Source of the DNA: Verrucomicrobiota bacterium
GTDB taxonomy: Bacteria > Verrucomicrobiota > Verrucomicrobiia > Opitutales > Opitutaceae
Direction of reading: 5' to 3'
Assembly (NCBI GenBank): GCA_030601755.1
Contig: JAUWBF010000001.1
Coordinates: 62,001 to 126,000 of the forward strand
Length of the DNA: 64,000 nt
Part shown: positions 1 through 64,000 of the stretch, piece after piece
Numbering within the stretch: position 1 is the stretch's first letter
Layout of the letters: each line of letters starts with the position of its first letter
Notes under the pieces: generated by a model
The model's input: the letters and a program-made list of their open reading frames with translations, nothing else
What the model was told of the DNA's origin: nothing
Database searches by the model: none
Made by a program: the position numbers and the translations under genes

Positions 1-1214
1 TAGCTGACGTAGAGGTTGCGCAGCACGGAGGCGGACTGGCGCAGCTCGACCTTGGTCGCGGGCGAAAGCTCGGACTCGTGACGGTTGCTGTCGTCGAACT
101 GCGTGCCGACGGTGACGACCAGCGAACGATCGGCGGAGAGATCGAAGGTCTGCTCGACGGAGGCGCCGAGGTAGGTCTGCACGCGGTCGTCGAAGCGACC
201 GAAGATCAGCGCGCCGGTGGGCGAGGTGCTGCGCGAGTCGATGTCGTCGGCGATGACGCCGGCTCGGTAGAGCAGCGCGGTGGCGTCGGCGACGTTGGCG
301 CGTCCGTCGAGGGCGAGGCCGCGCACCATGGTCTTGTGGTTGTTCTCGAAGGCGAAGGCCGGGATCGTGTAGGTGTCGCGGTTCTCGCGGTAGTAGCCAC
401 CGATCTGGAAAAAGCCGCCGTCGGCGTCGGTCGCGACGCGATGGTTGGCGAGGAAGAGATCGGTGCGCACGTCCTCGGTTTCCTGCTGATTGAAGGGCGC
501 GTAGAGGTTGACCCAGGAAAACGCCTTCGACTGGTGGCCAGCGAAGAGGTCCGTCTGGCTGGTCTCGTCGCGGAATTGCAGGCGGGCGTTGGCGCGGACG
601 AAGTCGTGTTCGCCAAACGAGCGGCTGCCCTCCCCTTGCGACGTGGCGAAACTGGCGTCGGCGCCAACGGTGCGACCGAGCAGGGTTTGCGAACCGACGA
701 CGCCGGCGTGGACGTCGCCGCGGAGCAGGCTGTTGTCACCGGCGCCCGCGGAAACCTGGCCGCCGTTGCGAACGGGTGCCCAGCCGTAGCCCACGCTGCC
801 CGCGGTGGCGTTCCAGCCGGCCTGCGAGTTGGCCGCGCCGGTGCGCACGTCGGGCGCACCGATCATCGCCGGCGCCACCGGCAGCTCGGCGAAGTAGTGC
901 CCCGTCTGCGGGTCGTAGATCGGGAGGGCGCCGATGCTGAAACCGGTGTTTTCAAACGTGCCGCCGCGAATGGAGACGTCGGCCTGGCCCTCGGCCATGT
1001 TGCGCGCCTGCACGTCGACCAGCGGCTCGAAGGTCAACCCCGACACGGGCATCGCGTAGGTGGTCGCGGGCTCCTGATTCGCCACGCGCGGCGAGACCAC
1101 CCGAACCTCGGGCAAGGACCGGACGGGGCCGGTCGTAGCCGAATCGTCGGCGGCCAAGGCCGGCAGGACGCAGAGAGTGCCAAGGGGAAAAACGAAACCA
1201 TGCAGAGAGCGCAT
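1..1214 (-). CDS. TonB-dependent receptor, N-terminal part (runs off left edge)
   Basis: Outer-membrane receptor that would import a ligand using TonB energy. Reading the minus strand from the ATG at 1214, the frame stays open to the window edge (404 codons). It starts with a signal peptide (RSLHGFVFPLGTLCVLPALA), then a plug domain with the segment ADVSIRGGTFENTGFSIGA and PIYDPQTGHYFAELPV, then alternating polar/aromatic barrel strands (for example GGFFQIGGYYRENRDTYTI). The plug resembles BtuB-like receptors common in Verrucomicrobiota, but I see no cobalamin riboswitch upstream, so the ligand is unknown. The C-terminal barrel lies outside the window. Identification as a TonB receptor is secure; the substrate is not. 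Confidence 0.88.
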   Translation of the reverse strand, partial: MRSLHGFVFPLGTLCVLPALAADDSATTGPVRSLPEVRVVSPRVANQEPATTYAMPVSGLTFEPLVDVQARNMAEGQADVSIRGGTFENTGFSIGALPIYDPQTGHYFAELPVAPAMIGAPDVRTGAANSQAGWNATAGSVGYGWAPVRNGGQVSAGAGDNSLLRGDVHAGVVGSQTLLGRTVGADASFATSQGEGSRSFGEHDFVRANARLQFRDETSQTDLFAGHQSKAFSWVNLYAPFNQQETEDVRTDLFLANHRVATDADGGFFQIGGYYRENRDTYTIPAFAFENNHKTMVRGLALDGRANVADATALLYRAGVIADDIDSRSTSPTGALIFGRFDDRVQTYLGASVEQTFDLSADRSLVVTVGTQFDDSNRHESELSPATKVELRQSASVLRNLYVS

Positions 1215-1314
1215 GGTTCGACTTGCTAACAGGCGGGCCTGACGGCTCAAGCCACATGTTAGCTCGATGAAAAACTTAACTTAACCAATCGCCGGTGCGT
1301 TCGACCCGGGGCAC

Positions 1315-1346
1315 AAAAAAAACCCGCATCCGAACAGATGCGGGTA
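1315..1346 (-). terminator. Rho-independent terminator of the ferredoxin gene
   Basis: On the minus strand a 9-bp perfect stem (ACCCGCATC paired with GATGCGGGT, six-base loop) is followed by a run of seven or eight U. It lies 24 bases after the ferredoxin stop and separates that gene from the TonB receptor. Confidence 0.85.
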
Positions 1347-1369
1347 AAAGTCTGATGCTGGCTGGCGGC

Positions 1370-1603
1370 TCAGGCGCCGTCGTCGCCGATGGCTTCGACC
1401 GGGCAACCTTCGAGGGCTTCCATGCATAGGGCGATGTCTTCCTCGGTGGTCGGCTGGGCGTGCACGAAGGAGTAGCCACCTTCGTCGTGCCGCGTGAAGA
1501 ACGCGGGCGCGGTCTCGCGGCAAAGATCACAGTCGATGCATTGCTGATCGACGTAAAATTTGCCGGCTACGTTCTGTTCCCATTTGTCGTCTTTATTGGC
1601 CAT
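1370..1603 (-). CDS. Single-cluster [4Fe-4S] ferredoxin
   Basis: Small electron carrier of 77 residues, cytoplasmic. The cluster ligands are CIDCDLC near residues 18-24 and the distal CPVEAI near residue 66, a Cx2Cx2C...CP pattern typical of the Fer4_13/Fer4_15 type that binds one [4Fe-4S] cluster. The C-terminal half is acidic (PTTEEDIALCMEALEGCPV). I take the ATG at 1603 (MANKDDKWEQ) as the start; a TTG five codons upstream is less likely. It is a single-gene unit ending in its own terminator. The redox partner cannot be told from the neighbours. Confidence 0.85.
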   Translation of the reverse strand: MANKDDKWEQNVAGKFYVDQQCIDCDLCRETAPAFFTRHDEGGYSFVHAQPTTEEDIALCMEALEGCPVEAIGDDGA

Positions 1604-1748
1604 GCGATTTGCCAACAAACCGCTTGGCCAACGCCTGTCAAGCGGTCACTCGAACCGATTTGAACACCGGCGCCACGCACGCAATCCAGGGAATGAATTT
1701 ACCCGCGGGAACTTGTCATCCCCGGCGCTGACGGTAGTCTGCCCCACG

Positions 1749-2633
1749 ATGCTTTCCGACCGCACCTACATGCGCGATCCCTCGCCCGCGTCCGCCCGCC
1801 CGATGGTCTTCTGGCTGCTGGGGGCAATGGTGGCGGCGTTCGTATTGCAGCAAGTCGCGGAAATCTGGTTTCAGTCGCGCTTTGCCTGGGATCATTTCGC
1901 CCTCGCCGCGCACACGATGAAGACCGGGCAGGTGTGGACGCTGCTCAGCTACGGGTTGCTTCACGGAGGGCCTTTCCACCTGCTGATCAACGGCTTGATG
2001 ATTTTCTTCCTCGGTCGCGCGCTCGAGGCCGAGCTTGGCGGCCGGCGCCTGCTCCATCTGGCGCTTTGGGGCACACTAGGCGGCGGCCTGCTGTGGCTCG
2101 CGATCAACTTTCAACGCTCCGCCCAGCTCGCCGGCGCGTCGGCCGCCGCCATGGCGATGCTGACCGTCTACGCCTGTCTGCATCCGCGACGGCCGATCAC
2201 GTTGCTGCTGTTCTTCGTTTTGCCCGTCACGCTTTTGCCGATCTGGCTGCTGGCCATCGTGGGCGGCATCGACGTGCTCGGGCTGCTGTTTCGTGAACTG
2301 CCCTCCGGCGGGCTCAGCGGCAACGTCGCCCACTCCGCGCACCTAGGTGGGCTGGCCGCGGGATGGCTTTACCACCGCTTCGTGATCTCGCGCGGACCGG
2401 AACGCCCACTTTGGGAAAACGCCACCGAGGTCGAGGCACCACGATGGTTTCGCAAGGCCAAGCGCACCGGCCTGACCGAGGCGCCCTACAAGGTCGACAT
2501 CCGCTCCACCGACGACCTGCGCGCCGAGGTCGACCGCATCCTCGACAAGATCAACAGCGAGGGCTTCGGTTCACTCACCCCCGCCGAGAAGGCCCGCCTC
2601 GACGAGGCCCGCGACCTGCTCAGCAAGCGCTGA
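1749..2633 (+). CDS. Rhomboid family intramembrane serine protease
   Basis: Membrane protease of 294 residues that would cleave transmembrane helices. About six hydrophobic helices occupy residues 18-215. The catalytic serine lies in GASAAAM (Ser131) and the catalytic histidine in AHSAHLGGLAAG (His198); the conserved helix-1 loop region HGGPFHLLINGLM is also present. A soluble C-terminal tail ends in a short helical module (DDLRAEVDRILDKI ... LTPAEKARLDEARDLL), the DUF6576-like tail often attached to verrucomicrobial rhomboids. The ATG at 1749 is chosen because the upstream in-frame residues are not membrane-like. The prc gene follows in the same direction 64 bases downstream. Confidence 0.9.
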   Translation: MLSDRTYMRDPSPASARPMVFWLLGAMVAAFVLQQVAEIWFQSRFAWDHFALAAHTMKTGQVWTLLSYGLLHGGPFHLLINGLMIFFLGRALEAELGGRRLLHLALWGTLGGGLLWLAINFQRSAQLAGASAAAMAMLTVYACLHPRRPITLLLFFVLPVTLLPIWLLAIVGGIDVLGLLFRELPSGGLSGNVAHSAHLGGLAAGWLYHRFVISRGPERPLWENATEVEAPRWFRKAKRTGLTEAPYKVDIRSTDDLRAEVDRILDKINSEGFGSLTPAEKARLDEARDLLSKR

Positions 2634-2697
2634 CCGCCGCGCCCTCCGCATACTTTTCTCGCAACATTTGCCCGCTGCGGGCATCTCAACATCACAC

Positions 2698-4953
2698 ATG
2701 CACGTTTCGGCCCTCGTATCTCCCCTGCGTATCCTGACCGCGACCGCCGCCCTCGCCTTGGGCAGCCTCACCGCCGGAGCCGCCGAGAACACCTTCAGCG
2801 CCACCCCGCAACAGTCGCTCGAGGCCAAGGCGCTGGTCCGCCTGCTCGAGCAGGTTCACTACAACCGCGACGCGGTGAAGCCGACCGACTACAAAAACAT
2901 CATCGGCGACTACATGAAGGCCCTCGACGGCCAGCGCCTGTTCTTCCTCGCCAGTGACCGCGTCGAACTCGACGAAAAGTTCCCCGCCGACTCCCTCTAC
3001 TGGAATCTCACCGCCCTCGGCCGCCTCGATCCCGCCTTCGACGTCTTCAAGGTCTACGAAACCCGTGCCGGCAACCGCGCCCAGTGGGTGTTCGATCGCC
3101 TGCAAAAGGACTTCGACCTCTCCACCGACGAGTCCTACCTGCTCGACCGCAAGGAAGCCCCCTGGCCCGCCGACCAGGCCGAGGCCGACGCCCTCTGGGA
3201 ACGCCGCCTGAAGTTCGAGCTCCTCCAGGAGGTGCTCAACGACAAGCCCATCGACGAGGCCAAGTCCGTCGTGCGCAAACGCTACGAACGCCTCGTCCGC
3301 ACCCTCGCCGACTTCGAGTCCATCGACCTCATCGAGCGCTTTCTGGGCACCATCACCCAGATGTATGACCCGCACTCGACCTACTTCTCCGCCGACACCT
3401 TCGAGGACTTCAGCATCAACATGCGCCTGCAACTCTTCGGCATCGGCGCGCTGCTCAGCCTCGAGGACGACCTCTGCGTCATCAAGGAGATCATCCCCGG
3501 CGGCCCCGCCGACCTCGGCCGTCAACTGAAGCCCAACGACAAGATCATCGCCGTCGCCCAGGACGGCGCCGAGCCCGTCGAGATCTTCGGCATGAAGCTC
3601 CGCAAGATCGTCGAGATGATCCGCGGCCCCAAGGACACCAAGGTCCGCCTCGTCATCCAGCCCGCCGACGCCGCCGACAGCTCCGTGCGCCGCGAGATCA
3701 CCATCACCCGCGACGTCGTCAACCTCGACTCCGCCCGCGCCTACGGCGCCGTCTTCCAAGTCCCCGTCTCCGAAGGCGAGCCCGCCGTGCAGACCGCCTC
3801 CTCCGAAGCCACCGACTCCGCCGCCGCCAAGGCCGAGCCCAGGACCCGCCCGATCGGCGTCATCACCCTGCCCGCCTTTTACGGCCCCGACCTCAACGCC
3901 GAATCCAAGCAGAACAGCGCCAGCGAGGACGTCGCCGAACTCATCAAGCGCCTCAAGGCCCAGAACATCGAAGGCCTCGTGCTCGACCTGCGCGGCAACG
4001 GCGGCGGCCTCCTCTCCGAGGCCATCAATCTCACCGGCCTCTTCATCAAGGAAGGCCCCGTCGTGCAGGTCCGCTCCTACTACGGCGACGTCAAGGTCGA
4101 CAGCGACGAGGACCCCGCGGTCGCCTACGACGGCCCGCTCGTCGTGCTCACCTCGCGCTTCAGCGCCTCCGCCTCCGAGATCGTCGCCGGCGCCCTGCAA
4201 AATTACGGCCGCGCCGTCATCATCGGCGACACCTCCACCCACGGCAAAGGCAGCGTGCAGACCGTCATCGAGATGAACCGCGTGCTCTCCAACCTGCTCA
4301 GCGACGACGCCAAGGCCGGCGCCACCAAGCTCACCATTCAAAAATTCTACCTGCCCAACGGCGCCTCCACCCAGCTCAAGGGCGTCGTGCCCGACATCGT
4401 GCTGCCCTCCGTCGACGAGTTCCTCCCCATCGGCGAAAGCGACCTCCCCCACGCCCTCGCCTGGGACGAGATCCCCAGCAGCCTCTTCGATGGCAGCCCC
4501 TACAAACCCGCCATCCTGCAACCCCTCGTCGAGGCCAGCCTCGAGCGCCAGCAGTCCCTTGAGGAGTTTTCCCTGCTCCGCAAAAACATCGACCGCTTCC
4601 GCGACCAACAGGCCGAGAAAACCGTCTCCCTCAACCTCGACAAACGTCAGGAGCGCAAGGCCGCCGACACCGCCTTCCGCGAAGAAATGAAGGAGGAGCG
4701 CAAGCGCCTCGAGGACGCCGACGCCTACGCCTTCGAGGAGACGCTGCTCGCCCCGCCCCCCGCCCCGCGCATCAAGGCCGAGGACGACAACGATGACTCC
4801 GAGAACGCCCTCGACGCCGAGGAGGACGAACACTTTCCCAAGCTCGACATCCCGCTCCGAGAAAGCCTCCGCGTGGTCGTCGACATGCTGGAGACCGGCA
4901 CGCCCGTCCGCCAGCCCGCCCCCGCCGCCGAGCAAGTGACCAAGGCGCTCTGA
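2698..4953 (+). CDS. prc: Tail-specific (C-terminal processing) protease, S41 family
   Basis: Periplasmic protease of 751 residues that degrades or trims proteins from their C-termini. A signal peptide (LTATAALALGSLTAGAAE) is followed by the long N-terminal domain, a PDZ domain (GIGALLSLEDDLCVIKEIIPGGPA), and the S41 core with SASASEIVAGALQNYGRA. By alignment to E. coli Prc, Ser491 and Lys517 (HGKGSVQ) form the Ser/Lys dyad. The C-terminal helical extension (DUF3340-like) with ERKAADTAFREEMKEERKR is the Prc rather than CtpA architecture. The start ATG at 2698 leads straight into the signal peptide. Adjacent to a rhomboid, but no shared function is shown. Confidence 0.93.
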   Translation: MHVSALVSPLRILTATAALALGSLTAGAAENTFSATPQQSLEAKALVRLLEQVHYNRDAVKPTDYKNIIGDYMKALDGQRLFFLASDRVELDEKFPADSLYWNLTALGRLDPAFDVFKVYETRAGNRAQWVFDRLQKDFDLSTDESYLLDRKEAPWPADQAEADALWERRLKFELLQEVLNDKPIDEAKSVVRKRYERLVRTLADFESIDLIERFLGTITQMYDPHSTYFSADTFEDFSINMRLQLFGIGALLSLEDDLCVIKEIIPGGPADLGRQLKPNDKIIAVAQDGAEPVEIFGMKLRKIVEMIRGPKDTKVRLVIQPADAADSSVRREITITRDVVNLDSARAYGAVFQVPVSEGEPAVQTASSEATDSAAAKAEPRTRPIGVITLPAFYGPDLNAESKQNSASEDVAELIKRLKAQNIEGLVLDLRGNGGGLLSEAINLTGLFIKEGPVVQVRSYYGDVKVDSDEDPAVAYDGPLVVLTSRFSASASEIVAGALQNYGRAVIIGDTSTHGKGSVQTVIEMNRVLSNLLSDDAKAGATKLTIQKFYLPNGASTQLKGVVPDIVLPSVDEFLPIGESDLPHALAWDEIPSSLFDGSPYKPAILQPLVEASLERQQSLEEFSLLRKNIDRFRDQQAEKTVSLNLDKRQERKAADTAFREEMKEERKRLEDADAYAFEETLLAPPPAPRIKAEDDNDDSENALDAEEDEHFPKLDIPLRESLRVVVDMLETGTPVRQPAPAAEQVTKAL

Positions 4954-4969
4954 GCCCAGGGAGCACCTA

Positions 4970-5065
4970 GTAGGGGCCGAGCTCGCTCGGCCCGTTCAAC
5001 GAGCACCAAGGACACGCGTCAGCTCGCCGCATGCGCGCATCGGGCTTCGCGAGCGAAGCCCCTAC
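4970..5065. repeat. Inverted pair of GTAG-headed hairpins (REP-like)
   Basis: Two convergent elements lie between prc and prmC. The left one (4970-4995) is GTAG followed by a stem GGCCGAG-CTCG-CTCGGCC. The right one (5041-5065) read on the minus strand is GTAG plus GGCTTCG-CTCG-CGAAGCC. The stems differ but both pair fully, as in REP pairs (BIMEs). It may also act as a transcription barrier between convergent genes. Confidence 0.8.
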
Positions 5066-5090
5066 AGCCTGCCCCGCCCGCCAGCCGCCC

Positions 5091-5939
5091 TCAATTGCGC
5101 CGCGCAAACACGAACCGGTCGCGCCCAGTCAAGTCCGCCACAGATTCTCCCGCGCCAAGACCCGCGCCCGGCAACATCGCCAGCAACGCCGCGTGGTGCG
5201 CGATGCCCGTCTCCAGCGCCAGCCAGCCATCCGGACGCAACCGCGCGGCCGCGCCCTCCACGATGCGACGCAGATCGGCCAGGCCCGCCTCGGGCGCGGT
5301 CAACGCGCTCAGCGGCTCGAACTCCCGCACCTCGGGCTCGCTCGCGGCGGTCTCCTCCTCGGCGAGGTAGGGCGGGTTGGCCACGATCAGGTCGAACGTC
5401 GCGTCCGGCGGCAGCGCCGCGAACCAATCGGACCGCACCAACCGCACGCGTTCGCCGAGCTGAAGCGCGGCCACGTTCTCGGCGGCCAGCGCCAGCGCGT
5501 CGTCGCTCAGGTCGACGGCCGTCACTACGGCCGCGGGATACAGCGTGGCCAGAGCGCAGGCCAACGCGCCGGTGCCGGTGCCGAGATCAAGGATGGCCGA
5601 CGGCGCGGCGGTCATGCGCGTTTGGATCAGCTCGACCAGATACTCGGTCTCCGGCCGCGGGATGAGCGCGCGGCGGTCGCACTTCAACGTCAGCCCCGCC
5701 CACTCGACCGTGCCGAGGATGTGTTGCAACGGCTCGCGGCGGGCGCGGCGTTTCACGAACGGACGGATGCGGTCGAGCTCGGCCTCGGTCAGCGGACGCT
5801 CGAACTGCAGGTAGAGTTGCATGCGCTTCAGTCCGAGCGCGTGGCCGACCAGCGTCTCGGCGTTGAGCCGCGGCGACTCGACGCCCTTGGACGCGAAGAA
5901 GTCGGCGGTCTTCTGGATGATGTCGAGAATGGTGAGCAT
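5091..5939 (-). CDS. prmC: Release factor glutamine methyltransferase PrmC
   Basis: N5-glutamine methyltransferase of 282 residues that methylates the Gln of the GGQ motif in class I release factors, using S-adenosylmethionine. The N-terminal helical domain (residues 1-80) is followed by the SAM site ILDLGTGTGALACALA and the catalytic NPPY signature in LIVANPPYLAEEE. Substrate-side motif LIPRPETEYLVELI is present. It lies directly downstream of prfA, whose product is its substrate, 34 bases apart on the same strand, the usual prfA-prmC order. Confidence 0.96.
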   Translation of the reverse strand: MLTILDIIQKTADFFASKGVESPRLNAETLVGHALGLKRMQLYLQFERPLTEAELDRIRPFVKRRARREPLQHILGTVEWAGLTLKCDRRALIPRPETEYLVELIQTRMTAAPSAILDLGTGTGALACALATLYPAAVVTAVDLSDDALALAAENVAALQLGERVRLVRSDWFAALPPDATFDLIVANPPYLAEEETAASEPEVREFEPLSALTAPEAGLADLRRIVEGAAARLRPDGWLALETGIAHHAALLAMLPGAGLGAGESVADLTGRDRFVFARRN

Positions 5940-5973
5940 GCGGCGTTTTGAAGGCGGCTCGCGGCAGGCCGCG

Positions 5974-7089
<1,116 letters not shown>

Positions 7090-7241
7090 GCGAACGGGTT
7101 GACCAGACGGAGGCCAAAGCCCGCGCGGGGCAAGGTCGGATGCGGACGCTTTTGCGAATTGCGAAACGGGCGGCCCGCCGCTTGCTTCGTGCGCGACCGC
7201 CCGCCGCGATGGCAGGGCTCTCCAACCGCGATCACGTCTCC

Positions 7242-8270
7242 ATGTCCACCACGCTCTTCACCCAGAACATCATCGCCTGCATCTGGGACTTCGACAAGAC
7301 GCTCATCCCCGAATACATGCAGTCCCCGCTGTTTCGCCGCTACGGCGTGGACGAGGCGCTGTTCTGGTCGGAGACGAACAGCCTGATGGAGCACTACCGC
7401 CGGCGCGGCTACCACCTCTCGGGCGAGATCGCCTACCTCAACCACCTGCTCACCTACGTGCTCGCGGGCCACATGCCCAAGCTCGGCAACAAGGTCCTGC
7501 GCGAGTGCGGGGCGGACATCCGTTTTTATCAGGGCCTGCCGGATTTCTTCAGCCAGGCCAAACGCTTCGTCGCCGAGAAGGAGCTCTACCGGAAACACGA
7601 GATCCAGCTGGAGCACTACATCGTGAGCACCGGCCTCGCCGAGATGGTGCGCGGCAGCGCCATCGCCCCGCAGGTCGACGGCATCTGGGGCTGCGAGTTC
7701 ATCGAGAACCCGCTGCAGCCGGGCTTCCTCAAGCAGAAGGAGCTCGGCATCGAGGCCGAGGCCGAGATCGCACAAATCGGCATGGTCATCGACAACACGA
7801 CCAAGACCCGCGCGCTGTTCGAGATCAACAAGGGCACCAACAAGAACGCGGCCATCGACGTGAACGCCAACATCGCGCCCGAGGACCGCCGCATCCCGTT
7901 TCAAAACATGATCTACATCGCCGACGGTCCGAGCGACGTGCCGAGCTTCTCGGTGGTGAAGAAGGGCGGCGGCAAGGCTTACGCGGTCTACAACCCCGCC
8001 AAGTCCGAGGAATTCGCGCAAAACGACCGGCTGCGTCAGGTCGGTCGCATCGACCACTACGGGCCCGCCGACTACCGCATGGAGAGCAGCACCGCCCAAT
8101 GGCTGCGCCTGCACATCCACGGCATCTGCGACCGCATCGTCGCCGACCGCGAGGCCGCCGTCGCCCGCCGCGTGTCCAAGCCGCCTCGCCACCTCAACGA
8201 AAGCCCCGAGGAACAGGCCGCCCGCCTCGCGGCCGCACAAGGCCCGAAGCAGTCGACATTTTTGGAGTGA
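7242..8270 (+). CDS. HAD superfamily hydrolase
   Basis: Predicted phosphatase of 342 residues. Motif I is ACIWDFDKTLIP with the nucleophile Asp16 and Asp18; motif II is probably HYIVSTG; the lysine lies in the following region, and motif IV is IYIADGPSDVPSF. The long insert between motif I and II is an all-helical cap. The family is recurrent in bacteria as a stand-alone HAD-like protein without known substrate. I choose the ATG at 7242, which begins eleven residues before motif I; an ATG at 7209 is possible. It is divergent from prfA across a 150-base gap. Confidence 0.85.
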   Translation: MSTTLFTQNIIACIWDFDKTLIPEYMQSPLFRRYGVDEALFWSETNSLMEHYRRRGYHLSGEIAYLNHLLTYVLAGHMPKLGNKVLRECGADIRFYQGLPDFFSQAKRFVAEKELYRKHEIQLEHYIVSTGLAEMVRGSAIAPQVDGIWGCEFIENPLQPGFLKQKELGIEAEAEIAQIGMVIDNTTKTRALFEINKGTNKNAAIDVNANIAPEDRRIPFQNMIYIADGPSDVPSFSVVKKGGGKAYAVYNPAKSEEFAQNDRLRQVGRIDHYGPADYRMESSTAQWLRLHIHGICDRIVADREAAVARRVSKPPRHLNESPEEQAARLAAAQGPKQSTFLE

Positions 8271-8359
8271 GGTTGGACCGGCCCGCCAGTTGGGAAGGCT
8301 CTTCCACGGCCTAACCATCGGGATTGACGCGGGACTCGCGCGGCGCAGTTGGACCCCAC

Positions 8360-8386
8360 AAAAAAGCCCTCCGCGAACGGAGGGCT
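8360..8386 (-). terminator. Rho-independent terminator of the FecR gene
   Basis: Perfect 8-bp stem GCCCTCCG / CGGAGGGC with a four-base loop, followed on the minus strand by six U. It lies 44 bases after the FecR-family stop codon. On the plus strand no U run follows, so it serves the minus-strand gene. Confidence 0.85.
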
Positions 8387-8429
8387 GACGTTGTTTGATC
8401 GGGAATAAAACCTCGACGACCGTATCCGA

Positions 8430-9209
8430 TTAGGGACGTGAGCCGCTGATCTCGTCAGGATCGGGGATGGTGATGGTCCGGGTGAGGATATCACCTTCTC
8501 TGGTCTGGGTAACGCTGACGGTCTCCGACTGACGGGTAGAGATAATTCTGATCAACGTATTGCGCAGGTAGGTGAGCTCATCGGGAGTTATACGGCGGAG
8601 TTCAGGGCTCCTGGCGGCATCATCCATTGACATCCCCTCGGGAATCGGGGCGGTGCGACCGTCGGTGCCGACGTAATACACCAAACCCTCAAGCGTCTTG
8701 ATGATCAATTGACCGGTCGCGAGATTAATGGAGAAATAAAACGTGGTGCCTCGGATGCCAGCGGCGCCGAGCGGGCTATTGACGGTATATTCGGAGCCTT
8801 CGCGCAGTTTGCGCACATCGCCGATCAACCCGCCCTTTTGCACCGTGAGTTCGGTTTTGGAAATCGACGGTTCGAGCGACTCGTCGAGGAGCGCACTCGC
8901 ATCAAACATCTGCTGCTCAAACTTGGTCACCGCGAGCGTGGTTTCCGGCTCGAGCGTGACGGCGGAACCGTTGGCGAAAACGAGCATGGCAGAGGAATTG
9001 GGACCGGTTTTCACGACTGCACCGACGGGGAGCTTGGTCGACTTGGTCACAGGCGCCTCGACCTGAGTCTTCGGGTTCACCCAAGTGACCGTGCCGGAAA
9101 TCTCCGTGATGGAGTAGGTCCCCGGCTTCGTCTGCGCCTGCAGCGCGGAAAAACAGCCGATGACAATCAAGGTTTGAAACCAAAATGCGATCTTGGATGG
9201 GAGTCTCAT
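8430..9209 (-). CDS. FecR-domain protein, exported
   Basis: 259-residue exported protein. A signal peptide (FWFQTLIVIGCFSALQA) precedes a FecR domain: GAVVKTGPNSSAMLVFANGSAVTLE (beta-strand core) and the typical LGAAGIRGTTF motif near residue 150. The C-terminal third (PDELTYLRNTLIRIISTRQS) has no domain I recognise. FecR-fold proteins are usually paired with ECF sigma factors as anti-sigma or sensing proteins. Here a fragment of an ECF sigma gene sits just upstream on the same strand, but interrupted by a PlsC fragment, so the pair looks broken. The ATG at 9209 starts immediately before the signal peptide. It ends in its own terminator. Confidence 0.82.
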   Translation of the reverse strand: MRLPSKIAFWFQTLIVIGCFSALQAQTKPGTYSITEISGTVTWVNPKTQVEAPVTKSTKLPVGAVVKTGPNSSAMLVFANGSAVTLEPETTLAVTKFEQQMFDASALLDESLEPSISKTELTVQKGGLIGDVRKLREGSEYTVNSPLGAAGIRGTTFYFSINLATGQLIIKTLEGLVYYVGTDGRTAPIPEGMSMDDAARSPELRRITPDELTYLRNTLIRIISTRQSETVSVTQTREGDILTRTITIPDPDEISGSRP

Positions 9210-9319
9210 GGTGCGGGATTTTTTTGGCAAAACAGCTGCAATTGGCGAGCGAAAACTGGTAATTGAAGAAGAGCGTCGTTCGAGCGGGTATACTCGGCCA
9301 TCAACGCTAAAAATTTAAT

Positions 9320-9868
9320 TCAAAACGTCTTTTGTTCATCAATATGGGCAGATTTGCGGGTATTCGCTTCACCCACGAGCGCAAGATGATCGCGGAGAAG
9401 CATCAGCACATCATCACGTAACACCCGTGCCAAGGTCTTGCGATCCGAGCCCGCCGACCGCGTTTGCCCCCACGTCACGCCGGCCTCAATCCAAGGCAGC
9501 GTGAGCAGGTTCGCCAGATGCGGCGGCAACGTCATGTCGCCCCACCAAGCCACCTCGGTTTCCACGCTGCGCCCCGCCGGGACCGCGTAGTCCAGCGCGG
9601 CGACCGCCACCGGCCAGCCACCGCGCACCGCCGGCTCCAGCAGCGAGGGTTTGAACGGCAACACCTGCCGACCATCGCTGCTCGTTCCCTCCAGGAACAC
9701 CAGCACGCTTAGGCCCTCGGCGACCAACGGCGACAATTCCGTCCCCACCCGAACGACGTCGCCGGCCTTGCCACGGTCGATGAAGCGCGTGCCCGCCCGC
9801 GCCGCGAACCAACCGAACAACGGCCAACCGCGCACCTCGCGCTTTGCGACGAACACCACCGGCGTCAG
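9320..9868 (-). pseudogene. Lysophosphatidic acid acyltransferase (PlsC) C-terminal fragment
   Basis: From about 9868 the minus strand encodes LTPVVFVAKREVRGWPLFGW, then GTRFIDRGKAGD and FLEGTSSDGRQVLPFKPSL, the second and third conserved blocks of the PlsC/LPLAT acyltransferase family, to a stop at 9320. The first block with the catalytic HX4D is missing, because the sequence upstream changes abruptly into an ECF sigma factor in another frame. No start codon belongs to this part. Either a deletion has fused two genes or the assembly is wrong here. A functional acyltransferase is not expected without HX4D. Confidence 0.75.
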
Positions 9869-10028
9869 CGCTGACGTCGCGCAGCGAGGCCCCCTTGGTC
9901 GCCCACACGTAGAAAGTCTGCTGCACCAAGTCACACGCGTCCGCCTCCCGCCGGGCGAGGCTGAGGGCGAAGCGGTAGAGTGACGCGTAGTGCGCGTCCA
10001 CCAACGCGGTGAAGACATCTTGGCTCAT
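9869..10028 (-). pseudogene. ECF sigma factor, N-terminal fragment
   Basis: The ATG at 10028 opens a frame with MSQDVFTALVDAHYASLYRF and ALSLARREADACDLVQQTFY, region 2 of an ECF sigma factor. After about 52 residues (ASLRDVS) homology stops and the sequence turns into the PlsC fragment in a different frame; the sigma frame then runs on without meaning to 9486. Region 4 is absent. Such a sigma factor followed by a FecR protein is a normal pair, so the fragment is probably the partner of the FecR gene at 8430-9209, cut by deletion or misassembly. A perfect 14-base palindrome (9863-9876) sits at the junction. Confidence 0.75.
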
Positions 10029-10161
10029 CGAACCCGTGGGAAACACGGCCACCGAACTTTATTCCCATGGGAAACGCGACGGTCGATTTTCCGCTCTGAA
10101 AATACGCTGCGTAAGAAAATCGCCGTCACAAAATCTTAACCGGCCAAACGTCGCCGCACAC

Positions 10162-10178
10162 TTGGCACGCGCCATGCA
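10162..10178 (+). promoter_or_regulatory. Candidate sigma-54 promoter
   Basis: TTGGCACGCGCCATGCA matches the -24/-12 consensus TGGCACG-N4-TTGC at all but one core base, with GG (10164-10165) and GC (10176-10177) exactly ten bases apart. Transcription would start near 10189, ahead of a 43-codon frame and the Hsp20 gene. No enhancer-binding activator gene is in the window. Confidence 0.5.
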
Positions 10179-10195
10179 TTACTCAGATTGCAATC

Positions 10196-10327
10196 ATGGC
10201 TACCATGACCAACCGCACCAAAATGAACAACGGAACGACCGCCGCCCGCGAGGCCGCCGTCTCCGCTTGGTGCAACCAACGACAATCGGGCCGAAAGCAT
10301 TCGTCCTACCCGGGTCGTGTGGCCTGA
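10196..10327 (+). CDS. Possible small basic protein (43 aa)
   Basis: A short frame starts seven bases after the expected start of a sigma-54 transcript and encodes MATMTNRTKMNNGTTAAREA, then VSAWCNQRQSGRKHSSYPGR. It is basic and has no family I recognise. It could be a leader peptide, a small protein, or just untranslated leader of the Hsp20 gene 93 bases downstream. Support is only position and an intact frame. Confidence 0.25.
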   Translation: MATMTNRTKMNNGTTAAREAAVSAWCNQRQSGRKHSSYPGRVA

Positions 10328-10420
10328 GGTTCCGCTCAAGCGGTTCCGCAAACAAAGGCACAACGAGCCACCCGGGGTCCAACAACCACCGCATTCATCA
10401 ACCATTTTTCAATCACTCCC

Positions 10421-10807
10421 ATGTCCACGATCATCCATCCGCTGAAGCCCGTCCGCAGTCCCCGTCGCACCGCCGTCACCCCCGTGGTGAGCAAGCCGCA
10501 CTACGACTGCACCGAGCAACTCGGAGCCGTGACCCTCAGCATCTTCCTCCCCGAGGTCGATCCGGTGGGCGTCGAGATCATCGTGCGCGGCACCGACCTG
10601 ATCGTCACCGGCCGCCGCCGGCACGTCGTGCGGGTCAACTGGACCTCGCTTCACCTCGAAAAGGCCCTGCACGACTACGAGCTGCGCCTGCGCCTCGGCT
10701 CCCATCTCAACTACGCGGCGCTGAAGGCGGACCTCGACGACGGACTGCTCACCTTGGTGATTCCCAAGAAGGACGTCGGCCGCGCCCCCGCCCGCCGGGC
10801 CGCCTGA
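10421..10807 (+). CDS. Hsp20/alpha-crystallin family small heat-shock protein
   Basis: 128 residues. After a basic N-terminal arm (PLKPVRSPRRTAV) the alpha-crystallin fold is visible: LGAVTLSIFLPEVDPVGVEI, DLIVTGRRRHVV, LRLRLGSHLNYAALKADLDD and the closing GLLTLVIPKK, which matches the A-x-x-x-n-G-v-L signature. The C-terminal tail is short and lacks an IXI motif, so oligomer formation may be limited. Expected role is ATP-independent holding of unfolding proteins. The gene lies about 230 bases behind a candidate sigma-54 promoter, which would make it inducible by an activator. Confidence 0.75.
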   Translation: MSTIIHPLKPVRSPRRTAVTPVVSKPHYDCTEQLGAVTLSIFLPEVDPVGVEIIVRGTDLIVTGRRRHVVRVNWTSLHLEKALHDYELRLRLGSHLNYAALKADLDDGLLTLVIPKKDVGRAPARRAA

Positions 10808-10871
10808 ACGGGCGCGTTGGCAGGTTGCAGCCGGAGCGCCGCCCCGGCTACGGCTTCGTAGCATCTATCCC

Positions 10872-10973
10872 GTAGGGGCCTCGCTCGCGAGGCCCGTCGG
10901 GCGTGAACGATGGTTGCCGCCGAAATCTTACGTCGCTGCGTGCCGCAACGGGCCGAGCGAGCTCGGCCCCTAC
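10872..10973. repeat. Inverted pair of GTAG-headed hairpins (REP-like)
   Basis: Left element starts with GTAG at 10872 and a stem GGCCTCG-CTCG-CGAGGCC. The right element (to 10973), read on the minus strand, is GTAG plus GGCCGAG-CTCG-CTCGGCC. It separates the convergent Hsp20 and sensor kinase genes. Confidence 0.8.
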
Positions 10974-10978
10974 GGCGC

Positions 10979-12163
10979 TCACTTCAGCATGCGCACGCGG
11001 CGGTCTTTTCGGGGGAATTGCAGCGTCACCACCGTGCCGCGCCCCTCCTGACTCTCGATGCCGACTTGGCCCCCGTGCTCACGCAGGATGCGTTGCACGA
11101 TCATCAGGCCGAGGCCGTGGCCGCCGCTCTTGGTCGTGTGGTAGGGCTGAAAAAGCTTGGCGAGGTCGGCCTGCTTGATGCCGCTGCCGTTGTCGGCAAA
11201 GAGCAGGTAGACGTTGTCGTCGTCGGTGGTGGCACGGATGCGCAGGCGGCCGTCGGGCCCCATCGCCTCCATGGCGTTCTTGGTGAGGTTGAAGAACACC
11301 TGCTTGAGCTGATTGCGGTCGGCCATCACCGCCGGCAGGCGACCAGCGAAGTCGGCCTCGACCTGAATGCCGCGGTCCTCGAGCTCGCGGCTCTGGAATT
11401 CCAGCACCTCGGCCAGCACCGCGGCGAGGTTGGTCTCGGCAAGGTCGGGCGGACGCGGGCGGATGGCGTCGAGGAAGTTGGTGATGATGCCGTCGAGCCG
11501 GCCGACCTCCTCCTGGCAGATGCGGATGGAGTCGGCGAGGCCGGCGGTCTCGCGGCCCGAGCCGGCGGTCGCCTGGAGCTTGCGCAACTTCCGCTCGATG
11601 AGCTGCAGGTGAATGGTGAGCGAGTTGAGCGGGTTGCCCAGCTCGTGCGCGACGCCGGCGGCGAGCAGCAGGACCGAGGACGTGCGCTCGTCCTCAATGC
11701 GTTCCTCGGTGGATTTTTTCTCGGTGGTGATGTCGCTGAGGATTACAGCGAAGCGTCGCTCGGCCCCGAGTCCCTCGGCGGTGAAAGGCACCATGTAGAG
11801 CCGCACCGTGCGGGGCTCGGGATAGGTGAGCTCGATCTCGCGGGTGACGACCGGCAGGGCCGGCTCGGCGTCGCCCAAGGCCGACTCCAGGGAGGGACGC
11901 AGGCCGGGCACGAGGCGCCAGAGCACCGCTCCGGTGAGATCGTCGACAGAGAGGCCGATCAGGCGGTGCGCGGCGGCGTTGGCGTAGTCGATCTCGCCGT
12001 CGGCGCCGATGACGAGCACGCCCTCCTGGAGCACGTTGAAGACGTCCTCGAAGAAACCGCGCTCGCGGGCGAGGCGTTGCACGAGGTTGGCCATGGACGC
12101 GGGGTCGAGCGAATCGAGGCGTCCGAGGACACGATCAAGCGAGGTGTTTTTTTTGCCGGCCAT
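10979..12163 (-). CDS. PAS-domain sensor histidine kinase
   Basis: 394-residue kinase with no transmembrane segment. A PAS domain (residues 38-150, NVLQEGVLVIGADGEIDYAN) is followed by the HisKA dimerisation helix with LAAGVAHELGNPLNSLTIHL (phosphorylated His173) and the HATPase domain with QVFFNLTKNAMEAM (N box), FADNGSGIK (G1) and GGHGLGLMIV (G2). It is NtrB-like in layout, but no response regulator lies next to it. It follows rnhB by 14 bases on the same strand and may be co-transcribed. Signal and partner are unknown. Confidence 0.9.
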   Translation of the reverse strand: MAGKKNTSLDRVLGRLDSLDPASMANLVQRLARERGFFEDVFNVLQEGVLVIGADGEIDYANAAAHRLIGLSVDDLTGAVLWRLVPGLRPSLESALGDAEPALPVVTREIELTYPEPRTVRLYMVPFTAEGLGAERRFAVILSDITTEKKSTEERIEDERTSSVLLLAAGVAHELGNPLNSLTIHLQLIERKLRKLQATAGSGRETAGLADSIRICQEEVGRLDGIITNFLDAIRPRPPDLAETNLAAVLAEVLEFQSRELEDRGIQVEADFAGRLPAVMADRNQLKQVFFNLTKNAMEAMGPDGRLRIRATTDDDNVYLLFADNGSGIKQADLAKLFQPYHTTKSGGHGLGLMIVQRILREHGGQVGIESQEGRGTVVTLQFPRKDRRVRMLK

Positions 12164-12177
12164 GGTCGTGGATGGAT

Positions 12178-12942
12178 TCAAGGGGACTCGGTCAAAAAGT
12201 CGACTTGGTCGGGATCGACCCGTCCGGCGAGCAGCTTGCGCAGGAAGGTGTCGCGGTGGTGCGCACAACGCCCGACACGCAGCACGGCCTCGCGGTGGTC
12301 CTCGGTGCCGTAGCCCTTGTGACGGTCGAAACCGTAGTCGGGGAACTCGAGCGCGAGGGCGTCCATCATGCGGTCGCGGGTTACCTTGGCGATGATCGAG
12401 GCCATGGCGATGCAGAGCGAGCGGGAGTCGCCCTTGACGACGCCGGTGTGCGGGTAGGGAAAATTGCGCAGGTGGAGGCCGTCGATCAGGATGCGCGCGT
12501 TGACCTCCGGCGTGTAGGCGGCGATCTCCTCGGGCGTGGCGAAAAGGTCGGGCTCGCGGGTGAACTGGAAGGCGGTCGGCGGGTGCATCTGCTCGAGCGC
12601 GCGGCGCATGGCGAGCTTGGTGGCACCGAGGATGTTGAGCTGCTCGATCTCGCGCACGTCGGCCGCGCCGTAGGTGGCGTGGATGAGGCCCTCGGCCATG
12701 AGCGTCTCGAACTCGAACCAGAGCGCCTCGCGCTCGGGCGCGGTGAGTTGTTTGGAGTCGTTGATGCGATTGGCGTTGGCCACGGCCCAACGCGACTCGA
12801 GGAAGTTCTTCGTCACCAGCACCGCGCCGGCCACGACCGGTCCGGCCAGCGCGCCGCGACCGGCCTCGTCCACGCCGATGAGCTCGGCGTAGCCGTCGAT
12901 CTGACGGAGGTCGTAGCCACGGAGTTGAGGGCGCTTGGGCAT
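12178..12942 (-). CDS. rnhB: Ribonuclease HII
   Basis: 254-residue nuclease that cuts RNA in RNA-DNA hybrids and single ribonucleotides in DNA. The metal site begins with YAELIGVDEAGRGALAGPVV (Asp25, Glu26), and further conserved parts are INDSKQLTAPERE, the central Asp in ARILIDGLHL, and SIIAKVTRDRMM. The segment GYGTEDHREAVLR near the C-terminus is typical of RNase HII. Length is at the long end of the family. RNase HIII is encoded immediately upstream on the same strand, separated by an inverted repeat. Confidence 0.95.
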   Translation of the reverse strand: MPKRPQLRGYDLRQIDGYAELIGVDEAGRGALAGPVVAGAVLVTKNFLESRWAVANANRINDSKQLTAPEREALWFEFETLMAEGLIHATYGAADVREIEQLNILGATKLAMRRALEQMHPPTAFQFTREPDLFATPEEIAAYTPEVNARILIDGLHLRNFPYPHTGVVKGDSRSLCIAMASIIAKVTRDRMMDALALEFPDYGFDRHKGYGTEDHREAVLRVGRCAHHRDTFLRKLLAGRVDPDQVDFLTESP

Positions 12943-12970
12943 GGGGCGGGAGTGGTGGGGATAAGATTCT

Positions 12971-13066
12971 GTTTTAACGCAAAGGCGCGGAGGCGCAAAG
13001 GACGCAAAGTTTCGCGAAGCTTGCCTCCTTCGCGGGCTTAGCGCCTTTGCGTCTTTGCGTTAAAAC
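12971..13066. repeat. Long inverted repeat, TTTTAACGCAAAG family
   Basis: Between rnhC and rnhB, GTTTTAACGCAAAGGCGC is mirrored by GCGCCTTTGCGTCTTTGCGT ending TAAAAC. The same arms recur at 50592-50685, and a single arm at 20521-20550. The arms do not start with GTAG, so this is a separate repeat family from the REP-like hairpins. Confidence 0.75.
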
Positions 13067-13087
13067 TCCGGTGTCGGTGATCATCGC

Positions 13088-14116
13088 TCACCGGCCGAAG
13101 CCGAATTTTTCCTTGGGTTCGGGCAACGGGAGTTCGTCGAGCTTGCCGGCCTCCTTGACGACCTCGTAGGCGGTGCGGAAGTGGAGCTTGGCAAAGTCGC
13201 CGAGGGCGCGCGCGCCGAAGCGTTCGATGATGGCGAGGCCCTGTTTTTTCACGAGCGGGCCGGCGCCCTTTTGCAGGGGTTCGCCGAAGCGCTCGGAGAG
13301 GCTGCGCATGATGCGCACGTATTCGGCGCGGGCCACGATGGAGGCCGCGGCGACCACGGGATCGGACTCGGCCTTGGTGCGCATGCGTAGTTCAAAGTTG
13401 ATGACGTTTTTGCGGGCAAGCTCGCGTTGCACGAGGGGCTGTTCGCTGAACTGGTCGAGCAGGCCCCACTTCACGGGTTTCTCGGCGAGGGCCTGAATGA
13501 GCGCGTTGGCGTGCTGCCAGGCGAGGAGGAGGTTGAGGTTGGCGCGGGGCTTGGCCATGAGCTCGTTGTAGCGGGGCATGCCGCAGTAGGTGACCTTGAC
13601 GACGGCGCCCCGGGTCGCGCGGATGAGGCGGTCGAGTTCGATGATCTTGCCCTCGGTCATCTTCTTGGAGTCCTGCGCGCCGGCGGTGCGCCAGGCGTCG
13701 ATGGCGTCGCGGTCGGCGATGACGGTGGCGGCGACGACGGGGCCGAAAAAGTCGCCCTTGCCGCTTTCGTCGAGGCCGGCGTGGCTCTCGAACCAGTCGG
13801 GGTTGAGCACCTCGTCGTAGCCGAGCTTGGGCGCGCCGGTGATCTCGGGCTCGAGCACGTCGCGCACGAAGTCCTCGGTGCCCTTGCCGGCGATGACGAC
13901 CTTGCCGCTGGTGTAGGCGGTGACGTTGAGCTTGAGGTGGTCGGCCTTGTAGGCGAAGCGGGTGTAGGCGACCTCGAACGGGGCCCACTGGCGGGCGCGG
14001 CAGTGGGCGTGCAGCTTTTCCATCTGCGCGTCGTCGAGCTTGATGGTATAGGAGGAAAGTTTTTTGGGCGCCTCGTCGTCGGAGGCCGGCTTTTTGGGCA
14101 TCAAGGAATTGGCCAT
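13088..14116 (-). CDS. rnhC: Ribonuclease HIII
   Basis: 342-residue RNase H of the type 2 superfamily. The N-terminal TBP-like substrate-binding domain (SSYTIKLDDAQMEKLHAHCR ... KADHLKLNVTAYTSGKVVIA) is the hallmark of RNase HIII. The catalytic domain opens with LDESGKGDFFGPVVAA (Asp-Glu pair) and continues with QDSKKMTEGKI and the SDPVVAAASIVARAEYV motif. I use the ATG at 14116; one at 14101 (MPKKPASDDE) is equally possible. Having HII and HIII side by side is uncommon. Confidence 0.95.
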   Translation of the reverse strand: MANSLMPKKPASDDEAPKKLSSYTIKLDDAQMEKLHAHCRARQWAPFEVAYTRFAYKADHLKLNVTAYTSGKVVIAGKGTEDFVRDVLEPEITGAPKLGYDEVLNPDWFESHAGLDESGKGDFFGPVVAATVIADRDAIDAWRTAGAQDSKKMTEGKIIELDRLIRATRGAVVKVTYCGMPRYNELMAKPRANLNLLLAWQHANALIQALAEKPVKWGLLDQFSEQPLVQRELARKNVINFELRMRTKAESDPVVAAASIVARAEYVRIMRSLSERFGEPLQKGAGPLVKKQGLAIIERFGARALGDFAKLHFRTAYEVVKEAGKLDELPLPEPKEKFGFGR

Positions 14117-14187
14117 AAAAACCGGCCAAAGCACAAAAAGAATCTGCGGTTGGCTTCGCGGGGATTTTTGCGCTGTGTGGGCGGCTT

Positions 14188-15231
14188 GTGGCCAAGGATC
14201 TGATCAAACACCGGGCGGAGTTTCAGGCGGCGTTGCTGGCGTGGTTCGACGTGTCGCGGCGGCGGTTGCCCTGGCGCGAGGAGCCGTCGGTCTATCGCAC
14301 GGTGGTCAGCGAATTCATGCTGCAGCAGACGCAGGTGAAAACGATGCTGCCCTACTTCGAGCGCTGGATGGCCGCGCTGCCGGACTTCGCCGCGCTGGCC
14401 GCGGCCGACGAGGCGGCCGTGCTGCGACTGTGGGAGGGACTCGGCTACTACTCGCGTGCTCGCAACCTGCACCGATTGGGACGCGAGATCGCGGCTCGGG
14501 AGGAGTTGCCGCGCACACCTGCGGAGTGGCGCGAGCTGCCGGGCATCGGCCCCTACACGGCGGCGGCGGTGACGAGCATCAGTTTCGGCGCGCCGGTGGC
14601 GGTCGTCGACGGCAACGTGGTGCGCATCCTCACGCGCCTGACAGCCGACGCGCGTCCCTTCGCCAACAGCGGTGAAGCGGCCAAGGCGCTGGCCGCGACG
14701 GCCGACGCGGTGCTCAACCACGCGCGTCCGGGCGACCACAACCAGGCGATGATGGAGCTGGGGGCGACGGTCTGCACGCGGCACAACCCGCTGTGCACGG
14801 TGTGTCCGGTGCGGGAGTTTTGCGCGGGGGCGCGGTCGGGCGAGCCGGAGGCCTATCCGCGGCTGGCGGCCAAGGTCATCGAGCAAGTCAGCGTGATCCG
14901 CGGTTGGTGTTGGCGAGACGGCCGGCTCTTGTTGCACCGGGCCGCGGGCACGGCGCGCCGGCTGGCGGGTCAACACGAACTGCCGACGGCGGAGCAACTG
15001 GGGCAGACCGACGACGCGGTGATGCGGGGACGGCTGCTCGCGAAGAAGAAGCGCGGCATCACGCGGTTCGCGATCACGGAGTTTATCCACGAGGTCGATG
15101 CTCCCGCGGGAGCCGCCGCCACCCTCGGCGGGGAGTTGGTCTGGGTAAGCCCGGCGGAGTTGGGCGGCATCACGTTGTCAGGCCCGCATCGCCGGTGGGT
15201 GACGGAGTTGCTCGCCACGGAACGGCGCTAA
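14188..15231 (+). CDS. mutY: A/G-specific adenine DNA glycosylase MutY
   Basis: Base-excision enzyme of 347 residues that removes adenine opposite 8-oxoguanine. It shows the catalytic helix region VVSEFMLQQTQVKTMLPYF, the helix-hairpin-helix LPGIGPYTAAAV, the catalytic aspartate in VVDGNVVRILTR, and the [4Fe-4S] ligands CTRHNPLCTVCPVREFC (Cx6Cx2Cx5C). The C-terminal NUDIX-like 8-oxoG recognition domain follows. The start is a GTG at 14188. It is divergent from rnhC with only 71 bases between, so both promoters are compact. Confidence 0.95.
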   Translation: MAKDLIKHRAEFQAALLAWFDVSRRRLPWREEPSVYRTVVSEFMLQQTQVKTMLPYFERWMAALPDFAALAAADEAAVLRLWEGLGYYSRARNLHRLGREIAAREELPRTPAEWRELPGIGPYTAAAVTSISFGAPVAVVDGNVVRILTRLTADARPFANSGEAAKALAATADAVLNHARPGDHNQAMMELGATVCTRHNPLCTVCPVREFCAGARSGEPEAYPRLAAKVIEQVSVIRGWCWRDGRLLLHRAAGTARRLAGQHELPTAEQLGQTDDAVMRGRLLAKKKRGITRFAITEFIHEVDAPAGAAATLGGELVWVSPAELGGITLSGPHRRWVTELLATERR

Positions 15232-15248
15232 ACCCGTATCAAAGAGGC

Positions 15249-16205
15249 TCAGGCTCCGGGGAAGCGCTTGGCGATCATCGCCTCAACGCGGGTCTTCGAC
15301 TGCTGCACGTCCTCGGTGGAGACGCGCGGGCTCAGCTCGAGAGTGAGCAGATGGTGCGCCTGCCAGAACGAGCTGATCATGTTGAAATCGATGCGACCGG
15401 CGCCGACCGGCTGGTGATCCTTGCCCTTCGCGCAGACGTCGTGGAGGTGGAAACCGAGCAGGCGGGCGGCGTTTTGCTCCAGCTGCGTCCGGTGATCGAT
15501 GAGCCCCATGGACTGCTTGATCTCGGCGTGGCCGGTGTCGTGCCAGTAACCGCAGGTGTGCGGCGTCGCGAGGCTCGCGAAGAGGTTCTCGAAATCGACG
15601 TCGATGGGCAGCTCCTCGAATTTTTCGCGGTTCTCGCAACCGATGGACACACCGCGCTCGGCGGCGTAGGGGCGGATGTCGTCGAGGCTGCGGATGACCT
15701 GGTCCCAGAAGGGCGGCATCTTTTTGCGCAGCCGCTCGCAGGCCTTGCGCAGAAGGGCCTGGTAGGTCTTGTCGCCGTTGCGGGCGGCGTCGGCGTTGGC
15801 CTTGAGGTAGGCCTTGAACTTGCGCGAGGGCGAGAACCAGAACGACTGCACGCTGCCCAAGTGCGCCACCATCACGCGGGCCTTCACCTGCGCGGCGAGG
15901 TCGAGCGAACGCTTGGTGTGGCGCATCCACTGGTCGATCTCGCGATGATCGCGGGCGGACGGTTCGAAGAGGTTGGGCGCGGCCTGGTTCACTCCGGCCG
16001 GCAACGGGCAGAAGTTGTGGATCGAGCTGATCTTGATGACGCCCTCCTCCACGGCCCGGATCACGCCGGGCAGCAGCACGATGCGGATGCCGTGGCTCAG
16101 CTCCGCATACTCGAAGCCCAGATCCGCGATCTCACGGAGCATTACGTAGCCGTCATTGTGGCGAAACGAGTTCCAACAGGTGGATAAGGCTAAAGTCGGC
16201 TTCAC
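15249..16205 (-). CDS. Sugar phosphate isomerase/epimerase-like TIM barrel protein
   Basis: 318 residues of the xylose isomerase-like (AP endonuclease 2) superfamily. Visible landmarks are LALSTCWNSFRHNDGYVMLR at the start, FEYAELSHGI, a VMVAHLGS strand, the metal-site segments VSIGCENREKFEELP and CGYWHDTGHAEIKQSMG, LLGFHLHDV and LTLELSPRVS. The His/Glu/Asp set fits a divalent-metal sugar isomerase or epimerase. The substrate cannot be told. I choose the GTG at 16205 (VKPTLALSTC); a TTG at 16250 would add a stretch with no homology. It is convergent with mutY. Confidence 0.8.
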   Translation of the reverse strand: MKPTLALSTCWNSFRHNDGYVMLREIADLGFEYAELSHGIRIVLLPGVIRAVEEGVIKISSIHNFCPLPAGVNQAAPNLFEPSARDHREIDQWMRHTKRSLDLAAQVKARVMVAHLGSVQSFWFSPSRKFKAYLKANADAARNGDKTYQALLRKACERLRKKMPPFWDQVIRSLDDIRPYAAERGVSIGCENREKFEELPIDVDFENLFASLATPHTCGYWHDTGHAEIKQSMGLIDHRTQLEQNAARLLGFHLHDVCAKGKDHQPVGAGRIDFNMISSFWQAHHLLTLELSPRVSTEDVQQSKTRVEAMIAKRFPGA

Positions 16206-16261
16206 TTGGACAAGTGCAAAGCTATGACAAATCGGTTTCGCGCGCGGCAACCCTCAAAACG

Positions 16262-16296
16262 AAAAAACCGCACCGCGAATCAACGCGGGTGCGGTC
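16262..16296 (-). terminator. Rho-independent terminator of rpsU
   Basis: Minus-strand hairpin ACCGCACCCGCG / CGCGGTGCGGT with one bulged base, followed by six U. It lies about 45 bases after the rpsU stop codon. Confidence 0.85.
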
Positions 16297-16339
16297 AGGT
16301 AAAATCGTCGGGCGGCGAGCGCGCCGCGACCGGTCAAAA

Positions 16340-16537
16340 TCAGTCGGCGTGGCGGCGGCGCAGCATCTGGGTGAAGGCCATGACCTTCTCCTTGCGGCGG
16401 CGCTTCTGGCAGGGCTTCTCGAAGTAGCGCTTGGCACGCACGTCCTTGATGACGTTCTCGCGCTCGAGCTTCTTCTTGAGACGTCGAATGGCGCGGTCAA
16501 CCGGCTCGTTTTTGCGGATTTTGATTTCGATGGACAT
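16340..16537 (-). CDS. rpsU: 30S ribosomal protein S21
   Basis: 65-residue, very basic protein of the small ribosomal subunit. It starts MSIEIKIRKNEPVDRAIRRL and contains EKPCQKRRRKEKVMAF, both typical for S21. It is a single gene with its own terminator, divergent from dnaE. Confidence 0.96.
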   Translation of the reverse strand: MSIEIKIRKNEPVDRAIRRLKKKLERENVIKDVRAKRYFEKPCQKRRRKEKVMAFTQMLRRRHAD

Positions 16538-16734
16538 GTTGGGAAAGGCGGATGTTGGGATGGAAAAGGTTGAAAAAAGCCAGCCGCGGCCGTCCGCGTC
16601 AATGGCATTTTTCCCCGCATCCCGCCCCGCTTTTCCGTCACCGTCACCTCCCCTGCCCCGCCTCCGCGCCCCGATTCGTGCGCCGACGCGGTCGGGACTT
16701 GCCCGCCGCCCCCGCCCGCGTTGCGTTGGTCGGC

Positions 16735-19700
16735 GTGTCGTCCGCCGCCTCCGATTTCGTCCACCTCCACGTCCACACCGACTACAGCTTGCTCGACGGC
16801 GCCTGCCGCATCGACCGCCTGATGGACCACGCCTGCGAGATGGGCATGAAGGCCGTCGCGCTCACGGACCATGGCAACATGTTCGGTGCCATCGCCTTCT
16901 ACAACGCCGCCAAGGCCAAGGGCATCAAGCCCCTCATCGGCTGCGAGATGTATATCGTGGAAAGCTCCCGCCTCGAAAAAACCGGCAAGTCCGAGGACGG
17001 CAAAAGCTACTACCACATGGGCCTGCTGGCCCGTAACCTCGCCGGCTACCAAAACCTCCTCAAGCTCGTCTCCGACTCCCACTTGCGCGGCTTCTACTAC
17101 AAGCCCCGCACCGACATCGAGACCCTCGCCAAGCACGCCGAGGGCCTCATCGGCTTCACCGGCTGCCTCGCCGCGATCATCCCGCAGCACCTCATGCACG
17201 ACCGCTATGAGGAGGCCCGCGCCGCCACCGCCCGCTTCGTCGACATCTTCGGACGCGAGAACTTCTTCGTCGAAATCCAGGACCACGGCATCCCCGAGCA
17301 GATCAAGATCATTCCCGACCTCCTCCGGCTCGCCGACGAGTTCAACCTCAAGGTCATCGCCACCAACGACGTCCACTACGTCAAAAACGAGGACGCCAAG
17401 CCGCACGACGCGATGCTCTGCATCCAGACCGGCTCCAAGATCGCCGACGAGAACCGCATGCGCTTCTCCGGCGACCAGTTCTATCTGAAGTCCGCCGACG
17501 AGATGAAGCGCCTCTTCAAAGAGTGCCCCGAGTCCGTCACCAACACCGTCGAGGTCGCCGAGATGTGCGACCTTGCCATCCCCTTCCCCAAGGGCTCCGA
17601 GCGCTACCCCCGCTACCCGCTCCCGCCCGAGATCAAGTCCAAGTATTCACCCGCCGAATACCTGCACAACCTCTGCGTCGAGGGCCTGAAAAAGCGCTAC
17701 GACGTCGACCATGACGCCGTCGCCGCCCACGAGATCGTCGCCCCCCGGCTCGCCCTCCTCAAAAACCTGCCCGCCGGCCAGAAGCCCCAACCCCCCGACT
17801 ACTCCGGCCTCGACAAGGGCGAGCTGCTCGTCCTCCGCATGGGCTACGAGCTCTCCATCATCAACGTCACCGGCTTCGTCGACTACTTCCTCGTCGTCTG
17901 GGACTTCATCAACTGGGCCAAGGAACACGACATCCCCGTCGGCCCCGGCCGCGGTTCCGGCGCCGGCTGCATGGTCGCCTACCTGCTCGGCATCACCAAC
18001 GTCGACCCCATCCGCTTCGGCCTGCTCTTCGAGCGCTTTCTCAACCCCGAGCGCGTCTCGCCGCCCGACTTCGACATCGACTTCTGCATGCGCCGCCGCG
18101 TCGAGGTCATCGACTACGTGCGCGAAAAATACGGCAAGGACTGCGTCGCCAACATCATCACCTACGGCACCCTCGGCGCCAAGATGGTCGTGCGCGACAT
18201 CTCCCGCGTCAACGACCTGCCCTTCGCCGAGGCCGACCGCCTCGCCAAGATGATCCCCGACGAGCTCAACATCTCGCTCGACGACGCCATCAAGAAGTCC
18301 GAGGAGCTGCGCAACGAGATCGCCAAGAACCCCGTCGCCAAACGCATCATCGACTCCTCCCTCGTGCTCGAGGGCATGGTCCGCAACACCGGCAAGCACG
18401 CCGCCGGCATCATCATCACCGACCAGCCCCTCGAAAACTTCGTCCCCCTCACCCTGCAGGAAGGCGACGTCACCGTGCAGTTCTCCATGAAGGCCGTCGA
18501 CAAGCTCGGCCTGCTCAAGATGGACTTCCTCGGCCTCAAGACGCTCACCGTCATCTCCGACGCCGTCGCCAACATCCGCCGCACCGCCGACAAAAACTTC
18601 AGCATCGAGGACATCTCCCTCGAGGACCCCGTCACCTACGAACTCCTCAACGTCGGCAAGACCGTCGGCGTCTTCCAGCTCGAGTCCGGCGGCATGCAGA
18701 ACGCCTCCAAGCTCGTCGGCATTTCCAACGTCGACGACATCAACGCCATCTCCGCCCTCTACCGGCCCGGCCCCATGGCGTTCATCCCCGACTACGCCCG
18801 CGGCAAGAAGGACCCCGCCTCCGTCACCTATCCCCACCCGCTCCTCGAACCCGTGCTCAAGGAGACCTACGGCATCATCGTCTACCAAGAGCAGGTCATG
18901 GAGTGCGCCAAGGTCATCGCCGGCTACTCCCTCGGCGGCGCCGACATGCTCCGCCGCGCCATGGGCAAGAAGGACGCCGAGGCCATGGCCCAGCAGCGCA
19001 TCAAGTTCGTCGAGGGCGCCGGCAAGCTCCACGGCATCTCCGAGAACAAGGCCAACGAGATCTTCGACCTCCTCAACAAGTTCGCCCAATACGGCTTCAA
19101 CAAGTCGCACTCCGCCGCCTACGCCATCATCGCCTACCAGACCGCGTATTTGAAGGCCAACTACCCCGTGCAGTTCATGGCCGCCGTGCTCACCGCCGAG
19201 CTCGGCAACGCGGAAAAGGTCTCCCACTTCGTCGCCGAGGCCGAGGCCATGGGCCTCACCGTGCTCGGCCCCAACGTCAACGAGTCGCGCGAATCCTTCA
19301 CCCCCGTCGGCGACAAGATCCGCTTCGGACTCGCCGGCATCAAGGGCGTCGGCGAGGCCGCCTCGCTCAAGATCATCGAGGAGCGCGAGGCCAACGGCCC
19401 GTTCGAGAACTTCGACGACTTCGTGAACCGCGTCGACTCCAAGGCCGCCAACAAACGCGTGCTCGAACACCTCGTCAAAACCGGCGCCTTCGACTACGCC
19501 GGCGAACCCCGCAAGGTCATCTACGACCGCATCGACGCCGCCATGGCCCAGGCCGCCGCCTCCGCCCGCGACCGCGCCGCCGGCCAGGCCGGCTTCTTCG
19601 ACATGCTGGACGAGCCGGCCGCGCCGGCCCGAAATCTCAAATCTCAAATCTCAAATCCCAAATCCGGCGGAGCCGCGACCGCCGCCGACGACTTCACCCC

Positions 19701-20385
19701 GTCCGAGAAACTCGCCTTCGAGAAGGAGCTGCTCGGCTTCTACGTGTCGGGCCACCCGATGAACGCCTATCTCGGCCTCGCCGACGCGCTCGACACCTTC
19801 GCCGTCGACGAGCTGCTCAACCAGGGCGACCGCGTCGAGTTCCGCCTCTGCGGCATCGCGTCCAACCTGATAAAAAAGCTCTCGAAGAAGGACAACCGCC
19901 CGTGGTTCGCCTTCACCCTCGCCACGCGCAAGGCCTCGATCCAGCTCAACATGTTCGCCGACGCCACCGAGGCCTACGGCCATATCCTCGGCGAGAACCA
20001 GCTCATCGTCGTCCTCGGCAACATCATCGTCAACCAGGAGGGCGCCCGCATCAACGTGAAGGAGCTGTATCCGCTCGACAGTTACGTCGCCAACCACGTC
20101 AAGCGCGTGCGCTGGCTGCTCAAGCCCGACCACCCCGAGCTGCCCGACCTGCTGCCCAGGCTGCGCAAGATGCTCGACAAAAACACCGGCTCCACGCTCA
20201 CCGAAGTCGGCCTGGTGTTCCCCGGCCGCGTGACCGCCTTCGCCGAACTCAGTCGCGCCCTCGGCTGGGGCCTGCGCGCCGAGAACTTCCAGGAAATCCG
20301 CGCCCACCCCGCCGTGCTCGGCGTGCAGGTCGAGACCAAGCCCCTCGAGATCAAGGAAACCCGCCGCAGCTGGTCCAAGCGCTGA
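16735..20385 (+). CDS. dnaE: DNA polymerase III alpha subunit
   Basis: Replicative polymerase of 1216 residues. The PHP domain starts at once (FVHLHVHTDYSLLDG). The polymerase core has GPGRGSGAGCMVAYLLGI and the metal-binding aspartates in PPDFDIDFCMRRR. The tandem helix-hairpin-helix (FGLAGIKGVGEAASLKI) and the OB domain follow. No proofreading exonuclease is fused, so it is DnaE, not PolC. I use the GTG at 16735; the longer frame to 16552 encodes no recognisable sequence. A 12-residue repeat-derived segment (NLKSQISNPKSG, DNA 19632-19665) lies in the linker before the OB domain, the only odd part of the gene. Confidence 0.95.
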   Translation: MSSAASDFVHLHVHTDYSLLDGACRIDRLMDHACEMGMKAVALTDHGNMFGAIAFYNAAKAKGIKPLIGCEMYIVESSRLEKTGKSEDGKSYYHMGLLARNLAGYQNLLKLVSDSHLRGFYYKPRTDIETLAKHAEGLIGFTGCLAAIIPQHLMHDRYEEARAATARFVDIFGRENFFVEIQDHGIPEQIKIIPDLLRLADEFNLKVIATNDVHYVKNEDAKPHDAMLCIQTGSKIADENRMRFSGDQFYLKSADEMKRLFKECPESVTNTVEVAEMCDLAIPFPKGSERYPRYPLPPEIKSKYSPAEYLHNLCVEGLKKRYDVDHDAVAAHEIVAPRLALLKNLPAGQKPQPPDYSGLDKGELLVLRMGYELSIINVTGFVDYFLVVWDFINWAKEHDIPVGPGRGSGAGCMVAYLLGITNVDPIRFGLLFERFLNPERVSPPDFDIDFCMRRRVEVIDYVREKYGKDCVANIITYGTLGAKMVVRDISRVNDLPFAEADRLAKMIPDELNISLDDAIKKSEELRNEIAKNPVAKRIIDSSLVLEGMVRNTGKHAAGIIITDQPLENFVPLTLQEGDVTVQFSMKAVDKLGLLKMDFLGLKTLTVISDAVANIRRTADKNFSIEDISLEDPVTYELLNVGKTVGVFQLESGGMQNASKLVGISNVDDINAISALYRPGPMAFIPDYARGKKDPASVTYPHPLLEPVLKETYGIIVYQEQVMECAKVIAGYSLGGADMLRRAMGKKDAEAMAQQRIKFVEGAGKLHGISENKANEIFDLLNKFAQYGFNKSHSAAYAIIAYQTAYLKANYPVQFMAAVLTAELGNAEKVSHFVAEAEAMGLTVLGPNVNESRESFTPVGDKIRFGLAGIKGVGEAASLKIIEEREANGPFENFDDFVNRVDSKAANKRVLEHLVKTGAFDYAGEPRKVIYDRIDAAMAQAAASARDRAAGQAGFFDMLDEPAAPARNLKSQISNPKSGGAATAADDFTPSEKLAFEKELLGFYVSGHPMNAYLGLADALDTFAVDELLNQGDRVEFRLCGIASNLIKKLSKKDNRPWFAFTLATRKASIQLNMFADATEAYGHILGENQLIVVLGNIIVNQEGARINVKELYPLDSYVANHVKRVRWLLKPDHPELPDLLPRLRKMLDKNTGSTLTEVGLVFPGRVTAFAELSRALGWGLRAENFQEIRAHPAVLGVQVETKPLEIKETRRSWSKR
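19632..19665. repeat. Heptameric AAATCTC tandem repeat inside dnaE
   Basis: Four to five near-perfect copies of AAATCTC/AAATCCC in a row, AT-rich in otherwise 70% GC coding sequence. It is in frame and encodes NLKSQISNPKS between the helix-hairpin-helix and OB regions of DnaE. Confidence 0.8.
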
Positions 20386-20394
20386 AGCGCCCCC

Positions 20395-20488
20395 GTAGGG
20401 GCCTCGCTCGCGAGGCCCGTTACGCGTCATCGTTCCCCATCCGTTCCCGACGCTCACGCCAAACGGGCTTCGCGAGCGAAGCCCCTAC
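20395..20488. repeat. Inverted pair of GTAG-headed hairpins (REP-like)
   Basis: Directly after dnaE: GTAG plus GGCCTCG-CTCG-CGAGGCC (from 20395) and, inverted, GTAG plus GGCTTCG-CTCG-CGAAGCC (to 20488). The pair is followed by a single arm of the TTTTAACGCAAAG family (20521-20550), so two repeat types abut here. Confidence 0.8.
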
Positions 20489-20520
20489 AAGTAACCCGCC
20501 CCCGCTTTATTCCTTTGCGA

Positions 20521-20550
20521 CCTCCGCGCCTTCGCGCCTTTGCGTTAAAA
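20521..20550. repeat. Single arm of the TTTTAACGCAAAG family
   Basis: CCTCCGCGCCTTCGCGCCTT followed by TGCGTTAAAA matches the right arm of the inverted repeat at 12971-13066. No partner arm is seen, so this is a solo or decayed copy just before the methyltransferase gene. Confidence 0.6.
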
Positions 20551-20567
20551 CAAAACCAAACCTCTCC

Positions 20568-21713
20568 ATGTCCGCCAACGCCGTCATCGCCCGCGCCAGC
20601 ACCATCATCGAGCAGATCTCGCCCGACGTCACCGCCGACTTCGCCCTGCGCAAGTCCCTCGGCGGCGACCGCGAGATGGAGCCCGCCCTCAAGCGCGCCA
20701 TCGTGCGCGCCGTGCACGCCTACCACCGCTGGCTCGGCTGGCTCGACCAAGCCGAGCGCACCCACCGCCGCGTCGCCGCCGCGCTCGAGTTGCAGGACCG
20801 CTTCGACGCCAAGCCCGACTCCTTCAAGGCCGAAGCCCTCGCCGCCCGCTCCGTGCCGCAGTGGCTCGCCGCCGAGGTCGACCTCACGCCCGACTACCTC
20901 CGCCAGCTCCAGCGCGACCCCGCCCTCTACCTCCGCACCCAACGCGAGTTCGCCGCCAGCCTCCCCCGCGCCCTCGGCAGCATGAACAGAATAGATAGTA
21001 ACCTAATGGGTTACTCTTTCGCGCCGCCCGTCGACACGGCGTTCGCCTACACGGGCACGCGCGACCTGCATGTCGCGGACGAGTTCAAGCAGGGGCTGTT
21101 CGAGATTCAGGACCTCGGCTCGCAAATCGTCGGCCACTGCTGCGCGCCCCGGCCCGGCGAGACTTGGTGGGACACCTGCGCCGGCGAAGGCGGCAAGACG
21201 CTGCACCTCGCCGATCTCATGGACAACCGCGGGCTCATCTGGGCCAGCGATCGCCACACCGGCCGCCTCGCGCACCTGCGCAAACGCGCCGCCCGCGCCC
21301 AGGTCTTCAACTACCGCTCGGTCGTCTGGAACGGCGGCCCCGTGCTCCCCACCAAGACCAAGTTCGACGGCATCCTCATCGACGCGCCCTGCTCCGGCGT
21401 CGGCACCTGGCAGCGCAACCCGCAGGCACGCTGGACCACCACGCCCGACGACGTGCGCGAGCTCGCCGGCATCCAACGCCAACTGCTCGACCACGCCGCC
21501 CCCGCGCTCAAGCCCGGCGGCAAACTCGTCTACGCCGTCTGCACCATCACGCGCAGCGAGACCACCGCCGTCGCCGACGCCTTCACCGCCGCGCACCCCG
21601 AGCTGGAGCCGCTCGCGCTGCCGGTCGACGGGGGTGCCGCGCAGCACTTCGTCCTCCCCGAAAAGCTCAACTGCAACGGCATGTTCCTCGCCGCCTGGCG
21701 CCGCCGCGCCTGA
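20568..21713 (+). CDS. RsmB/NOP family RNA cytosine-5 methyltransferase
   Basis: SAM-dependent m5C methyltransferase of 381 residues, probably acting on rRNA. An N-terminal helical RsmB-like domain (residues 1-135) precedes the Rossmann domain: [20 protein letters not shown] (motif I), [11 protein letters not shown] (motif II), the motif IV cysteine in [16 protein letters not shown], and the motif VI cysteine in [13 protein letters not shown]. Both cysteines needed by this family are present. A short segment [13 protein letters not shown] (20982-21020) at the domain junction uses AT-rich codons unlike the rest and contains a 7-bp inverted repeat. The exact target base is unknown. Confidence 0.88.
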
Positions 21714-21765
21714 GCCGCGAGATTTTCAAAAACCGGCTGGCCCACGCGCCGCCGGTCGGTTCACC

Positions 21766-22128
21766 ATGCCGGCCATGTTTGAGATCACCGGCACCGTTAA
21801 AAAAATCTTCGACGAACAGACCTTCGGCAGCGGCTTCAACAAGCGCGAATTTGTCATCACCGTGCCCGACGGGCGCTTTCCGCAAGACATCAAGTTCGAG
21901 TGCGTGAAGGACAAGGTCGCGCTCCTCTCCAGCCTCAGCGTCGGCGACGAGATCAAGGTCTCGTTCGACCTGCGCGGCCGCGAGTGGAAGGACAACTACT
22001 ACGTCAACCTCAACGCCTGGAAGCTCGAGCCCGTCGGCGCCGCCGGCGGCAAGAAGCCCGCCCCCGCCGCCGACGAGGACCCCAACATCGTCGACGAGCC
22101 CCGCCACGACGAGGACGTGCCGTTCTAA
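21766..22128 (+). CDS. DUF3127 protein with SSB-like C-terminal tip
   Basis: 120-residue protein. The body ([20 protein letters not shown] ... [20 protein letters not shown]) is an OB-fold-like DUF3127 domain, known mainly from Bacteroidetes and Verrucomicrobia and thought to bind nucleic acid. A low-complexity linker ([12 protein letters not shown]) leads to a C-terminus DEDVPF. That acidic tip ending in Pro-Phe closely resembles the peptide by which SSB recruits repair and replication proteins. Start ATG at 21766; one at 21775 is possible. It lies 52 bases after the methyltransferase gene and before hprK, same strand. Confidence 0.85.
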
Positions 22129-22213
22129 GCACCGTTCAAATCGCCGCGCGCCGGCCGACCCGCCGGCGCTTTTCCCACCCCTTCCCCAACCCCGCAGCCG
22201 CCCCCTTCCCGTC

Positions 22214-23209
22214 ATGCAAAAAGACATCCACGGCATCACCGTCGCGCACTTTCTCGACACCTACCGCGAAAAGCTGCGACTCGAGCTCGCCACCGGGGGC
22301 AACGGCCTGCACCGCCTCATCCGTGAGGGCTCGATCAACCGCCCCTCGCTGGCGCTGACCGGGTTCTTCAAGTATTTCGCGAACAAACGCATCCAGGTCC
22401 TCGGCGCCGCTGAGATGACCTACTTCAAGAGCCTCGATTCCAAGAAACAGATCGAGATTCTCAACGAGATGGTCGACCGGCAGATCCCCTGCCTCGTGCT
22501 CACGCGCAACTTCATCCCGACGCACGCGATGATCGCCGTCGCCGAGGAGCGCAAGCTGCCCATCTTCCGCACGCCGATGATCACCATGCACTGGGTCAAC
22601 CTCGCGACCCTCTGCATCGACAACGAGTTTGCTCCCTCCTCCTCCGAGCACGCCACCACCCTCGACATCAAGGGCGTCGGCGTGATGCTCCGCGGCGACT
22701 CCGGCGCGGGCAAGAGCGAGTGCGCCCTCGCCCTCATCGAGCGCGGCCACTCGCTCGTGGCCGACGATCTCACCGTCGTGAAGCTCCTCGACGAGCGCGA
22801 CCTGATCGCCTCCTCGCGTCCGCTCAACCGCGGCTACATGGAGTGCCGCGGCATCGGCATCATCAACATCGCCGAGATGTTCGGCATCAAGAGCGTGCGC
22901 CTCGAAAAACGCCTCGACCTCGTCGTGACCCTGCGCGAGTGGACGCCCGAGGCCATCGAGGAACGCACCGGCCTCGAGGAGAATTTTTATGAGATCCTCG
23001 GGATCAAGATCCCGCACATCGACATCTACGTGCGCCCCGGCCGCGACATCGCGCGCCTCGTCGAGGTGGCCGCGTTGGTGCAGGCGCTCAAGACCCTCGG
23101 CCACGATCCCGCCAAGGAATTCAACGACCGCCTCATCGCCCACATGACCGCGCAGGCCGGCCTCTCGCCCGCCGACGTGATCATCAAGCCGCAGGTCCGC
23201 GAGGACTGA
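22214..23209 (+). CDS. hprK: HPr kinase/phosphorylase
   Basis: 331-residue bifunctional enzyme that phosphorylates a serine of HPr and reverses it. The N-terminal domain occupies residues 1-135. The catalytic domain has a P-loop GDSGAGKSE (161-169), the preceding EHATTLDIKGVGVMLRGDS, LVADD, and the family signature YMECRGIGIINI. The C-terminal HLTxP-like region is replaced by the conserved PHIDIYVRPGRDIARLVEVA. In Gram-negative bacteria HprK usually regulates an HPr involved in control rather than sugar transport; no HPr gene is in the window. Confidence 0.95.
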   Translation: MQKDIHGITVAHFLDTYREKLRLELATGGNGLHRLIREGSINRPSLALTGFFKYFANKRIQVLGAAEMTYFKSLDSKKQIEILNEMVDRQIPCLVLTRNFIPTHAMIAVAEERKLPIFRTPMITMHWVNLATLCIDNEFAPSSSEHATTLDIKGVGVMLRGDSGAGKSECALALIERGHSLVADDLTVVKLLDERDLIASSRPLNRGYMECRGIGIINIAEMFGIKSVRLEKRLDLVVTLREWTPEAIEERTGLEENFYEILGIKIPHIDIYVRPGRDIARLVEVAALVQALKTLGHDPAKEFNDRLIAHMTAQAGLSPADVIIKPQVRED

Positions 23210-23240
23210 AACAACGGCTGCCCTTGCCGTGGCGGTAAAT

Positions 23241-23431
23241 GTAGGGCCGGACCTTGTGTCCGGCCGCGTCGTGCGGATGACCACGTCAGTGATAAGCTGA
23301 CGTTTCACCGGCCTCACCAAGGTGAGGCCCTACGCGTGCGCGCTCATTGCTCGGCCCGTCAACCGTGCGCCGTTGGAGAAACGTTGTTGCTCATGACAAC
23401 GCGCAACGGGCCTCGCGAGCGAGGCCCCTAC
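23241..23431. repeat. Cluster of three REP-like hairpins of different sequence
   Basis: Three GTAG-headed hairpins: 23241-23265 (stem GGCCGGAC / GTCCGGCC, plus strand), one ending at 23333 on the minus strand (GGCCTCAC / GTGAGGCC) and one ending at 23431 on the minus strand (GGCCTCG-CTCG-CGAGGCC). An extra hairpin ACGTCAG / CTGACGT lies at 23283-23303. They fill the gap between convergent hprK and the transglutaminase gene. Confidence 0.75.
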
Positions 23432-23447
23432 GTTCGCGCTCCCCGAC

Positions 23448-25694
23448 CTACCCGCGCCTCCGGCGCGACCAATCGCGCAGGGCGGTGCGGGCGGCCTTGA
23501 AGATGCGCGTGGACGGCGCCCAGGTGGCCTTGCGGCCGTAGCGCAGGCGCAGCAGTTCCGCGCGCACCGCGTGGTCGCCGGGCAGTCCCTTGGCGTCGAG
23601 CCGGCGCAGCCAGCGGCCCGCCTCGCGGCGCACGGGATCGCCGCCGCGCAGGGCGCGCCACCACGCGACGAGGTGCAGCTTGCGCCAACCCCAGACCAAC
23701 AAACCGCCGGCGGCCAGCGCGCCCGCGGCCCAGCCCACCCGGCCGAGGCTCCACGGCGTGGCCACCCATTCGGCGAGCGACTTCAGCCGCTGGTCCAGTT
23801 CCTTGATCAGGCGCTTGGCGTAGGACTCGGCGGCACGTCCGGCCGAGCGCACCATGTCGAGCTGCGACTGCTGGTCGAAGCTCACGATGCGCCGATACCA
23901 GAAAACCCGCAGGCTGTTCCAACGCGCCGCCCAGCCCGAGTCGGTTTCGAGGCGCGGCGCGCCGTTCGCGCCGACCTGCGGCGCGGTTTGTTCGCGCGGA
24001 CCAAGGCCGCCCGCGCCGGGCGTGGGATCGGCTCGCACCCAATGGCGTTTGCCGTCGAAGACCTCGCACCAGGCGTGCGCGTCGGCGTTGGTGACCGTGA
24101 TGCTGCCGCTCGTTTCGTTCCACACGCCGCCCTTGAAGCCGATGGTCACCCTCGCAGGGATCCCCGCCGCACGGCAAAGCAGCACGAGCGAACCGGCGAA
24201 CATCTCGCAGTGCCCGGGCTCCGGCGAATCCATCCAGCGCACCAGCACATCACCCTCGCCCTGCGGCAGGGACATGCTGAGCGAATACCCGTGCCGACGC
24301 TCCAGCCAGGCGCAGGCGCGGGTCACGAAGCCCTCGTGATCGCCGTCCTTCGGCGCACCGATCTCCTCGACCCAACCGCGCAGCTTCGCGAGGTCGTCGG
24401 CCATGATGAAGAGCCCGAGATACGCCGGGGGCAGCGGCGAATAATCCTCCATGTCGTAACGCTCCTCAGGCCGTTCGCGGGTGCGGCCCGAGGCCTTCCA
24501 CTCGGCCACGCGGTTGACCATCTCCGGGTCCTCGATGCGACTGCCGGGCAACATGCCCTCGACGCGATAAGCGGTCATTTTCACCGGGTCCTTCGAGAGC
24601 GCGACGATCTGCTGCGTGCGGTTGGTCCGCAACGTCTGCGGGCTGGGCAACGTGATCTGCGTGTAGGCGCCGAGCAACGGAAGGTAACGGCTCACGCCCG
24701 CCTCCAGATAAAAGGTCCACACCGGCGCGTCCGTGCTGGCCGGCGCCGAGCCGCGGTGCTGGGTTGTCTCCACGTCGGAGCTGCGCAGCTCGGCGCTCAG
24801 GCCGGGCGACATCATGAAGCCGTTCTGAGTGTATTCATCCAGGATCAGCATGCGCCAGTAGGGCACGAGCGGCACGCGGCCCGGGTCGCTCACGTCGACG
24901 CTCAACGCCAGGCTGCGGTCCTGCTGGATGTCGACCACGTCGCCGAAGCTCACCGTCTCCGAAAAGCCCGACTTGGACCGCCCCGAGAGCATGTAGTCCA
25001 TGAAAAAATTGGTCCCCAGCTCGAAGCGCGGGATCATCAAAAACAGCAGCGCCGACAACGCCACCACTCCCGAGAACAGCACCGAGCCCAGCGCCAGCAC
25101 GCGCCAGTCGATCACCGCGCGCAGTCGGCCGAGGGTGACGCCCCAGTCCACCTTGACCCACGCGGGCCGGCCGTCCGCCTTGGCCTTGGCGTCGCCGGGG
25201 TTCTCCTCCGCGGCGGCGGTGCTGAGCGTGATCGCGAGCATCAGCGCCAGCGCGCAGCCGGTGAACAGCAGGATCTGCAACACGAACACCATCGACACCG
25301 TGAGCACGCCCGCCACCACCACGAGGAACAGGCACAGCAGGATCAGCTGCATGTCCTCGCGCCGCGTGCGCAGCGTGACGCCGCGGTAGAGCAACAACAA
25401 CAACCCCAGCCGGATCATCACCGGCAGCGGCTCGCGCGTCTGATAAAAATCCGCGGCGAACAGCAGCACGATCACCGGAAAGGCCAGCATGTGCGCCCAC
25501 GACGGCAGCTTGCTCGCCAACACCGGCCGCCAAGTCACCACCGGCACGAGGATCGTCGTCAGCGCCAGCAGGCCGGTCGCCTCCACGTCCATATAAAAAA
25601 CCGTCCACGCCGCCAGCAGCGCGAGCAGGCCGCCGAGCAGCCAGCGCACTTGGTGCAGGGTCAACGAATCAAGCTGTGGCCGCCGCTTTTCCAT
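23448..25694 (-). CDS. TgpA-type membrane transglutaminase-like protein
   Basis: 748 residues. Seven or so hydrophobic helices fill residues 15-225 (TgpA_N domain), followed by an extracytoplasmic domain with a transglutaminase core: GHCEMFAGSLVLLCRAAGIP (Cys496), TNADAHAWCEVFDG (His540) and VRADPTPG (Asp556), a complete Cys-His-Asp triad. One more helix near residue 655 and a cytoplasmic DUF4129-like tail close the protein. It overlaps the upstream DUF58 gene by 26 bases and forms a moxR-DUF58-tgpA unit, a widespread arrangement of unknown substrate. Peptide crosslinking or hydrolysis in the envelope is likely. Confidence 0.9.
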   Translation of the reverse strand: MEKRRPQLDSLTLHQVRWLLGGLLALLAAWTVFYMDVEATGLLALTTILVPVVTWRPVLASKLPSWAHMLAFPVIVLLFAADFYQTREPLPVMIRLGLLLLLYRGVTLRTRREDMQLILLCLFLVVVAGVLTVSMVFVLQILLFTGCALALMLAITLSTAAAEENPGDAKAKADGRPAWVKVDWGVTLGRLRAVIDWRVLALGSVLFSGVVALSALLFLMIPRFELGTNFFMDYMLSGRSKSGFSETVSFGDVVDIQQDRSLALSVDVSDPGRVPLVPYWRMLILDEYTQNGFMMSPGLSAELRSSDVETTQHRGSAPASTDAPVWTFYLEAGVSRYLPLLGAYTQITLPSPQTLRTNRTQQIVALSKDPVKMTAYRVEGMLPGSRIEDPEMVNRVAEWKASGRTRERPEERYDMEDYSPLPPAYLGLFIMADDLAKLRGWVEEIGAPKDGDHEGFVTRACAWLERRHGYSLSMSLPQGEGDVLVRWMDSPEPGHCEMFAGSLVLLCRAAGIPARVTIGFKGGVWNETSGSITVTNADAHAWCEVFDGKRHWVRADPTPGAGGLGPREQTAPQVGANGAPRLETDSGWAARWNSLRVFWYRRIVSFDQQSQLDMVRSAGRAAESYAKRLIKELDQRLKSLAEWVATPWSLGRVGWAAGALAAGGLLVWGWRKLHLVAWWRALRGGDPVRREAGRWLRRLDAKGLPGDHAVRAELLRLRYGRKATWAPSTRIFKAARTALRDWSRRRRG

Positions 25695-26841
25695 CGATGT
25701 AGGCCGACACGCTCCGGACGCCGTCCGGGCCGATCGTCAGCAGGTTGGAACCATGACGCGACGCCGCCAGTCCGGCCGCGCCGCTTCGTTGCAAATCGTT
25801 CCGCGGCCGCGCCGTCGCCAGCCGGTCGAGAAAACGCTCGAGGTCACCCAGCGTGCGCACCGCCGTCACCGGCTCGTCGTCCAGCGCCAGCGCGCGGAGC
25901 CGGCCCTCGCGAAACAGGTCCTCGGCCAGCGTCGCCGCCAGCCCCACCGCGAGTTCAAACTGCTCCGCGCGCGGCCAGCGGGCCGCGGCCGTCTCGAACC
26001 ACAGCGTGAAGCCGTCCTGCGACTCGGCGGCGAACTGGCGCACCATCAACCGGCGCAGGCGCGCGGTGGCCTTCCAGTGCACGAGCCGCTGCGAGTCGCC
26101 CGCCGCGTATTTGCGCAGCGCCAGCAGGTCGCCGCCCTGCCCCAGCCGGCGGCTGCGCTCGCCGGGCTGCGAGCGCCAGACGCCGCCCGCGTTGAGCCGG
26201 CGATATTCGACCGGCGCGGGCCAGACCACGACCTCGCAATGCTGGCCGCAGCCCATGGTCTTTTTCAAAAACCCGAAGGGAAACAACGACCCCAGTCCGT
26301 GCAGCTCCACGCGCTCGACGCCGCGGCGCTCGGGGCGCACGGTCCACTCGAGCCGCTCGACGCCGCCGCCCGCGTCGAGCCGCGTGCGCAGCCGGAGCCG
26401 CGTCTTCTGCGCGGTGCGGCGCAGCGCCAGCTCGAACCACAGGCCGTAGGTCGGCACGAAGCGCTTGCGATTGCGCAGGTCGAGCAGGACGAGTTGCTCC
26501 TGGCCCGCGCGCCACGGGGCCACCGCCTGCAGGCGCCAGCCGACGCGGCGGACGTTGATCCAGGAGAGCACGCCGCTCAGCACGAGGCACGAGAGCAGCA
26601 GCGAGAGCGTGATGAAGAGGATGTTGCTCGCGGTGTTGTAGGCGGCCAGGCCGATGCCGAAGGCCACGCCGATGAGCACGCCGCCGGTAAGGGTCGGCGC
26701 CACGCGGTGCGGGCGCACCTGCGGCGGGTAGAGCATCGACCACAGCAGCCGGCGCCAGCGGTGCTCGCGCGCGGAGCGCGGCCGGCGGCCGGCCTCCTGC
26801 CAGTCGGCGGCCGCGGGGGCCGATGAGGACGACATCACCAT
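25669..26841 (-). CDS. DUF58 domain membrane protein
   Basis: 390 residues. Two hydrophobic helices (PTLTGGVLIGVAFGIGLAAY and ILFITLSLLLSCLVLSGVLS) are followed by a soluble region with the DUF58 signature: AGDSQRLVHWKATARLRRLM preceded by GGDLLALRKYA. The family is a degenerate von Willebrand A-like fold. It sits between moxR (11 bases upstream) and the transglutaminase (overlapping), so it probably acts as their partner at the membrane. The ATG at 26841 (MVMSSSS) is the first in frame after moxR ends. Confidence 0.88.
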   Translation of the reverse strand: MVMSSSSAPAAADWQEAGRRPRSAREHRWRRLLWSMLYPPQVRPHRVAPTLTGGVLIGVAFGIGLAAYNTASNILFITLSLLLSCLVLSGVLSWINVRRVGWRLQAVAPWRAGQEQLVLLDLRNRKRFVPTYGLWFELALRRTAQKTRLRLRTRLDAGGGVERLEWTVRPERRGVERVELHGLGSLFPFGFLKKTMGCGQHCEVVVWPAPVEYRRLNAGGVWRSQPGERSRRLGQGGDLLALRKYAAGDSQRLVHWKATARLRRLMVRQFAAESQDGFTLWFETAAARWPRAEQFELAVGLAATLAEDLFREGRLRALALDDEPVTAVRTLGDLERFLDRLATARPRNDLQRSGAAGLAASRHGSNLLTIGPDGVRSVSAYIDGKAAATA

Positions 26842-26852
26842 CGGCGCGCCCC

Positions 26853-27824
<972 letters not shown>

Positions 27825-27968
27825 GATAGGGGAAGGCATAGCATGGGACGATTTCAGGAGGCGTCAACGCGTCGGGCACAAAGACTTCGCGGCTTTGTTT
27901 CGCGGAACGGGGCAATCGGGTGTTGAGCCGGCGGGGGCGATGGTGTCAGGGTCGCGGGCTTTACGGCA

Positions 27969-29735
27969 TTGAAGACTTTTCTATCGTTGGTCGCGCGGCT
28001 GTTCGCGCTCGTGCACGACCGCTGGCTGCAGATCCCGGCCCGCGGTCGCAATGCAATCCTGGTGTGCTCATTTGGGGCCTTGGTGGGATTCGTCGCGGTG
28101 AGCTTTCACACCGTGGTCGAGAAGATCGCTCACAACACCTACCTGGCGACCGCGGAGCTGCCCGTGGGCTGGTTTTTGGCGGGGTCGTTCGTGTGCGTGG
28201 TGGGCGCGTCGCTGCTGGCGACGGCGCTGGTGCGGAAGTTCGACCCGAGCACGGCGGGCGGCGGCGTGTTGCCCACCAAGCTGGCCTTTTGGAAGGATTT
28301 TGGCTACATGCCGATGCGCACGGCGGCGGTGAAGTTCGCCGCTTCGGCGGTCACGCTGGGCGGCGGCGTCAGCGTGGGCCCCGAGGGTCCGGTCGTGCAG
28401 GTGGGCGCGTCCACCATGTCGTCGGTGGCGGGCCTGGCGGGCGTGCCCAAGCAGAAGCGCCGCATGTATTGCGCGAGCGGCGCGGCCGGCGCGCTGGCGG
28501 CGGCGTTCAACGCCCCGCTGGCCGCCATCGCGTTCGTGCTGGAGGAGATCATCGGCGACATCGGCAGCAAGCTGATCGGCGCGATCCTGCTGGCCGCGGT
28601 GATGGGCGCGCTGATCGCCCACGCGGTGATCGGCCCGCAGCCGGCCTTCCAGGTCGGCCTGCTGGAGGAACCGACGTGGCGGGCGTTGTTGTTGTGCCCG
28701 CTCGTGGCGCTCATCGCGGCGGCGGCCGGCGCGGGTTTTCAACGCGGCGTGCTCGCGGTGCGCGGACGCATGCTGGAGAACGGCAAACTGCTGCCCGGCT
28801 GGACGCGCCCTACCCTCGGCGCGGTGGGCAGTTGGGCGGTGGCGGCGTCGGCGTTTCTGATCACCGGTCACATGGGTGTGTTCGGCGTCGGTTATCAGGA
28901 CGTGACGGCCGCCATTCGCGGCGACCTCGACTGGCACGTGGCGCTCGTGCTGGGCGCGGGCAAACTGCTGGCCACGCTGGTCGCGGTCGGCGCGGGCGCG
29001 TGCGGCGGCATCTTCGCGCCGAACTTTTTCATCGGCGCGATGTGCGGCGGCCTCGTCGCGGCGGGCGCGGCGGAGTTCATGCCGCTCACCCAGTCGGACC
29101 AGTCGATTTTGGTGATGGCCGGCATGTGCGCGGGCTTGGTGGCGGTTATTCGCACGCCGATCACCTGCATTCTGCTGATCTTCGAAATCACGCACCAGTT
29201 CGTCATCGTGCCGATCATCCTCGTGGCGACGCTCATCAGCCACGCGGCCAGCAAGCGCATCGTGCCGGAGGACATGTATGAGAACATGCTGGTGCAGGAC
29301 GGCGAGAATCCGCACCACGTGCTGCCGCCGCGCGATTTTCGCAAGTGGCGCGAGATGCCGGTGGGCGCGTTGGCGACGTTTCGCCCCGTGGTCGCCAAGA
29401 GTCTGGAGTTGCCCGCGCTCACGGAACTCAAAGCCGCCAGCCGCCACCAGGTGTTTCCCGTGCAGGCCGAGGACGGCACCATCACCCACCTGCTCATGCG
29501 CGCCGAACTCGAGCACGCGCTCAACACCGGCCTGCCCCCCAAGGTCGAGCCGGTCGTGTGGGTCTCGCCCGAGGAAACCCTCGGCGAGGTGCAGCACCGC
29601 CTGATCGAGACGCCGGCGAACTTTTTGTGCCTCGGCGATCCCAACGAGCGCCGTCTGCTGGGCGTGTTCACGCTGCACGACCTGCTGCGCGGACAGGAGG
29701 GCCTCGTCGCCGCCGAGGAAGACGAGGAGGGCTGA
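27969..29735 (+). CDS. ClC family chloride channel/transporter
   Basis: 588 residues with about ten to twelve membrane helices in residues 28-440. The anion pathway motifs are GGGVSVGPEGPVVQVG (gating glutamate in GPEGP, residues 137-141), the following GAAGALAAAFNAPLAA, and CGGIFAPNFFIG. The soluble C-terminal region (after about 445) carries two CBS-like repeats (PVVAKSLELPALTELKAASR and WVSPEETLGEVQHRLIETP). It may be an H+/Cl- antiporter or a channel; I did not settle the proton-glutamate position. The start is a TTG at 27969, chosen because the next in-frame start would cut the first helix. Confidence 0.9.
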   Translation: MKTFLSLVARLFALVHDRWLQIPARGRNAILVCSFGALVGFVAVSFHTVVEKIAHNTYLATAELPVGWFLAGSFVCVVGASLLATALVRKFDPSTAGGGVLPTKLAFWKDFGYMPMRTAAVKFAASAVTLGGGVSVGPEGPVVQVGASTMSSVAGLAGVPKQKRRMYCASGAAGALAAAFNAPLAAIAFVLEEIIGDIGSKLIGAILLAAVMGALIAHAVIGPQPAFQVGLLEEPTWRALLLCPLVALIAAAAGAGFQRGVLAVRGRMLENGKLLPGWTRPTLGAVGSWAVAASAFLITGHMGVFGVGYQDVTAAIRGDLDWHVALVLGAGKLLATLVAVGAGACGGIFAPNFFIGAMCGGLVAAGAAEFMPLTQSDQSILVMAGMCAGLVAVIRTPITCILLIFEITHQFVIVPIILVATLISHAASKRIVPEDMYENMLVQDGENPHHVLPPRDFRKWREMPVGALATFRPVVAKSLELPALTELKAASRHQVFPVQAEDGTITHLLMRAELEHALNTGLPPKVEPVVWVSPEETLGEVQHRLIETPANFLCLGDPNERRLLGVFTLHDLLRGQEGLVAAEEDEEG

Positions 29736-29880
29736 GGAGCGGTGCGTAAAGAATCCCGCTGCTCACGCAACGGGCCAAATTTCCAAGCCACATCCCGGAC
29801 GTGGCCCTGAGCGTGAGCTCAGGGAGTCTCGCGAACGAATGGTTTCAGACGCCCGGCCTCGCCTTGACAGCGACCGGGCG

Positions 29881-30273
29881 TTACTCAGGCCGCACGCGGC
29901 CGCGCTTCGACTTGATGTCGGCGCGGTGACGTTTGCCGGCGACCTGAATGGCCTTTTGCCGGCGGCTCTTGGGGCGCGCCTTGCGCCGGGCCTTTTCCGC
30001 GGCGGAGCGGCGCGCGGCCTTTTCGGCGCGGCGGGCCTCGGAGATTTTTTCGCACAACTCCGCCCAGGCCAGCTCGCGGTTGGCCGCCTGGGAACGTTCG
30101 CGTTGGCAACGCACGGTCGTGCCGGAGGGTCGGTGCGTGAGGCACACGGTGGAGGCGGTCTTGTTGATCTTTTGCCCGCCCGGCCCGGAGCCGCGCACAA
30201 AACGTTCCTCCACGTCCGCGGCGAGGATGCCGAGCGCGTCGAGTCGGTCTTGGATTTGGGTTGGTAAATCCAT
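29881..30273 (-). CDS. ArfB-like stand-alone release-factor domain protein
   Basis: 130 residues, consisting of the catalytic domain of class I release factors without codon recognition: VRGSGPGGQKINKTASTVCL with the GGQ, then CQRERSQAANRELAW. The C-terminus is a long basic tail (ARRKARPKSRRQKAIQVAGK), as needed to enter the mRNA channel of a stalled ribosome. Expected role is peptidyl-tRNA hydrolysis on non-stop ribosomes, like ArfB/YaeJ or mitochondrial ICT1/C12orf65. Its ATG at 30273 is clear. It is divergent from the second moxR gene. Confidence 0.85.
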   Translation of the reverse strand: MDLPTQIQDRLDALGILAADVEERFVRGSGPGGQKINKTASTVCLTHRPSGTTVRCQRERSQAANRELAWAELCEKISEARRAEKAARRSAAEKARRKARPKSRRQKAIQVAGKRHRADIKSKRGRVRPE

Positions 30274-30378
30274 GGTCGGGCGTTTTCCTCGGCAACTTTC
30301 GGAAACCCTCCGCGCCCCCGCGAGTCGAAAGCTCCTCGGTCACTTTCCCAAAATCCACGCCTCATCTACCGTCTCATC

Positions 30379-31341
<963 letters not shown>

Positions 31342-31378
31342 GCGCGGGCCTGACGTTCGCACGGACGCATACAATCCG

Positions 31379-31639
31379 ATGGTCAACTCTCGCTACAGAA
31401 ACTACCAGTCGCTCGGCGGCCTGATGTTTTTGCACGCGTTCGGCCTGCTCGGGATCACGCTGCTGATTCCCGACGACCGCCGCTTCCAGCCGTTCTACTG
31501 GCTGTGGCTGCTCTGGCCGCTGGCGATGGCGTGGATTTATTCCGCCGAGAGGTTTCGGTGGATGTTTCCCGTCGGCGTGGCGTTGCCGCTGTGGGGCGTC
31601 GCGACGTGGAGGTTTGTTTTTCACACACCGGGATCATGA
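31379..31639 (+). CDS. Small membrane protein of the Bat operon
   Basis: 86 residues with two or three hydrophobic helices (LGGLMFLHAFGLLGITLLIP, PFYWLWLLWPLAMAWIYSA, FPVGVALPLWGVATWRFVF). I do not recognise the family. It lies between moxR and DUF58, and its stop overlaps the DUF58 start (ATGA), so it is very probably translated with the operon. It could anchor or regulate the complex; this is inference from position only. Confidence 0.6.
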   Translation: MVNSRYRNYQSLGGLMFLHAFGLLGITLLIPDDRRFQPFYWLWLLWPLAMAWIYSAERFRWMFPVGVALPLWGVATWRFVFHTPGS

Positions 31640-32553
31640 GTCGTCCGGAAACCAACACGAACAATACCGCCTCCACGGTCGCGCCGCTCGCGGCCCTGCG
31701 CCGGCTGGAGTGGCGCGTGCGCCATGCGGTGGAAAACGTGCTCGGCGGCGAATACCGCTCGGCCTTCCGCGGACGCGGCATGGAGTTCGATCAGGTCGTG
31801 CGCTACGAGTTCGGCGACGACGTGCGCGACATCGATTGGAACGTCACCGCGCGCCTCGGAGAACCTTACCGCAAAAAATTCGTCGAGGAACGCGAGGTCA
31901 CCGTGCTGCTCGTCTTCGAGGACACGCCCAGTCTGCAATTCGGCTCCGGCGACGTCACCAAGCGCGAGGCGCTCCTCGAACTCGCCGGCTTCCTCATGCT
32001 GCTCGGCGCGATCAACCGCGACCGCGTCGGCTTCGTGCACGTGTTGCCCGACGGCAAACATACCCTGCGTCCGCCCATGCGCGGACGCGGTGCCATCCAC
32101 CACGCGGCCGCCAACCTCTTCACGTTGCCCGCGCCCGCCATTGATGCGCCCGCGACCGACCGCGCGCCGCTGCCTTGGCAACTCATCCTGCGCGCCGCGC
32201 CGCGCCACAGCATCGTCGTGTGGCTGGGCGACTTCGCGCCGCGGGCTCAGCCCGAGGGCTGGCCGTTGTTGCAGGAGCGCTATCAAACACTCGGCTTTCG
32301 CGTCGAGGACCCGTGGGAGCGCGACTTCCCCGACGGCCGCCTCATCAGCGCCTACGACCCGCTGGCCGGACGCCTGGTGACCTTGGAAAACACACCCGCC
32401 ACCCGCGCCGCGCACGCCGACTGGCGCAAACAACGCGAGCAATCCTGGGGACGCCTCTTCCCCGACCAACGCGCGCGCCTCACGGTCGGCACCGACCAAA
32501 ACCGCCTCGAGGCGCTCGTGCGGTTTTTCCGCGAACGCATGGGAGCCCGCTGA
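31636..32553 (+). CDS. DUF58 protein of the Bat operon
   Basis: 305 residues, soluble. The DUF58 signature is RGRGMEFDQVVRYEFGDDVR and DIDWNVTARLGEPYRKKFVE, followed by a degenerate VWA fold (REVTVLLVFEDTPSLQFGSG). Unlike the DUF58 protein at 25669 it has no N-terminal helices, which matches the two known types. It overlaps the preceding gene by four bases and is three bases before batA. Confidence 0.92.
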   Translation: MSRPETNTNNTASTVAPLAALRRLEWRVRHAVENVLGGEYRSAFRGRGMEFDQVVRYEFGDDVRDIDWNVTARLGEPYRKKFVEEREVTVLLVFEDTPSLQFGSGDVTKREALLELAGFLMLLGAINRDRVGFVHVLPDGKHTLRPPMRGRGAIHHAAANLFTLPAPAIDAPATDRAPLPWQLILRAAPRHSIVVWLGDFAPRAQPEGWPLLQERYQTLGFRVEDPWERDFPDGRLISAYDPLAGRLVTLENTPATRAAHADWRKQREQSWGRLFPDQRARLTVGTDQNRLEALVRFFRERMGAR

Positions 32554-32556
32554 CGC

Positions 32557-33573
32557 ATGCTGACCGGCAACTACATCTTCGCCTCCCCGCTCTGGCTGCT
32601 CGCGCTGCTGCTGTTGCCGCTGGCGATCTGGCTGCGCGGACGCCGCCGCGTGCCCGTGCTCGTCGTGCCCTTCGCCGCCGCGTGGCACCAACCGTCGCTC
32701 ACCAGCCCGAGCCGCCTGCCGCTGGTCTTCGCCGGACTCGGGATCGTGTTGCTCACGCTCGGCCTCGCCCGCCCGCAGCGACTCGACCAGCGCCAGGTCG
32801 TCAACACCGAGGGCTACGACCTCATCCTCGCCGTCGACCTCTCCGGCTCCATGCTCGCCGAGGACTACGAGATCAACGGCCGCGCCGCCAACCGTCTGCA
32901 GGCCATCAAGCCCGTCATCCAGGCCTTCATCACGCAGCGCCCCGGCGACCGCATCGGCATCGTCGTGTTCTCCGGACGCGCCTACACGCTCGCCCCGCTC
33001 ACCTTCGACCACGCCTGGCTCGGCAAACAGATCGAGCGCCTCAAGATCGGCCTCATCGAGGACGGCACCGCCATCGGCGACGGACTCGGCGTCGCCCTCT
33101 CGCGACTCGAGCAGGCCGCCCGCACCGACGACGGCCAACGCGCCGGCGCCTTCGTCGTCCTGCTCACCGACGGTTCCAACAACCGCGGCGCCATGGCCCC
33201 CATCGCCGCCGCCGAGGTCGCCCAGAAACGCGGCATCCCCGTCTACACCATCGGCGCCGGCCGCAACGGCGTCGTGCCCATGCCCGTCTTCGACCAGGCC
33301 GGCAACCGCCTCGGCACCCGCCGCGTCCAATCCGACCTCGACGAGGCCACCCTGCACCGCATCGCCGAGCTGACCGGCGGACAATACTTCCGCGCCGCCG
33401 ACTCCGACACCGTGCAACGCGCCTTCGCCGCCATCGACGAAAACGAGAAGATCGAGTTCGAGGCCAAGTCCACGCTCATCACCAACGAATACTTCCCCTG
33501 GTTCACGTTGCCCGGCGCCGCCTGCCTGCTGCTCGCCGCCCTCGCCGTCCGTCCCCAGTCCGCCGCCGCATGA
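32557..33573 (+). CDS. batA: VWA-domain membrane protein BatA
   Basis: 338 residues. Two N-terminal helices (residues 8-26 and 55-70) and one at the C-terminus enclose a von Willebrand A domain with an intact metal site: DLILAVDLSGSMLAED (DxSxS), the threonine in IEDGTAIGDGLGVALSRLEQ, and VVLLTDGSNNRG. This is the BatA layout of Bacteroides aerotolerance operons. Its stop overlaps the start of batB. Confidence 0.92.
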   Translation: MLTGNYIFASPLWLLALLLLPLAIWLRGRRRVPVLVVPFAAAWHQPSLTSPSRLPLVFAGLGIVLLTLGLARPQRLDQRQVVNTEGYDLILAVDLSGSMLAEDYEINGRAANRLQAIKPVIQAFITQRPGDRIGIVVFSGRAYTLAPLTFDHAWLGKQIERLKIGLIEDGTAIGDGLGVALSRLEQAARTDDGQRAGAFVVLLTDGSNNRGAMAPIAAAEVAQKRGIPVYTIGAGRNGVVPMPVFDQAGNRLGTRRVQSDLDEATLHRIAELTGGQYFRAADSDTVQRAFAAIDENEKIEFEAKSTLITNEYFPWFTLPGAACLLLAALAVRPQSAAA

Positions 33574-35474
33574 GTTTTCTCCATCCGCAACTCCTCTGGC
33601 TGCTCGCCCTGCCCGTGCTGCTGCTCGCTCGCGACATCGCCCGTCGCGCCCCGGCCAACGCCGCCTCAGGCAAGATCCTCGCCGCCGACGCCGGCCCCGG
33701 CGGAGTGACGTTGACCGCCACGGCCCGCGCCCGCCGCGCCCGCGTTCGCTGGCGGCTCTGCCTCGGACTCACCCTCGCCGTGCTCGCCGTCGCCCGCCCG
33801 CAATGGGGCCGCATCGAGGAACCCGTCTTCGACCAGGCCCGCGAGGTCATCGTCGCCATCGACCTCTCGCGCTCGATGCTCGCCGACGACGTCAAACCCA
33901 CCCGCCTCGAACGCGCCCGCCTGCTCACGCAAAGCCTGCTCGAAAACACCCCTGGCGAACGCGTCGGCCTCGTCGTCTTCTCCGGCACCGCGTTTCTGCA
34001 AAGCCCCCTCAGCGGCGACCACGAGATCATCCGCGACTTCCTGCCGCTGCTCGATCCCGGCTTCCTCCCCGCCGGCGGCACCGACTACGCCGCGCTCCTG
34101 CGCACCTCGCTCGACGCCTTCAGCGACTCCGCCGCCGACCGCTTCCTCGTCATCCTCAGCGACGGCGAGGCCGCCAACGACGACTGGCGCGAACTCATCA
34201 AAACCACCCGCGAGCGCGGCGTGCGCATCCTTGCCCTCGGCATCGGCACCCCCGCCGGCGCCATGCTGCCCGACGGCCAAGGCGGCCTCATCAAAGACGA
34301 GCGCGGCGCCGTCGTGCTCTCCAAACTCGACGACGCCACCCTGCGCGAACTCGCCCGCGAAACCGACGGCGTCTACACCGACGCCAGCCAATGGGTCGAC
34401 ATCGCCGCGCTCATCCAGAGCACCATCGACCAAGGCCGCGCCGGCGAGTTCAAGGAAACCGGCCGCGTGCGCCTCGCCGAACGTTACCAATGGGCGCTCG
34501 CCCCCGCGCTCCTCCTATTGCTCTGGTCGTTCTGGCGCGAGTTTCCCGTGCGCATCGACTCCGCTCCCGTCGGCCGCCTGCGCCGTGGCACCACCACCAC
34601 CGCGCTGATCGCCATGCTGCTCGCGCTACATTCGCTGCCGACGCCCGCGCACGCCGACGAGCAGCCGCCGACCTTGCCCGAACTCGCCGCCACGCTCGCG
34701 CAAAAGCCAACCCTCACCGCCGACGACTACGCCGAGTTCGCCCGCACCACCCTCGCCCACGGGCAGGCCCTCCGCGCGCAGGGCCAGCCCACGCCCGCCG
34801 GCATCGTCGACGACGGCCTCGCCGCGGTCGACGCCGGCCGCCGCCTCGACGCCCAGGCCGCCAAGTGGGACGACCTCGAAAAATCCCTCAAGGAACAACG
34901 CCAGGACCCGCCCAAGCCCCCGCCCTCGCAGGACCAAAACCAACAGCCCCCGAGCAAGTCCGACCAAGAGGACAAATCGGACGACCAAAAACCCTCCGAG
35001 CAACCCGACTCCGGCAACCCCTCCGACGGCGGCAAATCCGGCGAGCAAAACGACGCCGCCCAGGAAAAAGGCGACTCGTCCGACAAATCCTCCGGCTCCG
35101 ACCAAGACCAGCCCTCCGACTCCGATCAACAGTCCGGTGAGTCTCCCTCCGCCGACGGCGAAAAAAACGACGAGCGCAAGCCCGGCCAGTCCGCCTTCGG
35201 CGACCTGAACGATCCCGAAAAGCCCGACGAGCAACCCGCCGCCCCGCAACCCTCGTCCGAGGCCGGCGAGCCCACCGACGAAGCCCCCGAGCCCGGCGAG
35301 ACCCAGCGCGTCGGCGGCGCCACCACCGGCCAGCCCCTCACCGACGACCCCGCGCTCATGCAGACCCTCCAGCGCCTCGAACAACTCAAGTCGCAGGACT
35401 CCCCCGCGCGCCTCTTTCAACTGCTACAAGACCCGAACGACCAGCCCGCGCCCCCCGCCGGCCAGACCTGGTGA
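33570..35474 (+). CDS. batB: VWA-domain protein BatB with BatC-like hydrophilic tail
   Basis: 634 residues. The first 330 form a BatB protein: N-terminal helices, a VWA domain with VIVAIDLSRSMLADDVKP (DxSxS), LPAGGTDYAALLRTSLDAF and FLVILSDGEAANDDW, and a closing helix (WALAPALLLLLWSFW). A second part starts with a signal-like helix (TTTALIAMLLALHSLPTPAHA) and is a periplasmic region with a long tract rich in Ser, Asp, Gln, Pro and Glu (residues 440-600). BatC is often a separate TPR protein; here a BatC-like segment appears fused, with the repeat part weak or lost. ATGA overlap with batA. Confidence 0.87.
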   Translation: MSFLHPQLLWLLALPVLLLARDIARRAPANAASGKILAADAGPGGVTLTATARARRARVRWRLCLGLTLAVLAVARPQWGRIEEPVFDQAREVIVAIDLSRSMLADDVKPTRLERARLLTQSLLENTPGERVGLVVFSGTAFLQSPLSGDHEIIRDFLPLLDPGFLPAGGTDYAALLRTSLDAFSDSAADRFLVILSDGEAANDDWRELIKTTRERGVRILALGIGTPAGAMLPDGQGGLIKDERGAVVLSKLDDATLRELARETDGVYTDASQWVDIAALIQSTIDQGRAGEFKETGRVRLAERYQWALAPALLLLLWSFWREFPVRIDSAPVGRLRRGTTTTALIAMLLALHSLPTPAHADEQPPTLPELAATLAQKPTLTADDYAEFARTTLAHGQALRAQGQPTPAGIVDDGLAAVDAGRRLDAQAAKWDDLEKSLKEQRQDPPKPPPSQDQNQQPPSKSDQEDKSDDQKPSEQPDSGNPSDGGKSGEQNDAAQEKGDSSDKSSGSDQDQPSDSDQQSGESPSADGEKNDERKPGQSAFGDLNDPEKPDEQPAAPQPSSEAGEPTDEAPEPGETQRVGGATTGQPLTDDPALMQTLQRLEQLKSQDSPARLFQLLQDPNDQPAPPAGQTW

Positions 35475-35482
35475 CGCCGCCC

Positions 35483-37990
35483 ATGATCCGCCTCATCAAG
35501 ACCCTCCTCGCCCTCTGCTGCCTCGCCGCCACCCTCGACGCCCAGTCCGTCGTCTGGAAACCCGCCGGCGGCACCCTCGCCAAGGGCGAGACCTCCGCCA
35601 TCGAACTCGTCTTCGAGGACTGTGCCCCGAAGGAGACGCCCGTGCTGCCCGCGATCGACGGCCTTCAGTTCGGCTCGCCCTCCACCAGCCGCCGCTCCTC
35701 CTTCAACCTGATCAACGGCAGCGCCACCCGCTCCAGCACCGTCACCGTCAGCTACCCTGTCGTCGCCACCGCCCCTCTCGGCACCGCCATCACCATCCCC
35801 GCGCTCAACATCGCCACCGACGAAGGCACCGTGCGCGCCGCCCCCGTCACCTTCACCGTGGCCGAGGCCACCGTCGGTGACAACCGCGCCCGCCTCGCCG
35901 ACGTCGCCCGCTCGCGCTTCATCCCGCCTCCCGTATCCGTTTGGCAAGGACAGGTCTTCGCCCTCGGCTACGCCCTCGAGGTCGACAAAAACTATTTTTA
36001 TCAGCTCGGCAGCCACCTCGACTGGCAACCCGCGCCCCTCATCATCGAGGACTGGCCCCAGCCCGACAGCACCGAGATCCTGCAGGCCGGAGTGCGCAAG
36101 ATCCGCATCAACTACCGCACCCTCGCCCTCGCCCCCACCGCCGGCGAACTCTCGCTCAAACCCGCCAGCCAGCTCGTCAACCTCAACACCGGCACCACCT
36201 CGTTCGGCTTCTTCGGTCGCGCCCAGCTTGAGCAATACGCCGTCACCTCCGAGCCCGCCGCCATCACCGTAAAACCCCTGCCCTCGCCCGCCCCCGCCGG
36301 CTTCAACGGCGCCGTCGGCGACTTCACGCTCACCGCCAAGGCCGTGCCCCTCGACGCGCAGGTCGGCGAACCCGTCACCTGGACCCTCACCCTCGAAGGC
36401 ATGGGCAACTGGCCCTCGATCAACGCCCTGCCCTCTCGCGAAGTCTCGAAGGACTTCCGCGTCGTGCAACCCCAGGCCCGGCGAACCCCTGCCCGCGAAG
36501 GCGCGCTCTTCCAGGCCACGCTCAGCGAGGACGTCGTGCTCATCCCCACCACGCCCGGCACCCACACGCTCGGCCCCGTGAGCCTCGTCGTCTTCGACCC
36601 CGCCAAGGGCGAATACCGCACGCTCACCACCGAAAAATTCACCGTCAACGTCACCGGCGTCGCCGCCACGCCGTCCCCCGCGCCCGCCGCCCCTGACACC
36701 ACCTCCACCGACGGCGAAACCTCGTCCGCACCGCACGCCACCACCACCGGCCCCGCGCCCGTCAAGTCGACCGGCGTCATCCCCCTCGACCCGTTGCCCG
36801 CCGCCGCGCCCGTCGCCGCCCCGCTGCCGACCGCGCGGCTCGTCTGGCTCCTGCCGCTGCCCTTCGCGCTGCCCCCGCTGCTCTGGCTCGTGCTCGCCCT
36901 TCGTCGCTCGCGCCGCACCGACCCCGCCCGTCCGTTGCGCGAAGCCCGCGACCGGCTGAGCCGCACCCTCGACCAAATCGCCGAGCAAGCCACGCCCGAG
37001 CTCGTGCGCGCCTGGCGCGATGACACCGCGCGGCTCTGGCGACTCGACGTCGCCACGCCCACCCCGCGCGATTTCCCCGACCCCGTCTGGGGCGCGCTCT
37101 GGGCCGAGAGCGAGCGCGTGCTCTACCGCCGCGGCACCGCCATCGCGCCGCAGTGGATCGCCCAGGCCCGCCAGGCGCTCGCCCTGCACGCCGTGCCGTC
37201 GTGGTCGCCGCTGCAACTTTTCCGCGCGCGCAACCTCTTCCCGTGGCTCGCCACCATCGCCCTGCTCCTCGCCGCGCTGCCCGCCCTTCCCGCGCAACCC
37301 GCGGAAGCCTACGCCGCCGGCGACTTCGCCCAGGCCGGCGAAGCCTGGCGCGCGCGTATTCAGGAATCCCCTACGGACTGGTCCGCCCGCCACAACCTCT
37401 CGCTCGCCCTCGCCCAGCAAAACCGTTGGGACGAGGCCGCCGCCCACGCCGCCGTCGCCTGGTTGCAAAGCCCCGCCTCCAACGCCACCCGCTGGCAGCT
37501 CGCGCTCGCCGCGAACAAGTCCCCCAAGGTCGCCGCCGCCTTCGCCCCGTTCGTGGTCGAGCATCCTCGCGCCGTGGACCAGCTCGCCCGCCTCGCCGGC
37601 CCCGCCCGCTGGCAATTCGTGCTCATCGCCGCCGCCGCGATGGCCGCGACCGCGCTCACGTTGCTCGTCCTCTCGGGCTACACGCGCTTCGCTGCCGGGT
37701 GGGCGCTGGGCCTGTTCTGCATCGCCCTGCTGACCGCCGCGACCGCCACGGTCGCCTTGCGCGCCTACGCCCCGTTCCTGCCGCGCGACACCGTGCTGGT
37801 ATGGCGCGAGGCCACGTTGCGCTCCGTGCCCACCGAGGCCGCCAAGGAGCAGCAGACCACCACGGTAAAACCCGGCACGCTCGCCCGCGTCGGCAAGGAC
37901 TTCCTCGGCTGGAGCCAGATCGTCCTCCCCGACGGCCAGACCGGCTGGCTCCGCGCCACCGACCTCACCGGCCTCTGGGCGAATCCCTGA
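35483..37990 (+). CDS. batD: BatD-family protein fused to TPR-like and SH3 regions
   Basis: 835 residues. A signal peptide (LIKTLLALCCLAATLDA) is followed by the beta-rich BatD (oxygen tolerance) region with VGEPVTWTLTLEGMGNWPSI, a transmembrane helix near residue 460 (WLLPLPFALPPLLWLVLALR), and a BatE-like TPR stretch (AYAAGDFAQAGEAWRARIQE ... ARHNLSLALAQQNRWDEAAA). It ends in two more helices and a bacterial SH3-like domain (ATLRSVPTEAAKEQQTTTVK, WSQIVLPDGQTGWLRATDLT). Thus BatD and BatE functions are on one chain. The ATG at 35483 precedes the signal peptide; a GTG at 35471 overlaps the batB stop. Confidence 0.87.
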   Translation: MIRLIKTLLALCCLAATLDAQSVVWKPAGGTLAKGETSAIELVFEDCAPKETPVLPAIDGLQFGSPSTSRRSSFNLINGSATRSSTVTVSYPVVATAPLGTAITIPALNIATDEGTVRAAPVTFTVAEATVGDNRARLADVARSRFIPPPVSVWQGQVFALGYALEVDKNYFYQLGSHLDWQPAPLIIEDWPQPDSTEILQAGVRKIRINYRTLALAPTAGELSLKPASQLVNLNTGTTSFGFFGRAQLEQYAVTSEPAAITVKPLPSPAPAGFNGAVGDFTLTAKAVPLDAQVGEPVTWTLTLEGMGNWPSINALPSREVSKDFRVVQPQARRTPAREGALFQATLSEDVVLIPTTPGTHTLGPVSLVVFDPAKGEYRTLTTEKFTVNVTGVAATPSPAPAAPDTTSTDGETSSAPHATTTGPAPVKSTGVIPLDPLPAAAPVAAPLPTARLVWLLPLPFALPPLLWLVLALRRSRRTDPARPLREARDRLSRTLDQIAEQATPELVRAWRDDTARLWRLDVATPTPRDFPDPVWGALWAESERVLYRRGTAIAPQWIAQARQALALHAVPSWSPLQLFRARNLFPWLATIALLLAALPALPAQPAEAYAAGDFAQAGEAWRARIQESPTDWSARHNLSLALAQQNRWDEAAAHAAVAWLQSPASNATRWQLALAANKSPKVAAAFAPFVVEHPRAVDQLARLAGPARWQFVLIAAAAMAATALTLLVLSGYTRFAAGWALGLFCIALLTAATATVALRAYAPFLPRDTVLVWREATLRSVPTEAAKEQQTTTVKPGTLARVGKDFLGWSQIVLPDGQTGWLRATDLTGLWANP

Positions 37991-38094
37991 CCGGAGGGCG
38001 GGCACTTCTGCCCGCCCCGCGCGACGTTCCCCCGCGCCGCCCCCATGCCCCGCCCCACCAGCCAAACCCTAGCTTCGCTACAGGAGCGTTTTCT

Positions 38095-38129
38095 AAATAA
38101 AAACTAACATATCTGGTTAGTTTTTATTT
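38095..38129. promoter_or_regulatory. AT-rich dyad, copy 1 (CTAAC-N7-GTTAG)
   Basis: Perfect 14-bp arms AAATAAAAACTAAC and GTTAGTTTTTATTT around the loop ATATCTG. It could be an operator for a TetR-type regulator or a weak terminator after the Bat operon. A second copy with the same core lies at 38199-38229. Confidence 0.5.
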
Positions 38130-38198
38130 TTATGAACAAATCCTTTATCCATAGTAACATTCTGCGCAAAACGACACCGACTTTAGCCACATTCATCA

Positions 38199-38229
38199 AT
38201 AAATACTAACGTATCTGGTTAGTCTTTAT
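38199..38229. promoter_or_regulatory. AT-rich dyad, copy 2 (CTAAC-N7-GTTAG)
   Basis: ATAAATACTAAC and GTTAGTCTTTAT around GTATCTG: eleven of twelve arm pairs hold and the loop matches copy 1 except for one base. It lies about 130 bases before the glyoxalase-like gene. The DNA between the copies (38130-38198) holds no gene I can support. Confidence 0.5.
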
Positions 38230-38356
38230 CGGAGCGTTCATCGGGCGATCTCAGCGAACGGGTGCCGCAATCGCTCCACCTCCCCTCGCAGGGCTGCGCC
38301 GCCGGCGGGGATTGCGTCGGGGGGCGATGGGGGCTTGGGTTCGTGGGCACGACCCC

Positions 38357-38815
38357 ATGATCCGCAAACTCGCCCACCTCTGCCTGCACACTGACAACCT
38401 CGACCGGCTGGTCGCGTTTTATCGCGATGCGCTCGGGCTGTCCGTGAAGTTTCGCTTTTGCGCCGCCGACGGCTCGGTCTTCGGCGCCTACATCGCCTGC
38501 GGCGACACGACCTTCGTCGAGTTTTTCGACCGCGCCGGCGCGAGCAAACAGTGGGGCGACGGCTCCGCGCCCGCCGCCGTGGAGGTTGGCAATCGTTACG
38601 GCCACTTCTGCCTGGAGGTCACCGGGCTGGCCGATCTGCACGAAACGCTGATCGCGCGTGGCATCAACATAGGCCCGATCAGCACCGGCATGGACGGCTC
38701 GTTCCAAGCCTGGCTCGCCGACCCCGACGGCAACCGCATCGAACTCATGGAATACACCCACGCCAGCGCGCAGATCGCACCCGGAGACGAGGGCAGGCTG
38801 CACGCGCGGTCGTGA
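38357..38815 (+). CDS. VOC (glyoxalase/dioxygenase) family protein
   Basis: 152 residues made of two beta-alpha-beta-beta-beta modules. Visible parts are KLAHLCLHTDNLDRLVAFYR and DALGLSVKFRF in the first, and YGHFCLEVTGLADLHETLIA, AWLADPDGNRIELMEYTH in the second. The metal ligands fit His near residue 5, Glu in FVEFFD, His in GHFCLEV and Glu in RIELMEY, as in glyoxalase I. The substrate is not known. The ATG at 38357 (MIRKLAHL) is preferred because the upstream codons are not homologous. The gene faces the frameshifted AraC regulator. Confidence 0.85.
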   Translation: MIRKLAHLCLHTDNLDRLVAFYRDALGLSVKFRFCAADGSVFGAYIACGDTTFVEFFDRAGASKQWGDGSAPAAVEVGNRYGHFCLEVTGLADLHETLIARGINIGPISTGMDGSFQAWLADPDGNRIELMEYTHASAQIAPGDEGRLHARS

Positions 38816-38848
38816 CCAAGCCGGCGTGGCGTCCCGGCAAAGTGTCAC

Positions 38849-39765
38849 TTATTGAGTGACGCTTTCCTCGGTGATCGTGCGGTGCACCTGGCGGTATTCC
38901 TTGGGGCGTTTGCCGGTGTGCTGTTTGAACCACATCATGAAGTGCGAGTCCGCGCGGAAGCCCAGCGCGTAGGCCACCTCTTTGATTTTGGCATCAGGCT
39001 GGTCTCGAGCAGGCCGCGGGCGACCTGAAGCCGGCGGCGTTCCCAATACTTGCGCACAGTGAGGCCATGCCGCGCGAGAAACATGCGGTTGAGATGCGCG
39101 TCGCTGAGACCGCTCTCGCGGCGCAGCGCCTCGACCGGCAGGCCCTTGTGCAAGGGCGCGTGGTTGAGGTGGCGCTGGACGTTGAGCAGCCGGTTGTCCA
39201 CGCCCAGCAGGCGCACGGGCGCGGCGCCGTGCTGCTTTTGAATGCGAAACCACAGCGTCAGCCACTGCTGGAAGAGCGCGTGAAACGACAGGAACTGCTC
39301 GAAGTCCGAAAAGCATCCGTAATACATGCGGTCCGCCTCCGGCAGGTGGCGGCGCACCATGCGCTCGAGCCGCGCGGCCTTGCGCTCCAGCTCGGGACAA
39401 TCCGCGCCGCGCACCACCAGGCCGCCGTTGCCCGCGAGGATGTTTTCCCCCGCCGGCCACTGGCAGCGGAAATGCAGCGAGAGGATGCGCGCGTCGTCCG
39501 AAAACCGCTGCGTCAGCCGCTCCGTCGGCACCATCAGCCAACTGCCTTCGCCGGCCTCGAGCCGCGCGCCGGACTCGCCGACCACCGTCGCGCGGCCCTT
39601 GCGCACATACCACGCCCAGTAGCCGCTGCGCTGCTTGTCGACGTGACGCTCGCGATACTCCTCGGGCACCTCGTGATCGTAGATCCACTCGAGTTCGCTG
39701 TGCACGTAGGCCCACTCGCGCATGGGCAGATGATCCGGCGCGGACGGCTCGGGGATGGGGCACAT
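38849..39765 (-). pseudogene. AraC-family transcriptional regulator, frameshifted
   Basis: The frame starting with the ATG at 39765 encodes a cupin-like sensor region (residues 15-130) and the first helix-turn-helix (LPVEALRRESGLSDAHLNRM). At the run CCAAAATCAAAG (minus strand; T4 at 38987-38990) the reading shifts: the second helix-turn-helix, IKEVAYALGFRADSHFMMWF and KQHTGKRPKEYR, is in another frame and ends at 38849. One extra A in the run would restore a normal 305-residue protein. So this is either a recent mutation, a sequencing error in a homopolymer, or a slippage site. It is divergent from the PEP-CTERM gene, its possible target. Confidence 0.82.
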
Positions 39766-39865
39766 GTCAAAAAACCATAGTTCTTATCGTAGTTTTTCAA
39801 TCCATAAAATTTGAGCGCACGGCCAGACGGGGCGAATCTCGGACAACCCCCAACCCCGTTTCACC

Positions 39866-40690
39866 ATGCTCAAATCACTGACCTTGTCCCTCACCGCCGC
39901 CTGCCTCGCCGCCCCGCTCGGCGCGCAGGTGCTGATGCTCGACTTCGGCCCGACCACCGCGATTGACGAAGCGGGAACGCCCAACTCCCAGCTGAACAGC
40001 CCGTATCACTCGGAGAACAACAGTTTCGCCGGCACCAACTGGAACAAGCTCGGTAACTCCGACCCGGCCTTCACGCTCAAGGACGCCAACGGCGACGATA
40101 CCGGCATCACCTTCAACCTCGGTCTGGCCGCGTCCGGCGCCACCACCGTCGACCTTGGCTCCGCCCCCAATACCTCCGGCGCCCTCGGCGGCCAGTTTGG
40201 AAGCAGCGGCACCATCTACAGCGAGACCTCGGTGGGGCGCGACGGCATCTACCACGGCAGCAGCGGCAACAAGCACGCGGTCGGCTTCCAGGTCGGCGGC
40301 CTCGCCGGCACCTACGAGGTCTACATCGTGGCCCGCAACACCAGCACCTCGAACACCTACGAACAAAACATCCACTGGGGCGTGGGTGCATCCTCGGGGA
40401 ATTTCAGCTACACGTCGGTTGGCTACACGACCGACACGCTCAACTACGCCGGCGTCGCTGACGCCAGCGCCTGGACCGAGGGCGTCAATTACAGCAAGTT
40501 CACCGTCACGCTTGCCGATGGACAATTCCTCAACGTCGCCGTGGTCGGCGGCGCCACCACCGAAAGCCGCGGTTTCCTCAACGCCGTGCAAATCGTCGCC
40601 ATCCCCGAGCCCGCCTCGGCGGCGCTGCTCGCGGGCACCGGTCTGCTCGCCCTCGCCGGATCGCGTCGGCGTCGGACGGTGTCCGCCTGA
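39866..40690 (+). CDS. PEP-CTERM sorting domain protein
   Basis: 274-residue exported surface protein. A signal peptide (SLTLSLTAACLAAPLGAQ) is followed by a beta-rich region with many Ser, Thr, Gly and Asn (SNTYEQNIHWGVGASSGNF) and a C-terminal sorting signal: IPEPASAALLAGTGLLALAG, then SRRRR. Exosortase would cleave near the PEP and attach or release the protein during exopolysaccharide-linked export. No exosortase is in the window. It is transcribed away from an AraC-type gene 100 bases upstream and ends in a strong terminator. Confidence 0.92.
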   Translation: MLKSLTLSLTAACLAAPLGAQVLMLDFGPTTAIDEAGTPNSQLNSPYHSENNSFAGTNWNKLGNSDPAFTLKDANGDDTGITFNLGLAASGATTVDLGSAPNTSGALGGQFGSSGTIYSETSVGRDGIYHGSSGNKHAVGFQVGGLAGTYEVYIVARNTSTSNTYEQNIHWGVGASSGNFSYTSVGYTTDTLNYAGVADASAWTEGVNYSKFTVTLADGQFLNVAVVGGATTESRGFLNAVQIVAIPEPASAALLAGTGLLALAGSRRRRTVSA

Positions 40691-40719
40691 GACGAAAGCC
40701 ACGCTCTTTCCCGCCCACA

Positions 40720-40749
40720 AAGCCGCCCCGTCCGGGGGGCGGCTTTTTT
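40720..40749 (+). terminator. Rho-independent terminator after the PEP-CTERM gene
   Basis: Stem AGCCGCCCC / GGGGCGGCT (one G slipped) with a short TCCGG-type loop, followed by six T. It lies 30 bases after the stop codon. Confidence 0.88.
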
Positions 40750-40811
40750 GCGCGCTCAGGCTGTCTCAAGCAGAACGACAGCCACGCGATGACGGCCACC
40801 AAGACATCATT

Positions 40812-41039
40812 GTAGGCAGCCTGCTTGCAGGCGCTATTGACGCGATAAGTCGTTCGACGTCATACAAATACCCCAAGCTTTCAGATTTTAACCACGGATG
40901 GCACAGATGGGCACGGATCCACCCAAAGCATTTGTTATCCGTGTCATCCGTGTTATCCGTGGTTGAAAAACCAGGCTGACGGAAAGTCCAAATAGAAGGG
41001 GTGTTTGGTATTACACGCGCCTGCAAGCAGGCTGCCTAC
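40812..41039. repeat. Nested inverted repeats with 23-bp perfect GTAG arms
   Basis: Outer arms 40812-40834 and 41017-41039 are perfect inverted copies starting GTAGGCAGCC; each arm itself folds (GCCTGC-TT-GCAGGC). Inside them, TTTTAACCACGGAT at 40887 and ATCCGTGGTTGAAAA ending 40969 form a second, longer inverted repeat with CACGGAT iterations. The whole 403-base gap between the PEP-CTERM terminator and the MFS gene is thus repeat; I see no gene in it. Confidence 0.78.
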
Positions 41040-41093
41040 GAAAGATCGTCCGCTTGCGTGCGACGTCGATCACGGGCAGCTTGGCCGGTTTCC

Positions 41094-42254
41094 ATGACCG
41101 CTCCCCTTCACCCGCGCCTGCTCACCCGGCTCTCCTACGGGGCCATGATGAGCCTGGCCATCGGCCTCAACCTGCTGCCGGTTTTCCTCACCTCGCTGAG
41201 CACGCTCTACGGCGGCGAGGCGGGCCTGACCGGCGAACAACTCGGGCGACTGGGCGCGTTCGCGTTCACGGGGCTGGTCGCGGGCATCGTGATGACGGGG
41301 CCGCTGGCGGATCGTTTCGGGGCCAAGCTCTTCGCGCAATCCGGCCTGGTGCTCATCGCGCTGAGCCTGCTGGCGGCGGCGTTTGCGCCCAACTACGCGG
41401 CGCTGGGCGCGGCGTTGTTCGTGCTCGGACTGGGCTCGGGCGTGCTCGACATGGTGCTCAGTCCGGTGGTCGCCGCGCTCAATCCCGGCAACCGCTCGGT
41501 GGCGATGAACTGGCTGCACTCGTTCTACTGCGTGGGCGCGGTCGTCACGGTGCTGGTGGGCGCGCTGGCGCTGCACTTCGGGCTGGGCTGGCGCGGCTCG
41601 TGCCTGCTGCTGCTGCCGTTGCCGGCGGGATTGTTTCTCGCGTTCGCGCCGCTGCGTTTTCCCGAGATGGTGGACGCGGGCACGGCGCGCGCGCCGATGC
41701 GCGGGCTGCTGCGCGAGGGTTGGTTCGTGTGCGCGTTGTTCGCGATTTTTCTCGGCGGCGCGACCGAGCTCGGCATGGCCCAGTGGTTGCCCGCCTACGC
41801 GGAGACCGAACTGGGTTTCCCCGTGTGGATGAGCAGCCTGAGCCTGCTGCTGTTCTCCGTGGCGATGGCGCTCGGGCGAATGATCATCGGCATGATCGGC
41901 AAGGACTGGAATCCGTTCAACGTCATGCTCTGGAGCTGCGCGTCGACGGTGGTGCTGTTCGTGGTCGGCTCGTTTTTCCCCGTGCCCGCGGTGGCGCTGG
42001 CGGCGTGCGTGCTGGCGGGTTTCACCGGCAGTTGCCTGTGGCCGACCACGCTGGCCGTGACCGCCGACCGCTACCCCAACGGCGGCGCGAGCATGTTCGG
42101 CGCGCTGGCCGCGCTGGGCAACGCCGGCGGCATCTTCATGCCGTGGGTGGTCGGCTGGATCACCGACCTGAGCAACCTGCACTGGGGCCTGGCCGTCTCT
42201 GCGCTCGCCCCCGCGATCATGTTCCCGCTGGTGCGACGGATGCGGGCGGGGTGA
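41094..42254 (+). CDS. MFS transporter, sugar permease-like
   Basis: 386 residues with twelve hydrophobic helices. The first half has the loop 2-3 signature GPLADRFGAKLFA, and helix 5 contains NWLHSFYCVGAVVTVLVGAL. This HSFYCVGA region and the TELGMAQWLPAY segment in helix 7 recall the FucP/glucose-galactose type of MFS permeases (family inference). Substrate is unknown. The ATG at 41094 is preceded by repeat sequence, and no promoter is clear. It is alone between two repeat regions. Confidence 0.85.
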   Translation: MTAPLHPRLLTRLSYGAMMSLAIGLNLLPVFLTSLSTLYGGEAGLTGEQLGRLGAFAFTGLVAGIVMTGPLADRFGAKLFAQSGLVLIALSLLAAAFAPNYAALGAALFVLGLGSGVLDMVLSPVVAALNPGNRSVAMNWLHSFYCVGAVVTVLVGALALHFGLGWRGSCLLLLPLPAGLFLAFAPLRFPEMVDAGTARAPMRGLLREGWFVCALFAIFLGGATELGMAQWLPAYAETELGFPVWMSSLSLLLFSVAMALGRMIIGMIGKDWNPFNVMLWSCASTVVLFVVGSFFPVPAVALAACVLAGFTGSCLWPTTLAVTADRYPNGGASMFGALAALGNAGGIFMPWVVGWITDLSNLHWGLAVSALAPAIMFPLVRRMRAG

Positions 42255-42263
42255 CGCCCGACA

Positions 42264-42613
42264 TTTTCACAAAAGATAACGAAGGGAACGAAGCCGAGCC
42301 GACCGCTCCAATCCAACCTCTCTTCGTTACCTTCGTTTCCTTCTGTAAAAGATCTTTAGGGAGAGAAATCCCCGACTTTTCGTGCCCCGGTAAGGCCGTC
42401 GCCTCGCTCGGAGCGCGTTTTCGCGGGCTAAACTCGCATTGTTTTGAACCACGGAGTTCACGGAGGGCACGGAGCCCAAGCCGGAGGAATTGATCGCCGC
42501 GAAAGAGCACAAAGAACGCAGAGGCCAACCCGAATCCCAGCTTTGCGCTCCTTGCGCTCTTTTGCGGCCAAACAACTCCGAGTTCCTCCATGTCCTCCAG
42601 TTATCCGCAGTCA
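42264..42613. repeat. Two successive composite inverted repeats
   Basis: First, 42264-42292 (TTTTCACAAAAGATAACGAA) mirrors 42322-42350 (TTCGTTACCTTCG ... TGTAAAA). Second, TTTTGAACCACGGAGTTCAC at 42442 is partly mirrored by the arm ending TCAAAA near 42613, with an inner pair AAAGAGCACAAAGAACGC and GCGCTCCTTGCGCTCTTTTG (42500-42562). These fill the gap from the MFS gene to the toxin gene; no gene seen. Confidence 0.65.
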
Positions 42614-42621
42614 AAACCGAC

Positions 42622-42945
42622 TCACCCTTCGGCCCCAAAGCGCACCAGCCAATTCAGCGGGTCGGACTTGGTCGGAATGACTGAGCCAAAGATCAGAGTG
42701 TCCGAGGTCACGCCGTAGAGAATGAAAAATGGGAACGCGCGCAGGTTTCGGCGTCGAAACTCGGGCACGATGAGGGACTCGGTCTTGAGGAAATGGCCGG
42801 CCGCGCTTGGGCCGCCTTTGATGACCTCGATCGCGTCTTGAATCTCAGTCCTGAAACGAGCCGCCAATCCGGGGGAGATCGTCGCGTAGTCGGCGGCAAA
42901 GCGCCGAATGTCGCCGGGGAAGTCAGGGTGATACCTGACGATCAT
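42622..42945 (-). CDS. RelE/ParE-type toxin
   Basis: 107 residues of the RelE/ParE fold: VRYHPDFPGDIRRFAADYAT, then LAARFRTEIQDAIEVIKGGP, and the C-terminal strands RRRNLRAFPFFILYGVTSDT. The RAFPF-ILY pattern is typical of ParE-like plasmid stabilisation toxins. Target (ribosome-bound mRNA or gyrase) cannot be decided. Its start overlaps the stop of the antitoxin gene upstream by four bases, the usual coupling in such modules. Confidence 0.85.
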   Translation of the reverse strand: MIVRYHPDFPGDIRRFAADYATISPGLAARFRTEIQDAIEVIKGGPSAAGHFLKTESLIVPEFRRRNLRAFPFFILYGVTSDTLIFGSVIPTKSDPLNWLVRFGAEG

Positions 42946-43145
42946 TTCAGCGCGGCCTGGAACTGTTCCTCGGTCAGGCCGGTCACCTTGCCACTGGCCA
43001 CATCCTCAATGCGCTGGATACCGCGTTGCAGGTCGGCGTTGACGGGTTCAGGCTGCACGGCGCTTTCCACCAAGCGACGAGCCAGTTCCAAACGATCCTC
43101 GATCGAAAGCGTCAGGGCGGCTTGGGTGAGCTCTGCTGAGATCAT
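42942..43145 (-). CDS. Addiction-module antitoxin
   Basis: 67 residues: MISAELTQAALTLSIEDRLE, LARRLVESAVQ, then IQRIEDVASGKVTGLTEEQF. The N-terminal SIEDRLELARRLVES helix is typical of the putative addiction module component family that pairs with RelE/ParE toxins. It is encoded first and overlaps the toxin start. The ATG at 43145 is chosen; longer frames upstream read into repeat DNA. Confidence 0.85.
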   Translation of the reverse strand: MISAELTQAALTLSIEDRLELARRLVESAVQPEPVNADLQRGIQRIEDVASGKVTGLTEEQFQAALK

Positions 43146-43216
43146 GACGCACACCCTATGCAACCATCGTGCCATGGCAAGACACCGGTCTGGAGTGGCG
43201 CGGAAGCCGGGCGCAA

Positions 43217-43376
43217 TCAGTGCTTGGCCACGAAGAGGCACAAAAATGCACGAAAAAGTAGTGGGAGACGACAGTGCGCCGCACTACCGCTGCGCAGGGC
43301 TGCGCGGCATCGGCTGCCTGCAGATAAATAACCTCCATCCGTGCCCATCCGCGTTATCTGTGGTTAAACGAACTGT
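43217..43376. repeat. Degenerate repeat arms between the two toxin-antitoxin modules
   Basis: CTTGGCCACGAAGAGGCACA followed by AAAATGCACGAAAAAG near 43222-43259 and ATCCGTGCCCATCCGCGTTA (from about 43337) ending in TGTGGTTAAACG belong to the ACCACGGAT-type repeat family. The 303-base gap holds nothing else I can support apart from the promoter needed by the HEPN gene. Confidence 0.5.
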
Positions 43377-43448
43377 CTTCAGCGATTGGCAGGGCCAAAC
43401 CCCGACCTTGCGCTCGCCTCGCCCGATCCATTCTTCCACAGTCCAGGT

Positions 43449-43865
43449 ATGAAACTCGACTTCAGCTCCTTGGCTCAATCCGTCGCGGCCCTGCGTCGAT
43501 GCGTCGACGAGACGGCCGTCGCCCTGCCCGATCTGAGTCCAGTGTTGCGCGAGACCTTGAAGTCGGGGGTCATCCAGCATTTCGAGGTCGCCTACGAACA
43601 ATGCTGGAAGGCCATGAAGCGCTGGCTTGAGCAAAACGGCACGCGTGAACAGGTGGACGGCGTGACCCGTCGCGAGCTGTTTCGTCTGGCCGCCGAGCAC
43701 CGGCTCATAGCCGACGTGGATCTCTGGATGTCGTTTCACCAAGGCCGCAACGAAACCTCGCACACCTACGACGCCTCCACTGCGAGCGAGGTCTATGAAA
43801 TCGCCCTGCGGTTCCTGCCGGAGTCCGAACGCTTCCTCGCGGACCTACTGCCCCGCAATGATTGA
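43449..43865 (+). CDS. HEPN toxin of the HepT/MntA type (HI0074 family)
   Basis: 138-residue all-helical protein of the nucleotidyltransferase substrate-binding (HI0074) family. The HEPN ribonuclease motif RX4HXY is intact as RNETSHTY near residue 100, and the upstream helix has HFEVAYEQCWKAMKRWL. In HepT/MntA modules this protein is the RNase toxin and the neighbouring nucleotidyltransferase AMPylates its tyrosine, here the Tyr of HTYD, to silence it. The antitoxin start overlaps its end by eight bases. Confidence 0.88.
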   Translation: MKLDFSSLAQSVAALRRCVDETAVALPDLSPVLRETLKSGVIQHFEVAYEQCWKAMKRWLEQNGTREQVDGVTRRELFRLAAEHRLIADVDLWMSFHQGRNETSHTYDASTASEVYEIALRFLPESERFLADLLPRND

Positions 43866-44154
43866 TCTCGAAGCCCGGCATCTCGATACCATCCGTGCGC
43901 TGCTGGCCAAACACGTGCCGGAATGCGAGGTGCGCGCCTTCGGCTCGCGAGTAAACGGCACGCCCAAACCCTACTCCGACCTGGACCTCGCGATCATGGG
44001 CGCCGACCGCCTGCCGATGGCCAAACTGGCCGCACTCCGCGAAGCCTTCGCCGAGTCCAACCTCCCCATCCGCGTCGACGTGCTCGACTGGCACGCGATC
44101 AGCGAAAGTTTCCGGGCGATCATCGCGGAGAACTTCGAGCGTATTACCTCGTAG
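43858..44154 (+). CDS. MNT-domain nucleotidyltransferase antitoxin (MntA type)
   Basis: 98 residues. The nucleotidyltransferase motif is complete: AFGSRVNGTPKPYSDLDLAI (GSX10DXD), with the third acidic residue in IRVDVLDW. In the HepT/MntA system it transfers AMP to the HEPN toxin. Its stop codon TAG (44152-44154) lies inside the GTAG head of a REP-like hairpin that starts at 44151, so the gene end has been set by the repeat. Confidence 0.9.
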   Translation: MIDLEARHLDTIRALLAKHVPECEVRAFGSRVNGTPKPYSDLDLAIMGADRLPMAKLAALREAFAESNLPIRVDVLDWHAISESFRAIIAENFERITS

Positions 44155-44173
44155 CGCAGGCATCCTGCCTGCC
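44151..44173. repeat. Single GTAG-headed hairpin (REP-like)
   Basis: GTAG, then the stem GCAGGC / GCCTGC around ATCCT. The same sequence type as 49314-49375. No inverted partner is close; the following TGGAAGCTGGCA near 44198 may be its decayed partner. Confidence 0.65.
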
Positions 44174-44221
44174 ATCCCCAAAAAAACTGCCGACTGGAAG
44201 CTGGCACTAAGCCTCTCTTCC

Positions 44222-44560
44222 AACCTTCCGTGCCTGTCCGTGTGTTCCGTGGGCTAAAAACAAATACCTCCGTCCAAAAATCCATTTGAACCACGGAGGA
44301 CACGGAGCGCACAGAGCCCAATCCAGAGAACCAAAAGCTCCTCCGCTTCGTTTCCTTCGTTGTCTTTTGTAAAATTCCGATTCGGTGGCTCGACCTCACT
44401 GCGCACTGTGCCTCCTCGCTTCCGACTCCGTGTTTGTGCCCAGTGTCGCCCAAAGGGCACCCGACACCATGCATCCCTTCGGGACCAGCCCCTGGCTGAC
44501 CATCTCCGCCTCCCGGCTTCGTCTGTGCCCTCCGTGGTTAAACCTCCGAAACTCCAATTT
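44222..44560. repeat. Decayed ACCACGGA-type repeat arms in a gene-free stretch
   Basis: The 650-base gap 44155-44804 has no gene I can support. It holds CGTGCCTGTCCGTGTGTTCC near 44230, TTTGAACCACGGAGGACACG near 44286, CTTCGTTTCCTTCGTTGTCT near 44347 and GTGCCCTCCGTGGTTAAAC near 44524, all arms of the repeat family seen at 40887 and 42442, but scrambled. From 44600 to 44800 GC content falls towards the next genes. Confidence 0.55.
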
Positions 44561-44804
44561 TTCGTGCCGTTTGGTGTTTTAGTGGGCCAAAATCAGCCCC
44601 TTCCGAAACTTCCGCCTCGCCTGCGGTAAAAAACATGGCAAAACCCTCGGCATCATGAACTCCGGATCGGATCTTCCGCTGCCCTCCCGGATCACGGTTG
44701 CTGCCGACGCGTCGGTTTCGGACCTTTGTCTCTCCGTCTCTCAACCCCAGACCGATAACCATAATTAACGTTTTTCGGCCTGACCCCTTCTGCCTTCCCG
44801 CAAA

Positions 44805-45473
44805 ATGAAAGAGGAACTTGTTCGCTTACCCACAACGGTTGCGTGGAAATGCGGCAACAATGCCCTGCTGTTGACGCACGACGAGTTTCTAAACGTGAGT
44901 TCCGTCGCCCTCAAAGACTTCCCCCCGATAGACCGCCACGAGCATGTGCTCTGGGTTAGCCGACATATGGTGTTTTCGCGAGGTGAAGCAGAAAGGAAGA
45001 GGGTCCATTCTGCTGTTTGTGCCACCCTACGACGCCTCTATTCTGAGAAGCTGGTTACGTTTTGCTATGCCTTCCGCGACGATGCGGCCCGCCGATTCCT
45101 TCCGGATTTTCTACTGGCTTACCACACATCCAGAAAGTCCATGGCATATGAGATTGAGGGCTTGGACGATAGGGCTGATTCGTCGGTTTCGATTTCTTTT
45201 AGAGGTGAGCGCTCGCTGATTGATCGGGCGCTGAGACGCCTTGGTCCCAGCGAGGGAAATCTGAAATTCATGATGTCGAGTGTCCGAAAGCTCTACGGTA
45301 GCTCAGTAGATTTTTATCTAGAGGTCGATGGACTAGGATTCGTATACCACTTCAGTTTTGACGGTCCTCACGTCTGCGATGCGGAGGACTTGAAATCCAT
45401 GACAGAAACCTACGAAAGAGAGCCCATCCAGAGCATCACAGACAACTCCGGGACTGCGCCCCGTCGTGTCTGA
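44805..45473 (+). CDS. Hypothetical protein, lower GC than the rest
   Basis: 222 residues, no family recognised. The sequence is soluble and mixed alpha/beta (LPTTVAWKCGNNALLLTHDE, VTFCYAFRDDAARRFLPDFL, GSSVDFYLEVDGLGFVYHFS). It has no signal peptide or membrane segment. Codon use is closer to 50% GC, with many A/T third bases, unlike the flanking genes, which suggests recent acquisition. It lies with a second unknown small gene (45510) between repeat DNA and hrpB. Confidence 0.6.
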   Translation: MKEELVRLPTTVAWKCGNNALLLTHDEFLNVSSVALKDFPPIDRHEHVLWVSRHMVFSRGEAERKRVHSAVCATLRRLYSEKLVTFCYAFRDDAARRFLPDFLLAYHTSRKSMAYEIEGLDDRADSSVSISFRGERSLIDRALRRLGPSEGNLKFMMSSVRKLYGSSVDFYLEVDGLGFVYHFSFDGPHVCDAEDLKSMTETYEREPIQSITDNSGTAPRRV

Positions 45474-45509
45474 CTGCTGACGTTGATCTAGGCAGAAGAA
45501 GACAAAACT

Positions 45510-45743
45510 ATGGCTTGGTTCATCACATTCTATAAAGGTATTCCCCATGGGGTTCCGCCGCGTGACTTCCATCACCATTCCGTTGCGAGCTACCAACTCG
45601 ACCACAGTGCCCCCTGCGATAAACTGCCGTGCGCCAAAGAAGATATCGAGATAGCTCTTCGGAAGTTCGAGAAAGAGAGGGGAGTGGCGCACTGGAAAGA
45701 CGCAGCCGACCGATACGGGTTATCCGAAATCGATTATGATTAG
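45510..45743 (+). CDS. Hypothetical small protein, lower GC
   Basis: 77 residues starting MAWFITFYKGIPHGVPPRDF, with a His-rich stretch HHHSVASY and a charged C-terminal half (AKEDIEIALRKFEKERG). No family recognised. It has the same AT-leaning codon use as the gene 36 bases upstream, so the two were probably acquired together. The His/Cys content could bind metal, but no defined motif is seen. Confidence 0.45.
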   Translation: MAWFITFYKGIPHGVPPRDFHHHSVASYQLDHSAPCDKLPCAKEDIEIALRKFEKERGVAHWKDAADRYGLSEIDYD

Positions 45744-45848
45744 CTAGCAGAGCGACCTCCTCATATGGATTCAATTGATTTAGAATACACCCGAAATCCG
45801 GCGAGCCAAGAGGGTCAGGCCGAAACTTTTTAACATCTTAGCCATCAC

Positions 45849-48398
45849 TCACCGCCACTCGTGGCGGGGGTAGCGGCGGGAGAGTTCGGCCTTCACCTTG
45901 GGATACATCTCGGACCAGAAGCGGCCGAGGTCGTCGGTGATCTGGATGGGACGCTGGTTGGGGGCGAGGATCTCGAACTTCACCGGCACACGGCCGTGGC
46001 CGACGGCAAACGTTGAGTCGATGCCGTAGAGTTCCTGTATCCGCGCGCTGAGCACGGGCGGGCCCTCGGGGGCGTAGCGGATGCGGGCCTTGCGGCCGTT
46101 GGCCATGACGAGGCGCTCGGGCAGGTAGTCGTCGAGCACGGCCAGTTGCTCGGGGCGCAGCCACTCGCGCAGAGCGGGCATGACGGGTTTGTCGCGCAGC
46201 TCCTTGGCGCCGAGGCTGCCGTAGCAGATCTGCTCGATGAGCATGGCGCGGTCGTCGGGCGTGATGGGCGTGACCTCCAGCTCGGGGAACCACTCGGCGA
46301 GGCGGTTCACGCGCACGATCCATTGGTCGACGTTCTCGTTCCACTCGCCGAGCTGGATGTTGCCGGCGAGCACTTCCTGCGCGAGCAGCGCGGCGGCGGC
46401 GCTGGCGGGCGGTTCATCGGCGGTGGGCTTGGTGGCGAGCACGAGGTCACGGAAGCGGCGTTCGCGGCGGGCCTGAACGCGGCGGATGGTCGGGTCATAG
46501 ACAACCCCGATCTCGTCGCGGTAGTCGTCGGGGAAAAGTTCGCCGAGCCACGGCTCCTCGATGGTCGTGCAGAGGGTGAGCAGGGTGTCGACGCTGTTGC
46601 CGCGGCCTTGGATTTCGCTGACCTCGGCGGCGACGAGCAGCTCGGCGTCCTGCACCACGCTCTCGCGGGCGAGCGTGCCGCGGCGGCCGTGCACGAGTTC
46701 GCAGCGCAGGGTGCCGCGGTCGAGCCGGCGGGCGACCTGGTCGGAGAAGCCGGCGAGCACGCACTTGCGCACGGCGACGTCGTCGAGGCCGTGGTCGTCC
46801 GTATCGAGTTTTTCACGACGGGCGATCTCGAGGAATTGCTTGAACAGCGGGCCGACGGCGCGGGCACCCTGGGCGTGAATGCCGAGGCGGCGGCAGGCGT
46901 CGAGGTCGTAGCGGTTTTCCTCGGCGTAGCGCCAGGCGGCCATGAGGCGGAAGAAGTCGCTGGTGCGGTCGTCGCCGAGTTGGTCGTCGCGGGCGTCGCC
47001 CCCCTGCCCTCGCAGGAGAAACGAGCGGCCCTGGGTGAGCGCGGCCATGAGCGCGACGGGGCGCACGCAGCCGCGGGCGTCGGCCTCGATGAGCATGCGG
47101 GCGTAGCGCGGGTGCAGCGGGAAGCGCAGCATACGGCGGCCGGTGTCGGTGATGACGCGGCGTTTGCCGGCGAGCGCCCCGAGGTCGGCGAGCAGGGTGT
47201 CGGCGCGGGCGAGCGCGACGGGGTCGGGTTTTTCGAACCACGGGAAGGTCTCGATGTCGTCGACGCCGCTGGCCTTGAGCGTGAGCACGACTTCGGAGAG
47301 GTCGAGGCGACGGACCTCGGGCAGCTCCTGGGCCGGACGTTGCTCGTGCTCGCGTTCGGTCCAGAGGCGCAGGCAGACGCCGGGGGCGGTGCGGCCGGCG
47401 CGGCCGGCGCGTTGGTCGGCGGAGGCGCGGGAGATTTTTTCGATGAGCAGGGTGTTGATGCCGCGGTTGGCGTCGAAGCGTGCCTGTCGGGCGAGGCCGG
47501 CGTCGACCACCACGGTGACGCCGTCGATGGTGAGCGAGGTCTCGGCGACGTTGGTGGAGACGATGATCTTGCGGCGGTCGGAGCGGCCGACGGCGCGGTC
47601 CTGCTGCTCGGGCGGGAGTTCGCCGTGCAGCGGCAGCACGTCGAAGCCGCGCATGACGGCGCCGAGCGTCTGCACGGTGCGGCCGATCTCGTAGGCGCCG
47701 GGCAGGAAGACGAGGAAGTCGCCGGCGGTCGTATCCGCCAAGTCGCGACAGGCGCGCGCGGCGACGTCCCAGACGGGGTCTTGTTCGAAGTCGACGCGCT
47801 TGGGCAGGTAGCGGATGTCCACCGGAAAGCTGCGGCCCTGCGAGGTGAGCAACGCGGCCGGCGCGAGGTAGTCGGACAGGCCGGCGGCGTCGAGCGTCGC
47901 GGACATGACGATGATCAGCAGGTCGGGCCGCGTGGTGCGTTGGATTTGCAGGGCACGGGCGAGCGAGATGTCGCCGTAGAGGTGGCGTTCGTGAAACTCG
48001 TCGAAGACCAGCGCGTTGACGCCCTTGAGGGTCGCGTCGAACGACATCTGGCGCAGGAGGATGCCCTCGGTGACGAAGCGGATTTTGGTCTTCTCCGACA
48101 CGCGCGATTCGAGGCGGATCTGGTAGCCGACGGTGTCGCCGAGCGCGGTGTTCATTTCCTCGGCGACGCGGCGGGCGAGCATGCGGGCGGCGAGGCGGCG
48201 GGGCTGGAGGACGACGACCTCGCCGGTGTCGAGCAGGCCGGCGGCGTGGAGCATCTGCGGGATCTGCGTGGACTTGCCCGAGCCGGTGGGCGCCTGCACG
48301 ACGACGCGGCCCTCGGCGCGCAGGGCGGCGAGCAGCTCTTGCTCGAGTTCGTAGATGGGCAGTTCGCGCGGGGACGGCATGGGCGGCGGAACGGACAT
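45849..48398 (-). CDS. hrpB: ATP-dependent RNA helicase HrpB
   Basis: 849-residue DEAH-box helicase. Motif I is VVVQAPTGSGKSTQIPQML (Walker A near residues 37-44), motif II a DEFH variant (ALVFDEFHERHLYGDISLAR), motif III VMSATLD, motif V STNVAETSLTIDGVTVVVDA and motif VI SADQRAGRAGRTAPG. The C-terminal HrpB-specific domain (RYAPEGPPVLSARIQELYGI, WSEMYPKVKAELSRRYPRHE) is complete. DEFH rather than DEAH is normal in HrpB. The ATG at 48398 is chosen; the 5' extension overlaps the divergent adaptor gene. Starts of the two genes are 76 bases apart. Confidence 0.95.
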   Translation of the reverse strand: MSVPPPMPSPRELPIYELEQELLAALRAEGRVVVQAPTGSGKSTQIPQMLHAAGLLDTGEVVVLQPRRLAARMLARRVAEEMNTALGDTVGYQIRLESRVSEKTKIRFVTEGILLRQMSFDATLKGVNALVFDEFHERHLYGDISLARALQIQRTTRPDLLIIVMSATLDAAGLSDYLAPAALLTSQGRSFPVDIRYLPKRVDFEQDPVWDVAARACRDLADTTAGDFLVFLPGAYEIGRTVQTLGAVMRGFDVLPLHGELPPEQQDRAVGRSDRRKIIVSTNVAETSLTIDGVTVVVDAGLARQARFDANRGINTLLIEKISRASADQRAGRAGRTAPGVCLRLWTEREHEQRPAQELPEVRRLDLSEVVLTLKASGVDDIETFPWFEKPDPVALARADTLLADLGALAGKRRVITDTGRRMLRFPLHPRYARMLIEADARGCVRPVALMAALTQGRSFLLRGQGGDARDDQLGDDRTSDFFRLMAAWRYAEENRYDLDACRRLGIHAQGARAVGPLFKQFLEIARREKLDTDDHGLDDVAVRKCVLAGFSDQVARRLDRGTLRCELVHGRRGTLARESVVQDAELLVAAEVSEIQGRGNSVDTLLTLCTTIEEPWLGELFPDDYRDEIGVVYDPTIRRVQARRERRFRDLVLATKPTADEPPASAAAALLAQEVLAGNIQLGEWNENVDQWIVRVNRLAEWFPELEVTPITPDDRAMLIEQICYGSLGAKELRDKPVMPALREWLRPEQLAVLDDYLPERLVMANGRKARIRYAPEGPPVLSARIQELYGIDSTFAVGHGRVPVKFEILAPNQRPIQITDDLGRFWSEMYPKVKAELSRRYPRHEWR

Positions 48399-48474
48399 GG
48401 CAAGGAGCGGCGGCGCGGGTGTCCAACCATTCCTTGCGCTTGCGGGCGGACGGCGGGCGGGGTTGTGTGGCGGC

Positions 48475-49308
48475 ATGTTCGCCCGTGTTTTGATGTATTG
48501 CTCCATTCCCCTGTCGTTGCTGTTGGCTTGGGTCGCCTGGGACCGCGCGCGCATCCCGGTCGACATCGTGCCGGTGGAGATCGGCGAGGCGGTGGAAACG
48601 GCGCCGGCGAAGCTGACCCTCGAGCGCGTGGTCGAGATCAACGTCAACAGCGAGGTCGCCGGCCGCGTGGTCGCCTCGAAGCTGCGCACGGGCATCGCCG
48701 TGAAGGAGGGCGACGTGCTTTATGAGATCGCGCCGGTGGGTCGGCCCGCCGAACGCGTGCCGGTGACGGCGGCGTTCGACGGGGTCATCACCGAGATTTT
48801 GGTGCGTCCGGGCGAGGCGTCGCCGGCCTTCGCGCCGCTGGCGCGCCTGTGGAACGGTCGTCCCGAGGCCGTGGCCAACGTGGCGCCGGAGCATTTTGTC
48901 GGCATCGCGGTCGGCATGGAGGCGGAGGCCTGGCTGCCCAACCTCGACGGCTGGGTGGCGGCGCGGGTGCTCAAGGTGCCCGGCCATGCCGACAAGGCGG
49001 GGAACTTTCGCGTGGTGCTGGGCCTGGACCTCGCGCCCGAGCAGATGACGCCCGGGCTGATCGGCGAGGCGGTGATCCTGAAGCGCCGCATTCCCGACGC
49101 GCGCCTGATCGCCGCCGAGGCGTTGAACGACGACGGCTCGGTCTTCGTGGTGGACGGCAAGCGCGCGCGCCGCGTCGCGGTGAAGACGGGCCTCGCCTAC
49201 CGCGGCAAGGTGCAGGTGCTCGACGGCCTGACCGTCAACGACGCGGTGGTGCTGCCCGGCGCGGTTTCGCTGGAGAGCGGCGACCGCATTCGCGTGCGGG
49301 GGTATTGA
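48475..49308 (+). CDS. HlyD/RND-type periplasmic adaptor protein
   Basis: 277 residues. A single N-terminal helix (VLMYCSIPLSLLLAWVAW) is followed by the lipoyl-like hybrid (VVEINVNSEVAGRVVASKLR, GIAVKEGDVLYEIAP, FDGVITEILVRPGEAS), a beta-barrel (VAPEHFVGIAVGMEAEAWLP) and a membrane-proximal domain (GLAYRGKVQVLDGLTVNDAV). The coiled-coil hairpin between the lipoyl halves is nearly absent, so the protein is short for the family. No inner-membrane pump or TolC homologue lies beside it. Confidence 0.78.
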   Translation: MFARVLMYCSIPLSLLLAWVAWDRARIPVDIVPVEIGEAVETAPAKLTLERVVEINVNSEVAGRVVASKLRTGIAVKEGDVLYEIAPVGRPAERVPVTAAFDGVITEILVRPGEASPAFAPLARLWNGRPEAVANVAPEHFVGIAVGMEAEAWLPNLDGWVAARVLKVPGHADKAGNFRVVLGLDLAPEQMTPGLIGEAVILKRRIPDARLIAAEALNDDGSVFVVDGKRARRVAVKTGLAYRGKVQVLDGLTVNDAVVLPGAVSLESGDRIRVRGY

Positions 49309-49313
49309 GCGAT

Positions 49314-49375
49314 AGTAGCGCAGGCTTCCAGCCTGCCGTCGTCTATTCGAATGCAGGCTGGAAGCCTGCGCTACT
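49314..49375. repeat. Inverted pair of GTAG-headed hairpins with 23-bp arms
   Basis: Arms 49314-49336 and 49353-49375 are perfect inverted copies starting AGTAGCGCAGGCTTCCAGCC; each also folds (GCAGGCT-TCC-AGCCTGC). It fills the gap between the convergent adaptor and glycosyltransferase genes and, with T4 at its right edge, may act as a two-way terminator. Confidence 0.82.
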
Positions 49376-49379
49376 TTTC

Positions 49380-50576
49380 TCAGCCCAGATGCAGCGCCGC
49401 CAAACGGGCGGCGTTTTTGTTGGCGTCGTAGTTGGCCTCGGTCCAGGCGCGGGCGGCGGCGCGGTAACGCTCGGCGGCGGCGGAATCGTCGCGCAGCTCA
49501 AGCAACGCGTCGACCCAGCCGGCGGTGTCGGCGACGGGCACGACGCGACCGGACACGCGGTCGGTGACGGCTTCGGTGGTAGCGGCCTCGGGCGAGGTGA
49601 CGACGAGCACGCCGGCGGCCATGGCCTCGGGGATGACGTTGGGCAGGCCGTCGCGGTCACCATCGGCGGCGACGACGCCGGTGTGCAGGAGCACGTCGGC
49701 CCAAGCGCGGAGTTCGGCGACCTCGGTCTGAGGACGATGGCCGAGCAGGTGGACGCGATCGGCGAGGTCGAGGCGGGTGATTCCGGTCTCGATCTCGGTG
49801 CGCAGCGGTCCGTCGCCGGCGATGCGGGCCTCGAAGCCGACGCCGGCGTCGCGCAGCGCGGCGTAGAGGCGGAGCTGGTGGTCGAAACCTTTTTTCGGGA
49901 CGAGGCGGGCGACGCAGAGCAGGCGCAGCGCGGAGCGGTCGGCGCGCAGGGGTTTGAGCGCGGGCAGTTCGTTGAGGCCGCGGCGGATGACGTGTATCCG
50001 TTCGGCGGGCACGCCGCGCTCGCACAGGGTGGCGGCGGCCATGTCGGTCGAGGTGTGCACGAAGCGGGCGGGCAGGAGTTTTTCGAGCAGCCACCAGTCG
50101 CCGCCGTGGCGGTAGATGTCGTAGGCGTGGGCGGCGGCGCTGTAGGGGTGGCCGTCGAGCTGGTTGAGCAGCCACGCGGCGGTGGCGGGGCCGGTGGCCC
50201 AGACGGCGTGCAGGCGGGCGGGCCGCAGGGCGCGAAACTCGGCGGCGCGGATGGCGGCGAAGCCGGCGCCGAGCATGTTTTCCCAGAAGTTGAGCCAGCA
50301 CGGCGGACGGCGGGTGAAGAGACCGCGTAGGAGCGATCCGAATACACGCGGGCGGCGCAGCGCGGTCAGCGGGATGTGCCAGAGCAGGGTGACCAGTTCC
50401 CACTTGGAGAAGACGGTGACGGGCAGGCCGTTGAAGGACGGGCCGCCGCCGTGCAGCGAGTAGAGGCGCAGGTCGAGTCCGCGAGCGAGCAGGCCGGCGA
50501 CCTCGCGCTGGATGAAGGTTTCCGTGGGCTTCGGAAAGGTCGTGAAGAGGTAGGCGATGACCGGGCGGGCGGACAT
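49380..50576 (-). CDS. Glycosyltransferase family 4
   Basis: 398-residue GT-B glycosyltransferase, cytoplasmic. N-terminal domain starts VIAYLFTTFPKPTETFIQRE, the motif common in colanic-acid type GT4 enzymes. The C-terminal nucleotide-sugar domain has LLCVARLVPKKGFDHQLRLY, ARIAGDGPLRTEIE, LGHRPQTEVAELRAWADVLL and GLPNVIPEAMAAGVLVVTSP with the EX7E-like acidic pair. It is last in a minus-strand row with ACP-dehydratase, ketosynthase and SDR genes, separated from the SDR by a 130-base gap holding a repeat, so it may have its own promoter. It could glycosylate the product of that cluster. Confidence 0.87.
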   Translation of the reverse strand: MSARPVIAYLFTTFPKPTETFIQREVAGLLARGLDLRLYSLHGGGPSFNGLPVTVFSKWELVTLLWHIPLTALRRPRVFGSLLRGLFTRRPPCWLNFWENMLGAGFAAIRAAEFRALRPARLHAVWATGPATAAWLLNQLDGHPYSAAAHAYDIYRHGGDWWLLEKLLPARFVHTSTDMAAATLCERGVPAERIHVIRRGLNELPALKPLRADRSALRLLCVARLVPKKGFDHQLRLYAALRDAGVGFEARIAGDGPLRTEIETGITRLDLADRVHLLGHRPQTEVAELRAWADVLLHTGVVAADGDRDGLPNVIPEAMAAGVLVVTSPEAATTEAVTDRVSGRVVPVADTAGWVDALLELRDDSAAAERYRAAARAWTEANYDANKNAARLAALHLG

Positions 50577-50591
50577 GGAGACGGATTTTTT

Positions 50592-50685
50592 CAACGCAAA
50601 GACGCAAAGGTGCAAAGACCGAGCCAAAGCAGTGGTTGTCCCGGCAGTTCAGATCCTTCGCGGCTTTGCGTCTTTGCGTTAAAAC
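50592..50685. repeat. Long inverted repeat, TTTTAACGCAAAG family
   Basis: TTCAACGCAAAGACGCAAAG at 50590 is mirrored by GGCTTTGCGTCTTTGCGTTA ending AAAA near 50684, with about 45 bases between. Same family as 12971-13066. It separates the glycosyltransferase and SDR genes. Confidence 0.75.
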
Positions 50686-50706
50686 TCAGATGCTTCGGCG
50701 AAGGTT

Positions 50707-51534
50707 TCACAGGCCGAAGTAGCGCTTCATGATTTCATGGCGGATGCGCCAGGTGCCGAAGCGCACGAGGAAGGGGGCGACGCAGGCTTGGAAAAACGCG
50801 CCGCTGCGCACGATGCCGGTGCGGCGGCGGAGGATGGCGCGGCGCAGGTCGGCGGCGGCGCGGGTGGGGCGCGGGGCGACGTCGAGGTTGCGGCCGAGGA
50901 CCTTCCAGGCGCGTTGGGCGCGGGGAGTGTCGGCACCGGCGCCCTGGGTGGCGACGCGGTTGAAGTCGGTGCGGTAGTCGCCGGGGCGGAAGTCGACGAT
51001 GCACACGCCGCTGCCGGCGAGCTCGACGGCGAGGCTTTCGCTCCAGGCGGAGAGGCCGGCTTTCACGACGTTGTAGCCGCTCATGAAGGGCAGCGGGAAC
51101 TCGACGGCGAGCGAGCTGATGTTGACGAGGTGGCCGCGTCCGCGGGGCTTCATCTCGAGCAGCGCGAGGCGGCCGAGGCGGAGGGTGGCCTTGAGCATCT
51201 CGTCGATCTGGGCGTCCCACACGGCGGGGTCCTCGGCAAGGGTGTCGGCAAAGATGCCGTAGCCGGCGTTGTTGACGACGAGGTGGAAACCGCCGGCCTG
51301 CGCGGAGGCGTCGAGATAGGCGCGCTCGGCGGCGGCGGGATCGCCGAGGTTGAGCGCGACGGGCGTGAAGAGCGGGTTTCCGGCGAGTTCGGTCAGGCGT
51401 TCGACCGAGCGGGCGGTGCCCCAGACGCGCACGCCTTCGGCGAGCAGCATCTCGCTAAAGGCGCGACCGAGGCCCTGGCTGGCGCCGGTGACGAAGGCGG
51501 TCGGGACGAGTTCGGCGAGCGGCGACGCGGCCAT
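50707..51534 (-). CDS. Short-chain dehydrogenase/reductase
   Basis: 275-residue classical SDR. The cofactor motif is VTGASQGLGRAFSEML (TGx3GxG), then NNAGYGIF, the catalytic serine in VNISSLAVEFPLP and the YxxxK pair in YNVVK. The substrate loop and a basic C-terminus (FLVRFGTWRIRHEIMKRYFG) are longer than in FabG. As it lies 36 bases after the ketosynthase gene, it could be the ketoreductase of an acyl-chain pathway, but its sequence does not prove a ketoacyl substrate. Confidence 0.87.
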   Translation of the reverse strand: MAASPLAELVPTAFVTGASQGLGRAFSEMLLAEGVRVWGTARSVERLTELAGNPLFTPVALNLGDPAAAERAYLDASAQAGGFHLVVNNAGYGIFADTLAEDPAVWDAQIDEMLKATLRLGRLALLEMKPRGRGHLVNISSLAVEFPLPFMSGYNVVKAGLSAWSESLAVELAGSGVCIVDFRPGDYRTDFNRVATQGAGADTPRAQRAWKVLGRNLDVAPRPTRAAADLRRAILRRRTGIVRSGAFFQACVAPFLVRFGTWRIRHEIMKRYFGL

Positions 51535-51570
51535 GTTGCGCGGGCGGTGGGTGCGGAGCGACGACGGGCG

Positions 51571-52836
51571 TCAGGAGGAGACGCGCTTGAGCACGGCGCA
51601 GACGTTGGCGCCGCCGAAACCGCTGCTGTTGTTGAGCACGATGTCGGGCGCGGTGGGCAGCGTCTGGCGGATGATGTTGAGCCCCGCGCAGGCCGGATCG
51701 AGTTCGGCGATGTGGGCGGAGCCGGGCGTGAAGCCGCGACGCATGGCGAGGGCGCAGAAGGCGGTCTCCATGGCGCCGGCGAGCGAGAGGCCGTGGCCGG
51801 TGAGGGCCTTGGTGCTGCTGACGGGCACGGTGGCGGCGTGGGCGCCGAGGACGGCGCGGATGGCCTTGCACTCGGAGGCATCGCCGATGGGCGTGGAGGT
51901 GGCGTGGGCGTTGATGTAGCCGAGGTCGGCGGGACCGATGCCGGCGGCCTTGAGGGCGCGGCGCATGGCGTTGGCGAGGCCAAGGCCGTCGGGGTGGGAA
52001 ATGGCGACGTTGTGGCCGTCGGAGGCCTGGCCCCAGCCAAGCACCTCGGCGTAGGGCGTGACGCCGCGGCGCTGGACCTCGGCCTCGCTCTCGAGGACGA
52101 GCACGACGCCGCCACCGGTGCCGACGAAGCCGTCGTGCTTCGCGTCAAAGGGGCGCGAGGCGGTGTCGGGGTCGGGGTTTTGGGTGAGCGCCCGCATGCT
52201 GGCGAAGGGCAGGATGGTCTCGGCGTTGCCGTCCTCGGCGCCGATGACGAACATGCGTTGCTGGCGGCCGAGGGCGATGTCGTCGTAGGCAAAGCCAAGC
52301 GCATGGGTCGAGGAGGCGCAGGCGGAGGAGAAGCCGGTGGAGGCGCCCTTGATCTTGAAGTGCGCGACAAGGTTGAACTGCACGGTGCCCGCGATGCTGG
52401 CGACCACGCCGAGCGGCGGGCAGCGCATGACGCCGGCCTGACTCATCTTGTTGAGGTTGCGCGCGAGCATGCCGGGAGAGCCGGCCGAGGCGGCGTAGAG
52501 ACCGGTCTCGTCGTTGGAGACGTCGGCATCGGACAAGCCGGCGTCGGCGATGGCCTGGTGCAGGGCACAGGCGGCGTAAAGGGCGTTGGGGCTGAGGCTG
52601 CGCAACATCTCGCGCCGGATCTGGTAGGGCGCGGGGATGGTCCAGTCCTCGGAGTCGGGCGAGTCGGTGACGAAGTCGCGCACGGGGGCGGCGACTTTCA
52701 CAGGACAGTTTTCCCGGTCAAACGGCGCGTAGCGGACCATCCCGTGCCGCAGGTCGCGCAAACTGGCCTCCACGGTGGAGGCGTCGTTGCCGATGCTGGT
52801 GATGAATCCGATTCCGGTGATAAAAACGCGTGACAT
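51571..52836 (-). CDS. Beta-ketoacyl-ACP synthase (FabF/FabB-like)
   Basis: 421-residue condensing enzyme. The active-site cysteine lies in STGFSSACASSTHALGFAYD (Cys173), the two histidines in INAHATSTPIGD (His311) and STKALTGHGLSLAGA (His348). The gate motif is NNSSGFGGANVCAVLKR. It therefore should elongate an acyl chain with malonyl-ACP. It resembles secondary-pathway KAS enzymes more than primary FabF in the N-terminal region (DRENCPVKVAAPVRDF). It lies between the ACP-dehydratase fusion gene and the SDR gene on the same strand. Confidence 0.92.
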   Translation of the reverse strand: MSRVFITGIGFITSIGNDASTVEASLRDLRHGMVRYAPFDRENCPVKVAAPVRDFVTDSPDSEDWTIPAPYQIRREMLRSLSPNALYAACALHQAIADAGLSDADVSNDETGLYAASAGSPGMLARNLNKMSQAGVMRCPPLGVVASIAGTVQFNLVAHFKIKGASTGFSSACASSTHALGFAYDDIALGRQQRMFVIGAEDGNAETILPFASMRALTQNPDPDTASRPFDAKHDGFVGTGGGVVLVLESEAEVQRRGVTPYAEVLGWGQASDGHNVAISHPDGLGLANAMRRALKAAGIGPADLGYINAHATSTPIGDASECKAIRAVLGAHAATVPVSSTKALTGHGLSLAGAMETAFCALAMRRGFTPGSAHIAELDPACAGLNIIRQTLPTAPDIVLNNSSGFGGANVCAVLKRVSS

Positions 52837-52979
52837 GCTGGCGGTTGGCAAATCCGCAGCGTTCAGGATGTCACGGGCGTGTTAAAGTAAAAAACACGTT
52901 TCCGAAAAACCGCGTGTCCGATGCACTGTCCGCGAGGAGACCGCGGTGGCGGTGGTGGCTGTGCCGGTGGCGGCAAAGG

Positions 52980-53885
52980 TCAACCGGCCGACGAAGCCGC
53001 GGCGGGCGCGGCCGGAGCGGCCTTGTCGACGAAGCCGAACGTGAGCGTGATCTCCTCGGCGACGACGGCCTTGTCGGCGTCCACTCGGATGGAGCCCTCG
53101 AAGACGGCCAGCGGCATCTTTACGCGCTTCGGCTTCATGGAGAGCGTGAGCACGTCACCCGGCTTGCAAACGCGGTGGCAGCGCACTCCGTCGGACGAGG
53201 TGAAAAAAATGGTGTTGGTCCCGACCTCCTGCCCCTCGGGCGCAGGCATGGCGGTCAGCAGGTGGAAAACGCCAAGCTGGCCCAGCGCCTCAAGCATGAT
53301 GGAGGCGGGCATGACGGGATTGTCCTTGAAGTGTCCCTTAAGGAAGAACTCTTCTCCGGTGATCTTGTATTTACCGGTCGCACCCGACTCAGAGACCTCG
53401 GCCTCGTTGAGGAAAAGGAAGGGCGGCTGGATCGGCATGCGTTGCAGGATCGACTCGATGCCGTGGTGCTCGGCGGGAGCCGGAGGAGGAACGCCGCGGG
53501 CCTTGCAATCAATGAAGACCTTGATGTCGCCCAAAGTGCGCAGATTCCGCAACTCGTCATTGCTGATCGACATGCCTACGACCTCTTCGACCAGCATGAC
53601 GATCTCCATCATGGTCAGGGAATCGATGCCAAGGTCGTCGATCATGCGCAGACCGTCGCTGTTGCCGTCGGCGAGCTTGGGCCGCAGATCGGGATCAACA
53701 AAGCGCTCAACCACGCCCAGAATGATCACCGGCAGATGCTCGGTCGCGCCGGTCTGGCGGAAAGCGATGGCCGCGTTGACCGTGGCCTCGGAGCAACGGC
53801 GCAGGCTCTCCCGCAGCGCGGCCTCGTCCTCGGCGGAAAAAGGCTTGGTGGACTGAGCGTTTGTGGAGGCGGATCCTTCGGTCAT
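52980..53885 (-). CDS. Acyl carrier protein fused to FabZ-like dehydratase
   Basis: 301 residues in two domains. Residues 20-130 form an acyl carrier protein: MIDDLGIDSLTMMEIVMLVE with Ser89 as the phosphopantetheine site. Residues 140-290 form a hot-dog dehydratase: EEFFLKGHFKDNPVMPASIM and LEALGQL, with His185 and Glu199 in the positions of the FabZ catalytic pair. A low-complexity Ala/Pro tail closes the protein. It opens a minus-strand cluster with ketosynthase, SDR and glycosyltransferase. Carrier and dehydratase on one chain outside a type I PKS are unusual. Confidence 0.87.
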   Translation of the reverse strand: MTEGSASTNAQSTKPFSAEDEAALRESLRRCSEATVNAAIAFRQTGATEHLPVIILGVVERFVDPDLRPKLADGNSDGLRMIDDLGIDSLTMMEIVMLVEEVVGMSISNDELRNLRTLGDIKVFIDCKARGVPPPAPAEHHGIESILQRMPIQPPFLFLNEAEVSESGATGKYKITGEEFFLKGHFKDNPVMPASIMLEALGQLGVFHLLTAMPAPEGQEVGTNTIFFTSSDGVRCHRVCKPGDVLTLSMKPKRVKMPLAVFEGSIRVDADKAVVAEEITLTFGFVDKAAPAAPAAASSAG

Positions 53886-53905
53886 ATGGGCGACTAAGAA
53901 AATCG

Positions 53906-53934
53906 CTTATAAAATGTAAAATCAATTGTCTGAA
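53906..53934 (-). promoter_or_regulatory. Candidate promoter for the ACP-dehydratase cluster
   Basis: On the minus strand TTCAGA, a 17-base spacer and TATAAG, in a locally AT-rich stretch between the divergent ACP-dehydratase and epimerase genes. Start of transcription would be only about 14 bases before the ATG at 53885. Confidence 0.4.
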
Positions 53935-54025
53935 GACCTAGACATCCAAAGCATTCCACGAAACCAACGCGGCATCGACCCCATGCGGCGTATCCGTGGT
54001 TCACCTATTTTTCGCACACCCTTTC

Positions 54026-54961
54026 ATGAAAGTCCTCGTCACCGGCGGAGCCGGATTCATCGGCTCGCACGTCATCGACGCCCTCGTCGCCCGTGGTGAT
54101 GACGTTTCGTTGATCGACGACTTCAACGATTTCTACGATCCCGCCCGCAAACGCGCCCAGGCCGCCGCCACCGGCGCGACCATCTTCGAGACGGACCTTC
54201 GCGACCGAGACGGCGTCTTCGCGGCCATCGCCACCGCCCGGCCCGACGCCATCATTCACCTGGCCGCCCGCGCAGGCGTGCGCCCTTCCATCCAGCATCC
54301 CCAACTCTACATCGACACCAACCTCACCGGCACCCTGCACGTGCTCGACGCCGCCGCGGCCCATGGCGTCACCCGCCTCGTCCTCGCCTCCTCCAGCTCG
54401 GTTTACGGCAACAACCCCAAGGTTCCCTTCGCCGAGCACGACCGCCTCGACTCGATCATCTCACCCTACGCCCTGACCAAGCAGGCCTGCGAAACCCTCG
54501 CCCGCATGCACGCCGCGCAGCACGGCCTCGCGATCACCGCCCTGCGCTTCTTCACCGTCTTCGGACCCCGCCAACGCCCCGACCTCGCCATCGCCAAGTT
54601 TCTGGAACGCATCGCCGCCGGCCGCCCCGTCGAACTCTACGGCGACGGCTCCACCAGCCGCGACTACACCTACGTCGCCGACATCGCCGCCGGCGTGCTC
54701 GCCGCCCTTGACCGGCTCGCGCCCGGCTTCCGCGTTTACAACCTCGGCGGCGACCACCCCGTCACCCTCCGCCAACTCGTCGCCGCCATCGAGCGCACCG
54801 TCGGCCACGCCGCCGACATCCGTTGGCTGCCCCCGCAGACCGGCGACGTCGACCGCACCTGGGCCGACCTCACCCTCGCCCGCGCCGAACTCGGCTACGC
54901 CCCCGCCACCACGCTCGACGAAGGCCTGCGCCTGCAATGGGCGTGGCAACAACACACCTGA
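54026..54961 (+). CDS. NAD-dependent sugar epimerase/dehydratase
   Basis: 311-residue extended SDR acting on a nucleotide sugar. It has the NAD motif VTGGAGFIGSHVIDALV, LRDRDGV, IIHLAARAGVRPSIQHP, LASSSSVYGN, and the YxxxK pair in ISPYALTKQACE. The C-terminal substrate region RFFTVFGPRQRPDLAIAKFL and DGSTSRDYTYVADIA is typical of UDP-glucose/UDP-glucuronate 4-epimerases. The exact sugar is not certain. It is divergent from the ACP-dehydratase cluster. Confidence 0.9.
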   Translation: MKVLVTGGAGFIGSHVIDALVARGDDVSLIDDFNDFYDPARKRAQAAATGATIFETDLRDRDGVFAAIATARPDAIIHLAARAGVRPSIQHPQLYIDTNLTGTLHVLDAAAAHGVTRLVLASSSSVYGNNPKVPFAEHDRLDSIISPYALTKQACETLARMHAAQHGLAITALRFFTVFGPRQRPDLAIAKFLERIAAGRPVELYGDGSTSRDYTYVADIAAGVLAALDRLAPGFRVYNLGGDHPVTLRQLVAAIERTVGHAADIRWLPPQTGDVDRTWADLTLARAELGYAPATTLDEGLRLQWAWQQHT

Positions 54962-55026
54962 CAAGCGACGCCTCCGCTCAACGCGGGCATTGACCACCTC
55001 CGGCGCATCTCCTTGTCTGGCCGGCC

Positions 55027-55764
55027 ATGGAAACCAGCCCGGCCGCCTCCTCTACGGTCAAATACAAGCGCATCGTCCTCAAACTCAGCGGAGAAGTCCT
55101 CCGCGGCAAGTCCTCCGACCCGATCGACGCGGGTGTGCTCAACCGCATGTGCACGCAGGTCAAGGAGATCCACGACATGGGCGTCGAGGTCTGCGTCGTC
55201 ATCGGCGGAGGCAACATCTTCCGCGGCCTCCAAGGCGAGTCGCGCGGCGTCGACCGCACCACCGGCGACTACATGGGCATGCTCGCCACCGTCATCAACG
55301 CCCTCGCGATCATGGACGGCCTCGAAAAAATGGGCGTCAACACCCGCGTCCAGTCGGCCATTCCCATGAATCAGGTCGCCGAGCCCTTTATTCTCCGCCG
55401 CGCCATCCGCCACCTTGAAAAAGGCCGCGTCGTCATCTTCGCCGCCGGCACCGGCAACCCCTACTTCTCGACCGACACCACCGCCGCCCTGCGCGCCTCC
55501 GAGATCGGCGCCCAGGTCATCATGAAGGCCACCAAGGTCGACGGCATCTACAACAAGGACCCCAAGAAGCACGCCGACGCCGTCAAATACGACACCCTCA
55601 CCTTCATCGAGGCCCTCAAGAACCGGCTCAACGTCATGGACTCGACCGCGTTCTCCCTCTGCCTCGACAACAACGTGCCCATTCTCGTCTTCGACCTCAA
55701 CGACCCGCACGCCATCCGCAAGGCCGTCGTCGGCGAGAAGATCGGCACCCTCGTGCACAGCTGA
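55027..55764 (+). CDS. pyrH: Uridylate kinase
   Basis: 245-residue UMP kinase of the amino-acid kinase fold. It shows [67 protein letters not shown] and [16 protein letters not shown], all diagnostic. It makes UDP for pyrimidine nucleotides. It precedes frr, the widespread pyrH-frr order. Confidence 0.96.
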
Positions 55765-55834
55765 GCGCGCCGCCGCCCTCCCCTCCCCCGCCACCCGCTG
55801 GCGTCCTCCCGAACCCATTTTCAACACGCCAATC

Positions 55835-56383
55835 ATGTCAGCCGAAATCATCGCCACCACCCAGACCCGCATGAAGAAGTCCGTGGACCACACCCTCCAC
55901 GAGTTCTCCAACATCCACACCGGCAAGGCCACCCCCTCCATGGTCGAGGGCATCATGGTCGAGGCCTACGGCTCCATGCAGCGCATCAAGGACTGCGCCG
56001 CCATCATGACCCCCGACCCCCGCATGATCGTCATCCAGCCCTGGGACAAGGGCCTCGTGCAGGCCATCTCCAAGGCTATCCAGATCTCCAACCTCGGCTT
56101 CAATCCCAACGTCGACGGCAACCTCGTCCGCGTGCCCCTCGCCGAGATGAGCCGCGAGCGCCGCCAGGAATTCGTCAAGGTCGCCAACCGCCTCGCCGAG
56201 GAAGGCCGCGTGCAGATCCGCAACATCCGCCGCGACGCCATCGAGTCCGTCAAGAAAGCCAAGCTCCCCGAGGACGAGACCAAGCGCACCGAAAAGGAGA
56301 TCCAGACCCTCACCGACAAGTCCATCGAGGAGGTCAACAAGCACCTCGCCGCCAAGGAAAAGGACCTGCTGACCGTCAACTGA
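55835..56383 (+). CDS. frr: Ribosome recycling factor
   Basis: 182-residue factor that splits post-termination ribosomes with EF-G. Landmarks are MKKSVDHTLHEFSNIHTGKA, the conserved IQPWDKGLVQAISKAIQ, NVDGNLVRVPLAEMSRERR, and the C-terminal helix EKEIQTLTDKSIEEVNKHLA. Length is normal. It lies 70 bases after pyrH. Confidence 0.97.
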   Translation: MSAEIIATTQTRMKKSVDHTLHEFSNIHTGKATPSMVEGIMVEAYGSMQRIKDCAAIMTPDPRMIVIQPWDKGLVQAISKAIQISNLGFNPNVDGNLVRVPLAEMSRERRQEFVKVANRLAEEGRVQIRNIRRDAIESVKKAKLPEDETKRTEKEIQTLTDKSIEEVNKHLAAKEKDLLTVN

Positions 56384-56442
56384 CGCCCCCATCGGCGCCG
56401 GGAGGCCCGCCCCGACCTCCCGCCCGCGGCGTCATCACCGCC

Positions 56443-57552
56443 ATGTCCGCCCCCGTCCGCGCCGAAGCCCGGCGCATCGTCGTCAAGCTCGGCACCGGCG
56501 TGCTCACCTCCGGTATCGGGCAACTGAATACCGAGCGCATCGGCGCGCTCGCCGCCGGCGTCGCCGCCCTCCGCCGCGAGGGCGTGGAGGTCATCGTCGT
56601 CTCCTCCGGCGCGGTCGGCCTCGGCATGGGCCGCCTCGGCCTCAAGCGCAAACCCTCCGAGGTCTCCAAGAAACAGGCCTGCGCCGCCATCGGCCAGTCG
56701 TTGCTCATGCAGACCTGGCAGGAGGCCTTCTCCTCGCACGCGCTCACCGTCGCCCAGGTGCTGCTCACCCACGAGGACCTCCGCTCCCGCGCCCGCTACC
56801 TCGGCGTCAAAGCCTGCCTCGAGGAGCTCATCGCCTACGGCACCATTCCCATCATCAACGAGAACGACACCGTCAGCGCCGCCGAGATCAAGTTCGGCGA
56901 CAACGACACGCTCTCCGCGATGGTCGCCAGCCTGCTCGACGCCAAATACCTCGCGATCATCTCCACCGCCCCCGGCCTGATCGACATGCAGGGCACCGGC
57001 GAGATCCTGCCCGTAGTCGAGAAGATCACCCCCGCCATCGAGGCCATGGCCGGCGGCACCACCGACATCACGGCCACCGGCGGCATGATCTCGAAAATTT
57101 CCGCGGCCAAGCTCGCCACCCGCGCCGGTTGCGGCGTGTTCATCGCCAGCGGTGCCGAGCCCGACATCCTCGCCCGCCTGCTCTCCGGCGGCGGCCCGGG
57201 CACGTTCTTCGTGCCCAGCGGCCTGCCCCTTGAGTCGAAAAAACGCTGGATCGCCTACTTCCAGCGTCCCCGCGGCACCATCGTCATCAACGCCTGCGCC
57301 GTGCCCGTGCTGCTCGAGCAGGGTCGCAGCCTGCTGGCCATCGGCGTCACCGGCGCGCGCGGAGCCTTCGCGGCCGGCGACGTGGTCGACATCGCCGGAC
57401 CCGACGGCAAGGTGCTGGCCCGCGGCGTCACCGCCTTCGCCGACTCCGAGATCGCGACCATCGCCGGCAAGTCCAGCGACGACCTGCGTCCGCTCTACCC
57501 GCAGCGCAAGCGCCTCGAGGTCGTGCACCGCAACGACCTGGTGCTGCTCTGA
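56443..57552 (+). CDS. proB: Glutamate 5-kinase
   Basis: 369 residues, first step of proline synthesis from glutamate. The kinase domain has VVKLGTGVLTSGIGQLN, VSSGAVGLGMGRLG, IPIINENDTVSAAEIKFGDN and GTTDITATGGMISKISAAKL. The C-terminal PUA domain (from about residue 280, RGTIVINACAVPVLLEQGRS, ARGVTAFADSEIATIAGKSS) is present. It follows frr by 59 bases. proA is not in the window. Confidence 0.95.
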   Translation: MSAPVRAEARRIVVKLGTGVLTSGIGQLNTERIGALAAGVAALRREGVEVIVVSSGAVGLGMGRLGLKRKPSEVSKKQACAAIGQSLLMQTWQEAFSSHALTVAQVLLTHEDLRSRARYLGVKACLEELIAYGTIPIINENDTVSAAEIKFGDNDTLSAMVASLLDAKYLAIISTAPGLIDMQGTGEILPVVEKITPAIEAMAGGTTDITATGGMISKISAAKLATRAGCGVFIASGAEPDILARLLSGGGPGTFFVPSGLPLESKKRWIAYFQRPRGTIVINACAVPVLLEQGRSLLAIGVTGARGAFAAGDVVDIAGPDGKVLARGVTAFADSEIATIAGKSSDDLRPLYPQRKRLEVVHRNDLVLL

Positions 57553-57566
57553 GCCTCGCCCCGCGC

Positions 57567-57863
57567 TCAGGCCGCCACGCGGAAAAACGCCGCTCCGCCC
57601 AGCGCCACGCGCAGCCGCTCCTCGACATCGGCGGCGTCGTCGCCGGCCGGGTAAAAAATGACCGCTTCGTATCCACCCGGGGACGGACGGGCCAGCAACT
57701 CCTCGGGGGAGGCAAACCACTCGGTTCTCACGCGATCCCCGACCTCCGCAAAACTCGCGGCCACCTCGTCGGCACGACGGTGTTCCCGAGCCACCACCGC
57801 CAGCAGTCGCTCAGCCGCGTCGGGCACGGCCGCATTATCATGATCAGATGAAGGTGTTTTCAT
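57567..57863 (-). CDS. Hypothetical protein (98 aa)
   Basis: 98 residues, MKTPSSDHDNAAVPDAAERL at the start and FASPEELLARPSPGGYEAVI, FYPAGDD in the second half. No family recognised; the pattern of a strand ending in FYPAGDD might be a degenerate receiver-like fold. It ends 14 bases from the convergent proB stop. The gap to the kinase gene (57864-58042) has an AT-rich start and no gene. Confidence 0.45.
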   Translation of the reverse strand: MKTPSSDHDNAAVPDAAERLLAVVAREHRRADEVAASFAEVGDRVRTEWFASPEELLARPSPGGYEAVIFYPAGDDAADVEERLRVALGGAAFFRVAA

Positions 57864-58042
57864 AGGCAGTCTTGGCTACGGCACAAACTGCCACCCATTA
57901 CACTTATTTTACATACGGACAGTTCCGCAGTTCACGTGAGAAATATCCCCTAGTCGCCACCCGGAGACGCTCGTTGGCCGGCGCGGCCGGCCGGACGCCT
58001 GACCGTCCGCCAAAGACAGCCCTGTTCAAACCGGAACGCCTC

Positions 58043-60367
58043 TCAGGAAGCCTGATCTGGGCAGTTCAACGTGTCGTGGACCAGCCGGAGCATGGCCACG
58101 GCGGAGTAGGGTTTGTGGAGGAAGCGGTCCACCGAGATGCTTGCCGCGCGCTGAGCGCCCCCGTGGGAGGTGAGTCCACTGGAAGCGATGATGCGGGCGG
58201 CGGGGTTGATGCGTCGGACGGCGGCGATCAGCGTCGGTCCGTCCATGATCGGCATCATCATGTCGGTGAACACCAGCGCGATTTCCTGCCAACGTTGCGC
58301 ATAGATGCCGATCGCCGTGGCACCGTCCTCGGCCAAGACCACCTCGTAGCCGAAGCTCACCAGGGTCTGCCGGGTCACGTTGAGGATCGGAGCCTCGTCG
58401 TCGACCAACAGAATCAACTCCCCCTTGCCCCTGGGCACTTCCTGGGGCGCGTCGACCGGCGCGCCTTCGCCGGACTGCACCGGCGCGGCGGGGAAGTAGA
58501 CCTTGAAGGTCGTGCCCCTGCCCGGCTCGCTGTGCACGTTCACGAAACCGCCGTGGCTGCGCAGGATCGCCTGCACGGTGGAGAGGCCGAGGCCGGTGCC
58601 CTTGCCGGCCTCCTTGGTGGTGAAGAAGGGCTCGAAGATGTGCTCGATCACCCGCGACGACATGCCGACGCCGTCGTCGGAGACCGAGAGCATGACATAG
58701 GCGCCGGGAGCGGAGCCTTGGTTCATGGCGACGTATTGGGCGTCGAGCTCGACCCGCTCCGCGGAGACACCGAGGCGGCCGCCGTTGGGCATGGCGTCAC
58801 GGGCGTTGACGCAGAGATTGAGCAAAACCTGATTGATCTGCGTGGGATCGCCGACGACCAGCGGCAGGTCGCGCGGCACATCCGATTCGTAGCGGATGTT
58901 TTTCGGGAAGGTGTTGCCGATGATCTCCTCGATTTCCCGGGCGATGTGCCGGATCTGCACCGGCACGCGCTGGCCCTCCACGCCGCGCGCGAAGGACAGC
59001 ACCTGTTTCACCAGGTCGGCGCCACGGCGCGCGCTGCGGCCAAGATTGTCCAGCAGGCGGTGCCCGGTGTCGGACTGCACATGCTGGCGCAGCAGATCGC
59101 CAGCCATCAGGATGGGCGAGAGGATGTTGTTGAGATCGTGCGCGATGCCGCCGGCGAGCGTGCCGATGCTCTCCATGCGCTGGGCTCGCAGGAACTGGAC
59201 CTCCAGGTGCTTTCGCTCGGTGATGTCGGTGTCGATGCTGAGAATCGAGGCCGGCCACCCCTCGGGATCGCGCAAAAACGTCCAGTGGCAGTCGAGCGTC
59301 AGCGGATCGCCGCCGGGCCGGCGGCGTTGCAGTTCACCTTGCCAGGAACCGGCGGCGCGCACGGCCTTCTCCACCTCGTCCAACCGTTCGCGGTCGAGTC
59401 CCGGCAGATCGCGAAAATCACGGCCGGTCGCCTCCGCGCGGCTCCAGCCGTAGAGGCGCTCGGCGCCGCGGCTCCAAAAGAGGATGCGATGCCCGAGGTC
59501 CCGCAGCACGATCGCGTCGGGCGCCATGTCGAGCAGCGCGGCCTGCTGGGCCAGCCGCTCCTCGATGCCCTTGCGTTCGGTGATCTCCTGAAGGGCGCCA
59601 AGCAGACGCTTCACACGGCCGTCCTCGACGACGGGCTGTCCTTGGGCGCGCACCCAGATCGCACGGCCCTTGGCGGTGACGAAGGGCAGCTCAAGATCCC
59701 AGGCAACATGCTCGTCAATCGCCCGGCGCACCGCCTCGAGTATGATGGGCTTGGCCTTGGGAGCATAAAAATCGACGGCGGTCTCCAGCCTCGGTTGGTA
59801 GTCGGCGTCCACTTCGTGGATGAGGCGCGTCTCATCGGTCCAGCGGAGTTCGCCGGAAGCAACATCAAGGCTCCACCCGCCCACCTTGGCAATGCGACCG
59901 GTGGCGTGGAGCAGGTGTTCGCTGGCCTGCAGCGCCTCGGTGGTGCGCCGGTGCTCAAGCCGGCGCAATCGGTTACTCCGCGCCTGCCAGATCGCCGGAG
60001 CCAGACGCGACAGGCGGTCCTTGAAAATGAAGTTCTCGGCACCACGCTTGATCGCCTCGACCGCATACTCCGCGTCGTCGTGCGCGGAGATCAGAATAAG
60101 CGGGAAATCATCGCCGAAGGCCGCCAGGGACGCCTTGACCTTGTCGAAGCAACACGAGCGGCAATCCGTGTCCAGCAGCACCAAGTCCGGCCGCTCCGCC
60201 AGGACGGAACGCATTTCGGCAAGGCTGCCGACCGCACGCACGCTCTGCGGCGTGCCCAGCACCTCGCAAACCTGCGCGCACAACCCGGGATCGTCGGACA
60301 CGAGCAACAACCAATCGAGGCAAGCTGGTGACGCCGGTGTGGGGGCGGAATATAAGGCGGGCGACAT
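58043..60367 (-). CDS. Hybrid sensor histidine kinase (REC-PAS-PAS-HisKA-HATPase-REC)
   Basis: 774-residue cytoplasmic phosphorelay protein. An N-terminal receiver-like domain (WLLLVSDDPGLCAQVCEVL, LVLLDTDC) is followed by two PAS domains (about 150-265 and 275-385, each ending in ITERK), a HisKA helix with GTLAGGIAHDLNNILSPILM (His410), the HATPase domain (INQVLLNLCVNARDAMP, SVSDDGVGMSSR, GKGTGLGLSTVQAI) and a C-terminal receiver (LILLVDDEAP, Asp702 in FTDMMMPIMDG, Lys in LHKPYS). A receiver at both ends suggests control by an upstream kinase. A single-domain response regulator is encoded divergently 153 bases away. Confidence 0.92.
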   Translation of the reverse strand: MSPALYSAPTPASPACLDWLLLVSDDPGLCAQVCEVLGTPQSVRAVGSLAEMRSVLAERPDLVLLDTDCRSCCFDKVKASLAAFGDDFPLILISAHDDAEYAVEAIKRGAENFIFKDRLSRLAPAIWQARSNRLRRLEHRRTTEALQASEHLLHATGRIAKVGGWSLDVASGELRWTDETRLIHEVDADYQPRLETAVDFYAPKAKPIILEAVRRAIDEHVAWDLELPFVTAKGRAIWVRAQGQPVVEDGRVKRLLGALQEITERKGIEERLAQQAALLDMAPDAIVLRDLGHRILFWSRGAERLYGWSRAEATGRDFRDLPGLDRERLDEVEKAVRAAGSWQGELQRRRPGGDPLTLDCHWTFLRDPEGWPASILSIDTDITERKHLEVQFLRAQRMESIGTLAGGIAHDLNNILSPILMAGDLLRQHVQSDTGHRLLDNLGRSARRGADLVKQVLSFARGVEGQRVPVQIRHIAREIEEIIGNTFPKNIRYESDVPRDLPLVVGDPTQINQVLLNLCVNARDAMPNGGRLGVSAERVELDAQYVAMNQGSAPGAYVMLSVSDDGVGMSSRVIEHIFEPFFTTKEAGKGTGLGLSTVQAILRSHGGFVNVHSEPGRGTTFKVYFPAAPVQSGEGAPVDAPQEVPRGKGELILLVDDEAPILNVTRQTLVSFGYEVVLAEDGATAIGIYAQRWQEIALVFTDMMMPIMDGPTLIAAVRRINPAARIIASSGLTSHGGAQRAASISVDRFLHKPYSAVAMLRLVHDTLNCPDQAS

Positions 60368-60520
60368 GAAGTATGGGGAGCAATCCGCTGCCGTTTCAGT
60401 CGTCCCAAAATTGCCCCGCACACACAATGGTAAAACCAAGGTTGTTCGCCGGCTCGCCAGCAGACCGCGAATGGATCCGATGATTACATTGCGGACTTGC
60501 GGACGAGCCTGTCCATTCGC

Positions 60521-60967
60521 ATGATGCACAACCTGCCGACTGCCCTGTCGTCTCCCTACCCCAACCCCTACCCCGCCGTGACCGCACATCGTGTTTTGAT
60601 CATCGACGACGAGGCTCCCATGCGGGACATGCTTCGCCGCTGTCTGGAACCACTGGACTACCGCTGCCTCGGAGCCGAGACCGCCGCCGAGGCGATGCAG
60701 GTGCTCAAACATGAGCACATCGACCTCATCCTCCTGGACCTCATGCTGCCGGATGTGAACGGATACAGCTTTTTCGAGCTGCTGGCCGAGGCCGGCATCC
60801 GCATCCCGGTGATCATCATCAGCGGCTGCACCTCGAAGGACGCGCTGGACCTCGGCTGGGAACTGGGCGCGGTCGACTACGTCACCAAGCCTTTCAATCC
60901 CATCGAGCTGATTTTCCGCGTGCGCAAAGTGCTCACGGAGATCGACCGCGCTCCGGCCGTCGGTTGA
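60521..60967 (+). CDS. Single-domain response regulator
   Basis: 148 residues consisting of one receiver domain after a 23-residue tail. Acidic pocket DDE at residues 29-31 (VLIIDDEAPM), phosphorylated Asp73 in LILLDLMLPDVNGYSF, the Thr/Ser switch in IIISGCT and Lys123 in DYVTKPFNPIE. There is no output domain, so it acts as a phosphate shuttle or by protein contact, probably with the divergent hybrid kinase. Start taken at the ATG at 60521. Confidence 0.9.
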   Translation: MMHNLPTALSSPYPNPYPAVTAHRVLIIDDEAPMRDMLRRCLEPLDYRCLGAETAAEAMQVLKHEHIDLILLDLMLPDVNGYSFFELLAEAGIRIPVIIISGCTSKDALDLGWELGAVDYVTKPFNPIELIFRVRKVLTEIDRAPAVG

Positions 60968-61027
60968 GACGGCGCTTAGGGAGGTCCCCAAACCCACGCT
61001 CGGAGCCTGGGGACAACCGGTCCGCGA

Positions 61028-62617
61028 TCACCAGACCAGCAGGCCGCCGGCAAAAGTGAGACCGGCGCCGACCGAGCAGAAGATGATCTTGTCGCCGGGC
61101 TTGAAAATGCCCTCCTCGGCGGCCCAGCCGAGCGCCATGGAGACGGACGCGCCGGAGGTATTGCCGTATTTGGAGATGGTCACGACGAATTTTTCGAACG
61201 GGATGCCGACACGTTTGCCAACGGCCTTCAGGATGCGCTCGTTGGCCTGGTGGGGCACGATCCACGCGATGTCGTCGGGTGTGAGACCATGACGCTGCAT
61301 GGCATGCTCGATCTCGTTGGCGAAGGCGATGACGGCGCTCTTGAAGACCGCGCCGCCGTCCATCTGCAGGTAGAAGTCCTTGAGGTCGCTGCCGTCGGCG
61401 CAGGGCAAGAGACGGTTGGCGCCGCCGCCGGGACGCTGGATGGCCTCGAAAACACTGGCGTCTCCGGAGAGCGCCATGCGGTGCAGGCGATGGCCTCCGG
61501 GGGCGTCCGTCAAAATGGCCGCGCCCGCGCCGTCGCCAAAGAGGAAGGCGGTCTCATGGTCGTTGGGATTGGTGATGCGCGAGAGGAGTTCGGCAGTGAC
61601 CACGATGACCTTGCGGGCGGTGCCGCCGCGGATGAAGGCGCGGCCGACCTCCAGCGCATAGAGCCAGCCGGAGCAGGCGGCATTGAGGTCGAAGGCAAGC
61701 GCCTTGGTGCAGCCAAGGTGCTTGGCGAGCGAGCTGGCCATCGAGGGCACCGGCTGGTCGGGGATGATGGTCGCGAGCACGATGCCATCAATCTCGGCGG
61801 CGGTCACCCCCGCCTGCTTGAGCGCGTGATTGACAGCGGTGGCGGCGAGGCTGGTCGCGGACTCGCCGGGATCGGCGTAGCGACGCTCCTTAATGCCCGT
61901 AAGCTTGACCATCTCGGCTTCGGTGCGGCCGGGGAAAGCCTTGAGGATCTCGCTGGTGGGCCGGACGTTTTTTGGCACGGCATAGCCGACACCGGCGATG
62001 CAAACGGTCTGGTCTGCGGAAACTCCGGGCGCGGCGACGGCGGGAGTCGGGGTGGCGGCGGGAGCCGCGGTAACCGCACCGGACGCGATAAAGTTGGTGA
62101 TGTCGTCACCCGAAACACGCCCCCCGGGACCGGTGGCGGGCACGCCGGTGAGGGCGGCGGGATCGAGGCCGGCGTCGCGGGCGATCTTGATCGCACGCGG
62201 AGTCCACTGGGGGCCGGTGGCGGGCGCGGGAGCAACCGGGGCGGCGACCGGCGTCGGCGTGGCCGCCGGAGCCGAAGCGTGAGTAGGAGCAACCGAGACC
62301 GACGCGGCAGGCTTGGCGGCCGGCTGCGGCACGACGCCCGCGCCCACGGAAAGGTGCTTGAGGGAGATGTCGGCGGTCTCGATGCGCAGGAACGGCGAGC
62401 CGGAGGAAACGATGTCGCCGGCGCGGCAGAAAACCTCGCGCACGGTGCCATCGCAAGGGGCTTCCCACTCGAAGACCGACTTGTCGCTCTCGAGTTCGGC
62501 CGCCTTGACGCCCTTGGACAGCTTGGCGCCGGGTTGGACGAGAATGTCGATCACCGTGAGTTCGCTGACGGTGGCCCCCATGGAGGGCATCGGGACGTCG
62601 ATGAGGAATGTTTCCAT
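61028..62617 (-). CDS. Lipoyl domain / E3-binding domain / KAS III (FabH-like) fusion
   Basis: 529 residues in three modules. Residues 1-80 are a lipoyl domain with the modified lysine in ELESDKSVFEWEAP (Lys46). A Pro/Ala linker (90-135) leads to a peripheral subunit-binding domain, residues 138-178 (TPRAIKIARDAGLDPAALTG, GPGGRVSGDDI). A second Pro/Ala linker precedes a KAS III domain (204-529) with FDLNAACSGWLYALEVGRAF (Cys315), IVPHQANERILKAVGKRVGI (His456) and ISKYGNTSGASVSMA (Asn486). So it has the mobile arm and docking site of a 2-oxoacid dehydrogenase E2, but a ketosynthase instead of the E2 acyltransferase. It could take an acyl group from lipoate to prime a chain. Divergent from HMG-CoA reductase. 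Confidence 0.92.
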   Translation of the reverse strand: METFLIDVPMPSMGATVSELTVIDILVQPGAKLSKGVKAAELESDKSVFEWEAPCDGTVREVFCRAGDIVSSGSPFLRIETADISLKHLSVGAGVVPQPAAKPAASVSVAPTHASAPAATPTPVAAPVAPAPATGPQWTPRAIKIARDAGLDPAALTGVPATGPGGRVSGDDITNFIASGAVTAAPAATPTPAVAAPGVSADQTVCIAGVGYAVPKNVRPTSEILKAFPGRTEAEMVKLTGIKERRYADPGESATSLAATAVNHALKQAGVTAAEIDGIVLATIIPDQPVPSMASSLAKHLGCTKALAFDLNAACSGWLYALEVGRAFIRGGTARKVIVVTAELLSRITNPNDHETAFLFGDGAGAAILTDAPGGHRLHRMALSGDASVFEAIQRPGGGANRLLPCADGSDLKDFYLQMDGGAVFKSAVIAFANEIEHAMQRHGLTPDDIAWIVPHQANERILKAVGKRVGIPFEKFVVTISKYGNTSGASVSMALGWAAEEGIFKPGDKIIFCSVGAGLTFAGGLLVW

Positions 62618-62774
62618 CAGGGTTCTGGACTAGGGAAGGAGCACTGTTGGTGGCTCATTCCCATCAGTCAATGGCGCGGGATGATTCCGGGCCATGATTA
62701 TTGTTTCAACTCCATGGCAGTAATACCGTCACTGCAACGTAACGCTTGCATCCCATGCGGCTTGCTACCGTCGC

Positions 62775-64000
62775 ATGCCACTGAAAGTCTGCCGCGCCAT
62801 GTCGCTCGACCGCCAGCGCGCCCAGCGCCTCATCGAAACACTGCCCGATATGCCCGAGGCCGCCCGACGCCTCGCCCCCAACCACTCCCCCGCCCCGCCG
62901 AAAGTCGCCAACAGCGCCGACGTCACACCCGCGGCCCTGGATCGCCGTTGGCAACGTCTGCCCGCCTCGGCCCGAGCCGCGCTGCTGCCCAATTCGCCAC
63001 CCATCGAGCCGGAAGATTGCGCGCGCAACATCGAGAACCTGATCGGCTTCGCCACCGTGCCCGTCGGACTCGCCGGTCCGCTGCGTGTGCGGGGACTGCA
63101 CGCATCGGGCGACTACTTCGTGCCGCTGGCGACCAGCGAGGCCGCGCTGGTCGCGTCCTACAACCGCGGAGCCCACGCCCTCACTGACGCCGGAGGCTGC
63201 ACCGCGCTGTTGCTCAACGAGGGCGTGACCCGCTCGCCGGGCTTCGTTTTTGCCAACATGGTCGACTGCGGCCGTTTTGCCGCGTGGATCGTCGGCCAGA
63301 CCGACGCGCTGCGCGCCGCCGCCGCGACCACCACCCGGCACGGCCGCCTCGACGACGTGCGCCTCGCCATCGAGGGCGACCACCTGTATCTGTTTCTTGA
63401 CTACACAACCGGAGACGCCGCCGGACAGAACATGGTCACGCTTGCCACCGCGGCGGCCTGCGCCTGGTTGCTGGAGAACGCGCCGGTCAAACCGGTGCGA
63501 CACTATGTCGAGGCCAACATGTCCGGCGACAAGAAGGCGTCGGCTCAGTCATTCCAAACCGTGCGCGGCAAAAAGGTCACCGCCGAGGTCCTGCTGCCCT
63601 CCGATCTGGTGTCCCGCCGCCTGCGCACCACCGCGGCGGCCATGGTCGACTACTGGCGCATGTCCGCTCTCGGCGGAGTGCTCAGCGGCACGCTCGGCGT
63701 GCAGGGCCACTATGCGAACGGCCTCGCCGCCCTGTTTCTGGCCACCGGTCAGGACGTCGCCTGCGTCGCCGAGGCCGCCGTCGGCGTCACCCGAATGGAG
63801 GTCCGCGCCGACGACGCGCTCTACGCCGCCGTCACCCTGCCCAACCTCATCGTCGGCACCGTCGGCGGCGGCACCGGCCTGCCCACCGCCGCCGCCTGCC
63901 TCGACATCCTCGGACTGCGCGGCGCAGGCCACGCTCGCGCCCTCGCCGAAGTCGCCGCCGCCCTTTGCCTTGCGGGCGAGCTTTCGATCATCGCCGCACT
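62775..64000 (+). CDS. Hydroxymethylglutaryl-CoA reductase (runs off right edge)
   Basis: Open to the window end (408 codons). The family motifs are in order: NIENLIGFATVPVGLAGPLR, PLATSEAALVASYNRGA with the catalytic Glu122, DAAGQNMVT, EANMSGDKKASAQSF with Lys253, LATGQDVACVAEAA with Asp327, and LIVGTVGGGTGLPTAAA. The catalytic histidine near the C-terminus lies outside. The overall match is to class I-like reductases (mevalonate formation with NADPH). Start: ATG at 62775; an ATG at 62799 (MSLDRQRAQ) is as plausible. It is divergent from the lipoyl-KAS III fusion gene over 157 bases. Confidence 0.88.
   Translation, partial: MPLKVCRAMSLDRQRAQRLIETLPDMPEAARRLAPNHSPAPPKVANSADVTPAALDRRWQRLPASARAALLPNSPPIEPEDCARNIENLIGFATVPVGLAGPLRVRGLHASGDYFVPLATSEAALVASYNRGAHALTDAGGCTALLLNEGVTRSPGFVFANMVDCGRFAAWIVGQTDALRAAAATTTRHGRLDDVRLAIEGDHLYLFLDYTTGDAAGQNMVTLATAAACAWLLENAPVKPVRHYVEANMSGDKKASAQSFQTVRGKKVTAEVLLPSDLVSRRLRTTAAAMVDYWRMSALGGVLSGTLGVQGHYANGLAALFLATGQDVACVAEAAVGVTRMEVRADDALYAAVTLPNLIVGTVGGGTGLPTAAACLDILGLRGAGHARALAEVAAALCLAGELSIIAA

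Follow-up and report, generated by a model that had tools for sequence, protein, structure and literature searches.

It was concluded that a gene of the analyzed window, which is the whole stretch of 64,000 nucleotides, encoded a single polypeptide composed of a lipoyl domain, a peripheral subunit-binding domain (PSBD) and a KAS III (FabH-type) ketosynthase, and this architecture was considered real practically beyond doubt. We proposed that the protein would act as an E2-like hub in a 2-oxoacid dehydrogenase complex of unusual make-up, in which a ketosynthase would take the place of the E2 catalytic core. As the catalytic unit of E2, the ketosynthase would probably couple an oxidative decarboxylation directly to a Claisen condensation with malonyl-ACP, with no acyl-CoA intermediate.

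The reaction was modeled as a sequence of four steps. A dedicated ThDP-dependent fused E1 would decarboxylate a 2-oxoacid and reductively acylate the lipoyl group on Lys46. The S-acyl group would then be carried by the arm straight to Cys315 in the tethered KAS III, bypassing acyl-CoA, and KAS III would condense it with malonyl-ACP, yielding 3-oxoacyl-ACP as the first intermediate in building a fatty-acid chain. Finally, the arm would be reoxidized by dihydrolipoamide dehydrogenase (E3), either docked to the PSBD or in solution. The net reaction would be 2-oxoacid + malonyl-ACP + NAD+ -> 3-oxoacyl-ACP + 2 CO2 + NADH, the likeliest substrates being branched-chain 2-oxoacids, which would provide iso and anteiso starters. 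The E1 step would follow the established E1/E2 chemistry and the condensation the established FabH chemistry; lipoylation, docking, the substrate and the new step of the scheme, the transfer from lipoyl to Cys, are the parts that we infer.

Domain organization of the fusion protein

The gene was located on the minus strand at 61028..62617, from an ATG at 62617 to a stop codon ending at 61028, and encoded 529 amino acids; all coordinates of its parts given below refer to the same strand. A Biotin_lipoyl domain (Pfam PF00364, 2.4e-12) was found at residues 7-79 (62381..62599). It contained the predicted lipoylation site Lys46 (62480..62482) within an ESDKS motif, of which E43, S44, D45, K46 and S47 were invariant in 23 homologues. 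An E3_binding domain, i.e. the PSBD, followed at residues 139-173 (62099..62203; PF02817, 1.2e-6, 29.1 bits against a cut-off of 23.7). The domains were separated by Ala/Pro-rich linkers resembling those of E2 proteins, and the one at residues 93-133 (62219..62341) was assigned as flexible from its sequence and a pLDDT below 50.

The KAS III domain covered residues 204-529 (61031..62008) and was recognized by PF08545/PF08541, by matches to FabH structures of the PDB and by the NCBIfam model PRK09352 (beta-ketoacyl-ACP synthase 3, 310.8 bits over residues 204-529). Within it, ACP_syn_III was placed at residues 309-382 (1.7e-24) and ACP_syn_III_C at residues 440-529 (2.2e-30), so that all four Pfam domains of the fusion scored above the gathering cut-off. 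The PF00198 (2-oxoacid_dh) catalytic domain was absent from the fusion according to Pfam, and the KAS III stood instead. The alignment assigned the catalytic residues as Cys315 (61673..61675), His456 (61250..61252) and Asn486 (61160..61162), equivalent to C112, H244 and N274 of E. coli FabH, and all three, as well as D45 and K46, were invariant in 23 fused homologues. An AlphaFold2 model built from the 23-row alignment contained a confident lipoyl sandwich, beta-rich and with a pLDDT mostly of 75-95, two confident PSBD helices and a KAS III part of moderate quality (mean pLDDT 69.8), which matched FabH structures in Foldseek. The preliminary description had read a lipoyl domain with a DKS motif, a PSBD and a FabH-type domain with an intact Cys-His-Asn triad from this single chain, and the Pfam, NCBIfam and alignment results bore this out; the search for Biotin_lipoyl, E3_binding and ACP_syn_III that it had suggested returned all three above cut-off.

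No operon partners of the fusion gene were found in the window, where it was flanked by an HMG-CoA reductase and a response regulator/kinase. The HMG-CoA reductase gene (PF00368; 62775-64000, plus strand) was divergent from it. At 50707-53885 on the minus strand lay genes for an SDR, for a ketosynthase of the FabB/F type and for a protein of 301 aa, which contained a FabA-like domain and may have a carrier region at its N-terminus. These possibly constitute a type II acyl-chain cluster of their own, some 7 kb from the fusion.

Distribution of the module

Full-length fusions were recorded in more than 20 genera of one Opitutales family, and the fusion was found in most of 80 public genome records. 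Among 57 sampled genomes, a full-length match occurred in 21, the source genome counted, the others matching the KAS III part only or a cut piece. Full-length matches of ~60-77% identity were found in some 20 further genomes, several of which consisted of single-contig chromosomes. In a sample of 388 genomes of the phylum, matches with E values of 1e-75 or lower came from 21, every one a member of the family of the source genome; a full fusion was also carried by G043, a genome of a different family of the same order. The named carriers included Ereboglobus sp. PH5-10, Pelagicoccus, Opitutaceae bacterium EW11 and Verrucomicrobiae bacterium DG1235. A misassembly or a chance fusion was ruled out by the conservation across many genera and on complete chromosomes. 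A domain order not shared by relatives and an artificial joining of an E2 and a fabH gene, which the preliminary description had named as refuting outcomes, were not borne out by the survey across Verrucomicrobiota that it had called for.

The module was also present in another phylum. A Spirochaetia MAG (L296) matched the fusion over its full length with 40% identity, its PSBD not being recognized by Pfam, and one further full-length relative (G680), 61% identical to that of L296, was recovered when 393 Spirochaetota genomes were screened. In the KAS III tree, the Opitutales and Spirochaetota members formed one clade apart from ordinary FabH (SH-aLRT 95), and in the tree of the E1 alpha half the corresponding E1 proteins formed one clade apart from other E1s (SH-aLRT 99.9); both trees were built quickly and contained some long branches.

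In seven genomes (G003, G006, G017, G018, G021, G025 and G030), a lipoyl-PSBD gene was followed by a KAS III gene as a separate neighbor, with a 4-base overlap or a few tens of bases between them where both ends were clear. Three of these two-gene forms nested inside the fused ones in the KAS III tree, which suggests that they arose by fission of a fused gene.

Several records deviated from the general pattern. A second, divergent full-length fusion (L198, G332:C66:12449-13978) with 54% identity was encoded beside the usual copy in the same genome. Fusions of 69-73% identity were found in MAGs (L224, L230 and L228) whose records bear the titles Akkermansia muciniphila, in two cases, or Candidatus Sumerlaeota; these are probably mislabeled or contaminated bins. 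Geminisphaera colitermitum TAV2 showed the KAS III part only, at a contig end, and no E3-binding domain was found in its whole draft (G427, the genome of L271), which reflects either gaps or a loss of the PDH and OGDH E2 proteins. A search of plasmids returned KAS III only, without the lipoyl part.

The orphan E1 and its probable substrate

The source genome encoded three E1_dh proteins, namely PdhA (contig C8), SucA (C144) and a fused alpha/beta E1 of 675 aa (C55:34602-36626) with E1_dh, Transket_pyr and Transketolase_C domains, located on a contig other than that of the fusion. Two E2 catalytic domains were found, beside PdhA and SucA, and the third of the three E3-binding domains belonged to the fusion. 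Counts for eight module-carrying genomes of the family gave this arrangement each time: E3-binding proteins numbered three and E2 catalytic domains two, and one E1 of ~700 or more amino acids had no E2; G020 had one further E1. The PDH and OGDH complexes were present in most of the module-carrying genomes. In G043, the single E1 was of the orphan type, PF00198 was absent, and the only E3-binding protein was the fusion. Despite having no conventional E2, G043 possessed lipA and lpd, which a glycine cleavage system would likewise require, and both genes were present in each of the six genomes checked.

The orphan E1 and the module were distributed together. Across 57 genomes, 34 had both, 1 the E1 orthologue only, 1 the module only and 21 neither, and across the 44 genomes that were at least 90% complete, 27 had both, none had either one alone and 17 had neither. 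The p-values of ~1e-12 for this co-occurrence ignore relatedness and so overstate it, and the co-occurrence partly tracks family membership; the informative cases were G009 and G010, which belong to the family and lack both, G043, which lies outside the family and has both, and the Spirochaetota. In the two Spirochaetota genomes, the genes were adjacent: 23 bases separated the E1 of L296 (5986-7968) from the fusion directly downstream (7992-9533), and 35 bases separated that of G680 (8659-6680) from its fusion (6644-5040). The docking domain had been taken in the preliminary description to imply the binding of a dehydrogenase component, and a candidate is now at hand in an E1 without an E2, which co-occurs with the module and adjoins the fusion in both of these genomes. 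As judged from sequence, the orphan E1 is very probably the partner of the fusion.

The E1 and fusion genes of Opitutales were not neighbors. The module followed pyrG(-kdsA) in most Opitutales loci, its conserved neighbors being pyrG, kdsA and rsmE, while the orphan E1 stood beside kdsC, with the lpt genes next (kdsC-lptC-lptA-lptB), in all 12 Opitutales loci inspected around it (L142:4602-10943, L143-L150, L154, L155 and L328). Thus, both lay within Kdo/LPS neighborhoods, and the two may perhaps be parts of one ancestral locus.

It is rather probable that the substrate of the E1 is branched-chain. Several Opitutaceae are rich in iso and anteiso acids (PMC5303756; PMC12193912), and Lacunisphaera limnophila contains 48.6% iso-C15:0 together with iso-C13:0 3-OH (PMC5303756). 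The profiles support this weakly and were rejected as proof of the role, since relatives in other families likewise contain iso and anteiso acids (PMC10288369). Alternatively, the same CoA-independent mechanism could operate on pyruvate or another 2-oxoacid and supply straight-chain or special starters, e.g. for lipid A. The Kdo/LPS setting, with pyrG-kdsA by the module and kdsC-lptC-lptA-lptB after the E1, would suit such a role, and the best NCBIfam matches of the E1 were PDH models, none above the cut-off. On the other hand, the alpha half of the E1 was nearest to BCKDH alpha among solved structures, F87 of FabH was replaced by V or I in the lipoyl-linked KAS III of Opitutales, and the fatty acids were those described above; none of these three points was decisive. 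We regard a pyruvate or other 2-oxoacid substrate as possible, with roughly the weight of a minority reading, and, being a variant of the best explanation, it overlaps with the latter.

The CoA clamp and the predicted acyl transfer

In FabH, the adenine of CoA is stacked between W32 and R151, and R36 binds pantetheine (PMC4606726). In the fusion, E235 and L239 (residues 235-239, 61901..61915) were aligned with the W32 and R36 positions of E. coli FabH and His354 (61556..61558) with that of R151. All 35 lipoyl-linked KAS III proteins of Opitutales, fused or split, had lost this clamp (W32 to E/D/A, R36 to L/V/I/T and R151 to H/Y/F/P), whereas all 12 ordinary FabH proteins from the same genome set retained W32, R36 and R151. 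C112, H244, N274, K214 and R249 were common to both groups, and positions 256/257 were K or R in the lipoyl-linked proteins of Opitutales. The Spirochaetota fusions had two of the three clamp residues replaced (W32 to Y and R36 to V, R151 being kept), R for K214 and, in one of them, H for K256. Since R36 was H in some ordinary Spirochaetota FabH, W32 and R151 carry more weight. These substitutions indicate that the acyl-CoA primer site would be lost in the lipoyl-linked KAS III, the ACP contacts being mostly retained.

KAS III enzymes normally use acyl-CoA. The fused KAS III could therefore still do so, the lipoyl domain and PSBD only localizing it to a dehydrogenase complex and channeling the acyl-CoA made nearby, and the PDH and OGDH complexes found in most of these genomes would permit this. 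Such tethering was considered improbable, as the clamp was gone in the lipoyl-linked members but retained in the ordinary paralogues, the orphan E1 had no E2 catalytic domain with which acyl-CoA would be made (in G043 there was none at all), and an invariant lipoyl lysine would be unnecessary for mere tethering. Still less credible is a transacylase, i.e. a KAS III that hands the lipoyl-bound acyl group over to holo-ACP and so provides acyl-ACP for another ketosynthase: it would agree with the mostly retained ACP-contact residues and with the QncN/QncL system, in which an E1/lipoyl pair passes a two-carbon unit on towards ACP (PMC6335953), but not with the invariant and complete Cys-His-Asn triad, which is needed for decarboxylative condensation.

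A direct transfer from lipoyl to KAS III, by which fatty-acid chains would be started without acyl-CoA, was considered quite probable from the residues and gene contents compared. It was also observed that a dedicated KAS III was missing from G015, G027, G028 and G036, which kept the E1 and a lipoyl-PSBD protein, and that the remaining FabH of these four relatives kept the CoA clamp. The lipoyl-PSBD proteins without a catalytic domain were encoded at L151:7297-7770 (G015), L152:7519-8100 (G036), L153, ~2979-3470 (G027) and L330, ~5393-5854 (G028). An arm without a dedicated KAS III was not predicted by the simple model; in these relatives, the arm may act in trans on an ordinary FabH, or a different route may be used. 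The earlier suggestion of a KAS III that stands in for the E2 acyltransferase and would receive the acyl group from lipoate, skipping acyl-CoA, was supported by the domain order, the orphan E1, the gene pair, the lost CoA clamp with mostly retained ACP contacts, and the E3 (lpd) and lipA genes of a genome with no conventional E2, while the four relatives did not conform to it.

By its own domains, the fusion is neither an ordinary E2, having no acyltransferase, nor an ordinary FabH, having no CoA clamp. It resembles the E2 of PDH, OGDH and BCKDH in its N-terminal lipoyl domain, Ala/Pro linker, PSBD and alpha/beta-type E1 partner; unlike them, it carries a KAS III in place of the PF00198 core, and neither a transfer to CoA nor a 24- or 60-meric E2 core would be expected. 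With KAS III/FabH, including Bkd-FabH, it shares the fold, the Cys-His-Asn triad, most of the ACP contacts and the predicted start of chains with malonyl-ACP, but its clamp residues are lost and its primer would be expected from the tethered lipoyl arm rather than from acyl-CoA.

In the glycolicacyl loading of quinocarcin, the E1-like ThDP enzyme and the lipoyl protein of QncN/QncL load an acyl group without free acyl-CoA (PMC6335953). This is the nearest described logic to that of the fusion. NapB/NapD of naphthyridinomycin are reported to load likewise with an E1-like ThDP enzyme and a lipoyl protein, without free acyl-CoA. However, an acyltransferase follows the lipoyl domain in QncL/NapD and serves ACP, whereas the fusion has no PF00198 and its ketosynthase would be expected to form a C-C bond; furthermore, both known pairs belong to secondary metabolism and the fusion apparently to primary metabolism. 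The preliminary description knew of no characterized enzyme with this domain order, and a description of a lipoyl-KAS III fusion was likewise not found in the open-access literature.

In textbook fatty-acid initiation, the acyl group is taken from CoA. If the proposed scheme is true, the acyl group would pass from the keto acid to lipoate and on to the ketosynthase within one complex, a route that was not found described in the open-access literature either. The E2 core of a complex of central metabolism would then be exchangeable for an enzyme that forms C-C bonds, and a compact part would be available for making branched chains without a branched acyl-CoA pool. The scheme would also explain the presence of an orphan E1 across a whole bacterial family.
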